Source of the DNA: Comamonadaceae bacterium
Lineage (GTDB): Bacteria > Pseudomonadota > Gammaproteobacteria > Burkholderiales > Burkholderiaceae
Assembly: GCA_947374535.1 (NCBI GenBank)
Contig: CANCCJ010000003.1
Span: 1 to 64,000, forward strand
Length of the DNA: 64,000 bases
Direction: 5' to 3'
The position numbers were made by a program, and so were the translations under genes. Under the pieces are notes generated by a model. The model made no database searches and was not told the DNA's origin. It saw only the letters and a list, made by a program, of their open reading frames with translations. This document shows, piece after piece, positions 1 through 64,000 of the stretch; position 1 is the first letter of the stretch, and every line of letters starts with the position of its first letter.

Positions 1-19
1 TATCTACGATTGCACTCAT
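1..19 (-). CDS. eno: Enolase, first codons only (partial)
   Basis: Only the first six codons lie in the window (MSAIVD, ATG at 19 reading leftwards). Comamonadaceae enolases commonly begin this way, and eno commonly follows pyrG and kdsA in Burkholderiales. A purine-rich GAGAGAG stretch about 12 bases upstream (within 20-45) can serve as ribosome binding site. Enolase interconverts 2-phosphoglycerate and phosphoenolpyruvate; PEP is the co-substrate of KdsA just upstream. The call rests on a very short peptide plus gene order. Confidence 0.6.
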
Positions 20-57
20 TGTCAGACTCTCTCAATTGAAAAATAAAAAGGGTGGTG

Positions 58-912
58 TTATGCGAAGTTGTCTTCTAAGAAAGGATTCTTTTTGGTCACA
101 GCATCCAGTTGCACCAAGGTTTCTAGCAAGGCTTTCATCTTGCTCAATGGCACGGCATTCGGGCCATCGGACCAAGCCTCTGAGGGGCAAGGGTGGGTTT
201 CCATGAACAAACCAGCCACACCGGCGGCTACGCCAGCGCGGGCCAGCACCGGCACCATTTCGCGGGCGCCGCCACTGACCGTGCCTTGGCCGCCAGGCTT
301 TTGCACCGAATGGGTCACGTCAAACACCACCGGCGCGCCAGTTTTGCGCATCTCGGCCAAGCTGGTCATGTCGGCAACCAAGTTGTTGTAGCCAAAGCTC
401 ACACCACGTTCACAGGCCAAGAAGTTGTCTTCGGGCAAGCCAACTTCGCGTGCGGCGTCGCGGGCTTTGTCGATGACGTTCTTCATATCCCAAGGGGCCA
501 AGAATTGGCCCTTCTTGATGTTCACAGGCTTGCCTGATTGCGCCACGGCACGGATGAAGTCGGTTTGGCGGCACAAGAAGGCGGGGGTTTGCAACACATC
601 GACCACGCTGGCCACGGTGGCGACTTGCGACGCGTCATGCACATCGGTGAGGATGGGCAAATGCAGTTGGCGGCGGACCTCATCGAGGATCCGCAAGCCG
701 GCGTCCATGCCCACGCCGCGCTTGGTGCTGCCCGACGAGCGGTTGGCTTTGTCGAACGAGCCCTTGTAGATCAGCGGAATGCCCAAGCCAGAGCAAATTT
801 CTTTGAGCTGGCCGGCCACATCCATCGACATTTCCAAACCTTCGATCGAGCAAGTGCCCGCGATCAAAAAGAAGGGCTGGTTTAAACCGACGTCAAATCC
901 GCAAAGTTTCAT
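58..912 (-). CDS. kdsA: 3-deoxy-8-phosphooctulonate synthase (Kdo-8-P synthase), metal-dependent type
   Basis: 284 residues, full family length. The enzyme condenses PEP with arabinose-5-phosphate to Kdo-8-phosphate for lipopolysaccharide inner core, in the cytosol. KANRSS lies at 55-60 and FLCRQTDF near 112-119. The four metal ligands known from the Aquifex enzyme are all present with matching spacing: Cys21, His201, Glu238 and Asp249. This marks the metal-dependent class; the E. coli enzyme has Asn in place of the Cys. The motif around Cys21 reads AGTCSIEG, where AGPC is more usual. It follows pyrG by 21 bases and precedes eno, a probable operon. Confidence 0.96.
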
Positions 913-933
913 GACAGGTCCAGTGTTGACGGT

Positions 934-3867
<2,934 letters not shown>

Positions 3868-3936
3868 CTTTGCCAAGGTTTGCTCAGGTGGGCAGCCTTT
3901 AGACTTTGAACATCCACTTTTTCATCCCAAGTCCAC

Positions 3937-4386
3937 ATGAAACTCGACGTCAAAATTCTCGATCCCCGCATGGCCGAACAGTTGCCGCAATACGCCACGC
4001 CCGGTAGCGCTGGCCTCGACTTACGCGCTTGCTTGGATGCGCCCCTCACGCTAGAACCCAACGCGTGGCAACTGGTGCCCACAGGCATTGCCATTCATTT
4101 GGCTGATCCAGCCTATGCCGCTCTCATCTTGCCGCGCTCGGGTCTTGGCCACAAACACGGCATCGTGTTGGGCAATCTCGTGGGTTTGATTGACAGCGAC
4201 TACCAAGGGCAGCTGATGGTCAGCGCTTGGAACCGCAGTGATGTGGCGTTTACGTTAGAGCCAATGGAGCGCTTGGCGCAGTTGGTCATCGTGCCTGTGG
4301 TGCAAGCCCAGTTCAATGTTGTGACTGAGTTTGCAGCACCAACGGCGCGCGGTGAGGGCGGCTATGGCTCAACAGGCAAGAAGTAA
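3937..4386 (+). CDS. dut: dUTP diphosphatase (dUTPase)
   Basis: 149 residues, the usual size for the trimeric enzyme that hydrolyses dUTP to dUMP and pyrophosphate. The five conserved motifs are in order: [42 protein letters not shown], and the C-terminal [12 protein letters not shown] that closes over the active site. It probably shares a transcript with coaBC and is convergent with the FKBP gene 22 bases beyond its stop. Confidence 0.97.
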
Positions 4387-4408
4387 AACCCGTTGAGGGC
4401 CAGAGCGC

Positions 4409-4933
4409 TCAGTGCAACAAATCGTTGCCTGGTGCTTGTGCTTCGATTTTGAAAAAGCCCGTACCCAAGGTGCCGCGTTCTTGCTCGTCTTGCGTGGCTT
4501 CACGCACCGATTGCACATCCAAATGAATGCGAATCGCAATGCCTGCCAGCGGGTGGTTGCCGTCTAGCACCACATGTTCGGGGTAGAGCTCGGTGACGGT
4601 GTAGAGCACGTCTTGTGGTGCGTCTGGGTTGCAACCTGAGGGCAGGGCGTGACCCTCAACCGTGTGGCCTTCTTCAAGCTCTTTCGGGAAGTGCGTGCGC
4701 GCTTCTAAAAACACCAAGTTTTCGTCGTAGTCGCCAAAGGCTTCTTCGGGTTCGAGTTGTAAGTCGAGGTGGTCGCCGACGCTGAGGCCTTGTAGAGATT
4801 CTTCAAGCTTGGCGAGTAAATCATCGCCGCCCACCAAAAACTCGATGGGGCTGTCCAATTCGTCCAGCACTTCGCTCAAAGTGTCTTTCAAGGTCCAAGT
4901 TAAGCCGACCACGCAGTGTTGAGTAATTTTCAT
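4409..4933 (-). CDS. FKBP-type peptidyl-prolyl isomerase, SlyD-like
   Basis: 174 residues from the ATG at 4933; the frame stays open upstream but MKITQHCVVGLTWTLKD is the normal start. Split FKBP halves surround an insert-in-flap region, as in SlyD: GDHLDLQLEPEEAFGDYDE precedes the IF domain. The His-rich metal-binding tail of E. coli SlyD is missing, the C-terminus ending in APGNDLLH. It is expected to catalyse proline isomerisation and act as a cytosolic folding helper. It is divergent from roxA with only 19 bases between start codons, so their promoters probably lie inside each other's coding sequence. Confidence 0.85.
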   Translation of the reverse strand: MKITQHCVVGLTWTLKDTLSEVLDELDSPIEFLVGGDDLLAKLEESLQGLSVGDHLDLQLEPEEAFGDYDENLVFLEARTHFPKELEEGHTVEGHALPSGCNPDAPQDVLYTVTELYPEHVVLDGNHPLAGIAIRIHLDVQSVREATQDEQERGTLGTGFFKIEAQAPGNDLLH

Positions 4934-4952
4934 AAGGCAAAATTGTCGCACG

Positions 4953-6083
4953 ATGAATGTGAAAAAACCCCTGACCCTGCTCGGTGGCATCAGCCCTGCC
5001 GAATTTATGAGTACCTATTGGCAGCGCAAGCCCTTGTTGGTGCGACAAGCCATCCCAGAGTTCAAAGCCTTGCTGAGCCGCCCCGAGCTGTTTGACTTGG
5101 CCGAACAAAATGAGGTGGAGTCCCGTTTGGTGATGGGGGCCAATAACGGCAAGCGTGACTGGCAAATGCAACGTGGCCCCTTCAAACGCCGCGCCATCCC
5201 CAAGCTGACTGAGCGTGATTGGACCTTGTTGGTGCAAGGCGTGGACCTGCATGACGACCGTGTGGCGAGCCTGATGCAGCAATTCCGCTTCATCCCAGAC
5301 GCCCGTTTGGACGATGTGATGATCAGCTACGCCACCGAAGGCGGCGGCGTCGGCCCGCATTTTGACAGCTACGACGTGTTCTTGTTGCAAGCTCACGGTC
5401 AACGCCGCTGGCGCATTGGCCGACAAAAAGACTTGTCGCTGCTCCCCGACATGCCATTGAAAATTTTGGCCAACTTCAAGCCCGAGCACGACTGGGTGCT
5501 CAACCCCGGTGACATGCTTTATCTGCCACCTCGCTATGCCCATGACGGCATTGCACAAGGTGAGTGCATGACGTATTCGGTTGGTTTTCGTGTGCCCCAA
5601 ACCGGTGACTTGGCCCGTGAATTGTTGGTGCGTTTGAGCGAAGGTGCCGAAGAAGTTGCCGGCTGCGATTTGTACCAAGATGCCGAACAGCCCGCCGTGT
5701 CTAAACCCGCAGCGATGCCTGAAGGTTTGGCTGAATTTGCAAAATCAGCTATGCAAAAGGCGTTAAAAGATCCTAAAGCCTTGCAACGCGCCCTAGGTGA
5801 GTACTTGACGGAGCCTAAAGCCAATGTTTGGTTTGAGATTGGCGACACACCTAATCAGCTCAAATCCGTGCGTTTAGACAGACGTAGCAAGATGATGTAT
5901 GACGCACATCACATTTTCTTGAACGGCGAAAGCTGGCGTGCGGCAGGTAAAGACGCTGCGTTGATGCGTCAGTTGGCTGATGCCCGTGAATTGGGTAAGG
6001 TCGACCTTGCCCAAGCCAGCCCCGAGGCCCTGAGTTTGTTGATGGAGTGGTGTGACGATGGCTGGCTCCATGCTGGTGCGTAA
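4953..6083 (+). CDS. roxA: Cupin/JmjC-type ribosomal oxygenase (50S L16 arginine hydroxylase family)
   Basis: 376 residues. It resembles E. coli YcfD/RoxA, a 2-oxoglutarate Fe(II) oxygenase that hydroxylates Arg81 of ribosomal protein L16. The iron triad is visible: His136 and Asp138 in PHFDSYDVF, and His197 in LPPRYAHDG. The N-terminal MSTYWQRKPLLVRQA matches the family. The C-terminal 150 residues form the dimerisation and winged-helix-like part. The neighbour is a SlyD-like FKBP, also a protein-synthesis-side factor. L16 as substrate is inferred from the family. Confidence 0.85.
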   Translation: MNVKKPLTLLGGISPAEFMSTYWQRKPLLVRQAIPEFKALLSRPELFDLAEQNEVESRLVMGANNGKRDWQMQRGPFKRRAIPKLTERDWTLLVQGVDLHDDRVASLMQQFRFIPDARLDDVMISYATEGGGVGPHFDSYDVFLLQAHGQRRWRIGRQKDLSLLPDMPLKILANFKPEHDWVLNPGDMLYLPPRYAHDGIAQGECMTYSVGFRVPQTGDLARELLVRLSEGAEEVAGCDLYQDAEQPAVSKPAAMPEGLAEFAKSAMQKALKDPKALQRALGEYLTEPKANVWFEIGDTPNQLKSVRLDRRSKMMYDAHHIFLNGESWRAAGKDAALMRQLADARELGKVDLAQASPEALSLLMEWCDDGWLHAGA

Positions 6084-6093
6084 TCTTTGTAAA

Positions 6094-6122
6094 TTGACGC
6101 CTGACTGACTGATAAATCTAAT
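6094..6122 (+). promoter_or_regulatory. Sigma-70-type promoter for the small lipoprotein gene
   Basis: TTGACG at 6094-6099, a 17-base spacer, then TCTAAT at 6117-6122, close to consensus. A separate perfect TATAAT at 6140-6145 has no good -35 element but would place the transcript start near 6152, exactly at the foot of the first leader hairpin. Either could drive the gene at 6247. Confidence 0.6.
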
Positions 6123-6151
6123 AGTTATGGGATTTACCCTATAATTTGCCG

Positions 6152-6217
6152 CTAAGTTGTAGAGCTCGAGTCTCTCAACTTAGTTGTGGTGCGAGCCACA
6201 GCAATTTCCGGAAATTG
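6152..6217 (+). other. Structured 5' leader: three consecutive hairpins upstream of the lipoprotein
   Basis: Three perfect or near-perfect inverted repeats follow each other. Hairpin 1, 6152-6183: CTAAGTTG pairs with CAACTTAG, extended by AGAG/CTCT across a one-base bulge. Hairpin 2, 6185-6200: TGTGG pairs with CCACA. Hairpin 3, 6202-6217: the 16-base palindrome CAATTTCCGGAAATTG, followed by TTTT. A C-run at 6225-6230 then precedes the AAGGA ribosome binding site (6234-6238) and could pair with it. No known riboswitch class was recognised. Confidence 0.6.
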
Positions 6218-6246
6218 TTTTCATCCCCCCTTTAAGGAAAATTCAA

Positions 6247-6420
6247 ATGAACAAGTCAATCCTGTTGGCATCTCTCTTGGCTGCTGCTGCTCTCGTCGCT
6301 TGCGGCAAAAAAGAAGCCCCAGCTGTTGAAGCCGCTCCTGCTGCTGCCTCTGCTGCTGTTGAAGCCGCTGCTCCAGCTTCTGAAGCCGCTGCTCCAGCTT
6401 CTGAAGCCGCCAGCAAGTAA
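6247..6420 (+). CDS. Small Ala/Pro-rich lipoprotein
   Basis: 57 residues from the ATG at 6247, eight bases after AAGGA. A signal peptide (MNKS then a hydrophobic stretch) ends in the lipobox LVAC with Cys19 as lipidation site, followed by GKKEAP and a low-complexity Ala/Pro/Glu/Ser tail made of short EAAAPAS repeats. The mature protein would be under 40 residues, anchored to a membrane and probably disordered. Short lipoproteins of this look are widespread in Comamonadaceae and have no known function. An upstream promoter, a long structured leader and a strong terminator mark it as an independent, probably well expressed unit. Confidence 0.75.
   Translation: MNKSILLASLLAAAALVACGKKEAPAVEAAPAAASAAVEAAAPASEAAAPASEAASK
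6361..6411 (+). repeat. Tandem 21-base repeat inside the lipoprotein gene
   Basis: Two exact copies of a 21-base unit (6361-6381 and 6382-6402, beginning GAAGCCGCTG) plus a 9-base partial third copy with one change. It encodes EAAAPAS twice. Copy number could vary by slippage in multiples of seven residues without shifting the frame. Confidence 0.85.
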
Positions 6421-6440
6421 TCAGTTTTCGAACTGAATGC

Positions 6441-6466
6441 AAAAGCCACCCTAGGGTGGCTTTTTT
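6441..6466. terminator. Rho-independent terminator between the lipoprotein gene and the MBL hydrolase gene
   Basis: AAAAGCCACC (6441-6450), loop CTAG, GGTGGCTTTT (6455-6464) with a T-run. The flanking A-run makes it usable from both sides, serving the plus-strand lipoprotein and the minus-strand MBL gene. Confidence 0.9.
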
Positions 6467-6487
6467 CATGGGCGATTCAAACGTGAC

Positions 6488-7273
6488 CTAGACCTCAATC
6501 CAAGCCGATCCTGCAATCGGGTCGGCTACGTCAATGTCCAAAGGCGCACACCCCAAAGCGCCGCTGAGGCTGGCGCGGGCCAATTCGGGGGTGTTGTTGC
6601 GTTCGCTCAAGTGTGCGGCGATGACGCGGCTCATGTTGGCATGTTTGACTTGCGCCAACAAGTTGGCGGCCGCATGGTTTGCCAAATGCCCCCAAGGGCC
6701 CGCCACGCGCTGTTTCAGAAAACTGGGGTACGACGACTGCTGCAACAAATCAGGGTCATGGTTGGCCTCTAGCAGCAAGGCGTGGCAGCCTTGCAAAACC
6801 GTCACCACATGCGATGACGCGTGGCCTAAATCGGTGACAACACCTAAACATCGGTTGCCATCTGAACACCGCAGTTGCAAGGGCTCGCGTGCATCGTGGG
6901 GCACCGTAAATGGCATGGCATGTAAGGCACCCAGTTCAATGGGGCAACTGTCACGCGCCACATTCAGCAAATGTTGATAGGGCAGCCATGTGTCGTTGGC
7001 GATGGCCAGCCAAGTGCCTTGACTCATCCACAGTGGCGTGGCGTATCGTTTGACAAAGCTGCGCGCGCAGCCAATGTGGTCGCCGTGTTCGTGGGTGATG
7101 AAAATGGCATCGAGCGCGTCAGCGCTTGTGCCTGCCTCGGTCAAACGCGCTTCAAGATCACGCAAGCGCAAGCCGCAATCGATCAGCAATCGGGTGGTGT
7201 GCCCACCACTTTGGGATTCAACCAAAGTGGCGTTGCCTGAGCTGCCACTGCCCAAGCTTTTAAAGCGCAGCAT
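6488..7273 (-). CDS. Metallo-beta-lactamase fold hydrolase (YycJ/WalJ-like)
   Basis: 261 residues. The metal-binding motif THEHGDHIG gives His61, His63, Asp65 and His66; further ligands are expected in VPHDAREP, VVTDLGHAS and AAHLSERNN. The opening RFKSLGSGSSGNATLVE is typical of the YycJ subgroup of small MBL-fold proteins, some of which act as 5'-3' exonucleases or phosphodiesterases. No zinc-fingers or extra domains are seen. It is the last gene of the minus-strand run behind bamC, 26 bases away. Substrate unknown. Confidence 0.8.
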   Translation of the reverse strand: MLRFKSLGSGSSGNATLVESQSGGHTTRLLIDCGLRLRDLEARLTEAGTSADALDAIFITHEHGDHIGCARSFVKRYATPLWMSQGTWLAIANDTWLPYQHLLNVARDSCPIELGALHAMPFTVPHDAREPLQLRCSDGNRCLGVVTDLGHASSHVVTVLQGCHALLLEANHDPDLLQQSSYPSFLKQRVAGPWGHLANHAAANLLAQVKHANMSRVIAAHLSERNNTPELARASLSGALGCAPLDIDVADPIAGSAWIEV

Positions 7274-7299
7274 GGCGCGGCGTCAGACGAGGGCGCCAA

Positions 7300-8400
7300 T
7301 CAGCGCAGATCGTCGGCCATGAGCTTCAGAATGCGCTGTGTGACGGGGCTATTCAAGGTTTTGCCAGCCACGTCTTGAACCGTGACTTCTGACGCGCTGT
7401 CTGTCTTACGCACAACAATGCGGTATTTCACAGGGCCAGCATCGGGGGTTGAGCCACTGAACATTTTGCTGAAGAAACCTTTTTCTTCTTTGGTGGCGGT
7501 GTCCACGTAGCGCACGAAGTAAACGCCTTGCGCGCGGTCACGGTCTTCTACGGTGAAGCCGGTACGGTCCAGTGCCAAGCCGACGCGGCGCCAAGCGACG
7601 TCAAACGAATCGGGAATGCTCAGCAAGGTGGCATCGTCTTTGGTGACCAAAGCTGTTTTGGTCACCACCGGTTCAGCGGGCGCTGTGCTTGCTTTGGCTT
7701 GTTCGGCAGAAACGCCGAGCTTGACCATCAAGCGGCTCAAGAATTCAGCTTCCAACTCAGGGTCGCTTGGGCGCGGAACCCAGATGGTGCCCGACTTGGT
7801 TTGATCTTTGTATTCTTCAACCATGCCACGGTGTGTCACGAAGATGTCGACGCCTCCGGTGCTGTTGCGTTCAATGCGGGTACGGAACTTGTCACGCTCA
7901 CCGGATGAATACAAACCATCCAGTACTTTGCCCAGCGAGCGACGGATAAAGTCTTGTGGAATCTTGGCGCGGTTCTCAGCCCATTCGGTTTCAAGTAAAC
8001 CCAGTTGCTGTTGTTCAATGACGAACTGAAAGCCGTTGTCTTTCCAAAACTCTTGCACGATCGGCCAGACCGCATCTGCAGAGCGGTTGACGACTAACCA
8101 GCGTTGTTTGCCATCGCGCTCAATGCGAACGTCATTCACTTGTTTGGCGGCTGTTGCGTCCACAGCCGCGACTGGGCGAACGCCCATGCTGCTGGCCGTC
8201 ACAGGGCCGCCAGGCACGGTGTAGCGAGTGTCGCGTGTGAGTTGTGTTAAGTCTGGTGGAATGTCCAGCGGTACAACCTTGGTGCCACCTTCGGTTTTGT
8301 AGTTGACCTTGTCGCCATCCATCAGGGAGCCACAGCCGCTGAGCAAAGCAAGAGTGGTCAGCGCAACCGCTGTGCGATTAGAAACAATAGAAATTTTCAC
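7300..8400 (-). CDS. bamC: Outer membrane protein assembly factor BamC (NlpB) lipoprotein
   Basis: 366 residues from a GTG start at 8400; the frame continues upstream into dapA, but the signal peptide SIVSNRTAVALTTLALLSGC with lipobox LSGC (Cys23) begins right there. BamC is an accessory lipoprotein of the beta-barrel assembly machine. Two helix-grip-like domains are expected, about 110-215 and 265-360; LVVNRSADAVWPIVQEFW matches the first. The position 20 bases behind dapA is the same linkage as dapA-nlpB in E. coli. Confidence 0.88.
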   Translation of the reverse strand: MKISIVSNRTAVALTTLALLSGCGSLMDGDKVNYKTEGGTKVVPLDIPPDLTQLTRDTRYTVPGGPVTASSMGVRPVAAVDATAAKQVNDVRIERDGKQRWLVVNRSADAVWPIVQEFWKDNGFQFVIEQQQLGLLETEWAENRAKIPQDFIRRSLGKVLDGLYSSGERDKFRTRIERNSTGGVDIFVTHRGMVEEYKDQTKSGTIWVPRPSDPELEAEFLSRLMVKLGVSAEQAKASTAPAEPVVTKTALVTKDDATLLSIPDSFDVAWRRVGLALDRTGFTVEDRDRAQGVYFVRYVDTATKEEKGFFSKMFSGSTPDAGPVKYRIVVRKTDSASEVTVQDVAGKTLNSPVTQRILKLMADDLR

Positions 8401-8420
8401 AGCCAAGGCCTTTTTAACAA

Positions 8421-9314
8421 TCAGATCAAACCAGCAGCGCGCAATGCGCCTTCCACGATGGGGGCGTTGGCAGGGGTGAGTTCCGTCATGGGCAAACGCA
8501 GGGTTGGGCCTGCGAGGCCCATGCGGTGCATAGCCCATTTCACGGGAATGGGGTTGGCTTCCACAAACAGGTGTTTGTGAACAGGCATCAACTTGAATTG
8601 GATTTCCATGGCGCGCTTGACGTCGCCAGCAATCGCGGCCACGCACAGCTCATGCATCAAACGAGGGGCCACGTTGGCTGTCACGCTGATGTTGCCTTGG
8701 CCACCGCACAGCATCAAAGCCACGGCAGTGGGATCATCACCCGAGTAAACAGCAAAGCCTTTAGGCACATCACGAATCAACCACTCGGCGCGCTCGATGT
8801 TGCCTGTGGCTTCTTTGATGCCCACGATGCCTGGCACTTGGGTCAAGCGCAGCACGGTGTCGTGCGCCATATCGGCTACTGAGCGGCCGGGGACGTTGTA
8901 CAAAATCACGGGCAAGTCCACCGCTTCGGCGATGGCTTTGAAGTGCAGGTATTGGCCTTCTTGCGTAGGCTTGTTGTAGTAGGGCACCACTTGAAGTTGG
9001 CAATGTGCGCCAACTTTCTTGGCGAACTTGGCCAGCTCAATCGCTTCAGCGGTCGAGTTAGCGCCGCAGCCGGCCATGATGGGCACATGACGCTCGGTGT
9101 GTTTGGCGGCCTGCTCCACAGACACGCGGATGATTTCGCAGTGTTCTTCCACGTTGACCGTGGGGGACTCACCGGTGGTCCCCACGACGCCGATGCAATC
9201 GGTGCCTTCGGCAATGTGCCAATCAATCAGTCTACGCAGAGCGGAATAGTCGACGCTGCCGTCTGTGTGCATGGGGGTGGTCAATGCCACGATGCTGCCG
9301 GTAATGGGTGTCAT
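8421..9314 (-). CDS. dapA: 4-hydroxy-tetrahydrodipicolinate synthase
   Basis: 297 residues from the ATG at 9314; an in-frame TTG six codons earlier (9332) is possible but has no ribosome binding site. It condenses pyruvate with aspartate semialdehyde, the first committed step to diaminopimelate and lysine. GTTGESPTV binds the substrate carboxylate, the Tyr of ILYNVPGRS and the Schiff-base Lys of VGIKEATGN are present, and YSGDDPTA follows. It is upstream of bamC and downstream of a methyltransferase on the same strand. Confidence 0.96.
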
Positions 9315-9369
9315 GTCCGTTGGTTCGGTCAAGGAAAAACGTTCATTCTAGCGAGTGCCAATGACGTTT

Positions 9370-9927
9370 TTAGTTAGAAATAGCGTAACGAACCGGTGTT
9401 GGCGTATCGCTAGTCTCGCGGATGGCGACGATGCGCTGCACAAACCTATCTGGCTGGGCCATAAACCCCTCTTCAAAACCGACCACGCGCAAGCCTTGGC
9501 ACACGCTCAGAAGCTCGCCAGAGTGCAGCAAAAATTCAGGGCGAGATGGCTTGCCGACGGTTTCGTTGCCAGCGGAGAAGGTTTCGTAGATCAACACACC
9601 GTTGGGCGCGAGGCTTGCCAAGATCTGTGGCCACAAAGGGCGCCATAGGTAGTTGGTGACGACCACACCGTCAAATGTTCGGCTAGTCAGTGGCCAAGAG
9701 CCGTTCTCGATATCGGCGCACACCGCTTCGCCTAAGGGGCTGACAGCGTCGATGGCTTCTGGGTTGCGGTCCACGCCCACGACCGTGTGGCCCAACGCCG
9801 CAAAGTGGCGCATGTGGCGTCCGTGTCCACAGGCAATGTCGAGCACCGTGCTTGGCGCTGTCAACAAATGCGACCAGCGCGTGACCCAAGCAGAGGGGGG
9901 CTCTTGCCCATGTAAAAGCGAGCTCAT
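9370..9927 (-). CDS. Class I SAM-dependent methyltransferase
   Basis: 185 residues. The glycine-rich SAM loop VLDIACGHGRHMRHFA (about 29-44) and the acidic end of beta strand 2, VVGVDRNPEA, define a Rossmann-fold methyltransferase. A post-I region with ADIENGSWPL and VVVTNYLWRP follows. The compact size suggests a small-molecule methylase of the TehB or UbiE-like type rather than an rRNA enzyme. The start overlaps closely with the stop of a small membrane peptide gene. Substrate cannot be told from sequence. Confidence 0.8.
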   Translation of the reverse strand: MSSLLHGQEPPSAWVTRWSHLLTAPSTVLDIACGHGRHMRHFAALGHTVVGVDRNPEAIDAVSPLGEAVCADIENGSWPLTSRTFDGVVVTNYLWRPLWPQILASLAPNGVLIYETFSAGNETVGKPSRPEFLLHSGELLSVCQGLRVVGFEEGFMAQPDRFVQRIVAIRETSDTPTPVRYAISN

Positions 9928-9928
9928 C

Positions 9929-10081
9929 TCAGAAACATCCCCACACTTGGTTGGCCAAGGTCAACAAAAAATTAGGTTGCAAATACAAAGACAAAACAGC
10001 CAGCAGTACAGCCACGCAGACCAAGCCAATCACAGCTTGGCGAAACACATGTTGCAGAGGCGGGCGTTCGGTTGGGCGCAT
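9929..10081 (-). CDS. Small single-span membrane protein, 50 residues
   Basis: ATG at 10081, stop TGA at 9929-9931, two bases from nothing: the methyltransferase ATG (9925-9927) begins one base after this stop, and the MFS stop (10090-10092) is only eight bases upstream. The peptide is MRPTERPPLQHVF, then a hydrophobic segment of about 22 residues (AVIGLVCVAVLLAVLSLYL), then a short polar tail ending WGCF. One transmembrane helix with a positively charged N-terminus suggests N-in orientation. The tight packing between two genes on the same strand argues for real translation. No homologue recognised. Confidence 0.6.
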   Translation of the reverse strand: MRPTERPPLQHVFRQAVIGLVCVAVLLAVLSLYLQPNFLLTLANQVWGCF

Positions 10082-10089
10082 GTCAAGCC

Positions 10090-11310
10090 TCAAGCGGCTA
10101 ACGCTTTGGAGTCACGCACGATGGTGTGCTCTTTAACTGGCAAGTTCACCAAAGCCGCAAACACACCCAGCGCAATCGAGATGTACCAAACGATGTCGTA
10201 GCTGCCAGTCTTGTCGTAAAGATAGCCACCTAGCCACACGCCCATGAAACTGCCAATTTGGTGGCTGAAGAACACAAAGCCGCCGAGCATCGACAGATGC
10301 GCCACGCCAAAAATTTGCGCCACCACCGCATTGGTGGGGGGCACCGTGGACAACCACAACAAGCCCATCACACTTGAGAAGATGTAAACGCTCATCGGCG
10401 TGAGCGGCGCCAGCAAAAACAAGACGATGGCGATGGAGCGCGAGAAGTAGATGAACGACAAAATTTTGCGCTTGGCCATGCGCTGGCCCAAGCTGCCAGC
10501 GATGTAGGTGCCAAACACGTTGAACAAGCCAATCAGCGCCAATGCAATGCTGGCCACTTCCGGTGACAAACCATGGTCTTTCAAATAGCTGGGCATGTGC
10601 ACGCCAATGAACACCACTTGAAAGCCGCACACAAAATAGCCAGCCATCAACAGCTGGAAGCTGGGATAACCCATGGCCTCACGCAACGCATGCAGGATGG
10701 ACTGCTCGCGGTGCGGTGTAGCACCCCCGCCAAAACCAGGTTCGCGCAAACCATAGGCCAGCGGGATGATGAGTAACGTAGCCATAGACAGCCAAACCAA
10801 AGCCTCTTGCCAGCCAAAGCTCCCAATCAAGTAACCCTCGGTGGGCACCATCAAAAACTGCCCGAACGAGCCAGCCGCTGCGGCCACGCCCATGGCCCAC
10901 GAGCGTTTGGCGGCGCTCACGTTGCGCCCAATCACGCCGTAAATCACGGCGTAGGTGGTGCCAGCCTGGGCAATGCCAATCAGCACACCTGCTGTCGCCG
11001 TGAATGTCGCGGGTGTGGACGAATACGCCATCCCAACCAAACCCAGCGCGTACAACACCGCGCACGTCACGATGACGCGGAAAGCACCAAAGCGGTCCGC
11101 CAACATGCCCGAGAAAATGCCAGAAAACCCCCAGGTCAGATTCTGAATAGCAATCGCCATCGCGAAGTTTTCGCGGGTCCAGTTTTGCGCTTGGGTGATG
11201 GGCTGCAACCACAGGCCGAAGCCGTGTCGAACGCCCATGGACATGGTGACGATGGCTGCCCCGCAGGCCAGCACTTGCCACATGGGCAGTGTTTTGTTGG
11301 TGTGAGTCAT
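10090..11310 (-). CDS. MFS transporter, monocarboxylate/oxalate-formate porter type
   Basis: 406 residues, about twelve hydrophobic segments. The first helix carries VRHGFGLWLQPI and the 2-3 loop has GMLADRFGAFRV, the usual MFS signature; SMGVRHGFGLWLQP is reminiscent of OFA/MCT-like porters of organic anions. The long central loop (about 195-215, GLREPGFGGGATPHRE) splits the two six-helix halves. It heads a minus-strand run with the small membrane peptide and methyltransferase. Substrate unknown. Confidence 0.8.
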   Translation of the reverse strand: MTHTNKTLPMWQVLACGAAIVTMSMGVRHGFGLWLQPITQAQNWTRENFAMAIAIQNLTWGFSGIFSGMLADRFGAFRVIVTCAVLYALGLVGMAYSSTPATFTATAGVLIGIAQAGTTYAVIYGVIGRNVSAAKRSWAMGVAAAAGSFGQFLMVPTEGYLIGSFGWQEALVWLSMATLLIIPLAYGLREPGFGGGATPHREQSILHALREAMGYPSFQLLMAGYFVCGFQVVFIGVHMPSYLKDHGLSPEVASIALALIGLFNVFGTYIAGSLGQRMAKRKILSFIYFSRSIAIVLFLLAPLTPMSVYIFSSVMGLLWLSTVPPTNAVVAQIFGVAHLSMLGGFVFFSHQIGSFMGVWLGGYLYDKTGSYDIVWYISIALGVFAALVNLPVKEHTIVRDSKALAA

Positions 11311-11437
11311 GCGATGACTTTACCCAATGCTGAACAGGTACGCAGTCACAAGGTTTTCAGCTTGCGCTAAATTTTCAAAATCGCCAGTCTGTTGTTTTAT
11401 ACAGTGTGGTGTTTGAATCTGTCTACAATTCCGCCCC

Positions 11438-13417
11438 ATGGCTACAAAGCAAACCACGACACCGCCCCAATATTCGGAAAGCTCGATTCGCGTCCTCAAA
11501 GGGCTCGAACCCGTCAAGCAGCGCCCGGGCATGTACACCCGCACCGACAACCCGCTGCACATCCTTCAAGAAGTGCTGGACAACGCGGCTGACGAAGCCT
11601 TGGCTGGACACGGCAAGAAAATTGGCGTCACGCTGCACAGCGATGGTTCCGTCAGCATCGACGACGATGGCCGTGGCATTCCGTTTGGCATGCACCCCGA
11701 AGAAAAAGCCCCCGTGATCGAACTGGTGTTCACTCGGTTGCATGCGGGCGGCAAGTTTGACAAAGGCTCAGGCGGCGCTTACAGCTTCTCAGGTGGTTTG
11801 CACGGCGTGGGTGTGAGCGTCACTAACGCGTTGGCCAAGCGCATGGAAGCCACCTCGTACCGAGAAGGCCAAGTGGCCCGCTTGGTGTTCTCCGGCGGCG
11901 ATGTGATCGAAAAACTCACTACCCGCAAACAAGAACCGGGCGACCGCAAGCAGGGTACGTCGGTGCGTGTGTGGCCAGACGCCAAATACTTTGAATCCTC
12001 GGCCTTGCCGATGAACGAGCTGGTGCATTTGTTGCGCAGCAAAGCCGTGCTCATGCCCGGCGTGAGCGTGACGCTGGTCAACGAAAAAACCAAAGACACC
12101 CAAAACTGGCTCTACAAAGGCGGTCTGCGTGACTACTTGATGCAGACCCTGCACGGCGAGCCCGTCATTCCTTTGTTTGAAGGCGAGGGCTTCGCCGACA
12201 GCAACCACGACAGTTTCGCCGAAGGCGAGGGCGCAGCGTGGGCCGTAGCCTTCACCGAAGACGGCGCCCCCGTGCGCGAGAGCTATGTCAACTTAATCCC
12301 CACCAGCGCGGGCGGCACGCACGACAGCGGCTTGCGAGACGGTTTGTTCACCGCAGTGAAAAGCTTCATCGAGCTGCACGCCCTGCTGCCCAAGGGCGTC
12401 AAGCTCATGCCCGAAGACGTTTTTGCGCGGGCCAGCTATGTGTTGAGCGCCAAAGTGCTGGACCCTCAATTTCAAGGCCAAATCAAAGAGCGTCTTAACT
12501 CACGCGATGCCGTGCGTTTGGTGTCGAGTTACGTGCGCCCCACCATGGAGCTGTGGCTCAACCAGCACGTTGAGTACGGTAAAAAGCTGGCCGAGCTGGC
12601 CATCAAGGCCGCACAAAGCAGACAAAAAGCAGGCCAAAAAGTCGAAAAGCGCAAGGGCTCTGGCGTGGCCGTGTTGCCGGGCAAATTGACCGATTGCGAA
12701 AGCAAAGACATCGCGCACAACGAAGTGTTCTTGGTCGAGGGCGACTCTGCGGGCGGTAGCGCCAAGATGGGCCGCAACAAAGAAAACCAAGCCATCTTGC
12801 CGCTGCGTGGCAAGGTGCTGAACACCTGGGAAGTGGAGCGCGATCGCTTGTTTGCCAACAACGAAATTCACGACATTTCGGTGGCTGTGGGCGTGGACCC
12901 ACACGGCCCCAATGATTTGCCCGACATGAGCGGCCTGCGCTACGGCAAGGTGTGCATCTTGTCTGACGCGGACGTGGACGGCTCGCACATCCAAGTGTTG
13001 TTGCTCACGCTGTTCTTTCGCCACTTTCCAAAGCTCATCGAAGCCGGTCATGTGTTTGTGGCGCGCCCACCGCTGTTCCGTGTGGACGCACCGGCGCGTG
13101 GCAAAAAACCTGCGACCAAGGTGTATGCCTTGGACGAGGGCGAACTCACGTCCATCCTCGACAAGCTGCGTAAAGACGGCGTGGCCGAGGGCAAGTGGAG
13201 CATCAGCCGATTCAAAGGCTTGGGCGAGATGAGCGCTGAACAACTGTGGGACACCACCCTCAACCCCGACACCCGTCGCCTCATGCCCGTGCAACTGGGC
13301 TTGCTGGACTTTGCAACCACCGAAGGTTTGATCACACAACTCATGGGCAAAGGCGAAGCCGCCGCACGCCGTGAGTTGATGGAACTGCATGGCGATTCGA
13401 TTGAGATTGACGTATGA
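11438..13417 (+). CDS. parE: DNA topoisomerase IV subunit B
   Basis: 659 residues. The GHKL ATPase domain has [24 protein letters not shown] and [15 protein letters not shown]; the TOPRIM domain has [14 protein letters not shown] and the metal-binding DADVDGSHI. Length and absence of the GyrB-specific insert favour ParE over GyrB, and parC follows with a 4-base overlap. With ParC it decatenates replicated chromosomes. No Shine-Dalgarno stretch precedes the ATG; a TACAAT box at 11424-11429 would start transcription within a few bases of it. Confidence 0.96.
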
Positions 13418-15756
13418 CCGATTTGTTAACCCCCGAACTGCCCACCGCCGATAGCGACGGCGACATCGCGCTCGGCCACTACGCCCAACGCGCCTACCTT
13501 GAATACGCGCTCAGCGTGGTCAAAGGCCGCGCTTTGCCAGATGTTTGCGACGGCCAAAAGCCCGTGCAACGCCGCATTCTGTATTCCATGTCGCGCATGG
13601 GCCTCGGCTTTAGCGGTAACTCAGGTGCCAAGCCCGTCAAGTGCGCCCGCGTGGTCGGTGACGTGCTGGGCCGCTACCACCCACACGGTGACAGTGCGGC
13701 CTACGAAGCGTTGGTGCGCATGGCACAAGACTTTGCACAACGCTACCCGCTGATTGATGGTCAAGGCAACTTTGGCTCACGCGACGGCGACGGCGCTGCC
13801 GCCATGCGATACACCGAAGCCCGCTTGGCCAAAATCACCACGCTGCTGCTGGACGAAATCGACGAAGGCACGGTCGATTTTCAGCCCAACTACGATGGCT
13901 CCACCGAAGAGCCCAAGCAGTTGCCAGCGCGTTTGCCCTTTGCCTTGCTCAACGGCGCCAGCGGCATTGCGGTGGGTATGGCCACCGAAATTCCAAGTCA
14001 CAACCTGCGCGAAGTGGCCGATGCGTGCGTGGCACTCATCAAGACGCCCAAACTCAGCGATGAAGAGCTGTTGCACATCTTGCCCGCGCCCGATTACCCC
14101 GGCGGCGGTCAAATCATCAGCAGTGCGTCTGACATTGCAGAGGCTTACCGCACAGGACGCGGCTCGCTCAAAGTGCGTGCCCGCTGGACGATTGAAGAGT
14201 TGGCCCGTGGCCAATGGCAGCTGGTGGTCAACGAATTGCCACCCGGCGTGAGCAGCCAACGCGTGTTGGAAGAGATTGAAGAGCTCACCAACCCCAAGGT
14301 CAAGACCGGCAAGAAAGCGTTGAGCGCGGACCAAACCCAGCTCAAAGCCACCGTGCTGGCTGTGTTGGACGTCGTTCGCGATGAGTCAAGCAAAGACGCG
14401 GCTGTGCGTTTGGTGTTCGAACCCAAAACTCGCACCACCCTGCAGCAAGAACTCATCACCACCTTGCTGGCGCACACGAGCCTAGAAACCTCGTCGTCCA
14501 TCAACCTCACCATGGTGGGTATTGATGGTCGTCCTGTGCCTAAGTCGCTGCGCGACATGCTGACCGAGTGGATTGAATTCCGCTCCGCCACGGTTCTAAG
14601 ACGCTCGCAACACCGCTTGAACAAAGTGCTGGACCGCATCCATATCTTGGAAGGTCGCCAGTTGGTGTTGCTCAACATCGACGAGGTGATTGCCATCATC
14701 CGTCAGAGCGACGAGCCCAAACAGGCGCTGATGGAACGCTTCAAACTCAGCGAGCGTCAAGCAGAAGACATCTTAGAAATTCGCCTGCGTCAGTTGGCGC
14801 GTTTGGAAGCCATCAAGATTGAGCAAGAGCTCAAAGAGTTGCGCGACGAGCAAGCCAAGTTGGAAGACATCGTGGGCAATCCATCGGCGCTGCGGCGCTT
14901 GATGGTCAAAGAAATTGAAGCTGACGCCAAGACCTTTGCTGACCCACGTCGCACGCTCATTCAAGAAGAGAAAAAAGCCGTGGCTGAAGTCAAGGTCATT
15001 GACGAGCCCGTGACTGTGGTGGTCTCTGAAAAAGGCTGGGTGCGTGCACGCACGGGCCACGGCCACGACGCCAGCGCCTTTGCCTTCAAGTCGGGTGACG
15101 GCTTATACGGCACATTTGAATGCCGCACCGTGGATAGCTTCATCGCGTTTGGCTCGAACGGTCGCATCTACTCGGTGCCCGTGTCAGTCTTGCCCGGCGC
15201 ACGCGGCGATGGCCAGCCTGTGACCACCTTGATTGATTTGGAGTCTGGCACCCAGTTGCTGCACTATGTGGCTGGCCCTGCCGGCGCGACGTACTTGCTG
15301 AGTAGCTCGGGCGGTTATGGCTTCATGGCCAACATCGAGCACATGATTTCGCGCAACAAAAGCGGCAAAGCCTTCATCACCTTGGGCGAGGGCGAAACCG
15401 TGTGCCGCCCATCACCCGCCAGTGGCGGCTCGGGCGCACAGCCTGTGGCAACCGCCACGCATGTGGCTTGCGCCTCTACCGGTGGCCGCTTCTTGACCTT
15501 TGAATTGTCAGAGCTCAAAGCCATGGAAAAGGGCGGTCGCGGCTTGATGCTGATCGACCTAGAAGCCAAAGACACCTTGGCCGGTGCGGCTGCGTACACA
15601 CGCAGCGTGCGCATCGAAGGCATTGGCCGAGGCGGCAAAGTGCGTGAAGAAACACTAGAAATTCGCAGCTTGAACAACGCCAGAGCGGCACGCGCTAAGA
15701 AGGGTAAAGTGGCTGATTTGGGCTTTAAGCCGAATGCGGTGGTGCGGGTGGAATAA
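13414..15756 (+). CDS. parC: DNA topoisomerase IV subunit A
   Basis: 780 residues. The catalytic tyrosine is Tyr133 in [10 protein letters not shown]. The quinolone-resistance region reads [11 protein letters not shown], so the two positions that usually mutate (Ser94 and Glu98, E. coli Ser80/Glu84) are wild type. A coiled-coil arm with [13 protein letters not shown] (about 450) follows and the C-terminal part forms a beta-pinwheel DNA-wrapping domain (about 530-780). The ATG overlaps the parE stop by four bases, consistent with translational coupling. Confidence 0.96.
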
Positions 15757-15781
15757 CGCGTCGCTTGTCATTTTTCCAAAT

Positions 15782-15809
15782 AAAAAGCGGCTCAACGAGC
15801 CGCTTTTTT
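15782..15809. terminator. Bidirectional Rho-independent terminator after parC
   Basis: AAAAAGCGGCTC (15782-15793), loop AAC, GAGCCGCTTTTTT (15797-15809). It lies between the convergent parC and zinc-ribbon genes, with A-run and T-run on either side, so it can end both transcripts. Confidence 0.92.
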
Positions 15810-15823
15810 GTGGGTGCCAAGAT

Positions 15824-16093
15824 TTAAGCTTTTGCTTTGGTCTCAGCAGCAGGAGTTGCCGCCGCAGCAGCTGGGTCAGCTTCTTTCTTGGGCGGACTGC
15901 AGTCAAAGCACACAAACATGGATGAGCCCAAGATGCGCTTGAACGAACCGTTGTTGCGAGGCTTGTGAACGCCGCACTTGATGCAGCTCATGGTGTCGCC
16001 GGTGCGGCCTAGGCCTTCGAATGGTGAACCGCCCTTTTTTGACTTGTAGCGCAAACCATCGTTGGAGATTTCTGTTTTTTCAGGGCGTGACAT
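15824..16093 (-). CDS. Small zinc-ribbon-like protein of unknown function
   Basis: 89 residues from the ATG at 16093 (an in-frame TTG lies 21 bases upstream). Two CxxC pairs, Cys37/Cys40 (SCIKCG) and Cys62/Cys65 (VCFDCS), spaced by 21 residues, form a probable zinc ribbon. The segment between is basic (HKPRNNGSFKR), suiting nucleic acid contact, and the C-terminus is a low-complexity Ala/Pro/Lys tail. It stands alone between a convergent parC and a co-directional DCC gene. Family not recognised; a role in nucleic acid binding is only a guess. Confidence 0.7.
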   Translation of the reverse strand: MSRPEKTEISNDGLRYKSKKGGSPFEGLGRTGDTMSCIKCGVHKPRNNGSFKRILGSSMFVCFDCSPPKKEADPAAAAATPAAETKAKA

Positions 16094-16175
16094 TCGTTTT
16101 AGTTCTCGGGGCAAAGAAGGTATTTTCGCAAATTTATCAACCGTTCTGGCACGCGGCCCTCAAAAACCCCAAAAT

Positions 16176-16589
16176 TCACCTCAAAAAACGCTTAGAAAGC
16201 CGTAAAACGCTCGGCCCAATGCGTTTTGAGATGGCTTGGCGGTGTTTTGCAAACAGCACATAGGCCGGTTGCAGCACCGGCATGAGCCAGCGGCGTGACA
16301 AAACCCATGCCAAAACGCGCAGATTGGCTAACTTGTAGGCGGTGGCAAACACAGGCACGCCGATCAGCACTTGGCCATCGGCGGTGCGTCCATGAATCTG
16401 GGCCATGGCGGCTTCGCACGAGATGTTGTGGCCCTCGGCTTCAAAGCCTGTGTGCGTGATGTCCACAAAGGCCAACTGACCTTGGGTATTACGCGTTTGC
16501 AAAAATTCCACTTCGGCTACGCACAATGGGCATTGGCCGTCGTAGTACATCGTGAGTTCAGGCGCGGCGGTGACGTGTGTGTTTGGCAT
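16176..16589 (-). CDS. DCC-family thiol-disulfide oxidoreductase-like protein (DUF393)
   Basis: 137 residues from the ATG at 16589. The hallmark YYDGQCPLC, with Cys20 and Cys23 as a CxxC redox pair, lies at the N-terminus, and VDITHTGFEAEG and a GxxA-type C-terminal segment are as in the family. DCC proteins are predicted thioredoxin-like proteins of largely unknown function. A second possible start further upstream adds a hydrophobic stretch but has no ribosome binding site. It is divergent from the amidase gene, 68 bases between starts. Confidence 0.75.
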   Translation of the reverse strand: MPNTHVTAAPELTMYYDGQCPLCVAEVEFLQTRNTQGQLAFVDITHTGFEAEGHNISCEAAMAQIHGRTADGQVLIGVPVFATAYKLANLRVLAWVLSRRWLMPVLQPAYVLFAKHRQAISKRIGPSVLRLSKRFLR

Positions 16590-16657
16590 GGTCGCCAAGG
16601 CTAGCACGCTCACGAAGAGCAGGGCTTGCCAAAGGGTAATGGGGCAAAATTCAGCGC

Positions 16658-17983
16658 ATGAACCCTGCCTGCTTTGATACATCCAACACCGCCACACAAC
16701 GCGTGGCCCTCGCGCTAGAGGGTGCAACTAACCCTGCCGCGCAGCATGTGTTCACGCATCTTTATGCGGATGCCGCACTTGCCACGGCGCAGCACTGCGA
16801 CGCTGAAAGACAAGCAGGCCGAAGCCTAAGCGCAATGCACGGTGTGTGCATCACGCTGAAAGACAACTTCGATGTCGCAGGTGAAACCACCATGGCGGGT
16901 AGCGTGGTGTGCATGGGCGAAGCGCCTGCACTGCACGACGCAACCGTGGTGCAACGCTTGCGCGATGCAGGCGCGGTGATGCTGGGTAAAACAAACATGA
17001 GCGAGTTTGCGTTTTCGGGCGTGGGTATCAACCCCCACCACGGCACACCGGCTAACCCCGCTGATACAACACACACACGCGTGCCCGGTGGCTCGTCGTC
17101 TGGCGCTGCGGTGTCGGTGGCGTTGGGGCTGGCCGAGGTGGGCATTGGCACCGACACAGGCGGCTCTATCCGCATCCCTGCCGCGCTATGTGGCTTGGTA
17201 GGCTACAAAAGCACACAAGCGCGCATGCCGCGCACGGGCGTCATGGAACTCTCGCGTACGCTGGACACCGTGGGCAGCATCACCCGTTCGGTGCGTGCGT
17301 GTTTGGCGGTGGATGCGGTGATGTCACAGCAACCGTTGCCGACGGAGGCCGTTGACTTGCATGGCTTGCGTTTTGCCGTGCCGCAAACGTTGATGATGGA
17401 TGATGTCGACGACACCGTCGCCCGTGCCTTTGCGCGCACCTTGAGCCGTATTGCAGACGCAGGCGCGCAGGTGACGGAGATACCTTTCAAAGCGCTGGGC
17501 GACATTGCCTCGATCAGCCTGCCCGGAGGCTTTTCTCCTATCGAGAGTTACGCTGCGCACCAGGCACGCATAGAGCGCGGCGCAGACCGCATGGACACCC
17601 GCGTGGTTGCCCGCATGATGCTGGGCGAGGGCATTAGCGCGCAAGACTATCTAGCGTTGCATAACCGCCGCCAAGCGTGGATTGAAGCTGCTCACCAAAC
17701 GCTACAAGGCTTTGACGCCATGCTGTGTCCCACGGTGCCGATGGTGGCCCCGCTGACCGCGCCTTTGCTCAAAGACGATGAAGCGTTCTTTAAGGTCAAC
17801 CGTTTGTTGCTTCGCAATCCCTCGGCCATCAACTACATGGATGGCTGTTCTTGGAGCTTGCCTTGCCACGAAGCGGGCGAGCTGCCTGTGGGCTTGATGG
17901 TGTCGTCCGTCGCTGGGCAAGACCCGCACTTGGCACGCGTGGCATGGGCTTTGGAGAACTTAATGAATTCTTTACACGGTTAG
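16658..17983 (+). CDS. Amidase (amidase signature family)
   Basis: 441 residues. The Ser-cisSer-Lys triad is visible: Lys in ITLKDNFDVAG (about residue 68), the cis-Ser in GGSSSGAAVSV and the nucleophile in GTDTGGSIRIPAA. The family hydrolyses carboxylic amides; GatA belongs to it, but no gatB or gatC is nearby and the length is short for GatA, so a stand-alone amidase is more likely. The closing segment PVGLMVSSVAGQD is typical. Substrate not predictable. Confidence 0.85.
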   Translation: MNPACFDTSNTATQRVALALEGATNPAAQHVFTHLYADAALATAQHCDAERQAGRSLSAMHGVCITLKDNFDVAGETTMAGSVVCMGEAPALHDATVVQRLRDAGAVMLGKTNMSEFAFSGVGINPHHGTPANPADTTHTRVPGGSSSGAAVSVALGLAEVGIGTDTGGSIRIPAALCGLVGYKSTQARMPRTGVMELSRTLDTVGSITRSVRACLAVDAVMSQQPLPTEAVDLHGLRFAVPQTLMMDDVDDTVARAFARTLSRIADAGAQVTEIPFKALGDIASISLPGGFSPIESYAAHQARIERGADRMDTRVVARMMLGEGISAQDYLALHNRRQAWIEAAHQTLQGFDAMLCPTVPMVAPLTAPLLKDDEAFFKVNRLLLRNPSAINYMDGCSWSLPCHEAGELPVGLMVSSVAGQDPHLARVAWALENLMNSLHG

Positions 17984-18019
17984 AACACAATGGCCGGATT
18001 GAGAGAAAGAGAGCACTTT

Positions 18020-18397
18020 ATGACTTCTAAATTTCGCATGTTCGCTTTAGGTCTGTTGCTGGCTGCTTGCCTTCCAGCCGCGATGGCCCATGGTCCTTAT
18101 GGTGGTTATCGCGGTGGTTACTACCGTGGCGGGGGTGATTTTTGGTGGGGCCCAGCCTTGGTGGGCGGTGCGATTGTCGGCACGTCTATTTATTTGTCGC
18201 GCCCTGTGCAGCCCTCCACCGTGATCATCACCAATCCTCCGGCTGTGGTGATGTCTACCCCTGTACAACCCAGCACGTGGGTCAATGGCCAACAGGTGCC
18301 AGCGCCGATTGAGGCGTATTACTGCCGTGATTCAGGTCAGTATTTCCCTGTGGTGCAAACCTGCACCAGCCCTTGGTTGGTGGTGGTCACGCAATGA
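18020..18397 (+). CDS. Secreted Gly/Tyr-rich protein with C-terminal paired-cysteine motif, paralogue A
   Basis: 125 residues from the ATG at 18020, preceded by a GAGAGAAAGAGAG stretch. A signal peptide ends around AAMA, followed by a Gly/Tyr/Arg-rich segment (HGPYGGYRGGYYRGG), one hydrophobic segment (ALVGGAIVGTSIYL), a Pro/Val-rich part, and the C-terminal YYCRDSGQYFPVVQTCTSPW with two cysteines. The same layout occurs in the gene at 18837, so the two are paralogues. Likely periplasmic or envelope-bound. The stop overlaps the MAPEG start (ATGA). Confidence 0.75.
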   Translation: MTSKFRMFALGLLLAACLPAAMAHGPYGGYRGGYYRGGGDFWWGPALVGGAIVGTSIYLSRPVQPSTVIITNPPAVVMSTPVQPSTWVNGQQVPAPIEAYYCRDSGQYFPVVQTCTSPWLVVVTQ

Positions 18398-18774
18398 ACA
18401 AAGCCTATGTGTGCGTGCTGATTGCAGGCGCGTTGCCCTATGTGTGTGCCATGGTCGCAAAATGGGGATTCCAAAACTTTGACAACAACAACCCGCGTCA
18501 ATGGTTAGCGCAACAAACGGGTTTTCGTGCGCGTAGCAACGCGGCGCAGGCAAACAGCTTTGAGGCTTTCCCGCTGTTTGCAGCGGGTGTCATCATCGCC
18601 ACCTTGGCGCAAGTTGATGCAGGGCGGATTGACGTGTACGCCATGGTTTTTGTGGCCGCGCGCGTGGCTTTCATCGTTTGTTATTTGGCAGACAAGGCCA
18701 CTTTGCGTTCCTTGTGTTGGTTGGTGGGCTTGTTAAGCGTAGTGGGCTTGTTTGCCGCTGCATTGGGTTTGTAA
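18394..18774 (+). CDS. MAPEG family integral membrane protein
   Basis: 126 residues from the ATG at 18394, overlapping the previous stop by four bases. Four hydrophobic segments (about 6-24, 58-78, 84-102, 108-126) and the loop ARSNAAQANSFEAFPLF match MAPEG proteins (membrane-associated eicosanoid/glutathione metabolism family). Bacterial members often have glutathione-transferase-like activity, but the substrate here is unknown. It is sandwiched between two paralogous secreted proteins. Confidence 0.8.
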   Translation: MNKAYVCVLIAGALPYVCAMVAKWGFQNFDNNNPRQWLAQQTGFRARSNAAQANSFEAFPLFAAGVIIATLAQVDAGRIDVYAMVFVAARVAFIVCYLADKATLRSLCWLVGLLSVVGLFAAALGL

Positions 18775-18836
18775 AGCTGTCATCCAACGCGCGGTCTGCT
18801 GCGTTGTTGGGTTACCTTTTGAAAAGTGAGTTCACC

Positions 18837-19181
18837 ATGAAACGTATTTCCATCCTCTTAGCGTGTGTCTTGTCTGCCGCGTTGGCTGTGCCAGCACAAG
18901 CGCATGGATTTGGACATGGCGGTGGGTTTGGTGGTCATCATGGGGGTTACGGCTACCGTGGCGGGTGGGGTGCCAATTGGGTGGCACCTGTCTTGGGTGC
19001 TGCCATTGTGGGCGGCGCCATTTATGCGGCCAGTACACCTGTCTACGTCATGCCGCAGCAAATGGTGGTGCAACAGCAGTACGCGTCACCTAGCCGTGTG
19101 GCTTACTTTTGCCCCACAGCTCAGCAGTACTACCCCAACGTGCCAAGTTGCCAAGTGCCTTGGCAGCCCGTGAGCTACTGA
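18837..19181 (+). CDS. Secreted Gly/His-rich protein with C-terminal paired-cysteine motif, paralogue B
   Basis: 114 residues from the ATG at 18837. A signal peptide ends AQA, then a Gly/His-rich stretch (HGFGHGGGFGGHHGGYGYRG), a hydrophobic segment (VLGAAIVGGAIYAA), a Gln/Val-rich stretch, and YFCPTAQQYYPNVPSCQVPW at the C-terminus. Shared with the protein at 18020: signal peptide followed by HG, Gly-rich region, a GAAIVG..IY segment, and the motif YxC....QYxPxVxxCxxPW. The histidines could bind metal, which is only an inference. Confidence 0.75.
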   Translation: MKRISILLACVLSAALAVPAQAHGFGHGGGFGGHHGGYGYRGGWGANWVAPVLGAAIVGGAIYAASTPVYVMPQQMVVQQQYASPSRVAYFCPTAQQYYPNVPSCQVPWQPVSY

Positions 19182-19185
19182 AACA

Positions 19186-19213
19186 AAAAGCCGGGCTAGC
19201 CCGGCTTTTTGTT
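19186..19213. terminator. Bidirectional terminator after paralogue B
   Basis: A 28-base palindrome: CAAAAAGCCGGGC, central TA, GCCCGGCTTTTTG. It lies between the convergent secreted-protein and exonuclease genes and can act on both strands. Confidence 0.9.
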
Positions 19214-19226
19214 GTGTCTATTTCGC

Positions 19227-20138
19227 TTACAGCGTGACCACTTCTTTGTTCCCTTGGCGGTTGGAGTAACGCACTTTACCGCCTGTGGTTTCCAGCTCTA
19301 CGCGTGCGCTGCGGCCACCGTACACATGGTGTTTGAGCCATTCCAGTTCTTGCTTCATTTCAGCGTCGCCGGCCACCACACGACTCCAGCAACGCAGCTC
19401 GGCCGACCAACGGTAGTTACGCGCTTTGAGTTTGTCTTTGGTTTCAAACGGTGAGTTGACCGCATACACCTTTTGTTGGGGTTGGTTCAGCGTCACCAGC
19501 ACGGCGAGCAAAGCGGTTTGTTGGCTTTGCGGCAGCACTTGGTTGAGTAATTCCAACAGCGCCCAGCAATCTGCCTCAGCACGGTGCGCTTCATAAAAGT
19601 AGCCTTGGGTGCTGAGCAAATATTCCAGCTTGGCAGAGCCAAAACCTTCTTCGCGCCAATCGATGTCTTTGATGCTGCACGCCCAATTGAGCTGTTCAAA
19701 CATTGGCCAACGGGCTTCAACGAAGGGGCGGTCAAACGCCGCGTTGTGGGCAATCACCACGTCGGTGTTGTTTAAAAACTCAGCCACGCGTGCGTCGTCA
19801 ATGCGGTGGCCCTTCACCATCTCGTCGGTGATGTGGTGCACAGCAATCGTGGCAGGGGGAATGGCAAATCCTGGGTCTTCCAGTTCATCAAACACATCGC
19901 TCACGCGGTAGACCACGCCCGTGACGGGGTCGAATTCAAAGGCCAGCATGCCCAGCTCAATCACGCGGTCCGTGGCCACGTCAAAGCCTGTGGTCTCGGT
20001 GTCAAGCACGATGCCTTTGCTCAGTTTTTGGCCGGGGGCAGGGGTGTTGAACACGCGGCCTGGCACCAGTCGGCGCAGCACGCGGTAGTCTGGATGTTGT
20101 TCGAGCTGTTGTGCGAGTTGTTCGATGTTTTGTGTCAT
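19227..20138 (-). CDS. DnaQ-like 3'-5' exonuclease with a C-terminal extension
   Basis: 303 residues from the ATG at 20138. DEDDh exonuclease motifs: LDTETTGFD (ExoI), HNAAFDRPF (ExoII), HRAEADCWAL (ExoIII), and IAVHHITDEMV before it. The domain covers about residues 35-205. A C-terminal part (about 225-290) with FETKDKLKARNYRW is found in several stand-alone proteobacterial DnaQ-like proteins. It is not the polymerase III epsilon subunit itself, judging by the N-terminal 30-residue lead and the tail. It follows an MFS gene by 10 bases on the same strand. Confidence 0.85.
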   Translation of the reverse strand: MTQNIEQLAQQLEQHPDYRVLRRLVPGRVFNTPAPGQKLSKGIVLDTETTGFDVATDRVIELGMLAFEFDPVTGVVYRVSDVFDELEDPGFAIPPATIAVHHITDEMVKGHRIDDARVAEFLNNTDVVIAHNAAFDRPFVEARWPMFEQLNWACSIKDIDWREEGFGSAKLEYLLSTQGYFYEAHRAEADCWALLELLNQVLPQSQQTALLAVLVTLNQPQQKVYAVNSPFETKDKLKARNYRWSAELRCWSRVVAGDAEMKQELEWLKHHVYGGRSARVELETTGGKVRYSNRQGNKEVVTL

Positions 20139-20148
20139 AGGGCTAATG

Positions 20149-21378
20149 TTAAGCGTGGTCGGCCTGAGTGGCATTGCGCTTGGCAATGACGTGCGCAAAA
20201 AAAACGCCTAAAACCACCACACCCAAGGCGTCAGCACCCAGCACATAGCTGGAGTTGAAATAGCTGATGAGGGCGGCCAACACCAACACGCCCAAGGATT
20301 GACCTAAAAACAAAAAACCCGCAAACATTGCCATGCCTGTGCCACGTGCGGTCGGCACCATTTGCGTGGCTTTGGCTTGCATGGTGTTGTGGAACATGGC
20401 AAACCCAAACCCTGCCACAAAGCAAGAGGGCAACGCCATGAACCACCATGGACAAAAAGCGATCACCAAAAACGCAAGGCCAAAGTACAAGCCGCCGTAG
20501 CGTGCCAAACCCACTTCGCCAAATCGACGAATCGCAAATTTGGCTGCGGCCATGTACGCCATGCCACCTAAACCAAACAGCGCCGTTGTGCCACCCGCGA
20601 GCGTGAGCGAAATGTGGTGCATCTGGTGCAAATGAGAGGCTGTCACCGCCAGCAAGCCAAAGATCATCGCGCCTTCAATCAGCGCCACGGTCAGTAGCGT
20701 GCGGACCCAATGGCTTTTGGACACTTGTTTCAATTGCTTGAAAAAGCCTGTCGATGCATGTGCGGAATGCGTGTTGGGCTCTAAATGCTTGAGCTGTTGC
20801 ATCATCAACACACTGACCGTGCCAAACACCACAGCCATCAGCACAAAGGCCCAACGCCACCCCAAGGTGTCGGTCAACAGGCCGCCAAACAACTGGCCCG
20901 CCGTGATCCCCAGCATGGTGCCCAAGCCCACGCGTGCCAAGGTTTCTTGGCGGTGCTCGTAATGCACCACATCGCCCACCCAAGCCAGTGACAGCGGAAT
21001 GATGGCGGCGGCTGCCAGCGCCGTCGCCACACGGGCTGCCACAAGAAATTGCAAATCTGCACTCAAGGCCGACAACGCGCAGCCCACGCTGCAACCAATG
21101 GTGGCCAGCATGACCACGCGGAACTTGCCAAAACGATCGCCCACAGGGCCGTAAAACAACTGCATCAAGCCGTAGGCGATGGCGAAGAACGAAATGACCT
21201 TAGAGGCTTCGCTGATGGGCGCCTGAAACACCTGAGACAGTTCGGGCAGCATGGGGTCGCAAATGCGTTGCACCGCCATGCTGGAGAACGTGGCCAGTGA
21301 CAACAACAAAATCGCCCGACGTGTGGAGGGTGACAGTGCGTGGGAGGAGGAGGGGGTGGGGTGTGAGTGAGACTTCAA
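20149..21378 (-). CDS. MFS transporter, drug:H+ antiporter-like
   Basis: 409 residues from a TTG codon at 21378; no ATG lies before the first membrane helix, which starts at about residue 22. Twelve hydrophobic segments, with the 2-3 loop YGPVGDRFGKFRV and the motif PLSLAWVGDVV in helix 4-5. Central loop about 195-215 (LEPNTHSAHAS). The layout is that of AraJ/Bcr-like exporters. Substrate unknown; its stop lies just ahead of the exonuclease start. Confidence 0.75.
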   Translation of the reverse strand: MKSHSHPTPSSSHALSPSTRRAILLLSLATFSSMAVQRICDPMLPELSQVFQAPISEASKVISFFAIAYGLMQLFYGPVGDRFGKFRVVMLATIGCSVGCALSALSADLQFLVAARVATALAAAAIIPLSLAWVGDVVHYEHRQETLARVGLGTMLGITAGQLFGGLLTDTLGWRWAFVLMAVVFGTVSVLMMQQLKHLEPNTHSAHASTGFFKQLKQVSKSHWVRTLLTVALIEGAMIFGLLAVTASHLHQMHHISLTLAGGTTALFGLGGMAYMAAAKFAIRRFGEVGLARYGGLYFGLAFLVIAFCPWWFMALPSCFVAGFGFAMFHNTMQAKATQMVPTARGTGMAMFAGFLFLGQSLGVLVLAALISYFNSSYVLGADALGVVVLGVFFAHVIAKRNATQADHA

Positions 21379-21471
21379 AGCAACTCGACTTTACTATGCG
21401 GACTCTTGTTGAATTTATTGAATAAGCATCAAAAGTAATAAATGTGACTTTTGACGATTAGCATCGTCGCT

Positions 21472-22032
21472 ATGAAAAAAATGGTCTCGTTGGGTGCTTT
21501 GTTGTTAGGTGCGCTGGTCTACATCACGGTGCCGGCTGTGACGGGCTCTCCTTCAGTTGTCAATCCGAGCGCGCACATCGAGGGCGTCAACGCTGAGGTT
21601 TTGGGCGTTTACTTCACACCGCCCGCCGGTGCCGCTGATGCCATCGTGCAAGCCGTTGATGCCAGTGAGCACGAAGTATTGGTGCAGGCGTATGGTTTCA
21701 CGCACAACGCCATCGCCCAAGCGCTGGTGCGCGCCCATCAGCGTGGCGTGAAGGTGCGTGTGCTGCTGGATAAAAAAAGCAAATCTGCCAACCACTTTGT
21801 GATCGATGTGTTGACGCAAGACCAAATTGAGGTGCGTCAAGATGGCAAGCATGCCATCGCGCACAACAAGGTGATGGTGATTGACGAGACTGTGGTTATC
21901 ACGGGCAGCTTCAACTTCACCAACTCAGCGGAGACCCGCAATGCCGAGAACTTCCTCGTTCTGAAATCTACTGAATTGGCGCAAAAGTACAAGCTGCAAT
22001 GGCTAAACCACTGGGCGCACGGCGTGGAATAA
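21472..22032 (+). CDS. Phospholipase D-family nuclease, secreted (Nuc-like)
   Basis: 186 residues from the ATG at 21472. An N-terminal hydrophobic signal (SLGALLLGALVYITVPAV) is followed by one PLD domain with a single HxKxxxxD motif: His131, Lys133, Asp138 in HNKVMVIDE, then GSFNFTNSAE. Single-motif PLD proteins such as Nuc of Salmonella work as dimers and cut DNA; this protein would act in the periplasm or outside. It has its own upstream gap (21379-21471) shared with the divergent MFS gene. Confidence 0.85.
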   Translation: MKKMVSLGALLLGALVYITVPAVTGSPSVVNPSAHIEGVNAEVLGVYFTPPAGAADAIVQAVDASEHEVLVQAYGFTHNAIAQALVRAHQRGVKVRVLLDKKSKSANHFVIDVLTQDQIEVRQDGKHAIAHNKVMVIDETVVITGSFNFTNSAETRNAENFLVLKSTELAQKYKLQWLNHWAHGVE

Positions 22033-22094
22033 AGGCTTGTCAAGGTAAATTTAGTCTGTCAGCTCTAAAAACCCACAAGTCCAGCGCAAAATGC

Positions 22095-22122
22095 TTGTCA
22101 ATGTTGGACTAGTCGATAAAAT
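22095..22122 (+). promoter_or_regulatory. Sigma-70-type promoter of the phasin gene
   Basis: TTGTCA at 22095-22100, a 16-base spacer, TAAAAT at 22117-22122. The predicted start near 22129 lies inside the operator-like inverted repeat that follows. Confidence 0.6.
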
Positions 22123-22127
22123 AGTCG

Positions 22128-22148
22128 TTATGCTGCACTGCAACATAA
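22128..22148 (+). promoter_or_regulatory. PhaR/PhbF-type operator over the phasin transcription start
   Basis: A 21-base inverted repeat with one mismatch, centred on a C: TTATGCTGCA, C, TGCAACATAA. It contains TGCTGC-ACT-GCAA, which fits TG-N-TGC-N3-GCAA, the consensus I recall for PhbF, the PHA-responsive repressor of Herbaspirillum. Such repressors leave phasin promoters when they bind newly formed PHA granules. Placement just downstream of the -10 box suits repression. Confidence 0.7.
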
Positions 22149-22210
22149 CTTAAGCCGCTGGCACAAGTTCAGAGCAGTTTCAACATTCTTTTTAATTTTG
22201 GAGATTTGAC

Positions 22211-22756
22211 ATGACACTGACCCCTGAACAAGTTCTCGCCGCTAACAAAGCCAATTTGGAAACCTTGGTGGGTTTGACCACCAAAGCTTTCTCAGGCGTG
22301 GAGCAACTCATCGAGTTGAACTTGGCCGCTGCCAAAAGCACTTTGGCTGACTCACAAAAACAAACCAGTGCGGCTTTGAGCGTGAAAGACGCGCAAGAGT
22401 TGTTGGCTTTGCAAGCCAGCTTGTTCCAGCCTTTGGCTGAAAAAGCGGTCGCTTACAACCGTCACTTGCTTGAAATCGCCAATGGCACAAGCTCTGAATT
22501 TCAAGGCCACGTGGAATCTAAAGTGGCTGAAGCTCAAAAAGCTTTCCACGCCATGGTGGATAACGTGACTAAAAACGCACCTGCTGGTTCTGAAGCTGCT
22601 GTGGCCGCATTCAAAACAGCCGTGTCTGCTGGTAACAACGCTTTGGAATCTGTGCAAAAAGCTGTCAAGCAAGCCACGGATGTTGCTGAAGCCAACTACA
22701 AAAATATGGCTTCTACTGCATTGAATGCAGGCAAGCCTGCTGCCAAAAAGCGTTAA
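22211..22756 (+). CDS. Phasin family protein (PHA granule-associated)
   Basis: 181 residues. The sequence is almost wholly helical and Ala/Lys/Glu-rich, with the phasin signature [28 protein letters not shown] at the N-terminus (positions 6-33; key residues Asn14, Leu16, Phe28, Gly30) and a Lys-rich C-terminus (GKPAAKKR). Phasins coat polyhydroxyalkanoate granules and control their size. A GGAGATTTGAC ribosome binding region precedes the ATG. Its own promoter, a PhaR-like operator and two hairpins downstream make it a single-gene unit. Ala/Lys-rich composition makes homology-only calls easy, but the N-terminal motif is specific. Confidence 0.92.
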
Positions 22757-22761
22757 TTTTT

Positions 22762-22810
22762 TAGGTTTTACTAAACCTACCCAACGGCTCCTTCGGGAGC
22801 CGTTTGTCGT
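22762..22810 (+). terminator. Tandem hairpins downstream of the phasin gene
   Basis: First hairpin TAGGTTT-TACT-AAACCTA (22762-22779). Second AACGGCTCC-TTCG-GGAGCCGTT (22783-22804), a stable TTCG-loop stem followed by TTGTCGTTG. The U-tract is weak but the pair probably ends the phasin transcript or stabilises its 3' end. Confidence 0.7.
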
Positions 22811-22868
22811 TGGGGCTTCTTGAAAGGGTTCAGGTTCTAATATTGGCTAAGAACAAGAGGAGTGTGCG

Positions 22869-23978
22869 GTGGACAAAGTTGATGGTGTGGTGATGGGTGC
22901 AGGCGTGGTGGGCTTGGCCGTGGCGCGCGCGTTGATTCAAGCGGCACCCGAATCCTCGCGCGAGTGGTTGGTGCTTGAAGCAGCTGACGCGATTGGCACT
23001 GGCACCAGTTCGCGCAACAGTGAGGTCATTCACGCGGGCATTTACTACCCGCAAGGCTCACTCAAAGCGCAGCTCTGCGTGCAAGGGCGCGACATGCTCT
23101 ACGCCTATGCTCAAGAGCGTGGCGTGTCGCACCAACGTTGCGGCAAATTGATTGTGGCCACGCACGCAGACCAGTTGCCCGCACTCGACGCAATTTTGCA
23201 AAAATCCCGTGCCAATGGCGTGTCTGATTTGGTGATGCTCAGCGCGCAAGAAGCGTTAGCGATGGAGCCCGCTTTGTCTTGCGTAGCCGCGCTGCATTCA
23301 CCCAGCACCGGCATCGTGGACAGCCACGGTTTGATGCTGAGCCTGCAAGGCGATTTCGAAAATGCGGGTGGCATCGTGGCTTTAAATTCGCCCGTGGCAT
23401 CTGCGGTGTGTCGTGACGATGGCATTGTCGTTCGCATGGCCGATGGTTCGGAGCTGTTGGCACACAAGGTGGTGAATGCGGTGGGCCTCACCGCACCTTG
23501 GTTGGCTACAAAGTTTGAAGGCTTGGCCGCGCAGCATGTGCCACAGGCGTATTTCGCCAAGGGCAACTATTTCACGCTATCGGGTAAGTCACCGTTCTCT
23601 CGTTTGATATACCCCGTGCCTGAAGCCGCTGGTTTGGGCGTGCATTTGACGTTAGACCTTGGCGGCCAAGCCAAGTTTGGCCCCGATGTGCAGTGGGTCG
23701 ATAGCCCCGAAGATTTGGTGGTGTCGGCCGAACACGAACAAGCGTTTTATCACGAGGTCCGAAAGTATTGGCCGGCCTTGGGTGATGGTGCTTTGCAAGC
23801 AGGCTACGCTGGCATTCGCCCAAAAATATCAGGCCCAAGTGATGCCGCGGCTGACTTTTGCATGCAAGGTCCAGCGGTGCATGGCGTCAAGGGCTTGGTC
23901 AATTTGTTTGGCATTGAGTCGCCGGGCTTGACCAGTTCACTGGCGATAGGTGATGCGGTGGTGCGCCTGCTCAATTAA
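22869..23978 (+). CDS. FAD-dependent oxidoreductase, L-2-hydroxyglutarate dehydrogenase-like
   Basis: 369 residues from a GTG start at 22869 with AGAGGAG just upstream. The dinucleotide-binding loop [13 protein letters not shown] opens the protein and the DAO-fold motif [22 protein letters not shown] (about 43-64; key residues Arg46, Asn47, His52, Gly54, Tyr56) is typical of the LhgO/L2HGDH group, as is the C-terminal [15 protein letters not shown]. It would oxidise L-2-hydroxyglutarate to 2-oxoglutarate with electrons passed to quinone, though glycerol-3-phosphate or other 2-hydroxyacid relatives cannot be excluded. The next gene starts 10 bases after its stop. Confidence 0.8.
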
Positions 23979-23987
23979 GATGCAGCG

Positions 23988-24482
23988 ATGAACAAGCGTT
24001 CGTTTCTTGGTCTTTGCCTCACGCCGTTTTTGTTTGCGTGCTCGACGTCTTCACGCAAATATGTGTCGACGGCTCAAACGTCGCAAAGCTACCCCAACAA
24101 TCCCGCCAAACGCCAAGACATCGTCATGCAAGCCATGGCCATGCTCGACCGCGGCTACACCTACGGCGGAAAAAAAATGCACACGGGGTTTGACTGCTCG
24201 GGCTTGGTGAGTTTTGTTTATAAAGAATCAGCAGGTATTGCGCTCAAAGGCACTGCAGCGCAAATGGCCGAGGTTGCCAAACCGATTGAACCCGCGCAAG
24301 CCCACCCAGGCGATTTGGTGTTTTTCAACACCCTAGGCGCCTCGTTCTCGCATGTGGGCATCTACATTGGGGATGGCAAATTTGTGCATGCCGCCAATGA
24401 GCGAACGGGAGTGAAAACTGAGCGCTTAAACAACACGTATTGGTCCAAGCGCTTTGAGGGCTACCGCACCATCTTTGCTTGA
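23988..24482 (+). CDS. NlpC/P60 family cell-wall peptidase, lipoprotein
   Basis: 164 residues. A short signal peptide ends in lipobox LFAC (Cys18). The NlpC/P60 domain (about 45-160) has the catalytic Cys in TGFDCSGLVSF, the His in FSHVGIYIGDGKFVHA and a following His. C40 peptidases cut gamma-D-Glu-diaminopimelate or related bonds of peptidoglycan stem peptides. A second C40 protein is encoded at 56609-57151. It is convergent with pyrD, 23 bases apart; a small inverted repeat TGATTC/GAATCA (24480-24494) lies between. Confidence 0.85.
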   Translation: MNKRSFLGLCLTPFLFACSTSSRKYVSTAQTSQSYPNNPAKRQDIVMQAMAMLDRGYTYGGKKMHTGFDCSGLVSFVYKESAGIALKGTAAQMAEVAKPIEPAQAHPGDLVFFNTLGASFSHVGIYIGDGKFVHAANERTGVKTERLNNTYWSKRFEGYRTIFA

Positions 24483-24505
24483 TTCATCGAATCACGTTTG
24501 CCGAA

Positions 24506-25600
24506 TCAGGCTTGGTCACGAATGGCAAGAGCTGCTTCTTTCACCAGCGCGGGGCCTTTGTAAATCAGACCGGTGTAAATCTGCACCACGTCAGCACCAG
24601 CTTTGATTTTGGCCACCGCATCAGCGCCGCTCAAAATACCACCCACGCCGATGATGGGAAAGTTCGGCCCCATGGCTGCTCGCAACTGGCGAATGACGTC
24701 ATTGCTTTTCTCAAACACGGGCGCGCCTGAGAGACCGCCGGTTTCTTCTGCGTGTGCCATGCCTTTGACTGCATCGCGGGCGATGGTGGTGTTGGTGGCA
24801 ATCACGCCCCATAAACTTTCTGATGCCGGCGTGCCTTCAGTGACGCAATGGCGCTTCAAAGTGGCCGCAATCACCGCGATTTGGTCACTGTCTAAATCAG
24901 GTGCGATTTTGATGAACACGGGCACTTGCTTGTGGTGTTTCTGGGCCAACTCAGCGCGGCGTTTGGCCAGCGTACCGATGAGTGCGTCCAGTGCTTCATC
25001 GCTTTGCAGCTCGCGCAGGTTTTTGGTGTTGGGACTAGAGATGTTCACCGTCACGTAGTCGGCGTGCGGGTAAACGCCGTCGAGGCAAATCAGGTAATCG
25101 TCGGCTGCATTTTCGATGGGCGTGACGGCGTTCTTGCCAATGTTCAGGCCCAACAGCATGGGCGTGCCAGCAGCTTTCTTTGCTGATTGACTGCGGAACT
25201 TTGCCAGCTTCACGTTCGCCAAGAACGCCTCCAAGCCCTCGTTGTTAAAGCCAAGGCGGTTAATGAGCGCGTTGGCTTCGGGCAAGCGGAACATGCGAGG
25301 CTTGGGGTTGCCGGGCTGGCCTTTGGGTGTCACTGTGCCCACTTCGACAAAACCAAAACCCATCGCCGCCAAGCCGTCGATGCACTGCGCGTTTTTGTCC
25401 AAACCTGCGGCCAAGCCGACACGGTTGGGAAAGTTCAAGCCCGCCAGCGTCAAGGGGTCTTGCACGCGCGTTTGGCCATAGGCCCAAGACAGCGGCGTGT
25501 TTTGCGTGCGGGCCAGCATGGCCAGCGTGTGCTCATGGGCTGTCTCCGCATCCATGGCGAACAGAAATGGGCGGGCAAGTGAATAAGGCAACAACGACAT
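24506..25600 (-). CDS. pyrD: Dihydroorotate dehydrogenase (quinone), class 2
   Basis: 364 residues from the ATG at 25600 (the frame remains open four codons further). It oxidises dihydroorotate to orotate in pyrimidine synthesis, at the inner face of the membrane. The N-terminal amphipathic [18 protein letters not shown] marks the membrane-associated class 2 enzyme. The catalytic serine lies in [14 protein letters not shown], phosphate-binding [11 protein letters not shown] near the end. It is divergent from rpiA with 44 bases between starts. Confidence 0.96.
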
Positions 25601-25644
25601 GGATAATCTCAAGCTTTGGTCAATACAACCTCGGATTTTCGCCC

Positions 25645-26343
25645 ATGAACACGTCTACAACCGCAGCACCTTTGTCACAAGATGAATTGAAAACTTTGGT
25701 GGGCCAAGCCGCTCTGCAATACGTGGTGCCGGGCGAGGTGGTTGGCGTGGGCACGGGCTCTACCGTGAACAAGTTCATCGACGCATTGGCCACCATGAAA
25801 GACCAAATCAAAGGTGCGGTGTCCAGCTCGGTCGCCTCGACCGAACGCCTGCAAGCCTTGGGCATCAAAGTGTTTGAAGCCGCAGAGGTGGAAAGCCTGT
25901 CGGTATATATCGATGGCGCAGATGAAATTGATCATCAAGGCCATATGGTGAAGGGCGGCGGCGCTGCGCTGACCCGCGAAAAAATTGTGGCCGCGCAATC
26001 CAAAATGTTTGTGTGCATTGCTGACGAAAGCAAATTGGTGGATGCGCTGGGTGCGTTCCCGTTGCCCGTGGAAGTCATCCCTATGGCCACCGCGCGCGTC
26101 ATGCGCCAGTTCGCTGCGATGGGTGGCAACGCCAAGGTGCGTTTGAAAGATGGCCAACCGCTGGTCACCGATAACGGCCAACACATCGTGGATGTGACGG
26201 GTTTGAAAATCAGCGACCCCCTGCAGTTTGAAACCGATGTCAGCCAATGGCCGGGCGTGGTGACGGTGGGTGTGTTTGCGCACCAAAAAGCGCAGGTGTG
26301 TTTGCTGGGCACCTCCACGGGCGTGAAGACGCTGAAGTTTTGA
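25645..26343 (+). CDS. rpiA: Ribose-5-phosphate isomerase A
   Basis: 232 residues from the ATG at 25645. It interconverts ribose-5-phosphate and ribulose-5-phosphate. Motifs in order: [42 protein letters not shown], and [10 protein letters not shown]. The catalytic Glu lies in the last Lys-Glu segment (TREKI). The stop codon overlaps the probable TTG start of the SDR gene that follows. Confidence 0.96.
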
Positions 26344-27032
26344 AAAGCCTAGGCACTTCGTATCGTGCGTTGGTGCTGGGCGCATCGGGCGCACTTGGGA
26401 GCGCTTTTGTTGAGGCCTTGCAGTCCGATGCGGCTTGCGCTGACGTGGTGGGCCTGTCTCGCAGCTCGCAGCCTGCGTTTCGCTTAGAGGACGAGGCCAG
26501 CATGGCCGCTGCGGCTGGTTCATTGACTGGTCCGTTTCATCTCATCATCGATGCCACGGGCGCACTCACGATCGATGGGCAGGGGCCAGAAAAGCACATG
26601 GGCGCGCTCAACGCCACACAACTGGCCCGTGCGTTTGAAGTCAACACCATTGGCCCTGCGTTGTTGCTCAAGCACTTTGTGCCTTTGCTGGCGACCGAAC
26701 AGCGCAGCATTTACGCCAAACTCTCAGCCCGCGTGGGCAGCATCAGCGACAACCGCAAAGGCGGTTGGTATGGCTACCGTGCCGCCAAAGCTGCGTTGAA
26801 CATGGTGCTCCAAACTGCTGCCATTGAGGCTGCGCGCAAACGCCCGCAACTCGTGGTCGCTGCCATGCAGCCCGGCACTGTCGCGTCAGACTTGTCAGCA
26901 CCCTTTGTGCCTGCGCAAGATTGCCTCACGCCAGCGCAATCGGTGGCGGGTTTGCTCAGTACTTTAGATCACTTGCCTGCGCAAGACACTGCGCACTTTG
27001 TGGATTACAAGGGCGATGTCATCGCTTGGTGA
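26340..27032 (+). CDS. Short-chain dehydrogenase/reductase
   Basis: 230 residues if it starts at the TTG of 26340, which overlaps the rpiA stop (TTTTGA) and is preceded by CTGAAG. No ATG lies before the cofactor loop [12 protein letters not shown]. The active-site YxxxK is in GYRAAKAAL (Tyr about 140) with the supporting Ser in SARVGSIS. It lacks the usual long substrate loop. The closest known small relatives are CsgA/YciK-like oxidoreductases. Translational coupling to rpiA is likely. Substrate unknown. Confidence 0.8.
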
Positions 27033-27051
27033 TGTCAGCCAATAAATTTTG

Positions 27052-27079
27052 AGCAAACAAAAACCCGCCGAAGCGGGTT
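27052..27079 (-). terminator. Terminator of the TRAP operon
   Basis: Read on the minus strand: AACCCGC-TTCG-GCGGGTT (27079-27062) then TTTTGTTTGC. The T-rich tail on this side makes it end transcripts from dctP. The plus-strand tail is poor in T. Confidence 0.85.
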
Positions 27080-27098
27080 GTTGCTCAAGCGCCAGAAA

Positions 27099-28136
27099 TT
27101 ACTTCTTACGCGCCGCAATCGCGGCTTCAGCGGTGTTCACCAAGTCAGCGCCGATGGTGGTTTTCCACTTGTTGTAGACGCCGCGTGTGGCCTTCACAAA
27201 CTCTTCGCGTTGTGCGGGTGTGAGTTGCGTCACGGTGACGCCCAAAGCTTCGATGCCTTTGATGACGGGCTTGTCAGCTTCAATCAAACCTTTGCGCGCA
27301 ATCGCAATTTCTTGCTGGCCTGCGTCCAATGCCGCTTGACGCACGATGGCTTGGTCAGCCGGTGTCCAAGAGTTCCAAATCTCTTTGTTCACCACGAACA
27401 CGAGTGGGTCAGCCATGTAGCCCCATGTGGTGATGTACTTTTGGCCCACGGTGTGCATCTTGAGCAAGTTGAACAAGAACAAGGGGTTCTCTTGCCCGTC
27501 CACCGCGCCGCTGGTCAGCGCAGGCTGTGCATCGGCCCAGCTCATTTGTGTGGGGTTGGCCCCCAAGGTGCTGAACATGTCCGAGAAGATGGGCGAGCCC
27601 ACGATGCGAATCTTCATGCCCTTCAAGTCTTCGGGCAACTTGACCGCGCGCTTGGAGTTGGTGAGTTCGCGGTAGCCGTTCTCGCCCCATGCCAATGGCA
27701 CCACGCCAGATTTCTCCAGCGTTTTAAAAATGTTTTTCCCCACTTGGCCTTGGGTCAGTGCATCGACGGCGGCGTAGTCGGGCATCAAGAAGGGCAGTGA
27801 GAACAAGTTGAGTTCTTTGACTTGGGGCGACCAGTTGATGGTCGAGCCAACAGCCATGTCAATCACGCCTTGGCGCAAGGCGCTGAACTCACGCGTTTGG
27901 TCGCCTTGAATCAGTGACACGCCTGGGTACATCTTGATGTTGATGCGGCCTTGGGTGCGCTCTTTCACCATGTCGGCCCACAGCTTGCCAGCCTGACCCC
28001 AAGGGGTGGGCACGTTGAGTACCAGCGACATGCGGTACTCCGATTTGTAAGCTTGTTGGGCTGAGGCGGTGCCTGCGAATGTGCCCATCACGGCTGCAGC
28101 GGCAACCAAGCTCAAGAGGGTTCTGCGAAGTTTCAT
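27099..28136 (-). CDS. dctP: TRAP transporter periplasmic solute-binding protein
   Basis: 345 residues. A signal peptide ends AQ after residue 26 (ASAQQ). The DctP fold is recognisable from TPWGQAGKLWADMVKE, GQGVIDMAVGS-type segment near 89-99, and the Arg177 in KIRIVGSP, the position where TRAP binding proteins salt-bridge a substrate carboxylate. A carboxylate substrate is therefore likely; the exact one is not predictable. It is the last gene of the Q-M-P operon. Confidence 0.9.
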   Translation of the reverse strand: MKLRRTLLSLVAAAAVMGTFAGTASAQQAYKSEYRMSLVLNVPTPWGQAGKLWADMVKERTQGRINIKMYPGVSLIQGDQTREFSALRQGVIDMAVGSTINWSPQVKELNLFSLPFLMPDYAAVDALTQGQVGKNIFKTLEKSGVVPLAWGENGYRELTNSKRAVKLPEDLKGMKIRIVGSPIFSDMFSTLGANPTQMSWADAQPALTSGAVDGQENPLFLFNLLKMHTVGQKYITTWGYMADPLVFVVNKEIWNSWTPADQAIVRQAALDAGQQEIAIARKGLIEADKPVIKGIEALGVTVTQLTPAQREEFVKATRGVYNKWKTTIGADLVNTAEAAIAARKK

Positions 28137-28182
28137 GGTCTCTGTCTCCTTGTTAAAACGAACTCGAAATCAACAGGCTGTT

Positions 28183-29481
28183 TCAATAGCCCATGTAACG
28201 CGGCAACCACAAGGCCAACTCGGGCCAAGCGATGACGGCCACCATCACCAAAAACATACCAAACAGCATCCAGCCCACCCACGGCACGGTTTCTTCCATG
28301 CGCACGCCGGCGATGCGGCTAGACACCATCAAGTTCACCGCCAGCGGTGGCGTGAACTGACCCAACGCCACCTTGAGCGTGAGGATGACACCAAACCACA
28401 CGGGGTCCCATTTGTAAAACTGAACGATGGGCCACAGCAGCGGTACAAAGATCAAGAAGATGGACACACCATCGAGGAACATGCCCACGGTGATGAGCAT
28501 CACAATCAACAGCGCCAACACGCCGTACTCACCCAAGCCTGAGTTGACGATGGCGTTGGTAATAGGGTCGATTACACCAAGGGTGGAGAGCGAGAAGGCG
28601 AAGATACCCGCAAGCGACACCACCAACAAAATGATGGCCGACAACTCACCTGACTCTTGCAGGATGGTGAACAAATCTTTCACCTTGATCGTGCGGTGAA
28701 TCACCATGCCCACGAACAAGCCGTAAAACACGGCGACCACCGCCGCTTCGGTGGGTGTGAACCAACCGGCACGCATGCCACCTAAAATCAAAATCGGTGC
28801 AGCCAAGCCCCACGTGGCTTCGCGCAAGCTTTGCCAAAACGCAGGCCGTGGCAAGCTGGCTTCGAGCGCGCCCATTTTGTGTTTGCGTGCCATCCACACC
28901 GCAGGCACGATGAGGGCTAAGCCTGCCAACACACCGGGAATCATGCCGGCGGCAAACAACGCAGGCACCGACGCGCCAGGCACCAACACCGAGTAGACGA
29001 TGAAGGCCACCGACGGAGGAATCAAAATATCAGTCGCCGCCGCAGCGCCCACCACGCTGGCGGAGAACGCAGGTGGATAGCCCGCACGTGTCATGGCAGA
29101 AATCATCACAGCACCCACTGCGGCTGCGTTGGCGGGGCCTGAACCAGAAATACCGCCCAAAAACATGGCCACCATGATGGCCACCAAAGGTAGCATGCCA
29201 GGACCGCGACCGACGATGGCAACGGCAAAGTTCACCAAACGCAAGGCCACGCCCGAGCGGTCAAAAATAGAACCGACCAACACAAACATCGGAATAGCGA
29301 GCAAGGGGTACTTGCCCAAGCCCGCATAAAAGTTTTGCGGCACAGCCAGCAAGCCAAACCATTGGGCGTCTGAGTTCGCCAAGGCAATGCACGCAGCACC
29401 GGCCAAACCCAGTGAGGCGCCAATCGGTACGCCTGCCAACATCATGACGATGAAAGCAACAAAGAGAAGCGTGGGGATCAT
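28183..29481 (-). CDS. dctM: TRAP transporter large permease
   Basis: 432 residues from the ATG at 29481, which overlaps the small permease stop by four bases. About twelve membrane segments, with the DctM hallmark VPIGASLGLAG near the start and AIPMFVLVGSIFDRSGVA, and GVFTPTEAAVVAV-like GWFTPTEAAVVAVFYG in the middle. It carries solute with Na+ across the inner membrane together with DctQ and the periplasmic DctP. Confidence 0.93.
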   Translation of the reverse strand: MIPTLLFVAFIVMMLAGVPIGASLGLAGAACIALANSDAQWFGLLAVPQNFYAGLGKYPLLAIPMFVLVGSIFDRSGVALRLVNFAVAIVGRGPGMLPLVAIMVAMFLGGISGSGPANAAAVGAVMISAMTRAGYPPAFSASVVGAAAATDILIPPSVAFIVYSVLVPGASVPALFAAGMIPGVLAGLALIVPAVWMARKHKMGALEASLPRPAFWQSLREATWGLAAPILILGGMRAGWFTPTEAAVVAVFYGLFVGMVIHRTIKVKDLFTILQESGELSAIILLVVSLAGIFAFSLSTLGVIDPITNAIVNSGLGEYGVLALLIVMLITVGMFLDGVSIFLIFVPLLWPIVQFYKWDPVWFGVILTLKVALGQFTPPLAVNLMVSSRIAGVRMEETVPWVGWMLFGMFLVMVAVIAWPELALWLPRYMGY

Positions 29482-30005
29482 GCGCGACGCCCCCGGCGGA
29501 TGAAGAGCCCCAAGGCGCGACCCGCAATGGCCACTGACATGATGGGCAGCCAAATGGTGTACCACCACTGTGGAATGCCAATGCCGGGCGAGGTTTCTTC
29601 AAAGCGAATGTCGTCCCACACCACGCGCGAGCTCAGCACCGCGATGAGTGCGAATAACACAAACACCATGATGGCGCCAAAGCGAGCGAGGGCACGTTGA
29701 CGTTCAGGCGAGCCGCTGTCGGCAAAGTATTCGATGCGAATTTGGCGATTTCGTGCGACGGACGCAGAGCCCGCGACCAGCGACAACACGATCATCAAAA
29801 ACACCGAAAACTCTTCGGTCCACGCAAACGATTGGTCGCTGAAGTAGCGCACCAACACGTTGGCAAATGTGATGAGAGCTAACAAACCCATCGCAATGAC
29901 GGTGAGCCAATCTTCAATCTTGAGGGGAATAACGGTGACTTCGTCTTGCGCCGCTGGATCGTGAATCTCAATGGGCAAGTGGGTCGGTTCGTGGAGATGG
30001 GGCAT
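29478..30005 (-). CDS. dctQ: TRAP transporter small permease
   Basis: 175 residues with four hydrophobic segments (about 28-50, 62-82, 108-128, 145-165). FVDQSFAWTEEFSVFLMI-type segment (here SDQSFAWTEEFSVF, about 55-68) is the DctQ signature. It is the first gene of the minus-strand Q-M-P operon. The N-terminal 25 residues are acidic and His-rich. Confidence 0.9.
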   Translation of the reverse strand: MPHLHEPTHLPIEIHDPAAQDEVTVIPLKIEDWLTVIAMGLLALITFANVLVRYFSDQSFAWTEEFSVFLMIVLSLVAGSASVARNRQIRIEYFADSGSPERQRALARFGAIMVFVLFALIAVLSSRVVWDDIRFEETSPGIGIPQWWYTIWLPIMSVAIAGRALGLFIRRGRRA

Positions 30006-30052
30006 AAAGTGACAGCGCTATACAAGAAGTAACGCGGGCACTTTAGCATGGT

Positions 30053-30083
30053 GAAAACATCGCGCATGTCGCAGGCGCGATGT
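30053..30083 (-). terminator. Terminator of the folD-prlC transcript
   Basis: Minus-strand reading: ACATCGCGC (30083-30075), 9-base loop, GCGCGATGT (30065-30057), then TTTTC. It lies 20 bases beyond the prlC stop and upstream of dctQ, separating the two minus-strand units. Confidence 0.8.
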
Positions 30084-30102
30084 GGAGAATGGCACCGCCT
30101 GT

Positions 30103-32166
30103 TTAGGCGGGCGTCATGCCTTGGTGGCGCAGCAACGCATCCAAGATGGGCTCGCGGCCACGGAAGGCTTTGAACGATTCCATGGCGGGGCGGCTGCCGC
30201 CCACTTCCAAAATCGTTTGGCGGTAGCGACGGCCTGTCTCAATGCTGGGTTCGCCATCGGCGCCTGCGGTTTCTTCAAACGCGGCATACGCATCTGCGCT
30301 CAACACTTCGGCCCACTTGTAACTGTAGTAACCCGCCGCGTAGCCACCTGCAAAGATGTGGCTGAAGGTGTGCAGCGTACGGGCCCAAGCGGGGCTTTGC
30401 AACACCGCCACTTCGGCGCGCACATCACGCAGCACTTGCATGAAGTCTTGGGCTTTGTCACCTTCTGTGTGCAAGCGCATGTCCACCAGTGAGAACTCAA
30501 TTTGGCGTAGCGTTTGCAAACCGCTTTGGAAGTTTTTGGCGGCCAGCATTTTGTCGAACAGCGCGCGTGGCAAAGGCTCACCCGTGTCAACGTGTGCGGT
30601 CATGTGGCGCAGCACGCTCCACTCCCAGCAGAAGTTTTCCATGAATTGGCTGGGTAGCTCGACCGCGTCCCACTCCACGCCGCTGATGCCTGAGACATCG
30701 CGCTCGTCCACTTGCGTGAGCATGTGGTGCAGGCCGTGACCGCATTCGTGAAAGAGGGTGATGACATCGTCGTGTGTGAGCAGCGGTGGTTTGCCGCCCA
30801 CGCCTTCGGCGAAGTTGCACACGAGGTGCGCCACAGGCGTTTGCAGCGTGTGTGTGTCGGGTCGCAACCAGCGGGCGCGCACATCGTCCATCCACGCGCC
30901 GCCGCGTTTGCCTGCACGTGCGCCTGGGTCGAGGTAAAACTGACCGACCAATTGGCTGCCGCGTTCGATGCGGTAGAACTCAACGGCGGGGTGCCACACG
31001 GGTGCGCAGTCGCGGCGAATGCTGACCTCAAACAAGGTCTCCACGATTTTGAACAAACCGGCCAACACTTTGGGCGCGGGGAAGTAGGGTTTGACTTCTT
31101 GCTCGCTGAAGGCGTAGCGGGCTTCTTTGAGTTTCTCGCCGATGTAGGGCCAGTCCCAGGCTTGTGGGTCTTGCAAGTTGAGGTGCTGGGTGGCGAAGGC
31201 GCGCATCTCGGCCACGTCTTTTTCTGCGTAGGGTCGAGCGCGATGCGCGAGGTCTCGCAAGAAGCTCATCACCTCGGCGGGCGACTGGGCCATCTTGGCC
31301 GCCAACGACACCTCGGCGTAGTTGGCGTAGCCCAAGAGCTGCGCCTCTTCTTGGCGTAGCGCCAAAATTTCTTTGACCCAAGGTGTGTTGTCTTGTTCGG
31401 TTTTGCCAGATTGCACCGCTTCAGATTGGTCCGATGCGCGTGTGGCATAAGCGCGGTAAAGCTTTTCGCGCAGGGCCGAGCTGTGGGCGAATTGCATGAC
31501 GGGCAAATAGCACGGCATTTTTAAATTCAGTTTGTGACCAGCGACGCCGTCTTTCTCTGCTGCTGCGCGGGTGGTTTGCAGCACATCGTCGGGCACACCG
31601 GCCAGCTCTTCGGCGGTGACGATGGCCGACCATTGGTCGGTGGCATCCAGCACGTTCTCGCTGAACTTCTGGCTCACCTCGGCTTGGCGCTCTTGGATGG
31701 CGGCAAAGCGTTCTTTGGCAGCGCCCACCAGTTCAGCGCCCGACAACACAAAGTTGCGCATAGCCAAGGTGTGGGCGTGTTTTTGTTCAGCGTTCAGGCT
31801 GGCCACTGGAATGGCTTTGTACTTGGCGTACAAGCGCTCATCGGCACCAAGGCGTGTGTAGAACTCGGTCACGCGAGGCAGTGCTTCGGTGTAAGCGGCG
31901 CGCAGCTCTGGCGTGTCTGCCACCGAATGCAAATGGTTCACAGCGCCCCAAGCGCGGCTGAGTTTTTCGGTGGCCACATCCAGCACCGCCGCAATCGCGC
32001 GCCAGTCGGCGGGGAAGTTGGCAGCGGTAACTTTCTCTAGCGCGGCATCGGCATCGGCCAGCAACGGGTCTAGCGCCGAGGCGATGTGTTCGGGATGGAT
32101 GACATCGAACAGCGGGTGGTCGCTGAAGTCGAGAAGCGGGTTGGGGTGTGCGGTGTTGGATGTCAT
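30103..32166 (-). CDS. prlC: Oligopeptidase A (M3 family zinc metallopeptidase)
   Basis: 687 residues, E. coli PrlC/OpdA length. Zinc motif HECGH at 473-477 (LFHECGHGLHHML) with the third ligand Glu about 25 residues on (GVEWDAVELPSQ). N-terminal NPLLDFSDHPLFDVIHPEHI matches oligopeptidase A. The cytosolic enzyme degrades short peptides including cleaved signal peptides. It lies 13 bases after folD on the same strand. Confidence 0.93.
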   Translation of the reverse strand: MTSNTAHPNPLLDFSDHPLFDVIHPEHIASALDPLLADADAALEKVTAANFPADWRAIAAVLDVATEKLSRAWGAVNHLHSVADTPELRAAYTEALPRVTEFYTRLGADERLYAKYKAIPVASLNAEQKHAHTLAMRNFVLSGAELVGAAKERFAAIQERQAEVSQKFSENVLDATDQWSAIVTAEELAGVPDDVLQTTRAAAEKDGVAGHKLNLKMPCYLPVMQFAHSSALREKLYRAYATRASDQSEAVQSGKTEQDNTPWVKEILALRQEEAQLLGYANYAEVSLAAKMAQSPAEVMSFLRDLAHRARPYAEKDVAEMRAFATQHLNLQDPQAWDWPYIGEKLKEARYAFSEQEVKPYFPAPKVLAGLFKIVETLFEVSIRRDCAPVWHPAVEFYRIERGSQLVGQFYLDPGARAGKRGGAWMDDVRARWLRPDTHTLQTPVAHLVCNFAEGVGGKPPLLTHDDVITLFHECGHGLHHMLTQVDERDVSGISGVEWDAVELPSQFMENFCWEWSVLRHMTAHVDTGEPLPRALFDKMLAAKNFQSGLQTLRQIEFSLVDMRLHTEGDKAQDFMQVLRDVRAEVAVLQSPAWARTLHTFSHIFAGGYAAGYYSYKWAEVLSADAYAAFEETAGADGEPSIETGRRYRQTILEVGGSRPAMESFKAFRGREPILDALLRHQGMTPA

Positions 32167-32179
32167 CGTGCAGTACTCG

Positions 32180-33046
32180 TTAAGCGTGTTGCTTCTCAGA
32201 TAAGGCCCGTTGGGCCGATTCCAAGGTGTTGACCAACAGCATGGTGATGGTCATGGGGCCCACGCCGCCAGGCACAGGGGTGATGTAGCTGGCGACTTCT
32301 TTCACGCCGTCAAAGTCCACGTCACCGCAAAGCTTACCTTCCTCGTTGCGGTTCATACCCACATCTAGCACCACGGCGCCGGGCTTGACCATGTCGGCGG
32401 TCAGTACATTGCGCTTGCCCACGGCTGCCACGATGACATCGGCTTGTAGCGTCATGGCTTTGAGGTCTGGTGTGCCGCTGTGGCAAATTGTCACGGTGGC
32501 GTTCTTTTGCAAAAGCATCAACGCCATGGGCTTGCCCACGATGTTGCTTCGGCCAATCACCACGGCGTGTTTGCCCTTCAGGTCGTACCCAATGCTCTCG
32601 AGCATCTTCATGCAGCCATAAGGTGTGCAAGGCCAAAAGCCAGGCATACCGGTCATCAAGGCGCCAGCGCTGGCAATGTGAAAGCCGTCCACATCTTTGG
32701 CGGGGCTGATGGCTTCGATTACTTTTTGCGCGTCGATGTGGGCAGGCAAGGGCAGTTGCACCAAGATGCCGTGAATTGACGAATCGTTGTTCAACGCTTC
32801 CACACGGGCCAGCAAGTCGGCTTCACTCAATGTAGCTTCGTATTTTTCGAGCACCGAGTGCAAGCCAGCGTCTTCACAAGCTTTGACCTTGTTGCGCACA
32901 TACACCTGACTGGCTGGGTTCTCGCCGACCAACACCACCGCCAAGCCAGGCGTCAGGCCTTGGGCTTTGAGTTTGACGGTGTCAGTCGCTACTTGGGCGC
33001 GCAGTTGTTTGGAGAGGGCGTTGCCGTCAATGAGTTGTGCAGTCAT
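32180..33046 (-). CDS. folD: Methylenetetrahydrofolate dehydrogenase / cyclohydrolase
   Basis: 288 residues. It interconverts 5,10-methylene- and 10-formyl-tetrahydrofolate with NADP. The catalytic YVRNKVKAC (Lys of YxxxK), QLPLPAHI, the DGFH segment (DVDGFHIAS), [12 protein letters not shown] at the NADP site and [15 protein letters not shown] near the C-terminus are all present. It is cotranscribed with prlC; the response regulator gene upstream ends at 33152 with a terminator in between. Confidence 0.97.
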
Positions 33047-33080
33047 GGTCTTGTGTATACAGGGGAGAAGTTGAATTGAA

Positions 33081-33103
33081 AACGCCCGTGCAATACGGGC
33101 GTT
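33081..33103 (-). terminator. Terminator of the two-component operon
   Basis: Minus-strand reading: AACGCCCGT-ATTGC-ACGGGCGTT (33103-33081) followed by TTCAATTC. A perfect 9-base stem lying between the response regulator and folD. Confidence 0.8.
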
Positions 33104-33151
33104 AAAGGGGGGCGTTTAAGTGCTTGCCAAATGCGTGAGCGCTTGGAGGTT

Positions 33152-33778
33152 TTAGACTTTGGCTGCGGTTTGTCCGAGTGCCGTTTTCAGCAAATCGGCC
33201 ACGGTGTTGGCGTTGAGCTTTTCCATGATGTTGGCGCGGTGTGCTTCCACAGTTTTGATGCTGATGCCCAGGTCGTCGGCAATTTGTTTGTTCAAGCGAC
33301 CGGCCACGATGCGCTCAAGCACTTGGGCTTCGCGGGTGGTCAGCTTGGCCATCAGTGCGTCGCGGCTGGCGGCTTGTTGGTAGTCAGCAAACGATTCGGT
33401 GGCTTGGGCCAGCATGCGTTCGACCAAAGTGACCAACGCGGCTTCATCGAAAGGCTTTTGGATGAAGTCCATCGCGCCTTTTTTCATGGTGTCCACCGCC
33501 ATGGGCACATCGCCGTGACCGGTGATGAACACGATGGGCAAAGGCGACTTGCGTTCCACCAGTTTGTCTTGCAATTCCAAGCCGGTCATGCCGCCCATGC
33601 GGATATCCACGATCAAGCAGGCGACTTCGCGTTGGTCGTAACGGCTGAGGAAGGTTTCGGCGGAGTCAAAGCAGCGAACACGGTAGTCCTTGCCCTCTAA
33701 CAACCATTGCAATGAATCGCGAACAGCCTCGTCGTCATCGACAACATAGACCGTACCTTTTTTGGGAATCAAGCTCAT
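33152..33778 (-). CDS. Response regulator, FixJ/NarL-type (possible DctR)
   Basis: 208 residues from the ATG at 33778. The receiver domain (1-125) has the acidic pocket VVDDDEAVRD, phospho-acceptor Asp58 in LIVDIRMGGMTG and the conserved Lys in MDFIQKPFDE. A LuxR-type helix-turn-helix (about 145-205) reads LTTREAQVLERIVAGRLNKQIA (positions about 144-165) and ISIKTVEAHRANIMEKL. It is 14 bases after the kinase. FixJ-type regulators paired with this kind of kinase include FixJ, TtrR, TodT and DctR; the neighbouring TRAP operon makes DctR an attractive but unproved reading. Confidence 0.88.
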   Translation of the reverse strand: MSLIPKKGTVYVVDDDEAVRDSLQWLLEGKDYRVRCFDSAETFLSRYDQREVACLIVDIRMGGMTGLELQDKLVERKSPLPIVFITGHGDVPMAVDTMKKGAMDFIQKPFDEAALVTLVERMLAQATESFADYQQAASRDALMAKLTTREAQVLERIVAGRLNKQIADDLGISIKTVEAHRANIMEKLNANTVADLLKTALGQTAAKV

Positions 33779-33792
33779 CAATAAACTCCAAC

Positions 33793-36300
33793 CTAACGGA
33801 CCGGTATCCAGAAGGAAAAGCGGCAGCCCGTTATTTCCTCCGCATTGTAGAGGTTCTCCGCTTTCATCCGGCCCTGGTGGGATTCGACGATGGAGCGGCA
33901 CAAATTCAAGCCAATGCCCATCCCTTCCGACTTGGTGGAGAAGAAGGCTTCAAACAAACGCTCCATCACCTCAGGCGGCAAACCGCGGCCTGTGTCGGTG
34001 ACAGAAAACTCAATGACGGGGTGCCCTTCCTCGCTGCGAGGAAGCACTTTGAGCTCCACGTCCCGCTGGGTCAAGGGGCGTTGGGCCAAGTCAATGGACT
34101 CAGCGGCATTGCGCATCAGATTGACCAACACCTGTTCAATCAAGATGGGGTCCACATTGAGGGTGGGCAAGCGCGCTGCGAGCACTTGGTTCAAGCGCAC
34201 ATGGCGACGGCGCATTTCGATCCCAGCCAGCTCCACTGCTTCGCTCACCATGGTGGCCACATCGGATGGGGTGCGGTTGGGCTCGCTGCGTTTCACAAAG
34301 CTGCGAATGCGCTGAATGATTTGTCCTGCGCGTTGCGCTTGGTGCGCAGTCTTCTCTAAGGCTTTGAGCAGGTCTTCCTCATTCAAGTTGTTCGCCTTGA
34401 TACGCGACACCATGCCGCTGCAATAGTTGTTGATGGCGGTCAGCGGTTGGTTCAGTTCATGCGCCACGCTAGAGGCCATTTCACCCATGGTGATGAGGCG
34501 GCTGGCCGACTGTGCGCGTTCGGCTTGCACTTGCGCTTGTTCTTCAGCTTGGCGACGCGGTGTGATGTCCGTGGCAATCACCATTTGCGCCAAGCGACCA
34601 TCCACCCAATTGAGGTAGCGCGAGCGCACCTCGAGCCACTTGTTGAGCTCGGGCACATAAATCTCGGCGTTCTCTGCTTGTGTCTCGGTGATGCCTTGGG
34701 TGGGCAATCCCATCAACGCATCGTCTTGGTCTTGCGCGTCATCATCGGACGCCTCAGATTTGGGCAGCGTGCGCGGCTGGCCCGCTTGGGTGACCAAACT
34801 CAAATGGCCTTGTGTGGTGGTGGCAAACCACTGGCGATACAGCTTGTTCGCAAATAACAATTCTTTGCTGCCCAATGGCGCCACAGACACGGAGGCATCC
34901 AACCCTTCCAGCACGGTGGTGAAGCGGTCGTGTGCGGCTGAGAGTTGCTCGCGTACGCGGTTGGGCTCGGTGATGTCGGTCATCGAGGTCATCCAACCGG
35001 TTTGCTGGCCGCGGGCATCAACCAAGGGCGATACATACAAGCGTGCGTCAAACAATTCGCCGCTTTTGCGTTTCACCCGCACTTGAAAACCGGTGGTGGT
35101 GGTGTCGCCTTGTAGTTCTTGGGCGAGCTTTTGTTCTAGGGTGGCTCGGTCTTCTTCGGGCCAATACGGGAAGGGCGGGTCACGGCCCACCAGTTCTTCT
35201 TCGGTCCAGCCCGTCATTTGACAAAAGGCGGCATTCACATAGGTGATGCGACCTTTGAGGTCCATCGCACGCATGCCGGTAAGGATGGAGTTTTCCATGG
35301 CGCGACGAAAGTTAGTCTCAGCCACCAAGGCTTGCTGCGCTTGCACGCGACGACGCGTGTGGCGCCATGTGCCAATCAGCATCCACGCGGTCATGGCGCT
35401 GAGCACGGCCACCAACCAAAACACGCCATTGCCAATCAAACCTTGCGAGGTGCGATAGGCCTGCGCATGCAGTGACAAGGCATAGCCCACGGGGGTGATG
35501 GGCACTTCATATTCATTGGTTTGAAACAACCAAGGTAAGACCTCGGTGACTTTGGGTCGTGCTTTATTGGCTTGACCTGCGAGCACTTGGTTGTTCACGT
35601 CACGCAACGACATGGCGTAGCGGCTGGCAATGTCGCTGGGCACGGCAAATCGCAGCATGCCGTCCATCGTGTATTCGGCCAACAGCACGCCTTCGAATTT
35701 GCCGTGGTTGATGATGGGGACGTGCAATTGCAGCTCGGTGAAAGGCGTGGCGTTGAGACGCTTCTCTGTGATGGGCTGCGCGTACACGGGTTGAAGCAAA
35801 TCACGTGTCAACAAAAACGTGCTTTGTGTTTCGCTCTGCATGAGGGCTTCACCCACGCGATGGGTCATGGCCGAGTTGGTGCTGGCACTTGAATAAGTGG
35901 CGCGCACGCGCTGGCGGCCATCCACCCATGTCAAGCTCGCCATTTCAGGGCTTTGACTCAACAGACTTTGGGCTTCGCCAGAGAACGCTTTGTTATCGGT
36001 TTCCCTGTTGGCAATCTCGCGCGCCATGCGCATGATTTGTTCTTGCTTTTCGAGCAGGCGTAGGCGAAGGCGTTGTTGTGCGTACTCCACATCGCGTCTC
36101 ACCACTTCTTGTTCCCGGTCGATTTCTTCGTAGCGTAAGTACCAAAACGCTGTGGTAATGGCCGCCATGAACAACACCACCGCCGCAAGTGGTGCCATGA
36201 AGGCGAAGCGGTCTTGACGGTTGGGGGTTTGCTCGCGCCACCATTGGCGCCAGAGTACGGAAAGGGGTTTGAAGAGAGAAGTGAACGATGTTTTTAGCAT
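33793..36300 (-). CDS. PAS-domain sensor histidine kinase (possible DctS)
   Basis: 835 residues from the ATG at 36300, which has AGAGG seven bases upstream; an open frame continues 19 codons before it. TM1 about 33-54, a large periplasmic domain (55-290), TM2 about 291-311, PAS about 330-450, a second degenerate PAS (455-585), HisKA with His614 in SSVAHELNQPL, and a HATPase with DTGRGLPPEV and GMGIGLNLCRSI. The H-box is of the FixL/DctB group. The two-helix periplasmic architecture suits sensing of an external ligand such as a dicarboxylate. It is divergent from aceE. Confidence 0.88.
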   Translation of the reverse strand: MLKTSFTSLFKPLSVLWRQWWREQTPNRQDRFAFMAPLAAVVLFMAAITTAFWYLRYEEIDREQEVVRRDVEYAQQRLRLRLLEKQEQIMRMAREIANRETDNKAFSGEAQSLLSQSPEMASLTWVDGRQRVRATYSSASTNSAMTHRVGEALMQSETQSTFLLTRDLLQPVYAQPITEKRLNATPFTELQLHVPIINHGKFEGVLLAEYTMDGMLRFAVPSDIASRYAMSLRDVNNQVLAGQANKARPKVTEVLPWLFQTNEYEVPITPVGYALSLHAQAYRTSQGLIGNGVFWLVAVLSAMTAWMLIGTWRHTRRRVQAQQALVAETNFRRAMENSILTGMRAMDLKGRITYVNAAFCQMTGWTEEELVGRDPPFPYWPEEDRATLEQKLAQELQGDTTTTGFQVRVKRKSGELFDARLYVSPLVDARGQQTGWMTSMTDITEPNRVREQLSAAHDRFTTVLEGLDASVSVAPLGSKELLFANKLYRQWFATTTQGHLSLVTQAGQPRTLPKSEASDDDAQDQDDALMGLPTQGITETQAENAEIYVPELNKWLEVRSRYLNWVDGRLAQMVIATDITPRRQAEEQAQVQAERAQSASRLITMGEMASSVAHELNQPLTAINNYCSGMVSRIKANNLNEEDLLKALEKTAHQAQRAGQIIQRIRSFVKRSEPNRTPSDVATMVSEAVELAGIEMRRRHVRLNQVLAARLPTLNVDPILIEQVLVNLMRNAAESIDLAQRPLTQRDVELKVLPRSEEGHPVIEFSVTDTGRGLPPEVMERLFEAFFSTKSEGMGIGLNLCRSIVESHQGRMKAENLYNAEEITGCRFSFWIPVR

Positions 36301-36452
36301 TGCCTCTGAGTTTATGCGTCCCTTCAAACGAACTTCTGGTGGCCACCTAAATTTCATAATAAGAAATCAATAGTCGCTATTTGAAATTTCAAGAAATTGT
36401 GAGAAACTATTTACATTCGAGTGATAACAAGTGCAACACAGAGGAGACAAGC
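36301..36452. promoter_or_regulatory. Divergent control region between the sensor kinase and aceE
   Basis: 152 bases, AT-rich compared with the flanking genes. It holds the inverted repeat AATTTC-AA-GAAATT (36385-36398), which could be an operator, and the GAGGAGA ribosome binding site of aceE (36440-36447 region). No convincing -35/-10 pair stands out on the plus strand. Functional assignment is tentative. Confidence 0.4.
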
Positions 36453-39152
36453 ATGTCAGCACAACCGAACGATCTACGTAACGACGTGGACACCCAAGAA
36501 ACGCGTGAATGGATGGACGCTTTGTCCGCCGTCATCAATGCAGAGGGCCCCGAGCGCGCGCACTTTTTGTTAGAGCAATTGCTCGAACACGCACGCGAGA
36601 GCAGCATCGATATGCCGTTCTCCGCCACCACTGGCTACGTGAACACGATCGAACCCGACAAAGAAGCCCACTGTCCCGGCAACATCGAAATTGAAGAGCG
36701 TCTGCGCGCGTACATGCGCTGGAACGCGATGGCGATGGTGGTCAAAGCCAACCGTCACCACCCCGAAGACGGTGGCGATCTCGGCGGCCACATTGGTTCA
36801 TTCGCCTCATTGGCCCACATGTTTGGTGCCGGCTTTAACCACTTTTGGCACGCTGAAAACGAAAACCACGGCGGCGATTGCCTCTACATCCAAGGCCACG
36901 TGTCGCCCGGTGTCTATGCCCGTGCTTACCTGGAAGGCCGCTTGACGGAAGAGCAATTGCTCAACTTCCGTCAAGAAGTCGATGGCAAAGGTTTGTCCAG
37001 CTACCCACACCCCAAACTCATGCCTGAGTTCTGGCAGTTCCCAACCGTGTCGATGGGCTTGGGCCCATTGATGGCCATCTACCAAGCGCGCTTCTTGAAG
37101 TACTTGCACGCACGCGGCATTGCTAACACCGAAAACCGCAAGGTCTGGGTGTTCTGTGGTGACGGTGAGATGGACGAAGTTGAATCCTTGGGCGCCATCG
37201 GTTTGGCTGCGCGTGAAAAACTCGACAACTTGATCTTCGTGGTCAACTGCAACTTGCAACGCTTGGACGGCCCTGTGCGCGGTAACGGCAAGATCGTGCA
37301 AGAACTCGAAGGCGAATTCCGTGGCGCAGGCTGGAACGTCATCAAGCTCTTGTGGGGCAACGATTGGGACAAGCTTTTGGCCCGTGACAAAGACGGCGCC
37401 TTGCGCAAGATCATGATGGACACCTTGGACGGCGACTACCAAGCCTTCAAAGCCAACGACGGCGCATACGTGCGCAAGCATTTCTTTGGTCGTGATCCAC
37501 GCACCCTCGAGATGGTGTCGCACATGAGCGACGACGAAATTTGGAACCTGAAGCGTGGCGGACACGACCCACAAAAGGTCTACGCGGCTTACGACGCTGC
37601 AGTCAAACACAAGGACCAACCCACTGTGTTGCTGATCAAGACCGTCAAAGGTTTTGGCATGGGCAAAGCCGGTGAAGGCAAGAACAACGTCCACCAAACC
37701 AAGAAGTTGACCGACGACGACATCCGTTACATGCGCGATCGTTTCAACATTCCAGTGCCAGACAGCGAGTTGGCCAACGTGCCGTTCTACAAGCCTGCCG
37801 ACGACACGCCTGAAATGCAATACCTGCACGAGCGCCGCAAGGCCTTGGGCGGCTACTTGCCACACCGCCGCACGAAAGCTGAAGAAAGCTTCACCGTGCC
37901 TTCGTTGGACATCTTCAAATCGGTGATGGAGCCCACTGCCGAAGGCCGTGAAATCTCGACCACCCAAGCCTATGTGCGCTTCCTCACGCAGCTCTTGCGT
38001 GACCAAGCCTTGGGCCCACGCGTGGTGCCTATCTTGGTGGACGAAGCCCGTACCTTTGGTATGGAGGGTTTGTTCCGTCAAATCGGTATTTACAACCCCG
38101 CTGGTCAGCAATACACACCGGTCGATAAAGACCAAGTGATGTATTACAAAGAAGACAAAGCCGGTCAAATCTTGCAAGAAGGTATCAACGAAGCTGGCGG
38201 TATGTCGAGCTGGATTGCGGCGGCTACCAGCTACTCGACCAGCAACCGCATCATGGTGCCGTTCTACGTGTACTACTCGATGTTTGGTTTCCAGCGTATT
38301 GGTGACTTGGCATGGGCCGCTGGTGACATGCAAGCACGCGGATTCTTGTTGGGCGGCACCTCAGGCCTTACCACCTTGAACGGTGAAGGCTTGCAGCACG
38401 AAGATGGTCACAGCCACATCATGGCCAACACCATCCCGAACTGCGTGTCCTATGACCCCACCTTCGCACACGAAGTCGGCGTCATCCTGCACCACGGTTT
38501 GAAGCGCATGGTCGAGAAGCAAGACAACGTCTTCTACTACATCACTTTGTTGAACGAAAACTACGCGATGCCTGGCCTCAAAGCCGGTACCGAAGCGCAA
38601 ATCATCAAAGGCATGTACTTGCTGCAACAAGGTGAGGGCGACAAGAAGTCACCTCGCGTGAACTTGTTGGGTTCAGGCACCATCCTGCGCGAATCTGTCG
38701 CTGCACGCGACTTGCTCGCTGCCGATTGGGGCATTGCTGCCAACGTGTGGAGCTGCCCAAGCTTCAACGAGCTCACACGCGACGGCCAAGACGCTGAGCG
38801 TTACAACTTGTTGCACCCCACCGACGCACAGAAAGTGCCGTTTGTCACGGCGCAGTTGGACCCCTACACCGGCCCCGTGGTTGCATCTACCGACTACATG
38901 AAAGCCTATGCCGAACAGATTCGTCCGTTCATCCCCAAAGGTCGCACCTACAAAGTGTTAGGCACCGACGGTTTCGGTCGCTCAGACTTCCGCAGCAAGC
39001 TGCGTGAGCACTTTGAAGTCAACCGCCACTACATCGTGTTGGCCGCCCTCAAAGCCCTCAGCGAAGAAGGCACCGTGCCCGTTGCCAAAGTGGCTGAAGC
39101 CATCAAAAAGTACGGCATCAAAGTCGACAAGATCAACCCGCTGTACGCCTAA
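36453..39152 (+). CDS. aceE: Pyruvate dehydrogenase E1 component (homodimeric type)
   Basis: 899 residues from the ATG at 36453 behind GAGGAGA; the frame is open upstream but without homology. The thiamine diphosphate motif GDGEMDEVE...NCNLQRLDGPV lies about 232-270, and the DLGGHIGSFASLAHM-type segment (about 109-123) precedes. It decarboxylates pyruvate and acetylates the lipoyl groups of AceF. First gene of aceE-aceF-lpdA; the gaps are 18 and 9 bases. Confidence 0.98.
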   Translation: MSAQPNDLRNDVDTQETREWMDALSAVINAEGPERAHFLLEQLLEHARESSIDMPFSATTGYVNTIEPDKEAHCPGNIEIEERLRAYMRWNAMAMVVKANRHHPEDGGDLGGHIGSFASLAHMFGAGFNHFWHAENENHGGDCLYIQGHVSPGVYARAYLEGRLTEEQLLNFRQEVDGKGLSSYPHPKLMPEFWQFPTVSMGLGPLMAIYQARFLKYLHARGIANTENRKVWVFCGDGEMDEVESLGAIGLAAREKLDNLIFVVNCNLQRLDGPVRGNGKIVQELEGEFRGAGWNVIKLLWGNDWDKLLARDKDGALRKIMMDTLDGDYQAFKANDGAYVRKHFFGRDPRTLEMVSHMSDDEIWNLKRGGHDPQKVYAAYDAAVKHKDQPTVLLIKTVKGFGMGKAGEGKNNVHQTKKLTDDDIRYMRDRFNIPVPDSELANVPFYKPADDTPEMQYLHERRKALGGYLPHRRTKAEESFTVPSLDIFKSVMEPTAEGREISTTQAYVRFLTQLLRDQALGPRVVPILVDEARTFGMEGLFRQIGIYNPAGQQYTPVDKDQVMYYKEDKAGQILQEGINEAGGMSSWIAAATSYSTSNRIMVPFYVYYSMFGFQRIGDLAWAAGDMQARGFLLGGTSGLTTLNGEGLQHEDGHSHIMANTIPNCVSYDPTFAHEVGVILHHGLKRMVEKQDNVFYYITLLNENYAMPGLKAGTEAQIIKGMYLLQQGEGDKKSPRVNLLGSGTILRESVAARDLLAADWGIAANVWSCPSFNELTRDGQDAERYNLLHPTDAQKVPFVTAQLDPYTGPVVASTDYMKAYAEQIRPFIPKGRTYKVLGTDGFGRSDFRSKLREHFEVNRHYIVLAALKALSEEGTVPVAKVAEAIKKYGIKVDKINPLYA

Positions 39153-39170
39153 TAATTCGGGAGACACAAC

Positions 39171-40844
39171 ATGGCATTGGTAGAAGTAAAAGTCCCGGAC
39201 ATCGGGGATTTCGACGAAGTCGCAGTCATTGAGCTGCTGGTCAAAGTGGGCGACACCGTGAAAGCGGAACAGTCCCTCATCACCGTCGAATCAGACAAAG
39301 CCTCAATGGAAATTCCATCGAGCACAGCGGGCGTGGTCAAAGAGCTGCGCGTGAAGCTGGGCGACAAGGTCAAAGAAGGCTCCGTGGTGTTGGTGGTGGA
39401 AGCCGCTGGTGCACCCGCAGTCACTGCGGCCTCAAATGCATCAGCTCCGGCCGCTTCGGCTGCCGCCGCACCTGCACCTGCTGCAGTGGCCGCAGCCCCC
39501 GCGGTCGCAGCTGCTCCCGTGGCCGCATCAGGCCTGATTGACATTCATGTGCCAGATATCGGCGACTTCAAAAACGTGGCCGTCATTGAAGTGTTTGTGA
39601 AGCCCGGCGACACCATCAAGGTGGAGCAATCGCTGATCACCGTTGAGTCCGACAAAGCGTCGATGGAAATTCCATCCTCACACGCGGGCGTGCTCAAAGA
39701 GCTGAAAGTCAAAGTGGGCGACACGGTCAACATCGGTGACTTGTTGGCCATCTTGGAAGGCGCAGTTTCTGTTGTTGCCGCACCCGTGGCTGCCGCTGCT
39801 TCAGTGGCTGCAGTGGTTGCACCTGCCGCTGTCGCTGCAACGACCGCCGTTGCTTCAGCCGTGGCTGCTGTGGCAGCACCAGCGCATGCGCCTGGCGCAT
39901 CCACATTGGGCTTGCCCCATGCGTCCCCCTCTGTGCGCAAGTTTGCTCGCGAACTCGGGGTGCCGTTAGAAGAGCTCAAGGGCAGCGGTCTCAAAGGCCG
40001 TATCACCCAAGACGACGTGCAAACCTTCACCAAGTCCGTCATGTCGGGCGCGACACAAACCAAGGCGCAAGCAGCCAAAGCGCCCGCTGGTTCGGGCGGC
40101 GATGGTGCAGGCTTGGGTCTCATCCCATGGCCGAAGGTCGACTTCGCCAAGTTCGGTCCCATCGAGCGCAAAGAAATGGGCCGCATCAAGAAGATCAGCG
40201 GCGCGAATTTGTTGCGCAATGCTGTTCTGATTCCGGCGGTCACCAACCATGACGACTGCGACATCACCGACCTCGAAGCCTTCCGCGTCTCGACCAACAA
40301 AGAGAACGAAAAGTCGGGCGTCAAAGTCACCATGCTGGCGTTTTTGATCAAGGCTTGTGTGGCCGCGCTCAAGAAGTACCCCGAGTTCAACAGCTCGCTC
40401 GACGGCGATGCATTGGTCTACAAAAACTACTGGCACATTGGCTTTGCCGCTGATACACCCAACGGTTTGATGGTGCCAGTCATCCGCGACTGCGACAAAA
40501 AAGGCGTCTTGCAAATCAGCGCCGAAATGTCAGAGCTGGCCAAGAAAGCCCGCGACGGCAAACTCGGCCCCGCTGAAATGACTGGCGCAACCTTCACCAT
40601 CTCTAGCCTCGGCGGCATTGGTGGCAAGTACTTCACGCCCATCATCAACGCGCCTGAAGTGGCCATTCTCGGCGTGTGCAAGAGCACCATGGAACCTGTG
40701 TGGAACGGCAAAGAATTTGTGCCACGTTTGATGTTGCCTTTGAGCTTGACGTGGGACCACCGCGTCATCGACGGCGCAGCAGCGGCACGCTTCAATGCGT
40801 ACCTCGGTCAAATCCTCGGCGACTTCCGTCGCGTACTTCTCTAA
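39171..40844 (+). CDS. aceF: Pyruvate dehydrogenase E2, dihydrolipoyl acetyltransferase with two lipoyl domains
   Basis: 557 residues. Lipoyl domain 1 (1-80, Lys43 in ESDKASMEI), an Ala/Pro linker, lipoyl domain 2 (121-198, Lys162 in the same motif), a second Ala/Pro/Val linker, the peripheral subunit-binding domain (about 248-285: [23 protein letters not shown]), and the catalytic domain to the end with [15 protein letters not shown] carrying the active-site His and Asp. It forms the core of the pyruvate dehydrogenase complex. E. coli E2 has three lipoyl domains. Confidence 0.97.
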
Positions 40845-40853
40845 GGATTTGAT

Positions 40854-42686
40854 ATGGCACTGATTGATATCCAAGTACCAGACATCGGCGACTTCGACGA
40901 AGTAGCCGTGATCGAGTTGCTGGTCAAAGTGGGCGACACCGTCAAAGCTGAGCAATCGCTCATCACCGTCGAGTCCGACAAAGCGTCCATGGAAATTCCA
41001 TCCTCACACGCGGGCGTGGTGAAAGAGTTGAAGATCAAGCTGGGCGACAAAGTCAAACAAGGCTCGGTGGTGTTGGTGTTGGATGCAGAGGGTGTGGCTT
41101 CCGCACCTGCAGCATCAGCCCCCGCAGCGGCTCCAGCTGCAGCAGCACCCGCCGCCCCCGTGGCCGTAGCCCCTGCACCCACAGCCTCATCGTTTGGCGG
41201 CTCTGCCGACATCGAGTGCGATGTGCTCGTGTTGGGTGGTGGCCCCGGCGGTTACTCAGCAGCGTTCCGCGCGGCTGACCTCGGCTTGAACGTCGTCATC
41301 GTTGAACGCTACGCCACCTTGGGCGGCGTGTGTTTGAACGTGGGTTGTATTCCATCCAAAGCCCTGTTGCACGTGGCAGCAGTGATGGACGAAGTCAGCC
41401 ACATGGCTGACCTCGGCGTGGACTTTGGCGCACCCGTCGTCAACATCGACAAGCTGCGCGGCCACAAAGAAAAAGTCATCGGCAAACTCACTGGCGGCTT
41501 GGCTGCGATGGCCAAGATGCGCAAGGTCACCACCGTGCGCGGCTTGGGGCAATTCGTGGGTGCCAACCACCTCGAAGTGTCTGAGACCACCGGCACGGCG
41601 CAAGAGCAAAACGGCAGCAAAAAAGTGATCGCGTTCAAACGCGCCATCATCGCTGCAGGCTCGCAAGCCGTGCGTTTGCCTTTCATGCCGAATGACCCAC
41701 GCGTGGTCGACAGCACCGGCGCTTTGGAACTCAAAGAAGTGCCCAAGCGCATGCTGATTCTCGGCGGCGGCATCATCGGCTTAGAGATGGGCACCGTTTA
41801 CAGCACGCTGGGCGCACGCCTGGACGTGGTGGAAATGATGGACGGCCTCATGCAAGGCGCGGACCGCGACTTGGTCAAAGTCTGGCAAAAAATGAATGCC
41901 AAGCGCTTTGACAACATCATGCTCAAGACCAAGACCGTGTCCGCACGCGCCTTGCCCGAAGGCATCGAAGTCACGTTTGCACCCGCAGAAGAGGGTGGCA
42001 CAGCCCCCGCGCCGCAGGTGTACGACCTCGTGTTGCAAGCCGTGGGCCGCACACCCAACGGTAAAAAACTCGCCGCTGAAAAAGCTGGCGTGGCAGTGAC
42101 CGACCGTGGCTTCATCAACGTTGACATTCAAATGCGCACCAACGTGCCGCACATCTTCGCCATTGGTGACATCGTGGGCCAGCCCATGTTGGCGCACAAA
42201 GCGGTGCACGAAGCACACGTAGCGGCCGAAGTCATTGCGGGCGAACTGCAAGGCAACAAAGAGCTGGCAGCCGCTGCGTTTAACGCACGCGTCATCCCAA
42301 GCGTGGCCTACACCGACCCCGAAGTGGCATGGGTGGGCTTGACCGAAGACCAAGCCAAAGCGCAAGGCATCAAGGTGAAAAAGGGCTTATTCCCTTGGAC
42401 CGCCTCGGGCCGCGCCATTGCCAACGGCCGCGACGAAGGCGTGACCAAACTGCTGTTTGACGATTCACCCGAGGCTCACGGCCACGGCAAAATCCTCGGC
42501 GGCGGCATGGTGGGTACGCACGCGGGCGACATGATTGGCGAGATCGCTCTGGCGATTGAGATGGGCGCAGACGCTGTGGACATCGGCAAAACCATCCACC
42601 CACACCCCACGCTGGGCGAAAGCATCGGCATGGCGGCAGAAGTGGCACACGGTAGCTGCACGGACTTGCCGCCTAGCAAGAAGTAA
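40854..42686 (+). CDS. lpdA: Dihydrolipoyl dehydrogenase with an N-terminal lipoyl domain
   Basis: 610 residues. A lipoyl domain (1-80, Lys43 in ESDKASMEI) and an Ala/Pro linker (to about 120) precede the flavoprotein: [15 protein letters not shown] (FAD), redox pair in [16 protein letters not shown] loop [12 protein letters not shown], and His-Glu near the C-terminus in HPHPTLGES. It reoxidises dihydrolipoyl groups of AceF with NAD+. E3 subunits with their own lipoyl domain are known in betaproteobacteria and Neisseria. The lipoyl domain is nearly the same as the first one of AceF. Confidence 0.97.
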
Positions 42687-42707
42687 ACGCTTCGCGCTTT
42701 AAACAAA

Positions 42708-42742
42708 GAAGCCGCCAACCTGAAAGGGTTGGCGGCTTTTTT
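42708..42742 (+). terminator. Terminator of the aceE-aceF-lpdA operon
   Basis: AAGCCGCCAACC (42709-42720), loop CTGAAAG region, GGTTGGCGGCTT (42727-42738) and a run of six T. A long, stable stem 22 bases after the lpdA stop. Confidence 0.93.
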
Positions 42743-42744
42743 CG

Positions 42745-42973
42745 CAAATGGGACGAACCGTTGCACGATCGCATTGGGACAAATTGTCACCAAGTAGTCA
42801 TGTCCACCGCGGCAGGCAGAGCAAGAAAAACACTGGCAGTCATCCTGCCTGAGATGAGCACGCTTAATCCGCAATGGTTCATCAAAAAACTATCGTAATT
42901 CAGAAAATCACTGCCTTTGTTGAGAAATTCAAAGGCTTGGGCTGGCAGTTCTGAGTTTGCTAATCACCGCATC
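42745..42973. other. Non-coding stretch after the pdh operon
   Basis: About 230 bases between the pdh terminator and the putative oxygenase gene. The longest reading frame with a plausible end is 32 codons (plus strand, 42800-42898) without a ribosome binding site. No tRNA-like, repeat or phage-like structure was recognised. Nothing secure can be placed here. Confidence 0.5.
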
Positions 42974-43873
42974 TCAATGCGCCCCAAGGTAACACCCCTC
43001 AGCCCGCTCCCCATCCGCTTCATCACCTTCTTCGCTGCATAGCGCGGCAATCAAGGCAAGGTCTGCCACTTGGCCGGGTAGCAGCAGCTCTTCATTGGTC
43101 CAGCGCTTGACCAAGTGGCCGTTAGCCACGCCGCCGGTGTGTGGGGCTTGGTAGGCGCGGCGGTGCTGCATGGTTAGCCGGCTGTTGGCGTTGGCGATGA
43201 AGCGGCTCTCGCCCAAGGCCCAAGGTTCAAAGTAGGCATTGGCCGCCGCATCCACTTGGCGAAAGTAGCTGCGTGCGCCTTCGGCGTTGAGCTTTTTGCG
43301 CACGGTGCGCGTGATGAGACCTTGCAAGTGGTCGAGCGCGGCATAGTCCATCTGGCTGATGGTGGCGAGGCTCATGTCTTGCCCAGCTAGCGCAGGCGTG
43401 GCGGCCAACTCGGCGGGCAGCATTTGCACCATGGCTTTCACCACATCGTGATGGGGCGCTACAGCGGTGGCCACGCCGCGTGTTTGCGGCTGAATGGGGC
43501 AGCGAATTTCTACAAAGCGCGGCTTGACGGGGCCAGTGCAGCCGTCGTGGTGGTAGTACTCGCCTTGGCTCAGCCGCCCTTTGCTAGAGCGCCCGCGCAC
43601 ATCGCGGTAGGTGGGGTGTTGGGTGTGCACATTCAGGCACACCACCAAGCCCGTGGCATCCACCAATTGGTAGAAGGCCTCGCGCCATTCGGGCAAGAGG
43701 AGTTTGTCGTGCAGGTAGTCGCTGGGCTCGTCGTCCTCTTGACCCACTTCGCCTTCAATCACCAACACGAACGGGCGTGGCCTGCGCACGTGCCATTGGC
43801 CGTTGGCCAAGTTCAGCACCGAGGGGGTGGTTTCAGAGTGTGTGCCAGCGCTGTGGCCCGTGGTGTCGGACAT
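42974..43873 (-). CDS. Putative Fe(II)/2-oxoglutarate-dependent oxygenase, TauD-like
   Basis: 299 residues from the ATG at 43873. No signal peptide. A possible iron triad is His108 (or 109)-x-Asp110 in EYYHHDGC and His237 in NSRLTMQHRRAY, the latter resembling the NRxxxH segment around the distal His of TauD. SQGEYYHHDG and PRFVEIRCPIQP surround the first site. The 2-oxoglutarate-binding arginine, normally about eleven residues after the distal His, is not obvious, so the call is moderate. It stands alone, and the substrate is unknown. Other possibility: an uncharacterised conserved protein with no oxygenase activity. Confidence 0.5.
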   Translation of the reverse strand: MSDTTGHSAGTHSETTPSVLNLANGQWHVRRPRPFVLVIEGEVGQEDDEPSDYLHDKLLLPEWREAFYQLVDATGLVVCLNVHTQHPTYRDVRGRSSKGRLSQGEYYHHDGCTGPVKPRFVEIRCPIQPQTRGVATAVAPHHDVVKAMVQMLPAELAATPALAGQDMSLATISQMDYAALDHLQGLITRTVRKKLNAEGARSYFRQVDAAANAYFEPWALGESRFIANANSRLTMQHRRAYQAPHTGGVANGHLVKRWTNEELLLPGQVADLALIAALCSEEGDEADGERAEGCYLGAH

Positions 43874-43986
43874 GATGAAAAATGGGTTGAAGTCGGGCTC
43901 GAACAGCGAGCTTTTAAATCTCACCAATTTTAGGGCTTCACTGTGGCGGCTTGGTGCGCCATCACGCCGCAGAGAAATCTACGGCA

Positions 43987-44361
43987 TCACGAAGCGCTGC
44001 TTTTCTGAAGCCAGCTCAACGCTTGTTCGTCATCTGCATACTGGAAATGTTTGATCTCCGCATGGATGAAGTGACCGACGATTGCTTTCGCAGCATCTGC
44101 AATGGCCGCATCCGTGACGAGCGCAATTTTTTCAACAAACCGATGGTGGCCACGCACAAACCGCATGTGTGCCATGAACCCTGAAAAGTCATGCCAGCCT
44201 GGAAAGAATTTGGTGTGAATCAGCACGCCTTTTAACTTGGCGTGTGTTGATAAGTAATCGTCTACGTCATGGCTGATGGCCAAGAAGTCTGCTGCTTCCA
44301 ATGGATGATTGGGCTCTAAAACCAAAATTCCTTCTGGGCCTAATATTTTGAAATTCATCAT
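43987..44361 (-). CDS. SpoIIAA-like/STAS-SEC14-type protein
   Basis: 124 residues. The pattern GPEGILVLEPNHPLEAADFLAIS, GVLIHTKFFPGWHDFSGF and HFQYADDEQALSWL matches the SpoIIAA-like family (PF11964), an alpha/beta STAS-like fold of unknown function found as single-domain proteins. AGGAG lies eight bases before the ATG at 44361. A perfect TTGACA (44495-44490) upstream suggests a promoter, though its -10 box is poor. It is upstream of the putative oxygenase on the same strand, 113 bases away. Confidence 0.75.
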   Translation of the reverse strand: MMNFKILGPEGILVLEPNHPLEAADFLAISHDVDDYLSTHAKLKGVLIHTKFFPGWHDFSGFMAHMRFVRGHHRFVEKIALVTDAAIADAAKAIVGHFIHAEIKHFQYADDEQALSWLQKSSAS

Positions 44362-44466
44362 ATGGACTCCTATATGCGCTCCTATGACGAAGCGCTTCAG
44401 CTGATTTTGAGCAGTGTTAGATCAACGATAGCCAAGGTTCGCAAAGTAGAACCGTCTGTGCCGTAC

Positions 44467-44495
44467 GTATTTCGCACTGAGACGACAAATGTCAA
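44467..44495 (-). promoter_or_regulatory. Possible promoter of the SpoIIAA-like gene
   Basis: TTGACA at 44495-44490 (minus strand), then a 17-base spacer to AAATAC (44472-44467). The -35 is perfect, the -10 weak. The leader would be about 100 bases. Confidence 0.35.
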
Positions 44496-44541
44496 AGAAG
44501 GTGCAAGTTTTTTAAGTATTGCAAAGCAAATTCATATTTTG

Positions 44542-45153
44542 TCAAAGCCCCAGCGCTTCCCAAACCCGATAAGCCGCATACGCATCATTGGCCGCGTACA
44601 CCAGCTGCGATTCGTTCAAGTGGAGGTTCGCCCAGTTGCTGGTGGCGGCTTTTTTTGACTTTTGAAACCGCTGGTTAAACAGCACCGCCACAGCGCCTTT
44701 GACGCCCATGTCTTTGCGGTAACCCTGAGCCCGAAAGACGGCGTTGAGCTCCAAGATGCCCGCAGGCTCCACGCCAAATTTTTGAATGATGCGTTTGCGG
44801 TCATCGCCCAGACCAAAGCCTGCTTTGGCAATGCCCGTGCGCGCCAGCAAGTCGGCTGCCACTGCGCGGCATTCGGGTTCGTGCAGCTGAAATACCCAAG
44901 CGCGCTCGCTGGTGGAGAGTTGCAATACATGCGGCCCGTCAGATTGTTCGCCAACCTTAAACGTTGGTTTTGACTCCGTATCAAACCCCCATGCGCGTGC
45001 AGCCACCAGCGCGTCATGTGCGAGGCAGGCTTGCTTCGCTGTGTTGACGAGGGTGATGCGCTCTAGCCCCAAGCGCTCAAACGGCGGGAGCAGGGCGATG
45101 GCTTCTTTGTCGGGGGTGTCGCGGCGCTGTGGCGCGTGTGCTGGCTCGTTCAC
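44542..45153 (-). CDS. RNase D-like 3'-5' exonuclease domain protein
   Basis: 203 residues. DEDDy exonuclease motifs: FDTES with Asp58/Glu60, GLGDDRKRI (ExoII Asp), and LVYAANDAYAAYRVW (ExoIII Tyr/Asp). No HRDC domain, so it is shorter than RNase D. It is likely to trim RNA 3' ends. The start overlaps the RbgA stop by four bases, so the two are cotranslated. Confidence 0.85.
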   Translation of the reverse strand: MNEPAHAPQRRDTPDKEAIALLPPFERLGLERITLVNTAKQACLAHDALVAARAWGFDTESKPTFKVGEQSDGPHVLQLSTSERAWVFQLHEPECRAVAADLLARTGIAKAGFGLGDDRKRIIQKFGVEPAGILELNAVFRAQGYRKDMGVKGAVAVLFNQRFQKSKKAATSNWANLHLNESQLVYAANDAYAAYRVWEALGL

Positions 45154-46082
45154 TTGCGTGGCTTTTTCTTAGGCTTGTTTTTTTCAATCGCCTCTTTGCG
45201 TACAGCGCGCTCGGCATCGGCTTTTTTACCCTCAGTCAGCCAAGCCGCAAATTGCTCGGGCGTTTCGAGCGTGACCCGGCCCAGTGCGGCGGTGCGGAAA
45301 TCGTGAATCACGATGTGCGCTGCTTTGGTGGTGTTGATGCGCCCACCGCTTTGCACAGCGCCGCGTTTGCGACCAATGGCTTGCAGCATTTCTTCGTCGG
45401 TGTGGCTAGCCACATCGTCGATGTTGTAGCGCTGGTGCAGCACGTCGGGGTAGTGGGGAATGAGGTAGTTGAGCAGCTCCAGCGCCACCGTTTCTTCGTC
45501 AAACGCATTCACGCCAATGGCGCCGCTGGCGGCTAAGTTAAAGCCGCTTTGCTCGACGATGATGCGCGGCCACAGTACGCCGGGTGTGTCGTACAAATAA
45601 AAGTCATCGGCCAAGGCGATGCGCTGCTCGATCTTGGTTACACCCGCTTCGTCGCCAGTTTTGGTGGCGCGTTTGCCTTTGAGGGTGTTGATGAGGGTGG
45701 ACTTGCCCACGTTGGGAATGCCGCAAATCAACACGCGCATGGGCTTGACCATGCCGCCCCGGTTGGGGGCGAGTTGTTGGCAGGCCTCAATCAGCGCTTT
45801 GGCAGGTGACGTCATGCTGGTGTCAAGCCCAATGGCGCGCACGCCGGGCATGGCGTTGTAGTGGGCCAACCAAATGGCGGTGCGAGCGGGGTCGGCCAAG
45901 TCTTGTTTGCTCAGCACCTTTAGCGCGGGTTTGCCTTGAATGAGTTCGGCCAACATGGGGTTGGCGCTTGAGCCGGGCAAGCGGGCGTCGAGCATTTCGA
46001 TGACGACGTCAATCTCTTTGATGCGCTCCCCAATCGCCTTGCGCGTGAGGTGCATGTGTCCGGGGAACCATTGAATCGCCAT
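45150..46082 (-). CDS. rbgA: Ribosome biogenesis GTPase RbgA/YlqF family
   Basis: 310 residues. The GTPase motifs run in circularly permuted order: LSKQDLAD (G4), then GIPNVGKSTLINTL (G1), then DTPGVLWP (G3). N-terminal MAIQWFPGHMHLTRKAI is the family signature. RbgA helps late 50S subunit assembly in Bacillus; the proteobacterial role is inferred. It overlaps the exonuclease gene downstream and lies 45 bases after TapT. Confidence 0.92.
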   Translation of the reverse strand: MAIQWFPGHMHLTRKAIGERIKEIDVVIEMLDARLPGSSANPMLAELIQGKPALKVLSKQDLADPARTAIWLAHYNAMPGVRAIGLDTSMTSPAKALIEACQQLAPNRGGMVKPMRVLICGIPNVGKSTLINTLKGKRATKTGDEAGVTKIEQRIALADDFYLYDTPGVLWPRIIVEQSGFNLAASGAIGVNAFDEETVALELLNYLIPHYPDVLHQRYNIDDVASHTDEEMLQAIGRKRGAVQSGGRINTTKAAHIVIHDFRTAALGRVTLETPEQFAAWLTEGKKADAERAVRKEAIEKNKPKKKPRK

Positions 46083-46127
46083 AAAGAGTCGCTTGCTGAC
46101 CGAAGTGTGAAAGGGTGTGATTGTCGG

Positions 46128-46862
46128 TCACGAAGGGGTTGCAAGCCCACGCAGCTGCAGATGCACCGCATCGCCCAAATCCACAGGCTGTTGGTGTTTG
46201 GCTTTGAGGTAGTGCTCGGTGTACACGTCAAAGTAGGCGTTCAAAGCGGCTGCAGCTTGGGTGTCGCCAGCCAAGTCTAGGCACATGGCGCCGACTTCGG
46301 CGGTGCAAAAGTGTGCCTCGCTCTGGGCGCGGCGCAGTTGGTAGCGGGATAGTTGGTCGGGGTGCAGACTGAGCACGGGGAAGGGCTGCAGGTAGGGGCT
46401 TTTGCGAAACATCTTGCGTGCTTCGTCCCAAGTGCCGTCGAGCAGGATGAATAAGGGGCGCTTGGACGTGTGATGCGCCAACTGATGCACCACGCGCTCA
46501 GCATCGGCAAATTCGCTGGGAAACACCACATAGGGCTGCCATTGCGGGTCGGCCAGCAGCGCCAGCAAAGCGGGGGCCACTTCAGTGCGCGCCCAACCAA
46601 AGGCGAAGGTGTCGGCCACCACATCGGCAATGAGCCAACCGGTGTTGCTGGGTTTGAGCGGTTCGATGTCGGCCATCAACAGGCACACAGCCGAGTGCGT
46701 GGGCACGACAGGGCGCAAGGCGCAAATGCAGTGGCTGGGTACCAAGCGGCAGCCCGCGCAACGCTCGCCTTTGGGGCCACCGCGGGCTAGAAAAGGTTTC
46801 ACGCTGCGGGCGAGGCGGGCAGCGCGCAGGCGAGCAACGGCGTGGGGCAGGTAGACGGACAA
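46128..46862 (-). CDS. tapT: tRNA-uridine aminocarboxypropyltransferase (DTW domain, TapT family)
   Basis: 244 residues, from a TTG at 46862; a GTG at 46802 is an alternative, but the PHAVARLRAARLARS segment before it is typical of the family. A cysteine cluster CAGCRLVPSHCIC, then LDGTWDEARKM (the D-x-T-W motif) and RAQSEAHFCTAEVGA. Family members transfer the aminocarboxypropyl group of SAM to U47 of tRNA (acp3U). Located between RbgA and an uncharacterised operon on the same strand. Confidence 0.88.
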   Translation of the reverse strand: MSVYLPHAVARLRAARLARSVKPFLARGGPKGERCAGCRLVPSHCICALRPVVPTHSAVCLLMADIEPLKPSNTGWLIADVVADTFAFGWARTEVAPALLALLADPQWQPYVVFPSEFADAERVVHQLAHHTSKRPLFILLDGTWDEARKMFRKSPYLQPFPVLSLHPDQLSRYQLRRAQSEAHFCTAEVGAMCLDLAGDTQAAAALNAYFDVYTEHYLKAKHQQPVDLGDAVHLQLRGLATPS

Positions 46863-46920
46863 GGCGAAGTTGACGAAGAGATGAAGGCTCTAGCCGCGTG
46901 TGTTTGCGATGCGCTGTGAC

Positions 46921-48123
46921 TTATTCAGCCACATGGCACTCGCGGCGCAGCAGCGCCAGCGCATCGTGCAGCTTGTAGTCGTGATCGCTGGCCAGTGTGG
47001 CTTGTGCTTCGTCGATGAACGACGCCCACATGTCAAGGTAGCCTTGCTGGTGTTCAACAGGCGCGTTGGCCGTGATGAATGCCGCAGCCAATTCGGGCTG
47101 CATGCCTGATTTGCGAATTTTGCGAATCAGCGTGGTCGCCGATTTCTCGCTCAGCAGCGTTTTGCCCGTGCTGCCTGCGGCGATGCACAAGAACAACGTG
47201 AGCAAGGAGCCGTCATCGCTGTGACCGCCTGTGGCCTTGGCCCAAGCGGCGGAGGTTTGGCGGTCAAAGTGGTCGACCTCGGCCAAGCCGTCTTCCACCC
47301 AAAAGTAGCGACCTACAAAGGCGGGCGTTTGGTTGAACAACTTTTGCGGTGTGAGCTTGACATCCAAGATCTTGGGCAAGTCGGCTTCGACGCTTTGACG
47401 AATCACCTCGACGGCGGCTTTGAACTCGGCAGGCAAGTTTTTGGGCAGCACGAGTTGGATGGTTTTGGTCGCGCTGGGTTTGCGCAGTGTGGTGATGATT
47501 TTTTGAAACGCCACCCAATCGGGCATGTCGGTGTGTTTGGTAGCCGCAGCCAACAGCGCGGTGCGAATCACCGCTTCGGCATCGCAGCCTGCTTCTTCTA
47601 AATCATCGGCGTGCAGGCCCAGTTGGTCGGCCATCCAAATGGCGGCGTCGATGATGTGGGCGACTTGTTGGCGTTTGCCGAGTTCGGCTTGGTAGTCGGC
47701 CAAATTGCACAGCGACCATTTGGCTAATTGCGCAATGTGCTTGTCGCTGAAACCGCCATGCTCGTTCATGCCAAAGTGCGTGTTTTGCGGCATGACGATC
47801 AGGGCCTTGAGCATGTCAGACGCTGCCTTGGAGCGCGACATGAACGAGTGCTCGCGCAGCGCTTCGGCGGCTTTGCGCAAATCACCGCTGCTTTGAATTT
47901 CAAGCGTCAGACTGACCATGTTGACGATGCGGTCCTTGGCTTTTTCTAACTCGGGTCGCAAAAACTCGCTGCCAAAGTAACGCGCAATTTGCACCATGCC
48001 TTTGGGTGCATCGTTTTGGATGGCCTCGAGTTTGGCGCTGTCCAGCACGCCGTGTTGCACGCCATAGGCCAATGCCTTTTCAAAGAAAGGGCGGTCATCA
48101 AAAAGGGCAACGGTTTGCGTCAT
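46921..48123 (-). CDS. Uncharacterised 400-residue protein of the J-domain operon
   Basis: Soluble, no signal peptide or membrane segment, apparently mostly helical, with ATG at 48123. Recognisable pieces are DDRPFFEKALAYGVQHGVLD at the N-terminus, EALREHSFMSRSKAASDMLKALI around 85-107 and WVEDGLAEVDHFDRQTSAAWAK around 270. No catalytic motif stands out. It lies 14 bases after the 251-residue protein on the same strand and 58 bases before tapT. Not assigned to a family; function unknown. Confidence 0.75.
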   Translation of the reverse strand: MTQTVALFDDRPFFEKALAYGVQHGVLDSAKLEAIQNDAPKGMVQIARYFGSEFLRPELEKAKDRIVNMVSLTLEIQSSGDLRKAAEALREHSFMSRSKAASDMLKALIVMPQNTHFGMNEHGGFSDKHIAQLAKWSLCNLADYQAELGKRQQVAHIIDAAIWMADQLGLHADDLEEAGCDAEAVIRTALLAAATKHTDMPDWVAFQKIITTLRKPSATKTIQLVLPKNLPAEFKAAVEVIRQSVEADLPKILDVKLTPQKLFNQTPAFVGRYFWVEDGLAEVDHFDRQTSAAWAKATGGHSDDGSLLTLFLCIAAGSTGKTLLSEKSATTLIRKIRKSGMQPELAAAFITANAPVEHQQGYLDMWASFIDEAQATLASDHDYKLHDALALLRRECHVAE

Positions 48124-48137
48124 GTGGGCCAGCGAGC

Positions 48138-48893
48138 TTAGATGGCAGATTCTTCGTCCGAGTCGCGGGCGACGGGGGTGGCTTTGCCACGGTCGGTGGC
48201 GCTGGTTTCCACGCGGTCGTCGTTTTCTTCGTCGTCCTCTTCGGACAAACCAGCATCATGTGCGCGGGCTTTCGCGCGCAAGACCAACAGCATTTCGATA
48301 AAGAGATCGGGAATTTTGTGCCGCAGTATCCAAGCGAGTTGCATCCAATCTTGGTCGGCCACTTCGTCTTCTTCCACGCGTGGCTTTACATAGGCAGAGC
48401 CGAGCAGGGCGCTTTCAGACAGCATGTCGCCGTCGTCTTCCATGGTGTCAAAGGTGCCGGTGCGGGCGAAGGCTTCGATGCGGCTCCACTTTTCGCTGAA
48501 GTAGTCGGCCAGCGCTTCAGCGCCGCCTTCTAAATCGCCAATCGCGGTGAGGAACTCCACCGTGTCGGCGTCTTCTCGAAAGATGATCGAGTTCATCATG
48601 CCGCGCAGGTGGGTGCGGGTCAGGTCTTTGTATTGTTTTTCAATCACCACGGCGCGGGCAAATTGCTCGGGTGTGACCAGCAGGTTGATGACCGATTCTT
48701 TGGATGTGTCGTATTCACGGATGACGGCCAAGATGTCTTTGGGCGGCAACTGGTCCAGCACCACCATCAAGGCTTGGTCGCCCTCGGCATCGGCCAGCTC
48801 GACCAACGCCGCTTCCGCGCCCGTGATGTCGCCAGCGGCGATCAAGCTTTGTGTTTTGGCAATCAGGGTGAGTGCGTTGGTTTTGTCGGTCAT
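48138..48893 (-). CDS. Uncharacterised 251-residue acidic protein of the J-domain operon
   Basis: ATG at 48893. Residues 1-200 look helical and soluble, with LPPKDILAVIREYD near 60 and a VIEKQYKDLTRTHLRGMMNS stretch (about 93-112). The last 40 residues are highly acidic (SEEDDEENDDRVE), probably disordered. No catalytic motif seen. Separated by 11 bases from the 182-residue protein upstream and 14 from the 400-residue protein downstream. Function unknown. Confidence 0.75.
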   Translation of the reverse strand: MTDKTNALTLIAKTQSLIAAGDITGAEAALVELADAEGDQALMVVLDQLPPKDILAVIREYDTSKESVINLLVTPEQFARAVVIEKQYKDLTRTHLRGMMNSIIFREDADTVEFLTAIGDLEGGAEALADYFSEKWSRIEAFARTGTFDTMEDDGDMLSESALLGSAYVKPRVEEDEVADQDWMQLAWILRHKIPDLFIEMLLVLRAKARAHDAGLSEEDDEENDDRVETSATDRGKATPVARDSDEESAI

Positions 48894-48904
48894 GTGTGTC
48901 GTCT

Positions 48905-49453
48905 TTATTCTTTGCTGTCGAAGCCTTGTTCGACCATCCATGCGTTGCCGGCTTCTTCGCGTTCGCGGGCTTCACGTTCTTCGTCTTGTTCGGGCTGGTC
49001 GCCGCGTTCCACGTTTTCCAAGTCTTCGTCTGCATCGGCATCGCTTGACTTGGTGGCACTGCGCATCGGCGTGCCGTGCATATATTCAAGTGCGGCAGCC
49101 ACGCTCATGAACCATGCGCCCACGGGCTCGGCCAAAATTTTGTCAACCATCGGTTGCGCCCAAGTGGCGATGCGCACGCCTTCAGACAACGCATCCCAGC
49201 TCAGCAAATCATCGGCGTCCAGCGTGAGGAAGTGGTCCATCAACTCGGGCTCTGTGAACTCAAACGCTTGGTGCAACACCACCGCCACCATTTCGGGGTT
49301 GAGGTCGAGCATTTGCAACAAAAAGTCCAACTCTTTGCGTTTTTCAGCCAAACGTTTGTCGAGGATGTATTGGCCTTCGGAGTCGGAATTAAGGTCGTCC
49401 AACTCGGCTTGGTAGGCCGAACGCAGCTCTTGGAAAAATGGGGAAATGCTCAT
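48905..49453 (-). CDS. Uncharacterised 182-residue acidic protein of the J-domain operon
   Basis: ATG at 49453, overlapping the J-domain protein's stop by four bases. The first 130 residues are helical (SPFFQELRSAYQAELDDLNS, KRKELDFLLQMLDLNPEM), the rest is a charged Asp/Glu/Arg-rich tail (DADADEDLENVERGDQPEQDE) of the kind seen in disordered partners. The overlap with a J-domain protein suggests they may act together. Family not recognised. Confidence 0.75.
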   Translation of the reverse strand: MSISPFFQELRSAYQAELDDLNSDSEGQYILDKRLAEKRKELDFLLQMLDLNPEMVAVVLHQAFEFTEPELMDHFLTLDADDLLSWDALSEGVRIATWAQPMVDKILAEPVGAWFMSVAAALEYMHGTPMRSATKSSDADADEDLENVERGDQPEQDEEREAREREEAGNAWMVEQGFDSKE

Positions 49454-49746
49454 GGTGTGTTTGATATCCGGTTCAGCACGTGCTGAAAGTAGGTTCGCCA
49501 AATGTCGCGCGCGGTTTGCGCTGGATCGTCTAACAAATTTCTGCGGCGGTTGTCATCGTAGGCTTGTCGTTTCGCGTCGTCTGACAGCACATCGTAGGCT
49601 TCTTGCACTTCACGAAAACGCGCTGCCGCGTCTTCGGCGGTGTTGCGGTCGGGGTGAAACTGCGAGGCTTTTTGGCGAAACGCGCGTTTGATGTCCGCCA
49701 GCGTGGCATCGCTTTTGAGCCCGAGAGCGGAATAGTGTTCAGACAC
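49450..49746 (-). CDS. Small J-domain protein (DnaJ-like, single domain)
   Basis: 98 residues from a GTG at 49746 with AAGG about 11 bases upstream. It is almost a bare J domain: DIKRAFRQKASQFHPDRN contains the HPD triad needed to stimulate Hsp70 (DnaK) ATPase, then REVQEAYDVLSDDAKRQAYD. There is no Gly/Phe region, zinc finger or substrate-binding domain. Such proteins deliver DnaK to one particular client or complex. It sits directly before the three uncharacterised acidic proteins and shares an overlap with the first. Confidence 0.88.
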   Translation of the reverse strand: MSEHYSALGLKSDATLADIKRAFRQKASQFHPDRNTAEDAAARFREVQEAYDVLSDDAKRQAYDDNRRRNLLDDPAQTARDIWRTYFQHVLNRISNTP

Positions 49747-49760
49747 GGACGAACCTTAAA

Positions 49761-50285
49761 TTACAGCGCTTGCTTGAGGCGAATTTCTTCCACCTTGACG
49801 GGGCCCATGGGCACCGTCTTGGCGCTAGACATTTCGCGCTTGAAGCCAGCCAGTTCGAAAAAGCGCATGGCGCGGTCATTGGCAATAGGCACCCAGATGG
49901 ACACATGGGTGCAGCCTTCTTCTTGCAGGCCTTCGCGGGCGGCGTCCCACAAAGCCAAGCCTACGCCTTGGCCCCAGTAGGCGGGATCCACATACATGTC
50001 CCAAATTTCGCCCATGGTGTTGGGTGTGCCTTTGTCGCGAGAGCGGTCATAGCCGACGAAGCCAACGATCTGTTCACCCTCCACAGCAACTTGCACTTGG
50101 GGTTCAGCAAACTCAATGGCTTCGCGCCAATGAGTGGTGGTTTTCTCTTCGGGCACCGGCAGCACTTTGGCGCCAGTTTGCATGGTTTTGAAAGCTTCTT
50201 TGGCGGTTGCAGCGTACAGCTCGGCGATTTGGGTGGCGTCGCGCATCACAGCGGGACGGACTTCAACGGTTGTCAGATCGGACAT
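49761..50285 (-). CDS. GNAT family N-acetyltransferase
   Basis: 174 residues. The GNAT motif A region, YVDPAYWGQGVGLALWDAAREG, contains the acetyl-CoA-binding QxxGxG/A (Gln-Gly-Val-Gly). N-terminal VRPAVMRDATQIAELYA is typical. It heads the minus-strand eight-gene run, 14 bases before the J-domain gene, and is divergent from dusC. Substrate unknown. Confidence 0.87.
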   Translation of the reverse strand: MSDLTTVEVRPAVMRDATQIAELYAATAKEAFKTMQTGAKVLPVPEEKTTTHWREAIEFAEPQVQVAVEGEQIVGFVGYDRSRDKGTPNTMGEIWDMYVDPAYWGQGVGLALWDAAREGLQEEGCTHVSIWVPIANDRAMRFFELAGFKREMSSAKTVPMGPVKVEEIRLKQAL

Positions 50286-50406
50286 GGAGAGGGGGTTCGG
50301 AAATCAGTAAAGGGGGCTATTGTCCCAGTAAAACCGAAAGCCCGACGGCCTCCGGTAGAGTAGCGCCTTCGCTGCGTGGCAGCGCCTCACTCTGATTCCC
50401 ATCCCC

Positions 50407-51375
50407 ATGCTCATTCTTGCCCCTATGGAGGGCTTGCTCGACTTTGTGCTGCGCGACGTGCTGACCCGCATCGGCGGTGTGGACCGTTGCGTGTCCGAGT
50501 TCATCCGCGTCACCAACACCTTGCTGCCCGAGCGCACGTTTTTGCGCATCGTGCCCGAGCTGAGCAACGATGGCCGCACCTTTGCCGGTGTACCCGTGCG
50601 ACCTCAGCTATTGGGGTCTGACCCCATTTGTTTGGCCGACAACGCCGCGCGCGTGGCGAGCATGGGCTGTGATGGCGTGGACCTGAACTTTGGTTGCCCT
50701 GCCAAGCAAGTGAACCGCCACGGCGGCGGCTCAGTGCTGTTGCAAGACCCAGAGTTGCTGTACCAAATCGTGCGTGCCGTGCGTGCAGCTGTGCCAGCCC
50801 ACCAAGTGGTGTCGGCCAAGATGCGCTTGGGCTTCAACGACGACAGCGCGGCGGAAGAGTGCGCCTTGGCGCTAGAGGCGGGCGGCGCCAGCGAAATCGT
50901 CGTGCACGCCCGCACCAAAGCCGACGCCTATCGGCCACCGGCGTATTGGCCCCGCATTGCTGACATCAAAGCCAAGGTCAAAACACCGCTTGTGGCCAAT
51001 GGCGAAATTTGGAATGTGCAAGACGCTGTGAACGCCCGTGCCGATTCCGGCTGCTTTGACTTGATGTTGGGACGCGGCATCGTCACCAACCCTGGCTTGG
51101 GCTGGGCCATTCAAGCGCACGATGCTGCTGCGCAAGGCTTGCCCGCACCCGCGCCACAAGTGAGCTGGCAAGACCTGCCGCCACACCTGCACACGTTTTG
51201 GCAAATTGTGTCGGGCCATGTGAGCGAGCGCCATCAAGCCGGTCGTTTGAAGCAGTGGTTGAATTTCTTGCGCAAGCACTACCCCGAAGCCGAGGCTGCC
51301 TATATGCATGTGCGCACCTTGACCAGCCCCAAAGACATCAACGCGTGGTTTGATGCCATGCCTAAACAACAATGA
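50407..51375 (+). CDS. dusC: tRNA-dihydrouridine(16) synthase
   Basis: 322 residues. FMN-dependent TIM barrel that reduces uridine to dihydrouridine in tRNA. MLILAPMEGLLDFVLRD opens it; catalytic Cys97 in NFGCPAKQVNRHGGG. Sequence features near the N-terminus (VDRCVSEFIRVTNTLLP) are of the DusC rather than DusA/B group. Followed with a four-base overlap by a small uncharacterised protein. Confidence 0.93.
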   Translation: MLILAPMEGLLDFVLRDVLTRIGGVDRCVSEFIRVTNTLLPERTFLRIVPELSNDGRTFAGVPVRPQLLGSDPICLADNAARVASMGCDGVDLNFGCPAKQVNRHGGGSVLLQDPELLYQIVRAVRAAVPAHQVVSAKMRLGFNDDSAAEECALALEAGGASEIVVHARTKADAYRPPAYWPRIADIKAKVKTPLVANGEIWNVQDAVNARADSGCFDLMLGRGIVTNPGLGWAIQAHDAAAQGLPAPAPQVSWQDLPPHLHTFWQIVSGHVSERHQAGRLKQWLNFLRKHYPEAEAAYMHVRTLTSPKDINAWFDAMPKQQ

Positions 51376-51881
51376 CCGACGACAACACCCAACACGCCCT
51401 CGAAGACAACACCTTCGTGCAAGAGCCACGCCTTTGGCAAAACGAAACGTGGACGGCCAAGGTCATCAAAAACGACGATGACGACGGTTGGGCGGTGGCG
51501 ATGTTCAAAGACGGCGAATCCGAAGCCGCGCTGATCGGTCCTTGGACCATGGGCCGCGACAAAAAGAACCCTAAGCCACTCGACGGCACCGCCTTCATCA
51601 CCTTGGTGAAAACCGCCTCAGAGTTTGTGCGCCGCAGCGAGCAGCAGTTGCACGCCACGCTGCACCAGTCGGTCACGGTCAACGGTCAGACTGGCCGCGT
51701 CACCGTACTGCTAGACATCGTGCCCGATGATGACAACCCCTACGCCACGCTGACTGCCCAAGACGAGGGGGGCGACACGCTTGCTGAGGTGCGGGTGGAG
51801 GCAGGCTTCAAGCTCAACCGCAATACGGCACAGGCTTGGGTTGATGCGGGGTTTGAAAAACCGAACGGCGCACTCGGCTGA
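51372..51881 (+). CDS. Hypothetical 169-residue protein, coupled to dusC
   Basis: ATG overlaps the dusC stop by four bases, so cotranslation is likely. Soluble, acidic, rich in beta-strand-like segments (GWAVAMFKDGE, GQTGRVTVLLDIVPDDD). No membrane or signal segments. It is followed by the MFS gene 87 bases later. Family not recognised. Confidence 0.75.
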   Translation: MTDDNTQHALEDNTFVQEPRLWQNETWTAKVIKNDDDDGWAVAMFKDGESEAALIGPWTMGRDKKNPKPLDGTAFITLVKTASEFVRRSEQQLHATLHQSVTVNGQTGRVTVLLDIVPDDDNPYATLTAQDEGGDTLAEVRVEAGFKLNRNTAQAWVDAGFEKPNGALG

Positions 51882-51968
51882 GGCTTTGTCTTGGCTTGAT
51901 GCTTCACGCACAAGCGTGACAGTTTTTGGGGATTGAGCGCCCAGACGCGCGGCATACTTCGCTCACTC

Positions 51969-53132
51969 ATGTCGCAACAACACCTACATCCTTGGCAAGT
52001 TCTCACAGGCGGCATTTGCGGTTTGGTGCTGACCATCGGCTTGGCGCGTTTTGCCTACACGCCGCTGTTGCCAAGCCTTCAAACGCAAACAGGATTGACC
52101 GACGCTGCTGCCGGCGGCTTGGCCGCGATCAACTACGCGGGCTACATGAGCGGTGCCTTGGCGGCCACGTGGATTGACGATGTGCGTTGGCGGCATTGGC
52201 TCTACAGCGCTGGCTTGTGGATGGCGTTGCTTACGGTAGCCGCGATGGCACTCACCACTTGGATGCCCGCTTGGGCCTTGTTTCGCTACATCGGCGGCTT
52301 GTGCGGTGCCACGGGCATGTTGCTGGGCTCTGGCTTGGTTTTGGGCTGGCTCATGCGGCAGGGGCGGCGGCCCGAGCTGGGTTTGTATTTCATTGGCTTG
52401 GGATTGGGCATTGTGGTGTCGGCATTGGGTGCGTGGGGTTTGTCGCAGCTCTGGCCCACATGGTCTGACCAATGGTTGGCGTTTGCGGCGTTGGGCTTGG
52501 TGTTTTTTGTGCCCGCTTGGAAGTGGCGGCCCCCTGTGCCACCGCAGGTGGTGGCGTCACATGACGCAGTGGCGAGTGGCTTGGGCTCACGCCGTTGGAC
52601 GTGGACCATGCTGACCAGTTACTTTGCGGCAGGCTGGGGCTTTGTCATCAGTGCCACGTTCACCGTGGCCATTGTGGAGCGCGAGCCTTCATTGGCAGGC
52701 CAAGGCCCGTTGGCTTGGGCGATGGTGGGCATGGCCGCGATGCCTGCCGTGTTCATTTGGGATTTGGTGGCGCGCCGTGTGGGCGACAAGCGCGCCTTGC
52801 TGTTGGCGTTTGGTTTGCAAACGCTGTCGGTCATGTTGCCTGCCATGTCGGGTGCGTTGTGGGCTGCGCTGGCAGGGGCGGTGGGCTATGGCGCAACCTT
52901 CATTGGCATTGTGAGTATGACTTTGGCTTTGGTGGGCCGCAGAGCGCCTCACAACCCAGGCAAGGCGATGGCCAAGCTCACGCTGAGCTATGGCACAGCG
53001 CAAATGCTGGCTCCTGTGGTGGCGGGCTATATGGCGCAGACCACGGGCACGTTCAAAGGTGCGCTGTGGCTAACTGCTGGCGTGATGGCTGCGGGCATGG
53101 CTTTGTTGGCGACCTTGCCTAAAGACGACTGA
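51969..53132 (+). CDS. YbfB/YjiJ family MFS transporter
   Basis: 387 residues from the ATG at 51969. Twelve hydrophobic segments. WQVLTGGICGLVLTIGLARFAYTPLLP near the N-terminus (7-33; key residues Gly15, Arg26, Tyr29, Pro31) and GLTDAAAGGLAAINYAGYMSGAL (about 39-61) are the YbfB/YjiJ hallmark. Function in cells is unknown; some relatives are exporters of sugars or drugs. A small stem (GTGGGGC/GCCCCAC, 53148-53168) follows, without a T-run. Confidence 0.82.
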   Translation: MSQQHLHPWQVLTGGICGLVLTIGLARFAYTPLLPSLQTQTGLTDAAAGGLAAINYAGYMSGALAATWIDDVRWRHWLYSAGLWMALLTVAAMALTTWMPAWALFRYIGGLCGATGMLLGSGLVLGWLMRQGRRPELGLYFIGLGLGIVVSALGAWGLSQLWPTWSDQWLAFAALGLVFFVPAWKWRPPVPPQVVASHDAVASGLGSRRWTWTMLTSYFAAGWGFVISATFTVAIVEREPSLAGQGPLAWAMVGMAAMPAVFIWDLVARRVGDKRALLLAFGLQTLSVMLPAMSGALWAALAGAVGYGATFIGIVSMTLALVGRRAPHNPGKAMAKLTLSYGTAQMLAPVVAGYMAQTTGTFKGALWLTAGVMAAGMALLATLPKDD

Positions 53133-53147
53133 AAACCCCAGCCTACG

Positions 53148-53168
53148 GTGGGGCGGTGCAGGCCCCAC
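53148..53168 (+). other. Hairpin without T-run between the MFS and ycaO genes
   Basis: GTGGGGC (53148-53154) pairs with GCCCCAC (53162-53168) across a 7-base loop. A 7-base GC stem with no T-run is a weak or Rho-dependent stop at best. Confidence 0.4.
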
Positions 53169-53219
53169 AATATGGGTCTAGTTTCAGGGCGCCCCTGCTA
53201 TTTTTATAAGTGATTGATC

Positions 53220-54947
53220 GTGCCCACTCAAAGTTTTATTCTCGGCAAAGACGCGCCGCTCGAATCCACCATCAACACCCTACAGGCCAAGTTGCAGGCG
53301 ATGGGGTTTCACATCCAAGAAAAGAGTTGGCTCAATCCGGTAGAAGGCATTTGGTCGGTTCACATCCGCGACCGCGATTGCCCCGCCTTGTTTGCCAACG
53401 GCAAAGGTGCCACGCGCATGGCGTGCTTGGCCAGTGCCTTAGGTGAGTTCTTTGAACGCTTGGCCACCAACTATTTTTGGACGCATTTTTACCTCGGGCC
53501 TCTCACAGCCGATGCCTCGTTTGTGCATTACCCGCAAGAGCGTTGGTTTGATTTGACCGACGATGGGTCGTGGCCCAAGGGCTTGCTCAACGCCGAACTG
53601 CACAAGTTCTACAACCCTGAGGGCAACATCGATTGCGCCAACTTGGTGGACTTCAACTCGGGCAATGTGGAGCGCGGCATTTGTGCCATTCCGTATGTGC
53701 GCCAGCGCGATGGCGAGACAACCTACATCCCCGTCAACATCATTGGCAACTTGTATGTGAGCAACGGCATGTCCGCGGGTAACACTGCGGCAGAGGCGCG
53801 CACGCAAGCGCTGTCTGAGATTTTTGAACGCCATGTGAAAGCCAAGATCATCAGCCAAGGCATTTGTTTGCCCGATGTGCCCGAGGCGGTGATCAACCGC
53901 TACCCACGCATCGCCGCAGGCATTGCAGCGTTGCGCGCGGCTGGCTTTGGCATCTTGGTGAAAGACGCTTCGTTGGGCGGTAAGTACCCCGTGATGAACG
54001 TGACCTTGCTGCACCCCGAAGACCAAGGCTGCTTTGCCAGCTTTGGCGCGCACCCTCGTTTTGAGGTGGCGCTAGAGCGTGCCCTGACCGAGTTGCTGCA
54101 AGGCCGCGCTCTCGATACCTTGGGCGGTTTTTCAGCCCCCACGTTTGATTTAGAAGAAGCGGCCAGTGCGCCCAACATCGAGATTCACTTTGTGGATTCG
54201 AGTGGCGTGATTCACTGGGAGTTCTTGGGCCAAATTCCAGACTATGTGTTTGTGGATTGGAACTTTGCCAACACCACCGCTGAAGACTATGCGTATTGCG
54301 TGAAACGCATGCATGACGATGGCTTTGACATCTACATTGCCGACTTCGAGCACCTAGGCGTGTACGCCTGCCGCGTCTTGGTGCCAGGCATGTCTGAGAT
54401 TTACCCCGTGGACGACCTTGACTTTGAGAACAACAGCATCGCCAACGACATGCGCGAGGCCATTCTCAACTTGACCGATCTCGACAACGAAGAGTGCTCG
54501 GGCCTATTGGCGTCGTTGAACGAATCTAACTTGGCCGATGAGCGGCCCGTGGCGGGCTTGGTTGGCATGGCCGCAGATGCGGGTAGCTTTTGGGCTGACT
54601 TGCGTGTGGGTGAACTTAAGACCTTGTTGGCCTTGGCTTGCGGTGATGAGGCCGCCACCGTGGAAGGCTGTGAGTGGATTCGCCACTTTGACCAAATCCC
54701 GCAGCAACGCCGTGCGGTGTATGCGTGTATCGAGACCTTGGTGTTGCTCACCGACCGTGGCGACACCGCGCCTTATGTGGGCGCAATTCGCCAGCTTTAC
54801 GGCGCTGGGGTATTTGAGCAAGCGCATGCACTCATCATGCAGACAGATCGCTTTATGGGCATCTCAGCGCCGGGGCTGATGATGGCGGGCTGTGAGATGC
54901 AGCACAAGTTGTGGGCGGCTTATGAAAAAGTGCAAGTGCACAAATAG
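53220..54947 (+). CDS. ycaO: YcaO, ribosomal protein S12 methylthiotransferase accessory protein
   Basis: 575 residues from a GTG at 53220; an in-frame TTG lies two codons earlier. Its opening (PTQSFILGKDAPLEST) lines up with the E. coli YcaO start, and the whole protein follows it closely: SVHIRDRDCPALFANGKGA, ALGEFFERLATNYF, MNIIGNLYVSNGMSAGNT (as NIIGNLYVSNGMSAGNT), ASFGAHPRFEVALER, TELLQGR. The ATP-binding residues of the YcaO fold are included. The C-terminal 130 residues form the TPR-like part. E. coli YcaO assists RimO in beta-methylthiolation of S12 Asp88. No rimO is in this window. Confidence 0.92.
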   Translation: MPTQSFILGKDAPLESTINTLQAKLQAMGFHIQEKSWLNPVEGIWSVHIRDRDCPALFANGKGATRMACLASALGEFFERLATNYFWTHFYLGPLTADASFVHYPQERWFDLTDDGSWPKGLLNAELHKFYNPEGNIDCANLVDFNSGNVERGICAIPYVRQRDGETTYIPVNIIGNLYVSNGMSAGNTAAEARTQALSEIFERHVKAKIISQGICLPDVPEAVINRYPRIAAGIAALRAAGFGILVKDASLGGKYPVMNVTLLHPEDQGCFASFGAHPRFEVALERALTELLQGRALDTLGGFSAPTFDLEEAASAPNIEIHFVDSSGVIHWEFLGQIPDYVFVDWNFANTTAEDYAYCVKRMHDDGFDIYIADFEHLGVYACRVLVPGMSEIYPVDDLDFENNSIANDMREAILNLTDLDNEECSGLLASLNESNLADERPVAGLVGMAADAGSFWADLRVGELKTLLALACGDEAATVEGCEWIRHFDQIPQQRRAVYACIETLVLLTDRGDTAPYVGAIRQLYGAGVFEQAHALIMQTDRFMGISAPGLMMAGCEMQHKLWAAYEKVQVHK

Positions 54948-54961
54948 CTAAAACACCAATG

Positions 54962-54991
54962 AAAAAGCCGCTTTTCAAAGCGGCTTTTTTT
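54962..54991. terminator. Terminator after ycaO
   Basis: AAAAAGCCGCTTT, short loop, AAAGCGGCTTTTTTT. It lies between the convergent ycaO and VOC-protein genes and can act from both sides. Confidence 0.93.
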
Positions 54992-55019
54992 ATGTCTCAG
55001 CGACGTTGGAAGCTGCCAC

Positions 55020-55727
55020 TCAAAGGCCAAGACTCTCCAGCACCACAACGCCTTTGGGTGTTTGCAGTGTGGCTTTGAGGTTGGCTGCGCCTTCGGTCAC
55101 GCTGACGCGGTTAAGCTCAATCGCCTCAAAAGCGGCTTTCAGTTTCTCGGCGCTTGGGTGCGTGATCTCTAAGCTTTGCAAAGTCACGCCTGAGCGGGTG
55201 AGGGTGTTGCGTGGGTGCAGGCGTAGCGGATCGGTGGCCTCGGGCTTGCCCCACTGGATGAGGCTGGGCATACACCCATCAAACAAGCGTTGGCCATCGG
55301 CGCGTACCGAAATTTGCCAATTTAGCGTGCCACGGTTGGTGCGGCGGTTGCCGTGAATGGCAGGACCACGGTCAATGCCTTGCATGCGAATGGCCATGCG
55401 GGCAACTCGGATGTCGGGGGTGTTCACCACGAAGTGCACCAAACGTGGCTCTTTGGCCACCGCTTTTTGCAAAACGGGGTTGTCCATGTCGTACCAGCGT
55501 GTGGGGCAGGCGCGTTTGGGACGAACCGCGTTGGGGTTGATGGCGATGATTTCGACATACGCCATGGGGTTGGCGGGTGAGGCCACTTTGAACAAGCGGT
55601 TGTGCGTGCCGTACAGCTCGTGTTCGCCGCCGGGGCCGGGTGTGATGCCCAGTGTGTTTTCGCACCATTGCACGCCTTGTTCTAAGGTATTGGCAACGAT
55701 AACGAGATGGTCTATTTGTGTGTGCAT
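55020..55727 (-). CDS. VOC superfamily protein (glyoxalase-3-like)
   Basis: 235 residues. IDHLVIVANTLEQGVQWCENTLG at the N-terminus (positions 5-27; His7 a possible metal ligand, Cys22 in WCENTLG) starts a glyoxalase/bleomycin-resistance (VOC) fold; the second half contains RLVHFVVNTPDI. The layout fits PF13468, the glyoxalase-like domain group. Enzyme activity and substrate not known. It is divergent from the pseudouridine-synthase-like gene, 61 bases between starts. Confidence 0.75.
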   Translation of the reverse strand: MHTQIDHLVIVANTLEQGVQWCENTLGITPGPGGEHELYGTHNRLFKVASPANPMAYVEIIAINPNAVRPKRACPTRWYDMDNPVLQKAVAKEPRLVHFVVNTPDIRVARMAIRMQGIDRGPAIHGNRRTNRGTLNWQISVRADGQRLFDGCMPSLIQWGKPEATDPLRLHPRNTLTRSGVTLQSLEITHPSAEKLKAAFEAIELNRVSVTEGAANLKATLQTPKGVVVLESLGL

Positions 55728-55788
55728 GACTAGACCTTACCATTCACGCCCTGCGCTTTTGCGTTTGCCTCCTCAAATAAAGCTTCAA

Positions 55789-56592
55789 ATGAACCGAATT
55801 CCCTCTGAAGGCGAACGCCTTTCCAAACGCATCATGCAACTGCGCAACTGCTCGCGCCGTGAGGCTGAACAATACATTGAAGCGGGCTTTGTGCGTGTGG
55901 ATGGTGTGGTGGTGGAAGAACCGCAGTTTCGTGTGAGTACCCAAACTGTGGCGGTGGACGCCCACGCCAGCTTGCTCAACCTGATGTCGGTGACACTCAT
56001 CTTGAATAAGCCCACCGGCTGGACTGATGGTTTAGAGCCATTGCCTGTGACCAGTCCTGCGCAACCCGGGCGCAAGCCTATGCCGGCCCGAGGACCGCAG
56101 AACGTGCGCCTTTTGCTCACGCCGTTACAGCGCAGCAAAAACGACCACAGCGGTGTGCGTTTGATGAAGAGCCACTTGGCCAAGCTGGATGCCAGCGTGC
56201 CCTTGGAATACGAAGCCAGCGGTTTGATTGCGTTCACGCAAGATTTCCGCGTGCAACGCAAGCTGATCGAAGACATGCCGTTCATGGAGCAAGAGTTGAT
56301 CATCGACGTGCGTGGCGAGGTGTTACCCGATGCGCTGCGCCCAATTGAGCGAGCCATGCGCGACGAGCGTTTGCATTTGCCTGACTTCAAAATCAGCGTG
56401 GGTAGCGCCACACCTGAGCGCAGCAAATTGCGTTTGGCCGTCAAAGGCTCTCACCTGGGCTTGGCGATTTATCTGTGCGAGTTAGCGGGGCTGGAAATAC
56501 TGTCGCTGCGACGCATCCGTTTAGGACGCGTGAGCTTGGGCGATTTGGAAGAGGGCGCCTGGCGCTATTTGGCTGAAGGCGAGCGTTTCTAA
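55789..56592 (+). CDS. S4-domain pseudouridine synthase-like protein, catalytic residues replaced
   Basis: 267 residues from the ATG at 55789. An S4 RNA-binding domain (about 8-55: RLSKRIMQLRNCSRREAEQYI) is followed by a RsuA/RluF-type fold: LNKPTGW (motif I), and RIRLGRVSLGDLEEGAWRYL at the C-terminus. The catalytic Asp of the RLDxxTSGL motif is Glu140 here (VPLEYEASGL), the preceding Arg is Pro, and the conserved Tyr of motif III is Leu (MEQELIIDV). These changes predict loss of pseudouridylation while RNA binding is kept. An unusual basic Pro-rich insert (about 85-125) lies between motifs. Confidence 0.8.
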   Translation: MNRIPSEGERLSKRIMQLRNCSRREAEQYIEAGFVRVDGVVVEEPQFRVSTQTVAVDAHASLLNLMSVTLILNKPTGWTDGLEPLPVTSPAQPGRKPMPARGPQNVRLLLTPLQRSKNDHSGVRLMKSHLAKLDASVPLEYEASGLIAFTQDFRVQRKLIEDMPFMEQELIIDVRGEVLPDALRPIERAMRDERLHLPDFKISVGSATPERSKLRLAVKGSHLGLAIYLCELAGLEILSLRRIRLGRVSLGDLEEGAWRYLAEGERF

Positions 56593-56608
56593 CGCGCAGT
56601 GCAGGTGC

Positions 56609-57151
56609 TCAGTTGTTTTCACCGCTGAAGGTGGGCGATACGCGGCGTGCACCTGTGAAGCGGCGGTCCCAATAGGCTTGACGCATGTCGTCCACGCGCA
56701 CTTGCTGGCCTGGCTTGGGTGAGTGGATGAACTTGTTGTCTCCCACATAGATGCCCACATGGCTGAAGGTTTGGCGCATGGTGTTGAAGAACACCAAGTC
56801 GCCGGGCTTCAAATCTTGTTTGTCAATCTTCTCGGTGGCGGCGGCTTGCTCGCTGGCACGACGAGGCAACACTTTGCCCACGGTTTGTTCAAACATAGAG
56901 CGAACAAAACCGCTGCAGTCAAAACCAGTGCTGGCGTTGGTGCCGCCACGGCGGTAGGGCACGCCCAAGAAGGTCATGGCGTTGACCACCAAGTCAGACG
57001 CGCCGTTGCCCACCGTTTGGCGCATTTGGTCCATTTGCGCGACGATGCCGCGATCGGACAGATAGCGCTCAATATCGTCTGCAGCATTGTTAGTCGGTGC
57101 CGCATGGGCACTGGCAACGCAGCAAAGGATGAGGAGGATTCGTTTCAGCAT
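56609..57151 (-). CDS. NlpC/P60 family cell-wall peptidase, secreted
   Basis: 180 residues from the ATG at 57151. A signal peptide (LLILCCVASAHA) is cleaved near AHA-A. The C40 domain has the Cys in GFDCSGFVRSM, His in FSHVGIYVGDNKFIHS. It differs from the other C40 protein at 23988 in having no lipobox and a longer N-terminal segment (about 20-55), so the two are unlikely to be in the same location. Convergent with the gene at 55789. Confidence 0.87.
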   Translation of the reverse strand: MLKRILLILCCVASAHAAPTNNAADDIERYLSDRGIVAQMDQMRQTVGNGASDLVVNAMTFLGVPYRRGGTNASTGFDCSGFVRSMFEQTVGKVLPRRASEQAAATEKIDKQDLKPGDLVFFNTMRQTFSHVGIYVGDNKFIHSPKPGQQVRVDDMRQAYWDRRFTGARRVSPTFSGENN

Positions 57152-57310
57152 AACCCCCCATTCTAACGACTTTATCTGCGAAAGATTATCAAATGAAAGA
57201 TGTAAGTCGTTGATTTGACTGGAGTTAATCCTTAAGTAAACGCGATTGACGGAGGGCGAATTTGTCATCGTCGATACTTAACGCTTTCTATAAAACGATT
57301 TGTACTACGC
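57152..57310. promoter_or_regulatory. Divergent region between the NlpC/P60 and isochorismatase genes
   Basis: 159 AT-rich bases holding promoters for both genes. AACGACTT at 57165-57172 is repeated inverted as AAGTCGTT at 57204-57211, possibly an operator or stem. TATAAA at 57290-57295 is a -10 candidate for the plus-strand gene, without a clear -35. Confidence 0.35.
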
Positions 57311-57913
57311 ATGTTGCTCGACGACCAAGAATCCCAACTCGTGCTGGTGGACTACCAAGCTCGCCTAATGCCTGCCATTTTTGAAGCTGAACTGGTGCTG
57401 GCCAACGCCATGCGTTTGGCTCAAGCCGCTCATTGGATGGAGGTGCCAACCTACGGCACCGAACAAAACCCAGACAAATTGGGCCAAAACCCTGCCGAGT
57501 TGCGCGCCCTGTGTCGCCGCACTTTGCCCAAAATGAGTTTCAGTGCTTGTCCCGATGGCTTGAGCGACGTGCTGCGCCCCGCTGCGCGCGCGCCATCTGG
57601 CAATGCCCGCAGCTTGCCTAAGCATTTGCAAAAAGCGGTGCCGCAAGAGCCAACGCGCCAAAGCATCGTGATCGCTGGCTGCGAAGCTCACGTGTGTTTG
57701 TTGCAAACCGCTTTGGATTTGCTGGAAGAAGAATATTCAGTGTGGGTGGTGACCGATGCCTGTGGTTCACGCACCGAGCGCAACCGCGATGCCGCATTTG
57801 ACCGTCTGGCTGGCGCGGGTGCCGAACTGGTGACCACTGAGATGGTCCTGTTTGAATGGCTGCGTACCGCTGAGGCCGATCCGTTCAAAGAAATTCAGGC
57901 GCTGATCAAGTAA
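57311..57913 (+). CDS. Isochorismatase family cysteine hydrolase
   Basis: 200 residues. The Asp-Lys-Cys triad is visible: Asp14 in LVLVDYQARLM, Lys in LPKMSFSAC (about 75), and the nucleophile Cys in AGCEAHVCLLQTA (about residue 136). No isochorismate-metabolism neighbours, so nicotinamidase-like or another amide/ester hydrolase is more likely. No Shine-Dalgarno is seen before the ATG. Confidence 0.83.
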   Translation: MLLDDQESQLVLVDYQARLMPAIFEAELVLANAMRLAQAAHWMEVPTYGTEQNPDKLGQNPAELRALCRRTLPKMSFSACPDGLSDVLRPAARAPSGNARSLPKHLQKAVPQEPTRQSIVIAGCEAHVCLLQTALDLLEEEYSVWVVTDACGSRTERNRDAAFDRLAGAGAELVTTEMVLFEWLRTAEADPFKEIQALIK

Positions 57914-58028
57914 ACGGAGCAAGTAATTTTCGGGCGAGGGTATTCACGCACTCGAAAAGTCAGCTTGTTGCAAGTCCGTCATTCTCATAATTATGAATTC
58001 AGTAGAAGTTCGTTTTTAGGAGATAGAG

Positions 58029-59924
58029 ATGGTTGCGTATGCAGATTTTCACCGCCGTTCCATTGAGGACCGCGACGCTTTTTGGTCTGAGCAAGCCAAA
58101 TTAGTTGATTGGGAAACCCAGCCGCAACAAATCTGCGATTACAGCAATCCTCCGTTTGCCAAGTGGTTCGTAGGCGGCAAAACCAACCTCTGTCATAACG
58201 CGGTGGACCGTCACCTCAAAGACCGCGCTGACCAAGCTGCATTGATCTTCGTTTCCACCGAAACCAACCAAGAGCACACCTACAGCTTCCGCGACTTGCA
58301 CGCCGAAGTGCAGCGCATGTCGGCGATTTTGAAAGATTTGGGCGTCGTCAAAGGCGACCGCGTCTTGATCTATATGCCCATGATTGCTGAAGCTGCGTTT
58401 GCCATGTTGGCTTGCGCACGTTTGGGTGCTGTCCATTCGGTGGTGTTTGGCGGTTTTGCTTCTCACTCTTTGGCGACGCGCATTGAAGATGCGTCACCCA
58501 AAGTCATCATCAGCGCTGACGCCGGCTCACGTGGTGGCAAAGGCGTGCCTTACAAGCCTTTGCTCGACGAAGCGATCAAGCTGTCAGCCCACAAGCCTGC
58601 CAACGTCATCATGGTGGATCGCCAATTGGCTGCTTTCACCCCCGTGGCTGGCCGCGATGTGGATTACGCCACTGAGCGCGCCAAACACATGGACACGCAA
58701 GTGCCTTGTGAGTGGGTTGAGTCCACGCACCCCAGCTACACCCTTTACACATCAGGCACAACCGGCAAGCCCAAAGGCGTGCAACGCGACACCGGCGGTT
58801 ACACCGTGGCCTTGGCATCGACCATTCCTCATATTTACCAAGGCAAGCCGGGCGGCACCTTTTTCTGCACCAGCGACATCGGCTGGGTGGTGGGCCACAG
58901 CTACATCATCTACGGTCCCTTGATTGGCGGCATGGCCACCATCATGTATGAAGGCTTGCCCATTCGCCCAGACGGCGGCATCTGGTGGAGTTTGGTTGAG
59001 AAATACAAAGTCAACGTCATGTTCAGCGCGCCTACGGCGATTCGCGTGCTCAAAAAGCAAGACCCAGCGCTGCTGACCAAATACGACTTGTCCAGCTTGC
59101 AAGCCCTGTTCTTGGCAGGTGAGCCTTTGGATGAGCCCACTGCCAAGTGGATTTCAGAAGGACTGAACGGCAAAGCCATCATCGACAACTACTGGCAAAC
59201 CGAAACCGGCTGGCCTATCTTGACCATTTGCAACGGCGTGGAAAAGGCGGCTAGCAAATTTGGTTCACCCGGCAAGGCGGTGTATGGCTACAACGTCAAG
59301 CTGGTCGACGACCAAACCGGCGAAGAGCTGACAGGCGCCAACCAAAAAGGCGTGTTGACCATCGAAGGGCCATTGCCTCCCGGCAACTTGCAAACCATTT
59401 GGGGTGACGACAAGCGTTTTGTCAGCACTTATTGGAACACCGTCCCTAACAAACTCGTTTACAGCACTTTTGACTGGGCTGTGCGCGACGAAGACGGTTA
59501 CTACTTCATCTTGGGCCGTACCGATGACGTGATCAACGTCGCGGGTCACCGCTTGGGAACCCGCGAAATCGAGGAAAGCATTTCTAGCCACCCCAACGTG
59601 GCGGAAGTGGCCGTGGTCGGTGTGGCCGATCAGCTCAAGGGTCAAGTGGCCATGGCGTTCGCCATTGCCAAAGATACTTCGGGTTTGACCAATGACGCAG
59701 CACGCAAAGCTTTGGAATCCGAAGTCATGAAGGTGGTGGACTCGCAGCTCGGTGCCGTGGCCCGTCCTTCGCGCGTGATTTTTGTGTCGGCTTTGCCCAA
59801 GACACGCAGCGGCAAATTGCTGCGTCGTGCCATCCAAGCCGTCGCCGAAGGCCGCGATCCTGGCGACTTGACCACGATGGATGATCCAGCTGCACTGCAG
59901 CAGATCAAAGACCAAATCGTCTAA
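58029..59924 (+). CDS. prpE: Propionate-CoA ligase (propionyl-CoA synthetase)
   Basis: 631 residues. It activates propionate to propionyl-CoA through an adenylate. ANL-superfamily motifs: YTSGTTGKPKGVQRDTGGY at the phosphate loop, YWQTETGWPI, and the catalytic Lys of RSGKLLRR near the C-terminus. The opening YADFHRRSIEDRDAFW and the ADAGSRGGKGVPYKPLLDEA segment are PrpE features rather than Acs. TAGGAGATAG gives a good ribosome binding site. The rest of the 2-methylcitrate cycle is not in the window; propionyl-CoA may also feed PHA synthesis. Confidence 0.95.
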   Translation: MVAYADFHRRSIEDRDAFWSEQAKLVDWETQPQQICDYSNPPFAKWFVGGKTNLCHNAVDRHLKDRADQAALIFVSTETNQEHTYSFRDLHAEVQRMSAILKDLGVVKGDRVLIYMPMIAEAAFAMLACARLGAVHSVVFGGFASHSLATRIEDASPKVIISADAGSRGGKGVPYKPLLDEAIKLSAHKPANVIMVDRQLAAFTPVAGRDVDYATERAKHMDTQVPCEWVESTHPSYTLYTSGTTGKPKGVQRDTGGYTVALASTIPHIYQGKPGGTFFCTSDIGWVVGHSYIIYGPLIGGMATIMYEGLPIRPDGGIWWSLVEKYKVNVMFSAPTAIRVLKKQDPALLTKYDLSSLQALFLAGEPLDEPTAKWISEGLNGKAIIDNYWQTETGWPILTICNGVEKAASKFGSPGKAVYGYNVKLVDDQTGEELTGANQKGVLTIEGPLPPGNLQTIWGDDKRFVSTYWNTVPNKLVYSTFDWAVRDEDGYYFILGRTDDVINVAGHRLGTREIEESISSHPNVAEVAVVGVADQLKGQVAMAFAIAKDTSGLTNDAARKALESEVMKVVDSQLGAVARPSRVIFVSALPKTRSGKLLRRAIQAVAEGRDPGDLTTMDDPAALQQIKDQIV

Positions 59925-60079
59925 ACAGGGCGCGTACGGCTGAGTTTCAGTGGCACAATCTTGGATGTTACTTGGGTCAATCCTGATCAAAGTCGCATCC
60001 GCTAACCGGTGCAGCCGTGTCGCGGAGGTTTTTTTCCAACCAACTAATGTTTCCTGCAGGGGAACGGAGGTCAGCGCAA

Positions 60080-62944
60080 ATGAGTGAGACAACGATTTAT
60101 CAAGCCTATTCAGGCAACACCCATCTCTTTGGGGGCAACACCCCTTACGTCGAAGAGATGTATGAAAACTATCTAGCCAACCCAGGTAGCGTGCCCGATT
60201 CTTGGCGCGAGTACTTTGATGCGCTTCAGCATGTGCCCGCAGTCGATGGCTCCAATGCCAAAGACGTGCCCCATTTGCCTGTCATCAACGCTTTTGCCGA
60301 ACGCGCCAAAGCCGGCGGCACCAAAGTGGTCATGGCCAGCGAAAACGTCGAAATGGGTCGCAAGCGCACGGCTGTGCAGCAACTTATCGCCGCCTACCGC
60401 AACGTGGGCCAACGCTGGGCTGACCTCGATCCACTCAAGCGCACGGAACGCGCCAATATTCCTGACCTTGACCCTGCTTTCTACGGTTTCACTGACGCCG
60501 ACCAAGAAACTGTGTTCGACACCAGCAACACCTTTTTCGGCAAGAACAACATGTCTCTGCGCGAGTTGCTCAATGCACTGCGCGAAACCTACTGCGGCAC
60601 CTTGGGCGCCGAGTACATGTACACCTCCGAGCAAACAGAAAAGCGTTGGTGGCAAGAGAAGTTGGAAAGCATTCGCAGCAAGCCCAACTTCAACTCTGAC
60701 AAAAAGAAAGCCATCCTTGAGCGCTTGACCGCTGCTGAAGGCTTGGAGCGTTACCTGCACACGAAATATGTGGGCCAAAAGCGCTTCTCGCTCGAAGGTG
60801 GCGAAAGCTTCATCGCCGCGATGGACGAGCTGATCCAGCAAGCCGGTATCAAAGGCGTGCAAGAAGTTGTGATCGGTATGGCCCACCGTGGCCGCTTGAA
60901 CGTGTTGGTCAACACCATGCGCAAGTTGCCGTCCGACCTGTTCGCTGAGTTTGACCACACGGCACCTGAAGAGTTGCCTGCTGGTGACGTGAAGTACCAC
61001 CAAGGCTTCAGCTCTGACGTGTCGACCGCTGGTGGCCCCGTCCACTTGTCGCTCGCGTTCAACCCCTCGCATTTGGAAATCGTCAACCCTGTGGTGGAAG
61101 GTTCTGTGCGCGCCCGTATGGACCGCCGTGCTGACCCCTTGGGCAAGCAAGTGCTGCCGGTGTTGGTGCACGGTGACTCCGCTTTTGGCGGTCAAGGCGT
61201 GAACCAAGAAACGCTGGCCTTGGCTCAAACCCGTGGTTACGCCACAGGCGGCACGGTGCACATCATCGTGAACAACCAAATTGGTTTCACCACCTCTGAC
61301 CCACGCGACATGCGCTCTAGCGTGTTCTGCACCGACATCGTCAAGATGGTCGAGGCACCTGTGTTGCACGTCAACGGTGATGATCCAGAAGCCGTCGTGT
61401 TGGCCACGCAGTTGGCCCTCGAATACCGCATGACTTTCAGCAAAGACGTGGTGCTCGACATCGTGTGTTTCCGCAAGTTGGGTCACAACGAACAAGACAC
61501 CCCAGCGTTGACTCAGCCGCTGATGTACAAAAAAATCGCCGCTCACCCTGGCACCCGCAAGTTGTTTGCTGACAAGTTGACCACCCAAGGCTTGGGCGAG
61601 ACTTTGGGCGACGACATGGTCAAGGCGTATCGCGCCGCTTTGGATGCTGGCAAGCACACACACGACCCCGTGTTGACCAACTTCAAGACCAAGTTCACCG
61701 TGGACTGGTCACCCTTCATGGGCAAGAAGTGGACAGACGCTGGCGACACCGCCATTCCCATGGCCGAATGGAAGCGTTTGGCTGAAAAAATCACCACTAT
61801 TCCTTCCTCTGTCACGCCCCACCAATTGGTGAAAAAGGTGTACGACGACCGCGCAGCAATGGGCCGAGGTGAGGTGAATGTGGACTGGGGCATGGGCGAG
61901 CACATGGCGTTCGCCTCCTTGGTGGCCAGTGGCTACCCCGTGCGTTTGTCGGGTGAAGATTGTGGTCGTGGCACGTTCACACACCGCCACGCTGTGATTC
62001 ACGATCAGAAGCGCGAAAAGTGGGACACAGGCACCTACGTGGCGTTGCAACACGTGACCGAAAACCAAGCCCCCTTCGTTGTGATCGACTCGATCTTGTC
62101 TGAAGAAGCGGTGCTCGGTTTCGAATACGGCTACGCCTCGAACGATCCCAACACCATGGTCATCTGGGAAGCCCAGTTCGGCGACTTCGCCAACGGCGCC
62201 CAAGTTGTGATCGACCAGTTCATCGCCTCGGGTGAAGTCAAGTGGGGCCGTGTCAACGGTTTGACCTTGATGCTGCCTCACGGCTACGAAGGTCAAGGCC
62301 CAGAACACAGCTCGGCACGCTTAGAGCGTTTCATGCAATTGGCTGCTGACACCAATATGCAGATCGTGCAGCCCACCACGGCCAGCCAGATCTTCCACGT
62401 GTTGCGTCGTCAAATGGTGCGTGACTTGCGCAAGCCATTGATCATCTTCACACCGAAGTCGCTGTTGCGTAACAAAGACGCCACGTCGCCTGTGTCTGAA
62501 TTCACCAAAGGTTCGTTCCAAACCATCATTCCTGAGAACAAAGCGCTCAAGGCCGACAAGGTCAAACGCGTGTTGGTGTGCTCGGGCAAGGTTTACTACG
62601 ACTTGGTCAAGAAGCGTGAGGAGCTGGCCGCTGATGACGTCGCAATTCTGCGCGCCGAACAGCTCTACCCATTCCCTCACAAAGCTTTCGCAACCGAACT
62701 CAAAAAGTACCCCAACGCCACTGAATTGGTGTGGACGCAAGACGAGCCTCAAAACCAAGGCGCATGGTTCTTTGTGCAGCACTACATCCACGAAAACATG
62801 TTGCCTGGTCAAAAGCTGGGCTACTCAGGTCGTGCCGCTTCTGCGTCACCCGCCGTGGGTTACTCACACTTGCACCAAGAGCAGCAAAAGTCATTGGTCG
62901 AAGGCGCATTCGGCAAGCTCAAAGGCTTCGTGCTGACCAAATAA
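60080..62944 (+). CDS. sucA: 2-oxoglutarate dehydrogenase E1 component
   Basis: 954 residues from the ATG at 60080 behind ACGGAGG; the frame is open earlier but without similarity. The N-terminal segment YVEEMYENYLANPGSVPDSW (about 24-43) is the E2-interaction part, the TPP-binding part carries GDSAFGGQG and NNQIGFTTSDPRD, and HNEQDTPALTQP follows. It decarboxylates 2-oxoglutarate in the TCA cycle. sucB follows 39 bases later. Confidence 0.97.
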   Translation: MSETTIYQAYSGNTHLFGGNTPYVEEMYENYLANPGSVPDSWREYFDALQHVPAVDGSNAKDVPHLPVINAFAERAKAGGTKVVMASENVEMGRKRTAVQQLIAAYRNVGQRWADLDPLKRTERANIPDLDPAFYGFTDADQETVFDTSNTFFGKNNMSLRELLNALRETYCGTLGAEYMYTSEQTEKRWWQEKLESIRSKPNFNSDKKKAILERLTAAEGLERYLHTKYVGQKRFSLEGGESFIAAMDELIQQAGIKGVQEVVIGMAHRGRLNVLVNTMRKLPSDLFAEFDHTAPEELPAGDVKYHQGFSSDVSTAGGPVHLSLAFNPSHLEIVNPVVEGSVRARMDRRADPLGKQVLPVLVHGDSAFGGQGVNQETLALAQTRGYATGGTVHIIVNNQIGFTTSDPRDMRSSVFCTDIVKMVEAPVLHVNGDDPEAVVLATQLALEYRMTFSKDVVLDIVCFRKLGHNEQDTPALTQPLMYKKIAAHPGTRKLFADKLTTQGLGETLGDDMVKAYRAALDAGKHTHDPVLTNFKTKFTVDWSPFMGKKWTDAGDTAIPMAEWKRLAEKITTIPSSVTPHQLVKKVYDDRAAMGRGEVNVDWGMGEHMAFASLVASGYPVRLSGEDCGRGTFTHRHAVIHDQKREKWDTGTYVALQHVTENQAPFVVIDSILSEEAVLGFEYGYASNDPNTMVIWEAQFGDFANGAQVVIDQFIASGEVKWGRVNGLTLMLPHGYEGQGPEHSSARLERFMQLAADTNMQIVQPTTASQIFHVLRRQMVRDLRKPLIIFTPKSLLRNKDATSPVSEFTKGSFQTIIPENKALKADKVKRVLVCSGKVYYDLVKKREELAADDVAILRAEQLYPFPHKAFATELKKYPNATELVWTQDEPQNQGAWFFVQHYIHENMLPGQKLGYSGRAASASPAVGYSHLHQEQQKSLVEGAFGKLKGFVLTK

Positions 62945-62983
62945 ATCGTTGAAACGAAAACACCCAATACAGAAAGAATTGAT

Positions 62984-64000
62984 ATGGCAATCATCGAAGT
63001 AAAAGTTCCGCAGCTCTCTGAATCCGTGGCCGAAGCCACCATGCTGCAATGGAAAAAGAAAGTCGGCGAGTCTGTCGCAGCTGACGAGATCTTGATCGAC
63101 ATTGAGACCGACAAAGTCGTGCTCGAAGTGCCTGCACCCGCTGCTGGCGTTTTGTGCGAAATCGTGGTCGCCGATGGCGGCACCGTGGCTGCTGAACAGC
63201 TCATCGCACGCATCGACACCGATGGCAAAGTGGGCGCTGCTGCTCCTGCGGCAGCAGCACCCGCAGCCGCCGCACCAGCCGTTGCTGCACCTGCAGCTGC
63301 CGCCCCTGTGTCCACCAGCAAAGCTGGCGTGGCCATGCCAGCAGCTTCTAAGTTGATGGCTGATAACAATTTGGCCGCTGGCTCTGTGTCTGGCACAGGC
63401 AAAGACGGTCGCGTCACCAAAGGCGATGTGTTGTCTGCTGTGGCGGGTGGTGTGCAATCCACTGCCTCTGTGATTCCTACAGGCGCACCTGCCAAATCAT
63501 TGCCACAAGTTGCAGCTCCTTCCGTGGCTTTGGGCGAGCGTCCAGAGCAACGCGTGCCGATGACCCGTTTGCGTGCGCGTGTGGCCGAGCGTTTGCTGCA
63601 ATCGCAATCGACCAACGCCATCCTGACCACGTTCAACGAAATCAACATGGCTCCCGTCATGGACATGCGCAAGCGCATGCAAGAGCGTTTCGAGAAGGAA
63701 CACGGCGTCAAGCTCGGCTTCATGAGTTTCTTTGTCAAAGCCGCAGTGCATGCTTTGAAGAAGTTCCCTGTGTTGAACGCTTCGGTGGATGGCAACGACA
63801 TCGTCTACCACGGCTACTTCGACATCGGTATTGCTGTGGGTTCACCACGCGGTTTGGTGGTGCCAATTTTGCGCAACGCCGACCAAATGAGCTTTGCCGA
63901 CATCGAGAAGAAAATTGCTGAATTCGGCGTGAAAGCCCGTGACGGTAAATTGGGCTTGGAAGAAATGACCGGCGGTACTTTCTCTATCTCCAACGGCGGC
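62984..64000 (+). CDS. sucB: 2-oxoglutarate dehydrogenase E2, dihydrolipoyl succinyltransferase (partial)
   Basis: 339 codons in the window; the 3' end lies outside. One lipoyl domain (Lys44 in IETDKVVLEV), an Ala/Pro linker, the subunit-binding domain (MPAASKLMADN, GKDGRVTKGDV) and most of the catalytic domain, ending in GGTFSISNGG. A single lipoyl domain and the PQLSESV opening separate it from AceF. It transfers succinyl groups to CoA. Usually followed by lpd. Confidence 0.96.
   Translation, partial: MAIIEVKVPQLSESVAEATMLQWKKKVGESVAADEILIDIETDKVVLEVPAPAAGVLCEIVVADGGTVAAEQLIARIDTDGKVGAAAPAAAAPAAAAPAVAAPAAAAPVSTSKAGVAMPAASKLMADNNLAAGSVSGTGKDGRVTKGDVLSAVAGGVQSTASVIPTGAPAKSLPQVAAPSVALGERPEQRVPMTRLRARVAERLLQSQSTNAILTTFNEINMAPVMDMRKRMQERFEKEHGVKLGFMSFFVKAAVHALKKFPVLNASVDGNDIVYHGYFDIGIAVGSPRGLVVPILRNADQMSFADIEKKIAEFGVKARDGKLGLEEMTGGTFSISNGG

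Follow-up and report, generated by a model that had tools for sequence, protein, structure and literature searches.

Gene layout of the locus

The stretch of DNA analyzed here (the window) comprises 64,000 nucleotides from a Comamonadaceae bacterium. Four genes on its reverse strand, denoted J, A, B and C, encode a small J-domain protein and three further proteins, and are given below in reading order together with the two genes that flank them.

49761..50285 (-), flanking gene for a GNAT acetyltransferase (Pfam Acetyltransf_1, 9.5e-19); lineage-specific and not counted in the system
49450..49746 (-), J, atcJ-like gene with a GTG start for a J-domain protein of 98 residues, with an HPD motif and a C-terminal extension that carries P-x7-W (PAQTARDIW)
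48905..49453 (-), A, atcA-like gene for a protein of 182 residues with an acidic tail and a conserved motif of the WMVEQGFDSKE type at its end
48138..48893 (-), B, atcB-like gene for an acidic protein of 251 residues, predicted to be all-helical with a low-confidence tail ending in DEESAI
46921..48123 (-), C, atcC-like gene for a protein of 400 residues, predicted to be all-helical; the N-terminal ~95 residues are homologous to AtcC and the C-terminal half is branch-specific
46128..46862 (-), flanking DTW-domain gene (tapT-like; Pfam DTW, 7.7e-56); lineage-specific and outside the system

In the window, the reading frames of J and A share 4 bases, and the gaps between A and B and between B and C are 11 and 14 bases, respectively. 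The coordinates, strand, overlap and gaps given for the four reading frames by a first-pass annotation of this DNA were borne out. The same annotation had described three acidic proteins, which is correct for A and B (computed pI of 4.2 and 4.3) but not for C, whose pI of 5.9 is not strongly acidic. The GNAT gene lies 14 bases upstream of J, so that the co-directional run starts before J; it may be co-transcribed with J in the lineage of the window, and was seen only in loci L001-L014 among the 80 loci compared below. On the other side, the DTW-domain reading frame starts 58 bases downstream of C. Elsewhere in the window, positions 53214-54947 encode a protein of 577 residues, which looks like a YcaO-domain protein.

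Conservation of the four-gene block and of the J-protein tail

A scan of a genome collection with C found 113 relatives, the best 80 of which were used as loci. The record titles of these 80 are mostly Comamonadaceae, Rhodoferax, Polaromonas, beta proteobacteria or Burkholderiales, and among the matches listed, the named C homologues include two from Limnohabitans that are 89 and 87% identical, which makes a Limnohabitans-like Comamonadaceae the most likely source of the window. Across the best 80 of the 113 relatives, the order J-A-B-C was present in 73 loci; a J gene without the other three, which would have spoken against a single unit, is therefore not the rule. B and C only were found in five loci and C only in one, on contigs that begin no more than 1.2 kb upstream of C. 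In the remaining locus (L049, 116-1946), J is joined directly to the final third of B, with C behind it; the loss of A and of the larger part of B apparently reflects an internal deletion of the operon or a fault of assembly. Seven further beta-proteobacterial loci (L152-L158), five of which are more divergent, all carry J-A-B-C together with a P-x7-W tail. Spacings and lengths in the beta-proteobacterial set are approximate, since its gene starts were trimmed by positional comparison with the window, and B sequences shorter than 200 residues (L003, L020 and L049) were dropped before counting, which left 77 B sequences including that of the window. When a B profile was used on genomes of unstated completeness, the gene was detected in 14 of 61 genomes of one genus and in 48 of 299 genomes of its family, and the system looks accessory and patchy in distribution.

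J matches Pfam DnaJ (1e-22) with the domain at residues 3-64 of 98, and it has the make-up of the short J proteins of the Atc family, namely a J-domain with HPD and only a short C-terminal extension. The P-x7-W motif in this extension, which reportedly marks the Atc family, was present in 75 of 75 J proteins (the window and 74 loci), as was HPD, in a set that was gathered with the window J as query and is biased to similar J proteins. Shuffled J tails gave P-x7-W in 574 of 15,000 cases, a figure to be read with the 75 real proteins being related and hence non-independent. By eye, the motif was also read in four of four gamma-proteobacterial J proteins and in four of four from a third group, introduced below. 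Against the NCBIfam AtcJ model (NF050028), residues 1-87 of J aligned to positions 1-93 of 93 with an E-value of 5.1e-17 and 62 bits, where the curated threshold is 150. Six DnaJ-type models of a general kind had lower E-values than AtcJ, but their matches were confined to the J-domain (TopJ and DnaJ at 86 and 84 bits).

Relationship to the Atc family

A, B and C had first been taken to be of unknown family, a description that no longer stands, since the family has a described member in atcJABC of Shewanella oneidensis and the window cluster is related to it gene by gene. The curated NCBIfam Atc models (NF050028, NF047888, NF047889 and NF047890) gave little sign of this: A matched the AtcA model at an E-value of 0.056 (13 bits, cut-off 200), B gave no match to the AtcB model, and C matched the AtcC model at 9.5e-5 over residues 9-92 (22 bits, cut-off 370), so that all four window proteins scored below the curated cut-offs. 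In Pfam, A, B and C gave no match to a family such as the IscU Fe-S scaffold.

We obtained comparison operons from gamma-proteobacteria. A search of the class with the AtcC model returned the starting genome only (1 of 369), and a search of the same class for the SeqA marker returned 0 of 114; a phylum-wide SeqA search (13 of 200) then provided the centre from which one gamma-proteobacterial order was reached. In this order, the AtcC model matched 49 of 394 genomes, 44 of them over the cut-off, and one of these operons, L118, scores above the cut-off with each of the four NCBIfam Atc models. The five matches that fall short of the AtcC cut-off form a third, more distant Atc group (L113-L117), in which A has 153-155, B 215-217 and C 306-310 residues; P-x7-W is present in all four contigs that hold J, whose J proteins have 86-88 residues in three and 111 residues as called in L113. 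L114, the sole third-group set scanned, is under all four NCBIfam cut-offs.

Profiles were built from 74 A, 77 B and 81 C sequences for the beta-proteobacterial branch, from 31 of each for the gamma branch, with L118-L120 excluded as repeats of L083, L099 and L108, and from five of each for the third group. The hhalign E-values given here are single-pair values with no database correction. Between the beta and gamma profiles, the A-A, B-B and C-C pairings gave E-values of 4.4e-5 (probability 69%), 1.5e-3 (17%) and 7.6e-7 (92%), respectively. Against the third group, B was paired at 2.2e-4 (45%), and A and C, at 0.19 and 0.069, were not significant. The twelve mismatched pairs of the beta profiles with the gamma and third-group profiles all had E-values of at least 0.17. 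When the gamma and third-group sequences were combined, the three pairings reached 4.6e-6 (86%) for A, 9.1e-6 (83%) for B and 6.9e-7 (92%) for C, and the six mismatched pairs had E-values of at least 0.18 with probabilities of at most 0.3%. As the matches lie on the diagonal only, A, B and C each pair with the gene at the same position of the Atc operon and with no other, and are homologous to AtcA, AtcB and AtcC, the aligned part being N-terminal for B and C. The sizes and charges of A and B are likewise close to those of the gamma copies (A, 182 residues in the window and 159-208 in gamma, pI 4.2 in both; B, 251 and 251-259 residues, pI 4.3 and 4.2).

The branches differ most in C. As trimmed, C has 400-447 residues in the beta branch, against 296-300 in gamma and 306-310 in the third group. 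Residues 1-195 of C matched gamma AtcC at an E-value of 2.8e-7, while residues 196-400 had no detectable counterpart in gamma AtcC by profile-profile comparison (E-values of 0.27 and 0.46), so that the homology of the window C does not run over the whole length of AtcC. Against gamma AtcC alone the alignment reached residue 194; it ended around residue 92-105 when the N-terminal half of C was used by itself or when the combined profile was the partner, and only the first ~95 residues are therefore counted as firmly shared. The similarity of gamma AtcC to the third group is likewise confined to the N-terminal ~100 residues, and full-length AtcC homology thus does not define the wider family. 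B is common to the branches over about its first 125 residues. Its end reads DEESAI in 74 of 77 beta copies and D-D/E-M-F-S-F-L in 28 of 31 gamma copies; the end motif of A, W-M/L-x-x-Q/L/H-G-F-D/E in 73 of 74 beta copies, also differs between branches.

Structure prediction and Pfam searches used 67 of the 81 C sequences and 62 of the 77 B sequences as input. AlphaFold2 modeled C as all helical (pLDDT 81, pTM 0.57; 67 sequences) and B as all helical with a low-confidence tail (pLDDT 74, pTM 0.67; 62 sequences). A structure search with the two models gave no clear relative for either, which is not proof of new folds. The top two rows for B were MgtE N-domains, below the bar that the tool sets for helical models, and the comparison of B with the MgtE N-domain profile (E-value of 0.024, probability 2%) gave no backing; the N-terminal superhelical domain of MgtE is no more than a lead for B.

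Given the scores below the cut-offs and the N-terminal location of the shared parts of B and C, the four genes, judged by sequence comparison, are by descent a divergent beta-proteobacterial branch of the Atc family and not NCBIfam equivalogs. They share with S. oneidensis atcJABC the gene order, a J protein of 94-98 residues with HPD and a short tail, an A of ~180 residues with an acidic tail, a B of ~250 residues and pairwise homology of A, B and C. Unlike S. oneidensis AtcC, the window C carries ~100 additional residues, and no counterpart of its C-terminal half was detected; A and B end in other motifs, and the window proteins do not reach the NCBIfam cut-offs. Weber et al. (2023) reportedly describe an AtcJ subfamily of short J proteins whose tail bears P-x7-W and which are encoded alongside atcA, atcB and atcC homologues, and this subfamily is said to occur mostly in aquatic beta- and gammaproteobacteria, so that the family would already have been described there. 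The window cluster fits this subfamily as so described, and is a real, conserved unit of a kind that is already known rather than new. Weber et al. 2023 (Environ Microbiol 25:2447, doi 10.1111/1462-2920.16478) is the work that PMC10939069 cites for conservation in environmental proteobacteria.

Proposed role and alternative explanations

According to Maillot et al. 2019 (Commun Biol 2:323, PMC6715715), atcJABC of Shewanella oneidensis is a cold-adaptation operon in which AtcJ consists of a J-domain followed by a tail of 21 residues, the genes atcA and atcB measure 540 and 759 bp, and AtcC has a mass of 34 kDa. The tail mediates the binding of AtcJ to AtcC with a Kd of 7 nM (80 nM for the tail peptide), DnaK is stimulated by AtcJ, and AtcB is bound by AtcC. 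The same text reports very poor growth at 7 °C when AtcJ, AtcB or AtcC is absent, whereas an atcA deletion grows like the wild type. A meeting report gives AtcJ 94 residues and has AtcB contacting RNA polymerase (PMC7871303). HscB-IscU and other class C J proteins, as presented in the 2019 paper, also combine a short J protein with a dedicated partner in one operon (PMC6715715); HscB-IscU differs in that IscU is a known Fe-S scaffold, and A, B and C of the window gave no match to such a family in Pfam. Our literature search found no experiment on any beta-proteobacterial copy.

On the evidence observed here, namely the four genes with their shared order and their conservation, the motif in the J tail and the gene-by-gene homology, we favor the reading (probability of roughly 0.78) that the locus is a divergent beta-proteobacterial operon of the atcJABC type, in which J, C and B would bring DnaK to a specific target and support growth in the cold. 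The binding of J to DnaK, of J to C and of C to B, the cold phenotype and the link to RNA polymerase are predictions for this branch, carried over by analogy from Shewanella. In this mechanism, J would be a short co-chaperone whose J-domain stimulates DnaK and whose C-terminal P-x7-W tail docks on C; C would hold B, and J, C and B together would recruit DnaK to the specific target. Because the meeting report has AtcB contacting RNA polymerase in Shewanella (PMC7871303), the point of action would most likely be transcription at low temperature, through which the system may keep cells growing in the cold. A would be a conserved accessory protein. The branches have the J tail motif and the N-terminal region of C most firmly in common, and we infer on this ground that the N-terminal ~95 residues of C are a candidate docking site for the J tail. 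The reading as a dedicated J-protein system, postulated from the tight linkage of the genes, holds, as each gene of the cluster has its homologue in an operon in which AtcJ acts with AtcC and DnaK and AtcC with AtcB; the partner of J shown in Shewanella is AtcC and not AtcA, the counterpart of the adjacent 182-residue protein A, and an AtcJ-AtcA interaction was not detected there (PMC6715715).

We considered whether a module that is of Atc type by descent has been retargeted, with the C-terminal half of C and the tails of A and B steering DnaK to another client, and with its role shifted from cold to some different stress. The N-terminal position of the securely conserved parts of B and C, the DEESAI end of B where gamma copies have D-D/E-M-F-S-F-L, and the length of C (400-447 residues as trimmed, against 296-300) all agree with such a change. 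However, the branch retains the gene order along with the tail motif of J and the N-terminal region of C, lineage-specific tails are common in proteins with an unchanged role, and some carriers bear the names of cold places (Rhodoferax antarcticus), with the cold-tolerant Polaromonas among the carrier genera, and we therefore regard retargeting as clearly unlikely. Along related lines, Atc could be pictured as a modular DnaK-targeting device, with a fixed core formed by the tail of J and by the N-terminal parts of C (~95 residues) and B (~125 residues), and with exchangeable, lineage-specific C-terminal parts and end motifs such as DEESAI on B and WMVEQGFDxK on A that would direct DnaK to different machines, in which case the client or role in Comamonadaceae would differ from that in Shewanella; we put this forward tentatively, as a doubtful though conceivable extension. 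That the cluster is an unrelated J-protein cluster which came to resemble Atc by convergence, as a J protein with three acidic or helical proteins, might be argued from the scores below the curated cut-offs and from the global alignment identity of 21-26% to one gamma copy, yet three profile pairings on the diagonal and none off it, together with an identical gene order and an identical tail motif, make this very improbable.

The neighborhood of the block bears on a further proposal, made from position alone by the first-pass annotation, that the J operon helps in ribosome or tRNA work jointly with tapT and rbgA, which lie downstream. Both genes are closely spaced on the common strand in the window, and among L001-L014 a tapT-like gene is present in 13 of 14 loci and rbgA in 11 of 14. 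Across the 64 loci whose sequence extends 2500 bp or further downstream, in contrast, the tapT-like gene was found in nine and rbgA in eight, none of them outside L001-L014, that is, only among the closest relatives; in other groups, LolC/LolD-like genes were read by eye upstream of the block, or a PilZ-like gene in convergent orientation downstream of it. Of the 62 loci with 4000 bp or more of sequence upstream of C, 10 carry the GNAT gene and 10 a dihydrouridine synthase gene, again all in L001-L014. As the block is self-contained while its surroundings vary, the positional hint falls, and we give the ribosome or tRNA explanation hardly any credence. As a separate observation made by eye, a Polaromonas-rich group (L050, L052, L056, L065, L069 and others) has the operon just downstream of LolC/LolD-like lipoprotein export genes.

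Reading the locus as a divergent operon of the atcJABC type places four genes of freshwater-type Comamonadaceae that would be called hypothetical in a described chaperone network. The curated NCBIfam Atc models miss the beta branch, so that routine annotation would leave these genes unnamed. For the family, the comparison indicates which parts of the Atc network survive deep divergence, and it narrows the likely docking site of the J tail to a piece of ~95 residues of C.
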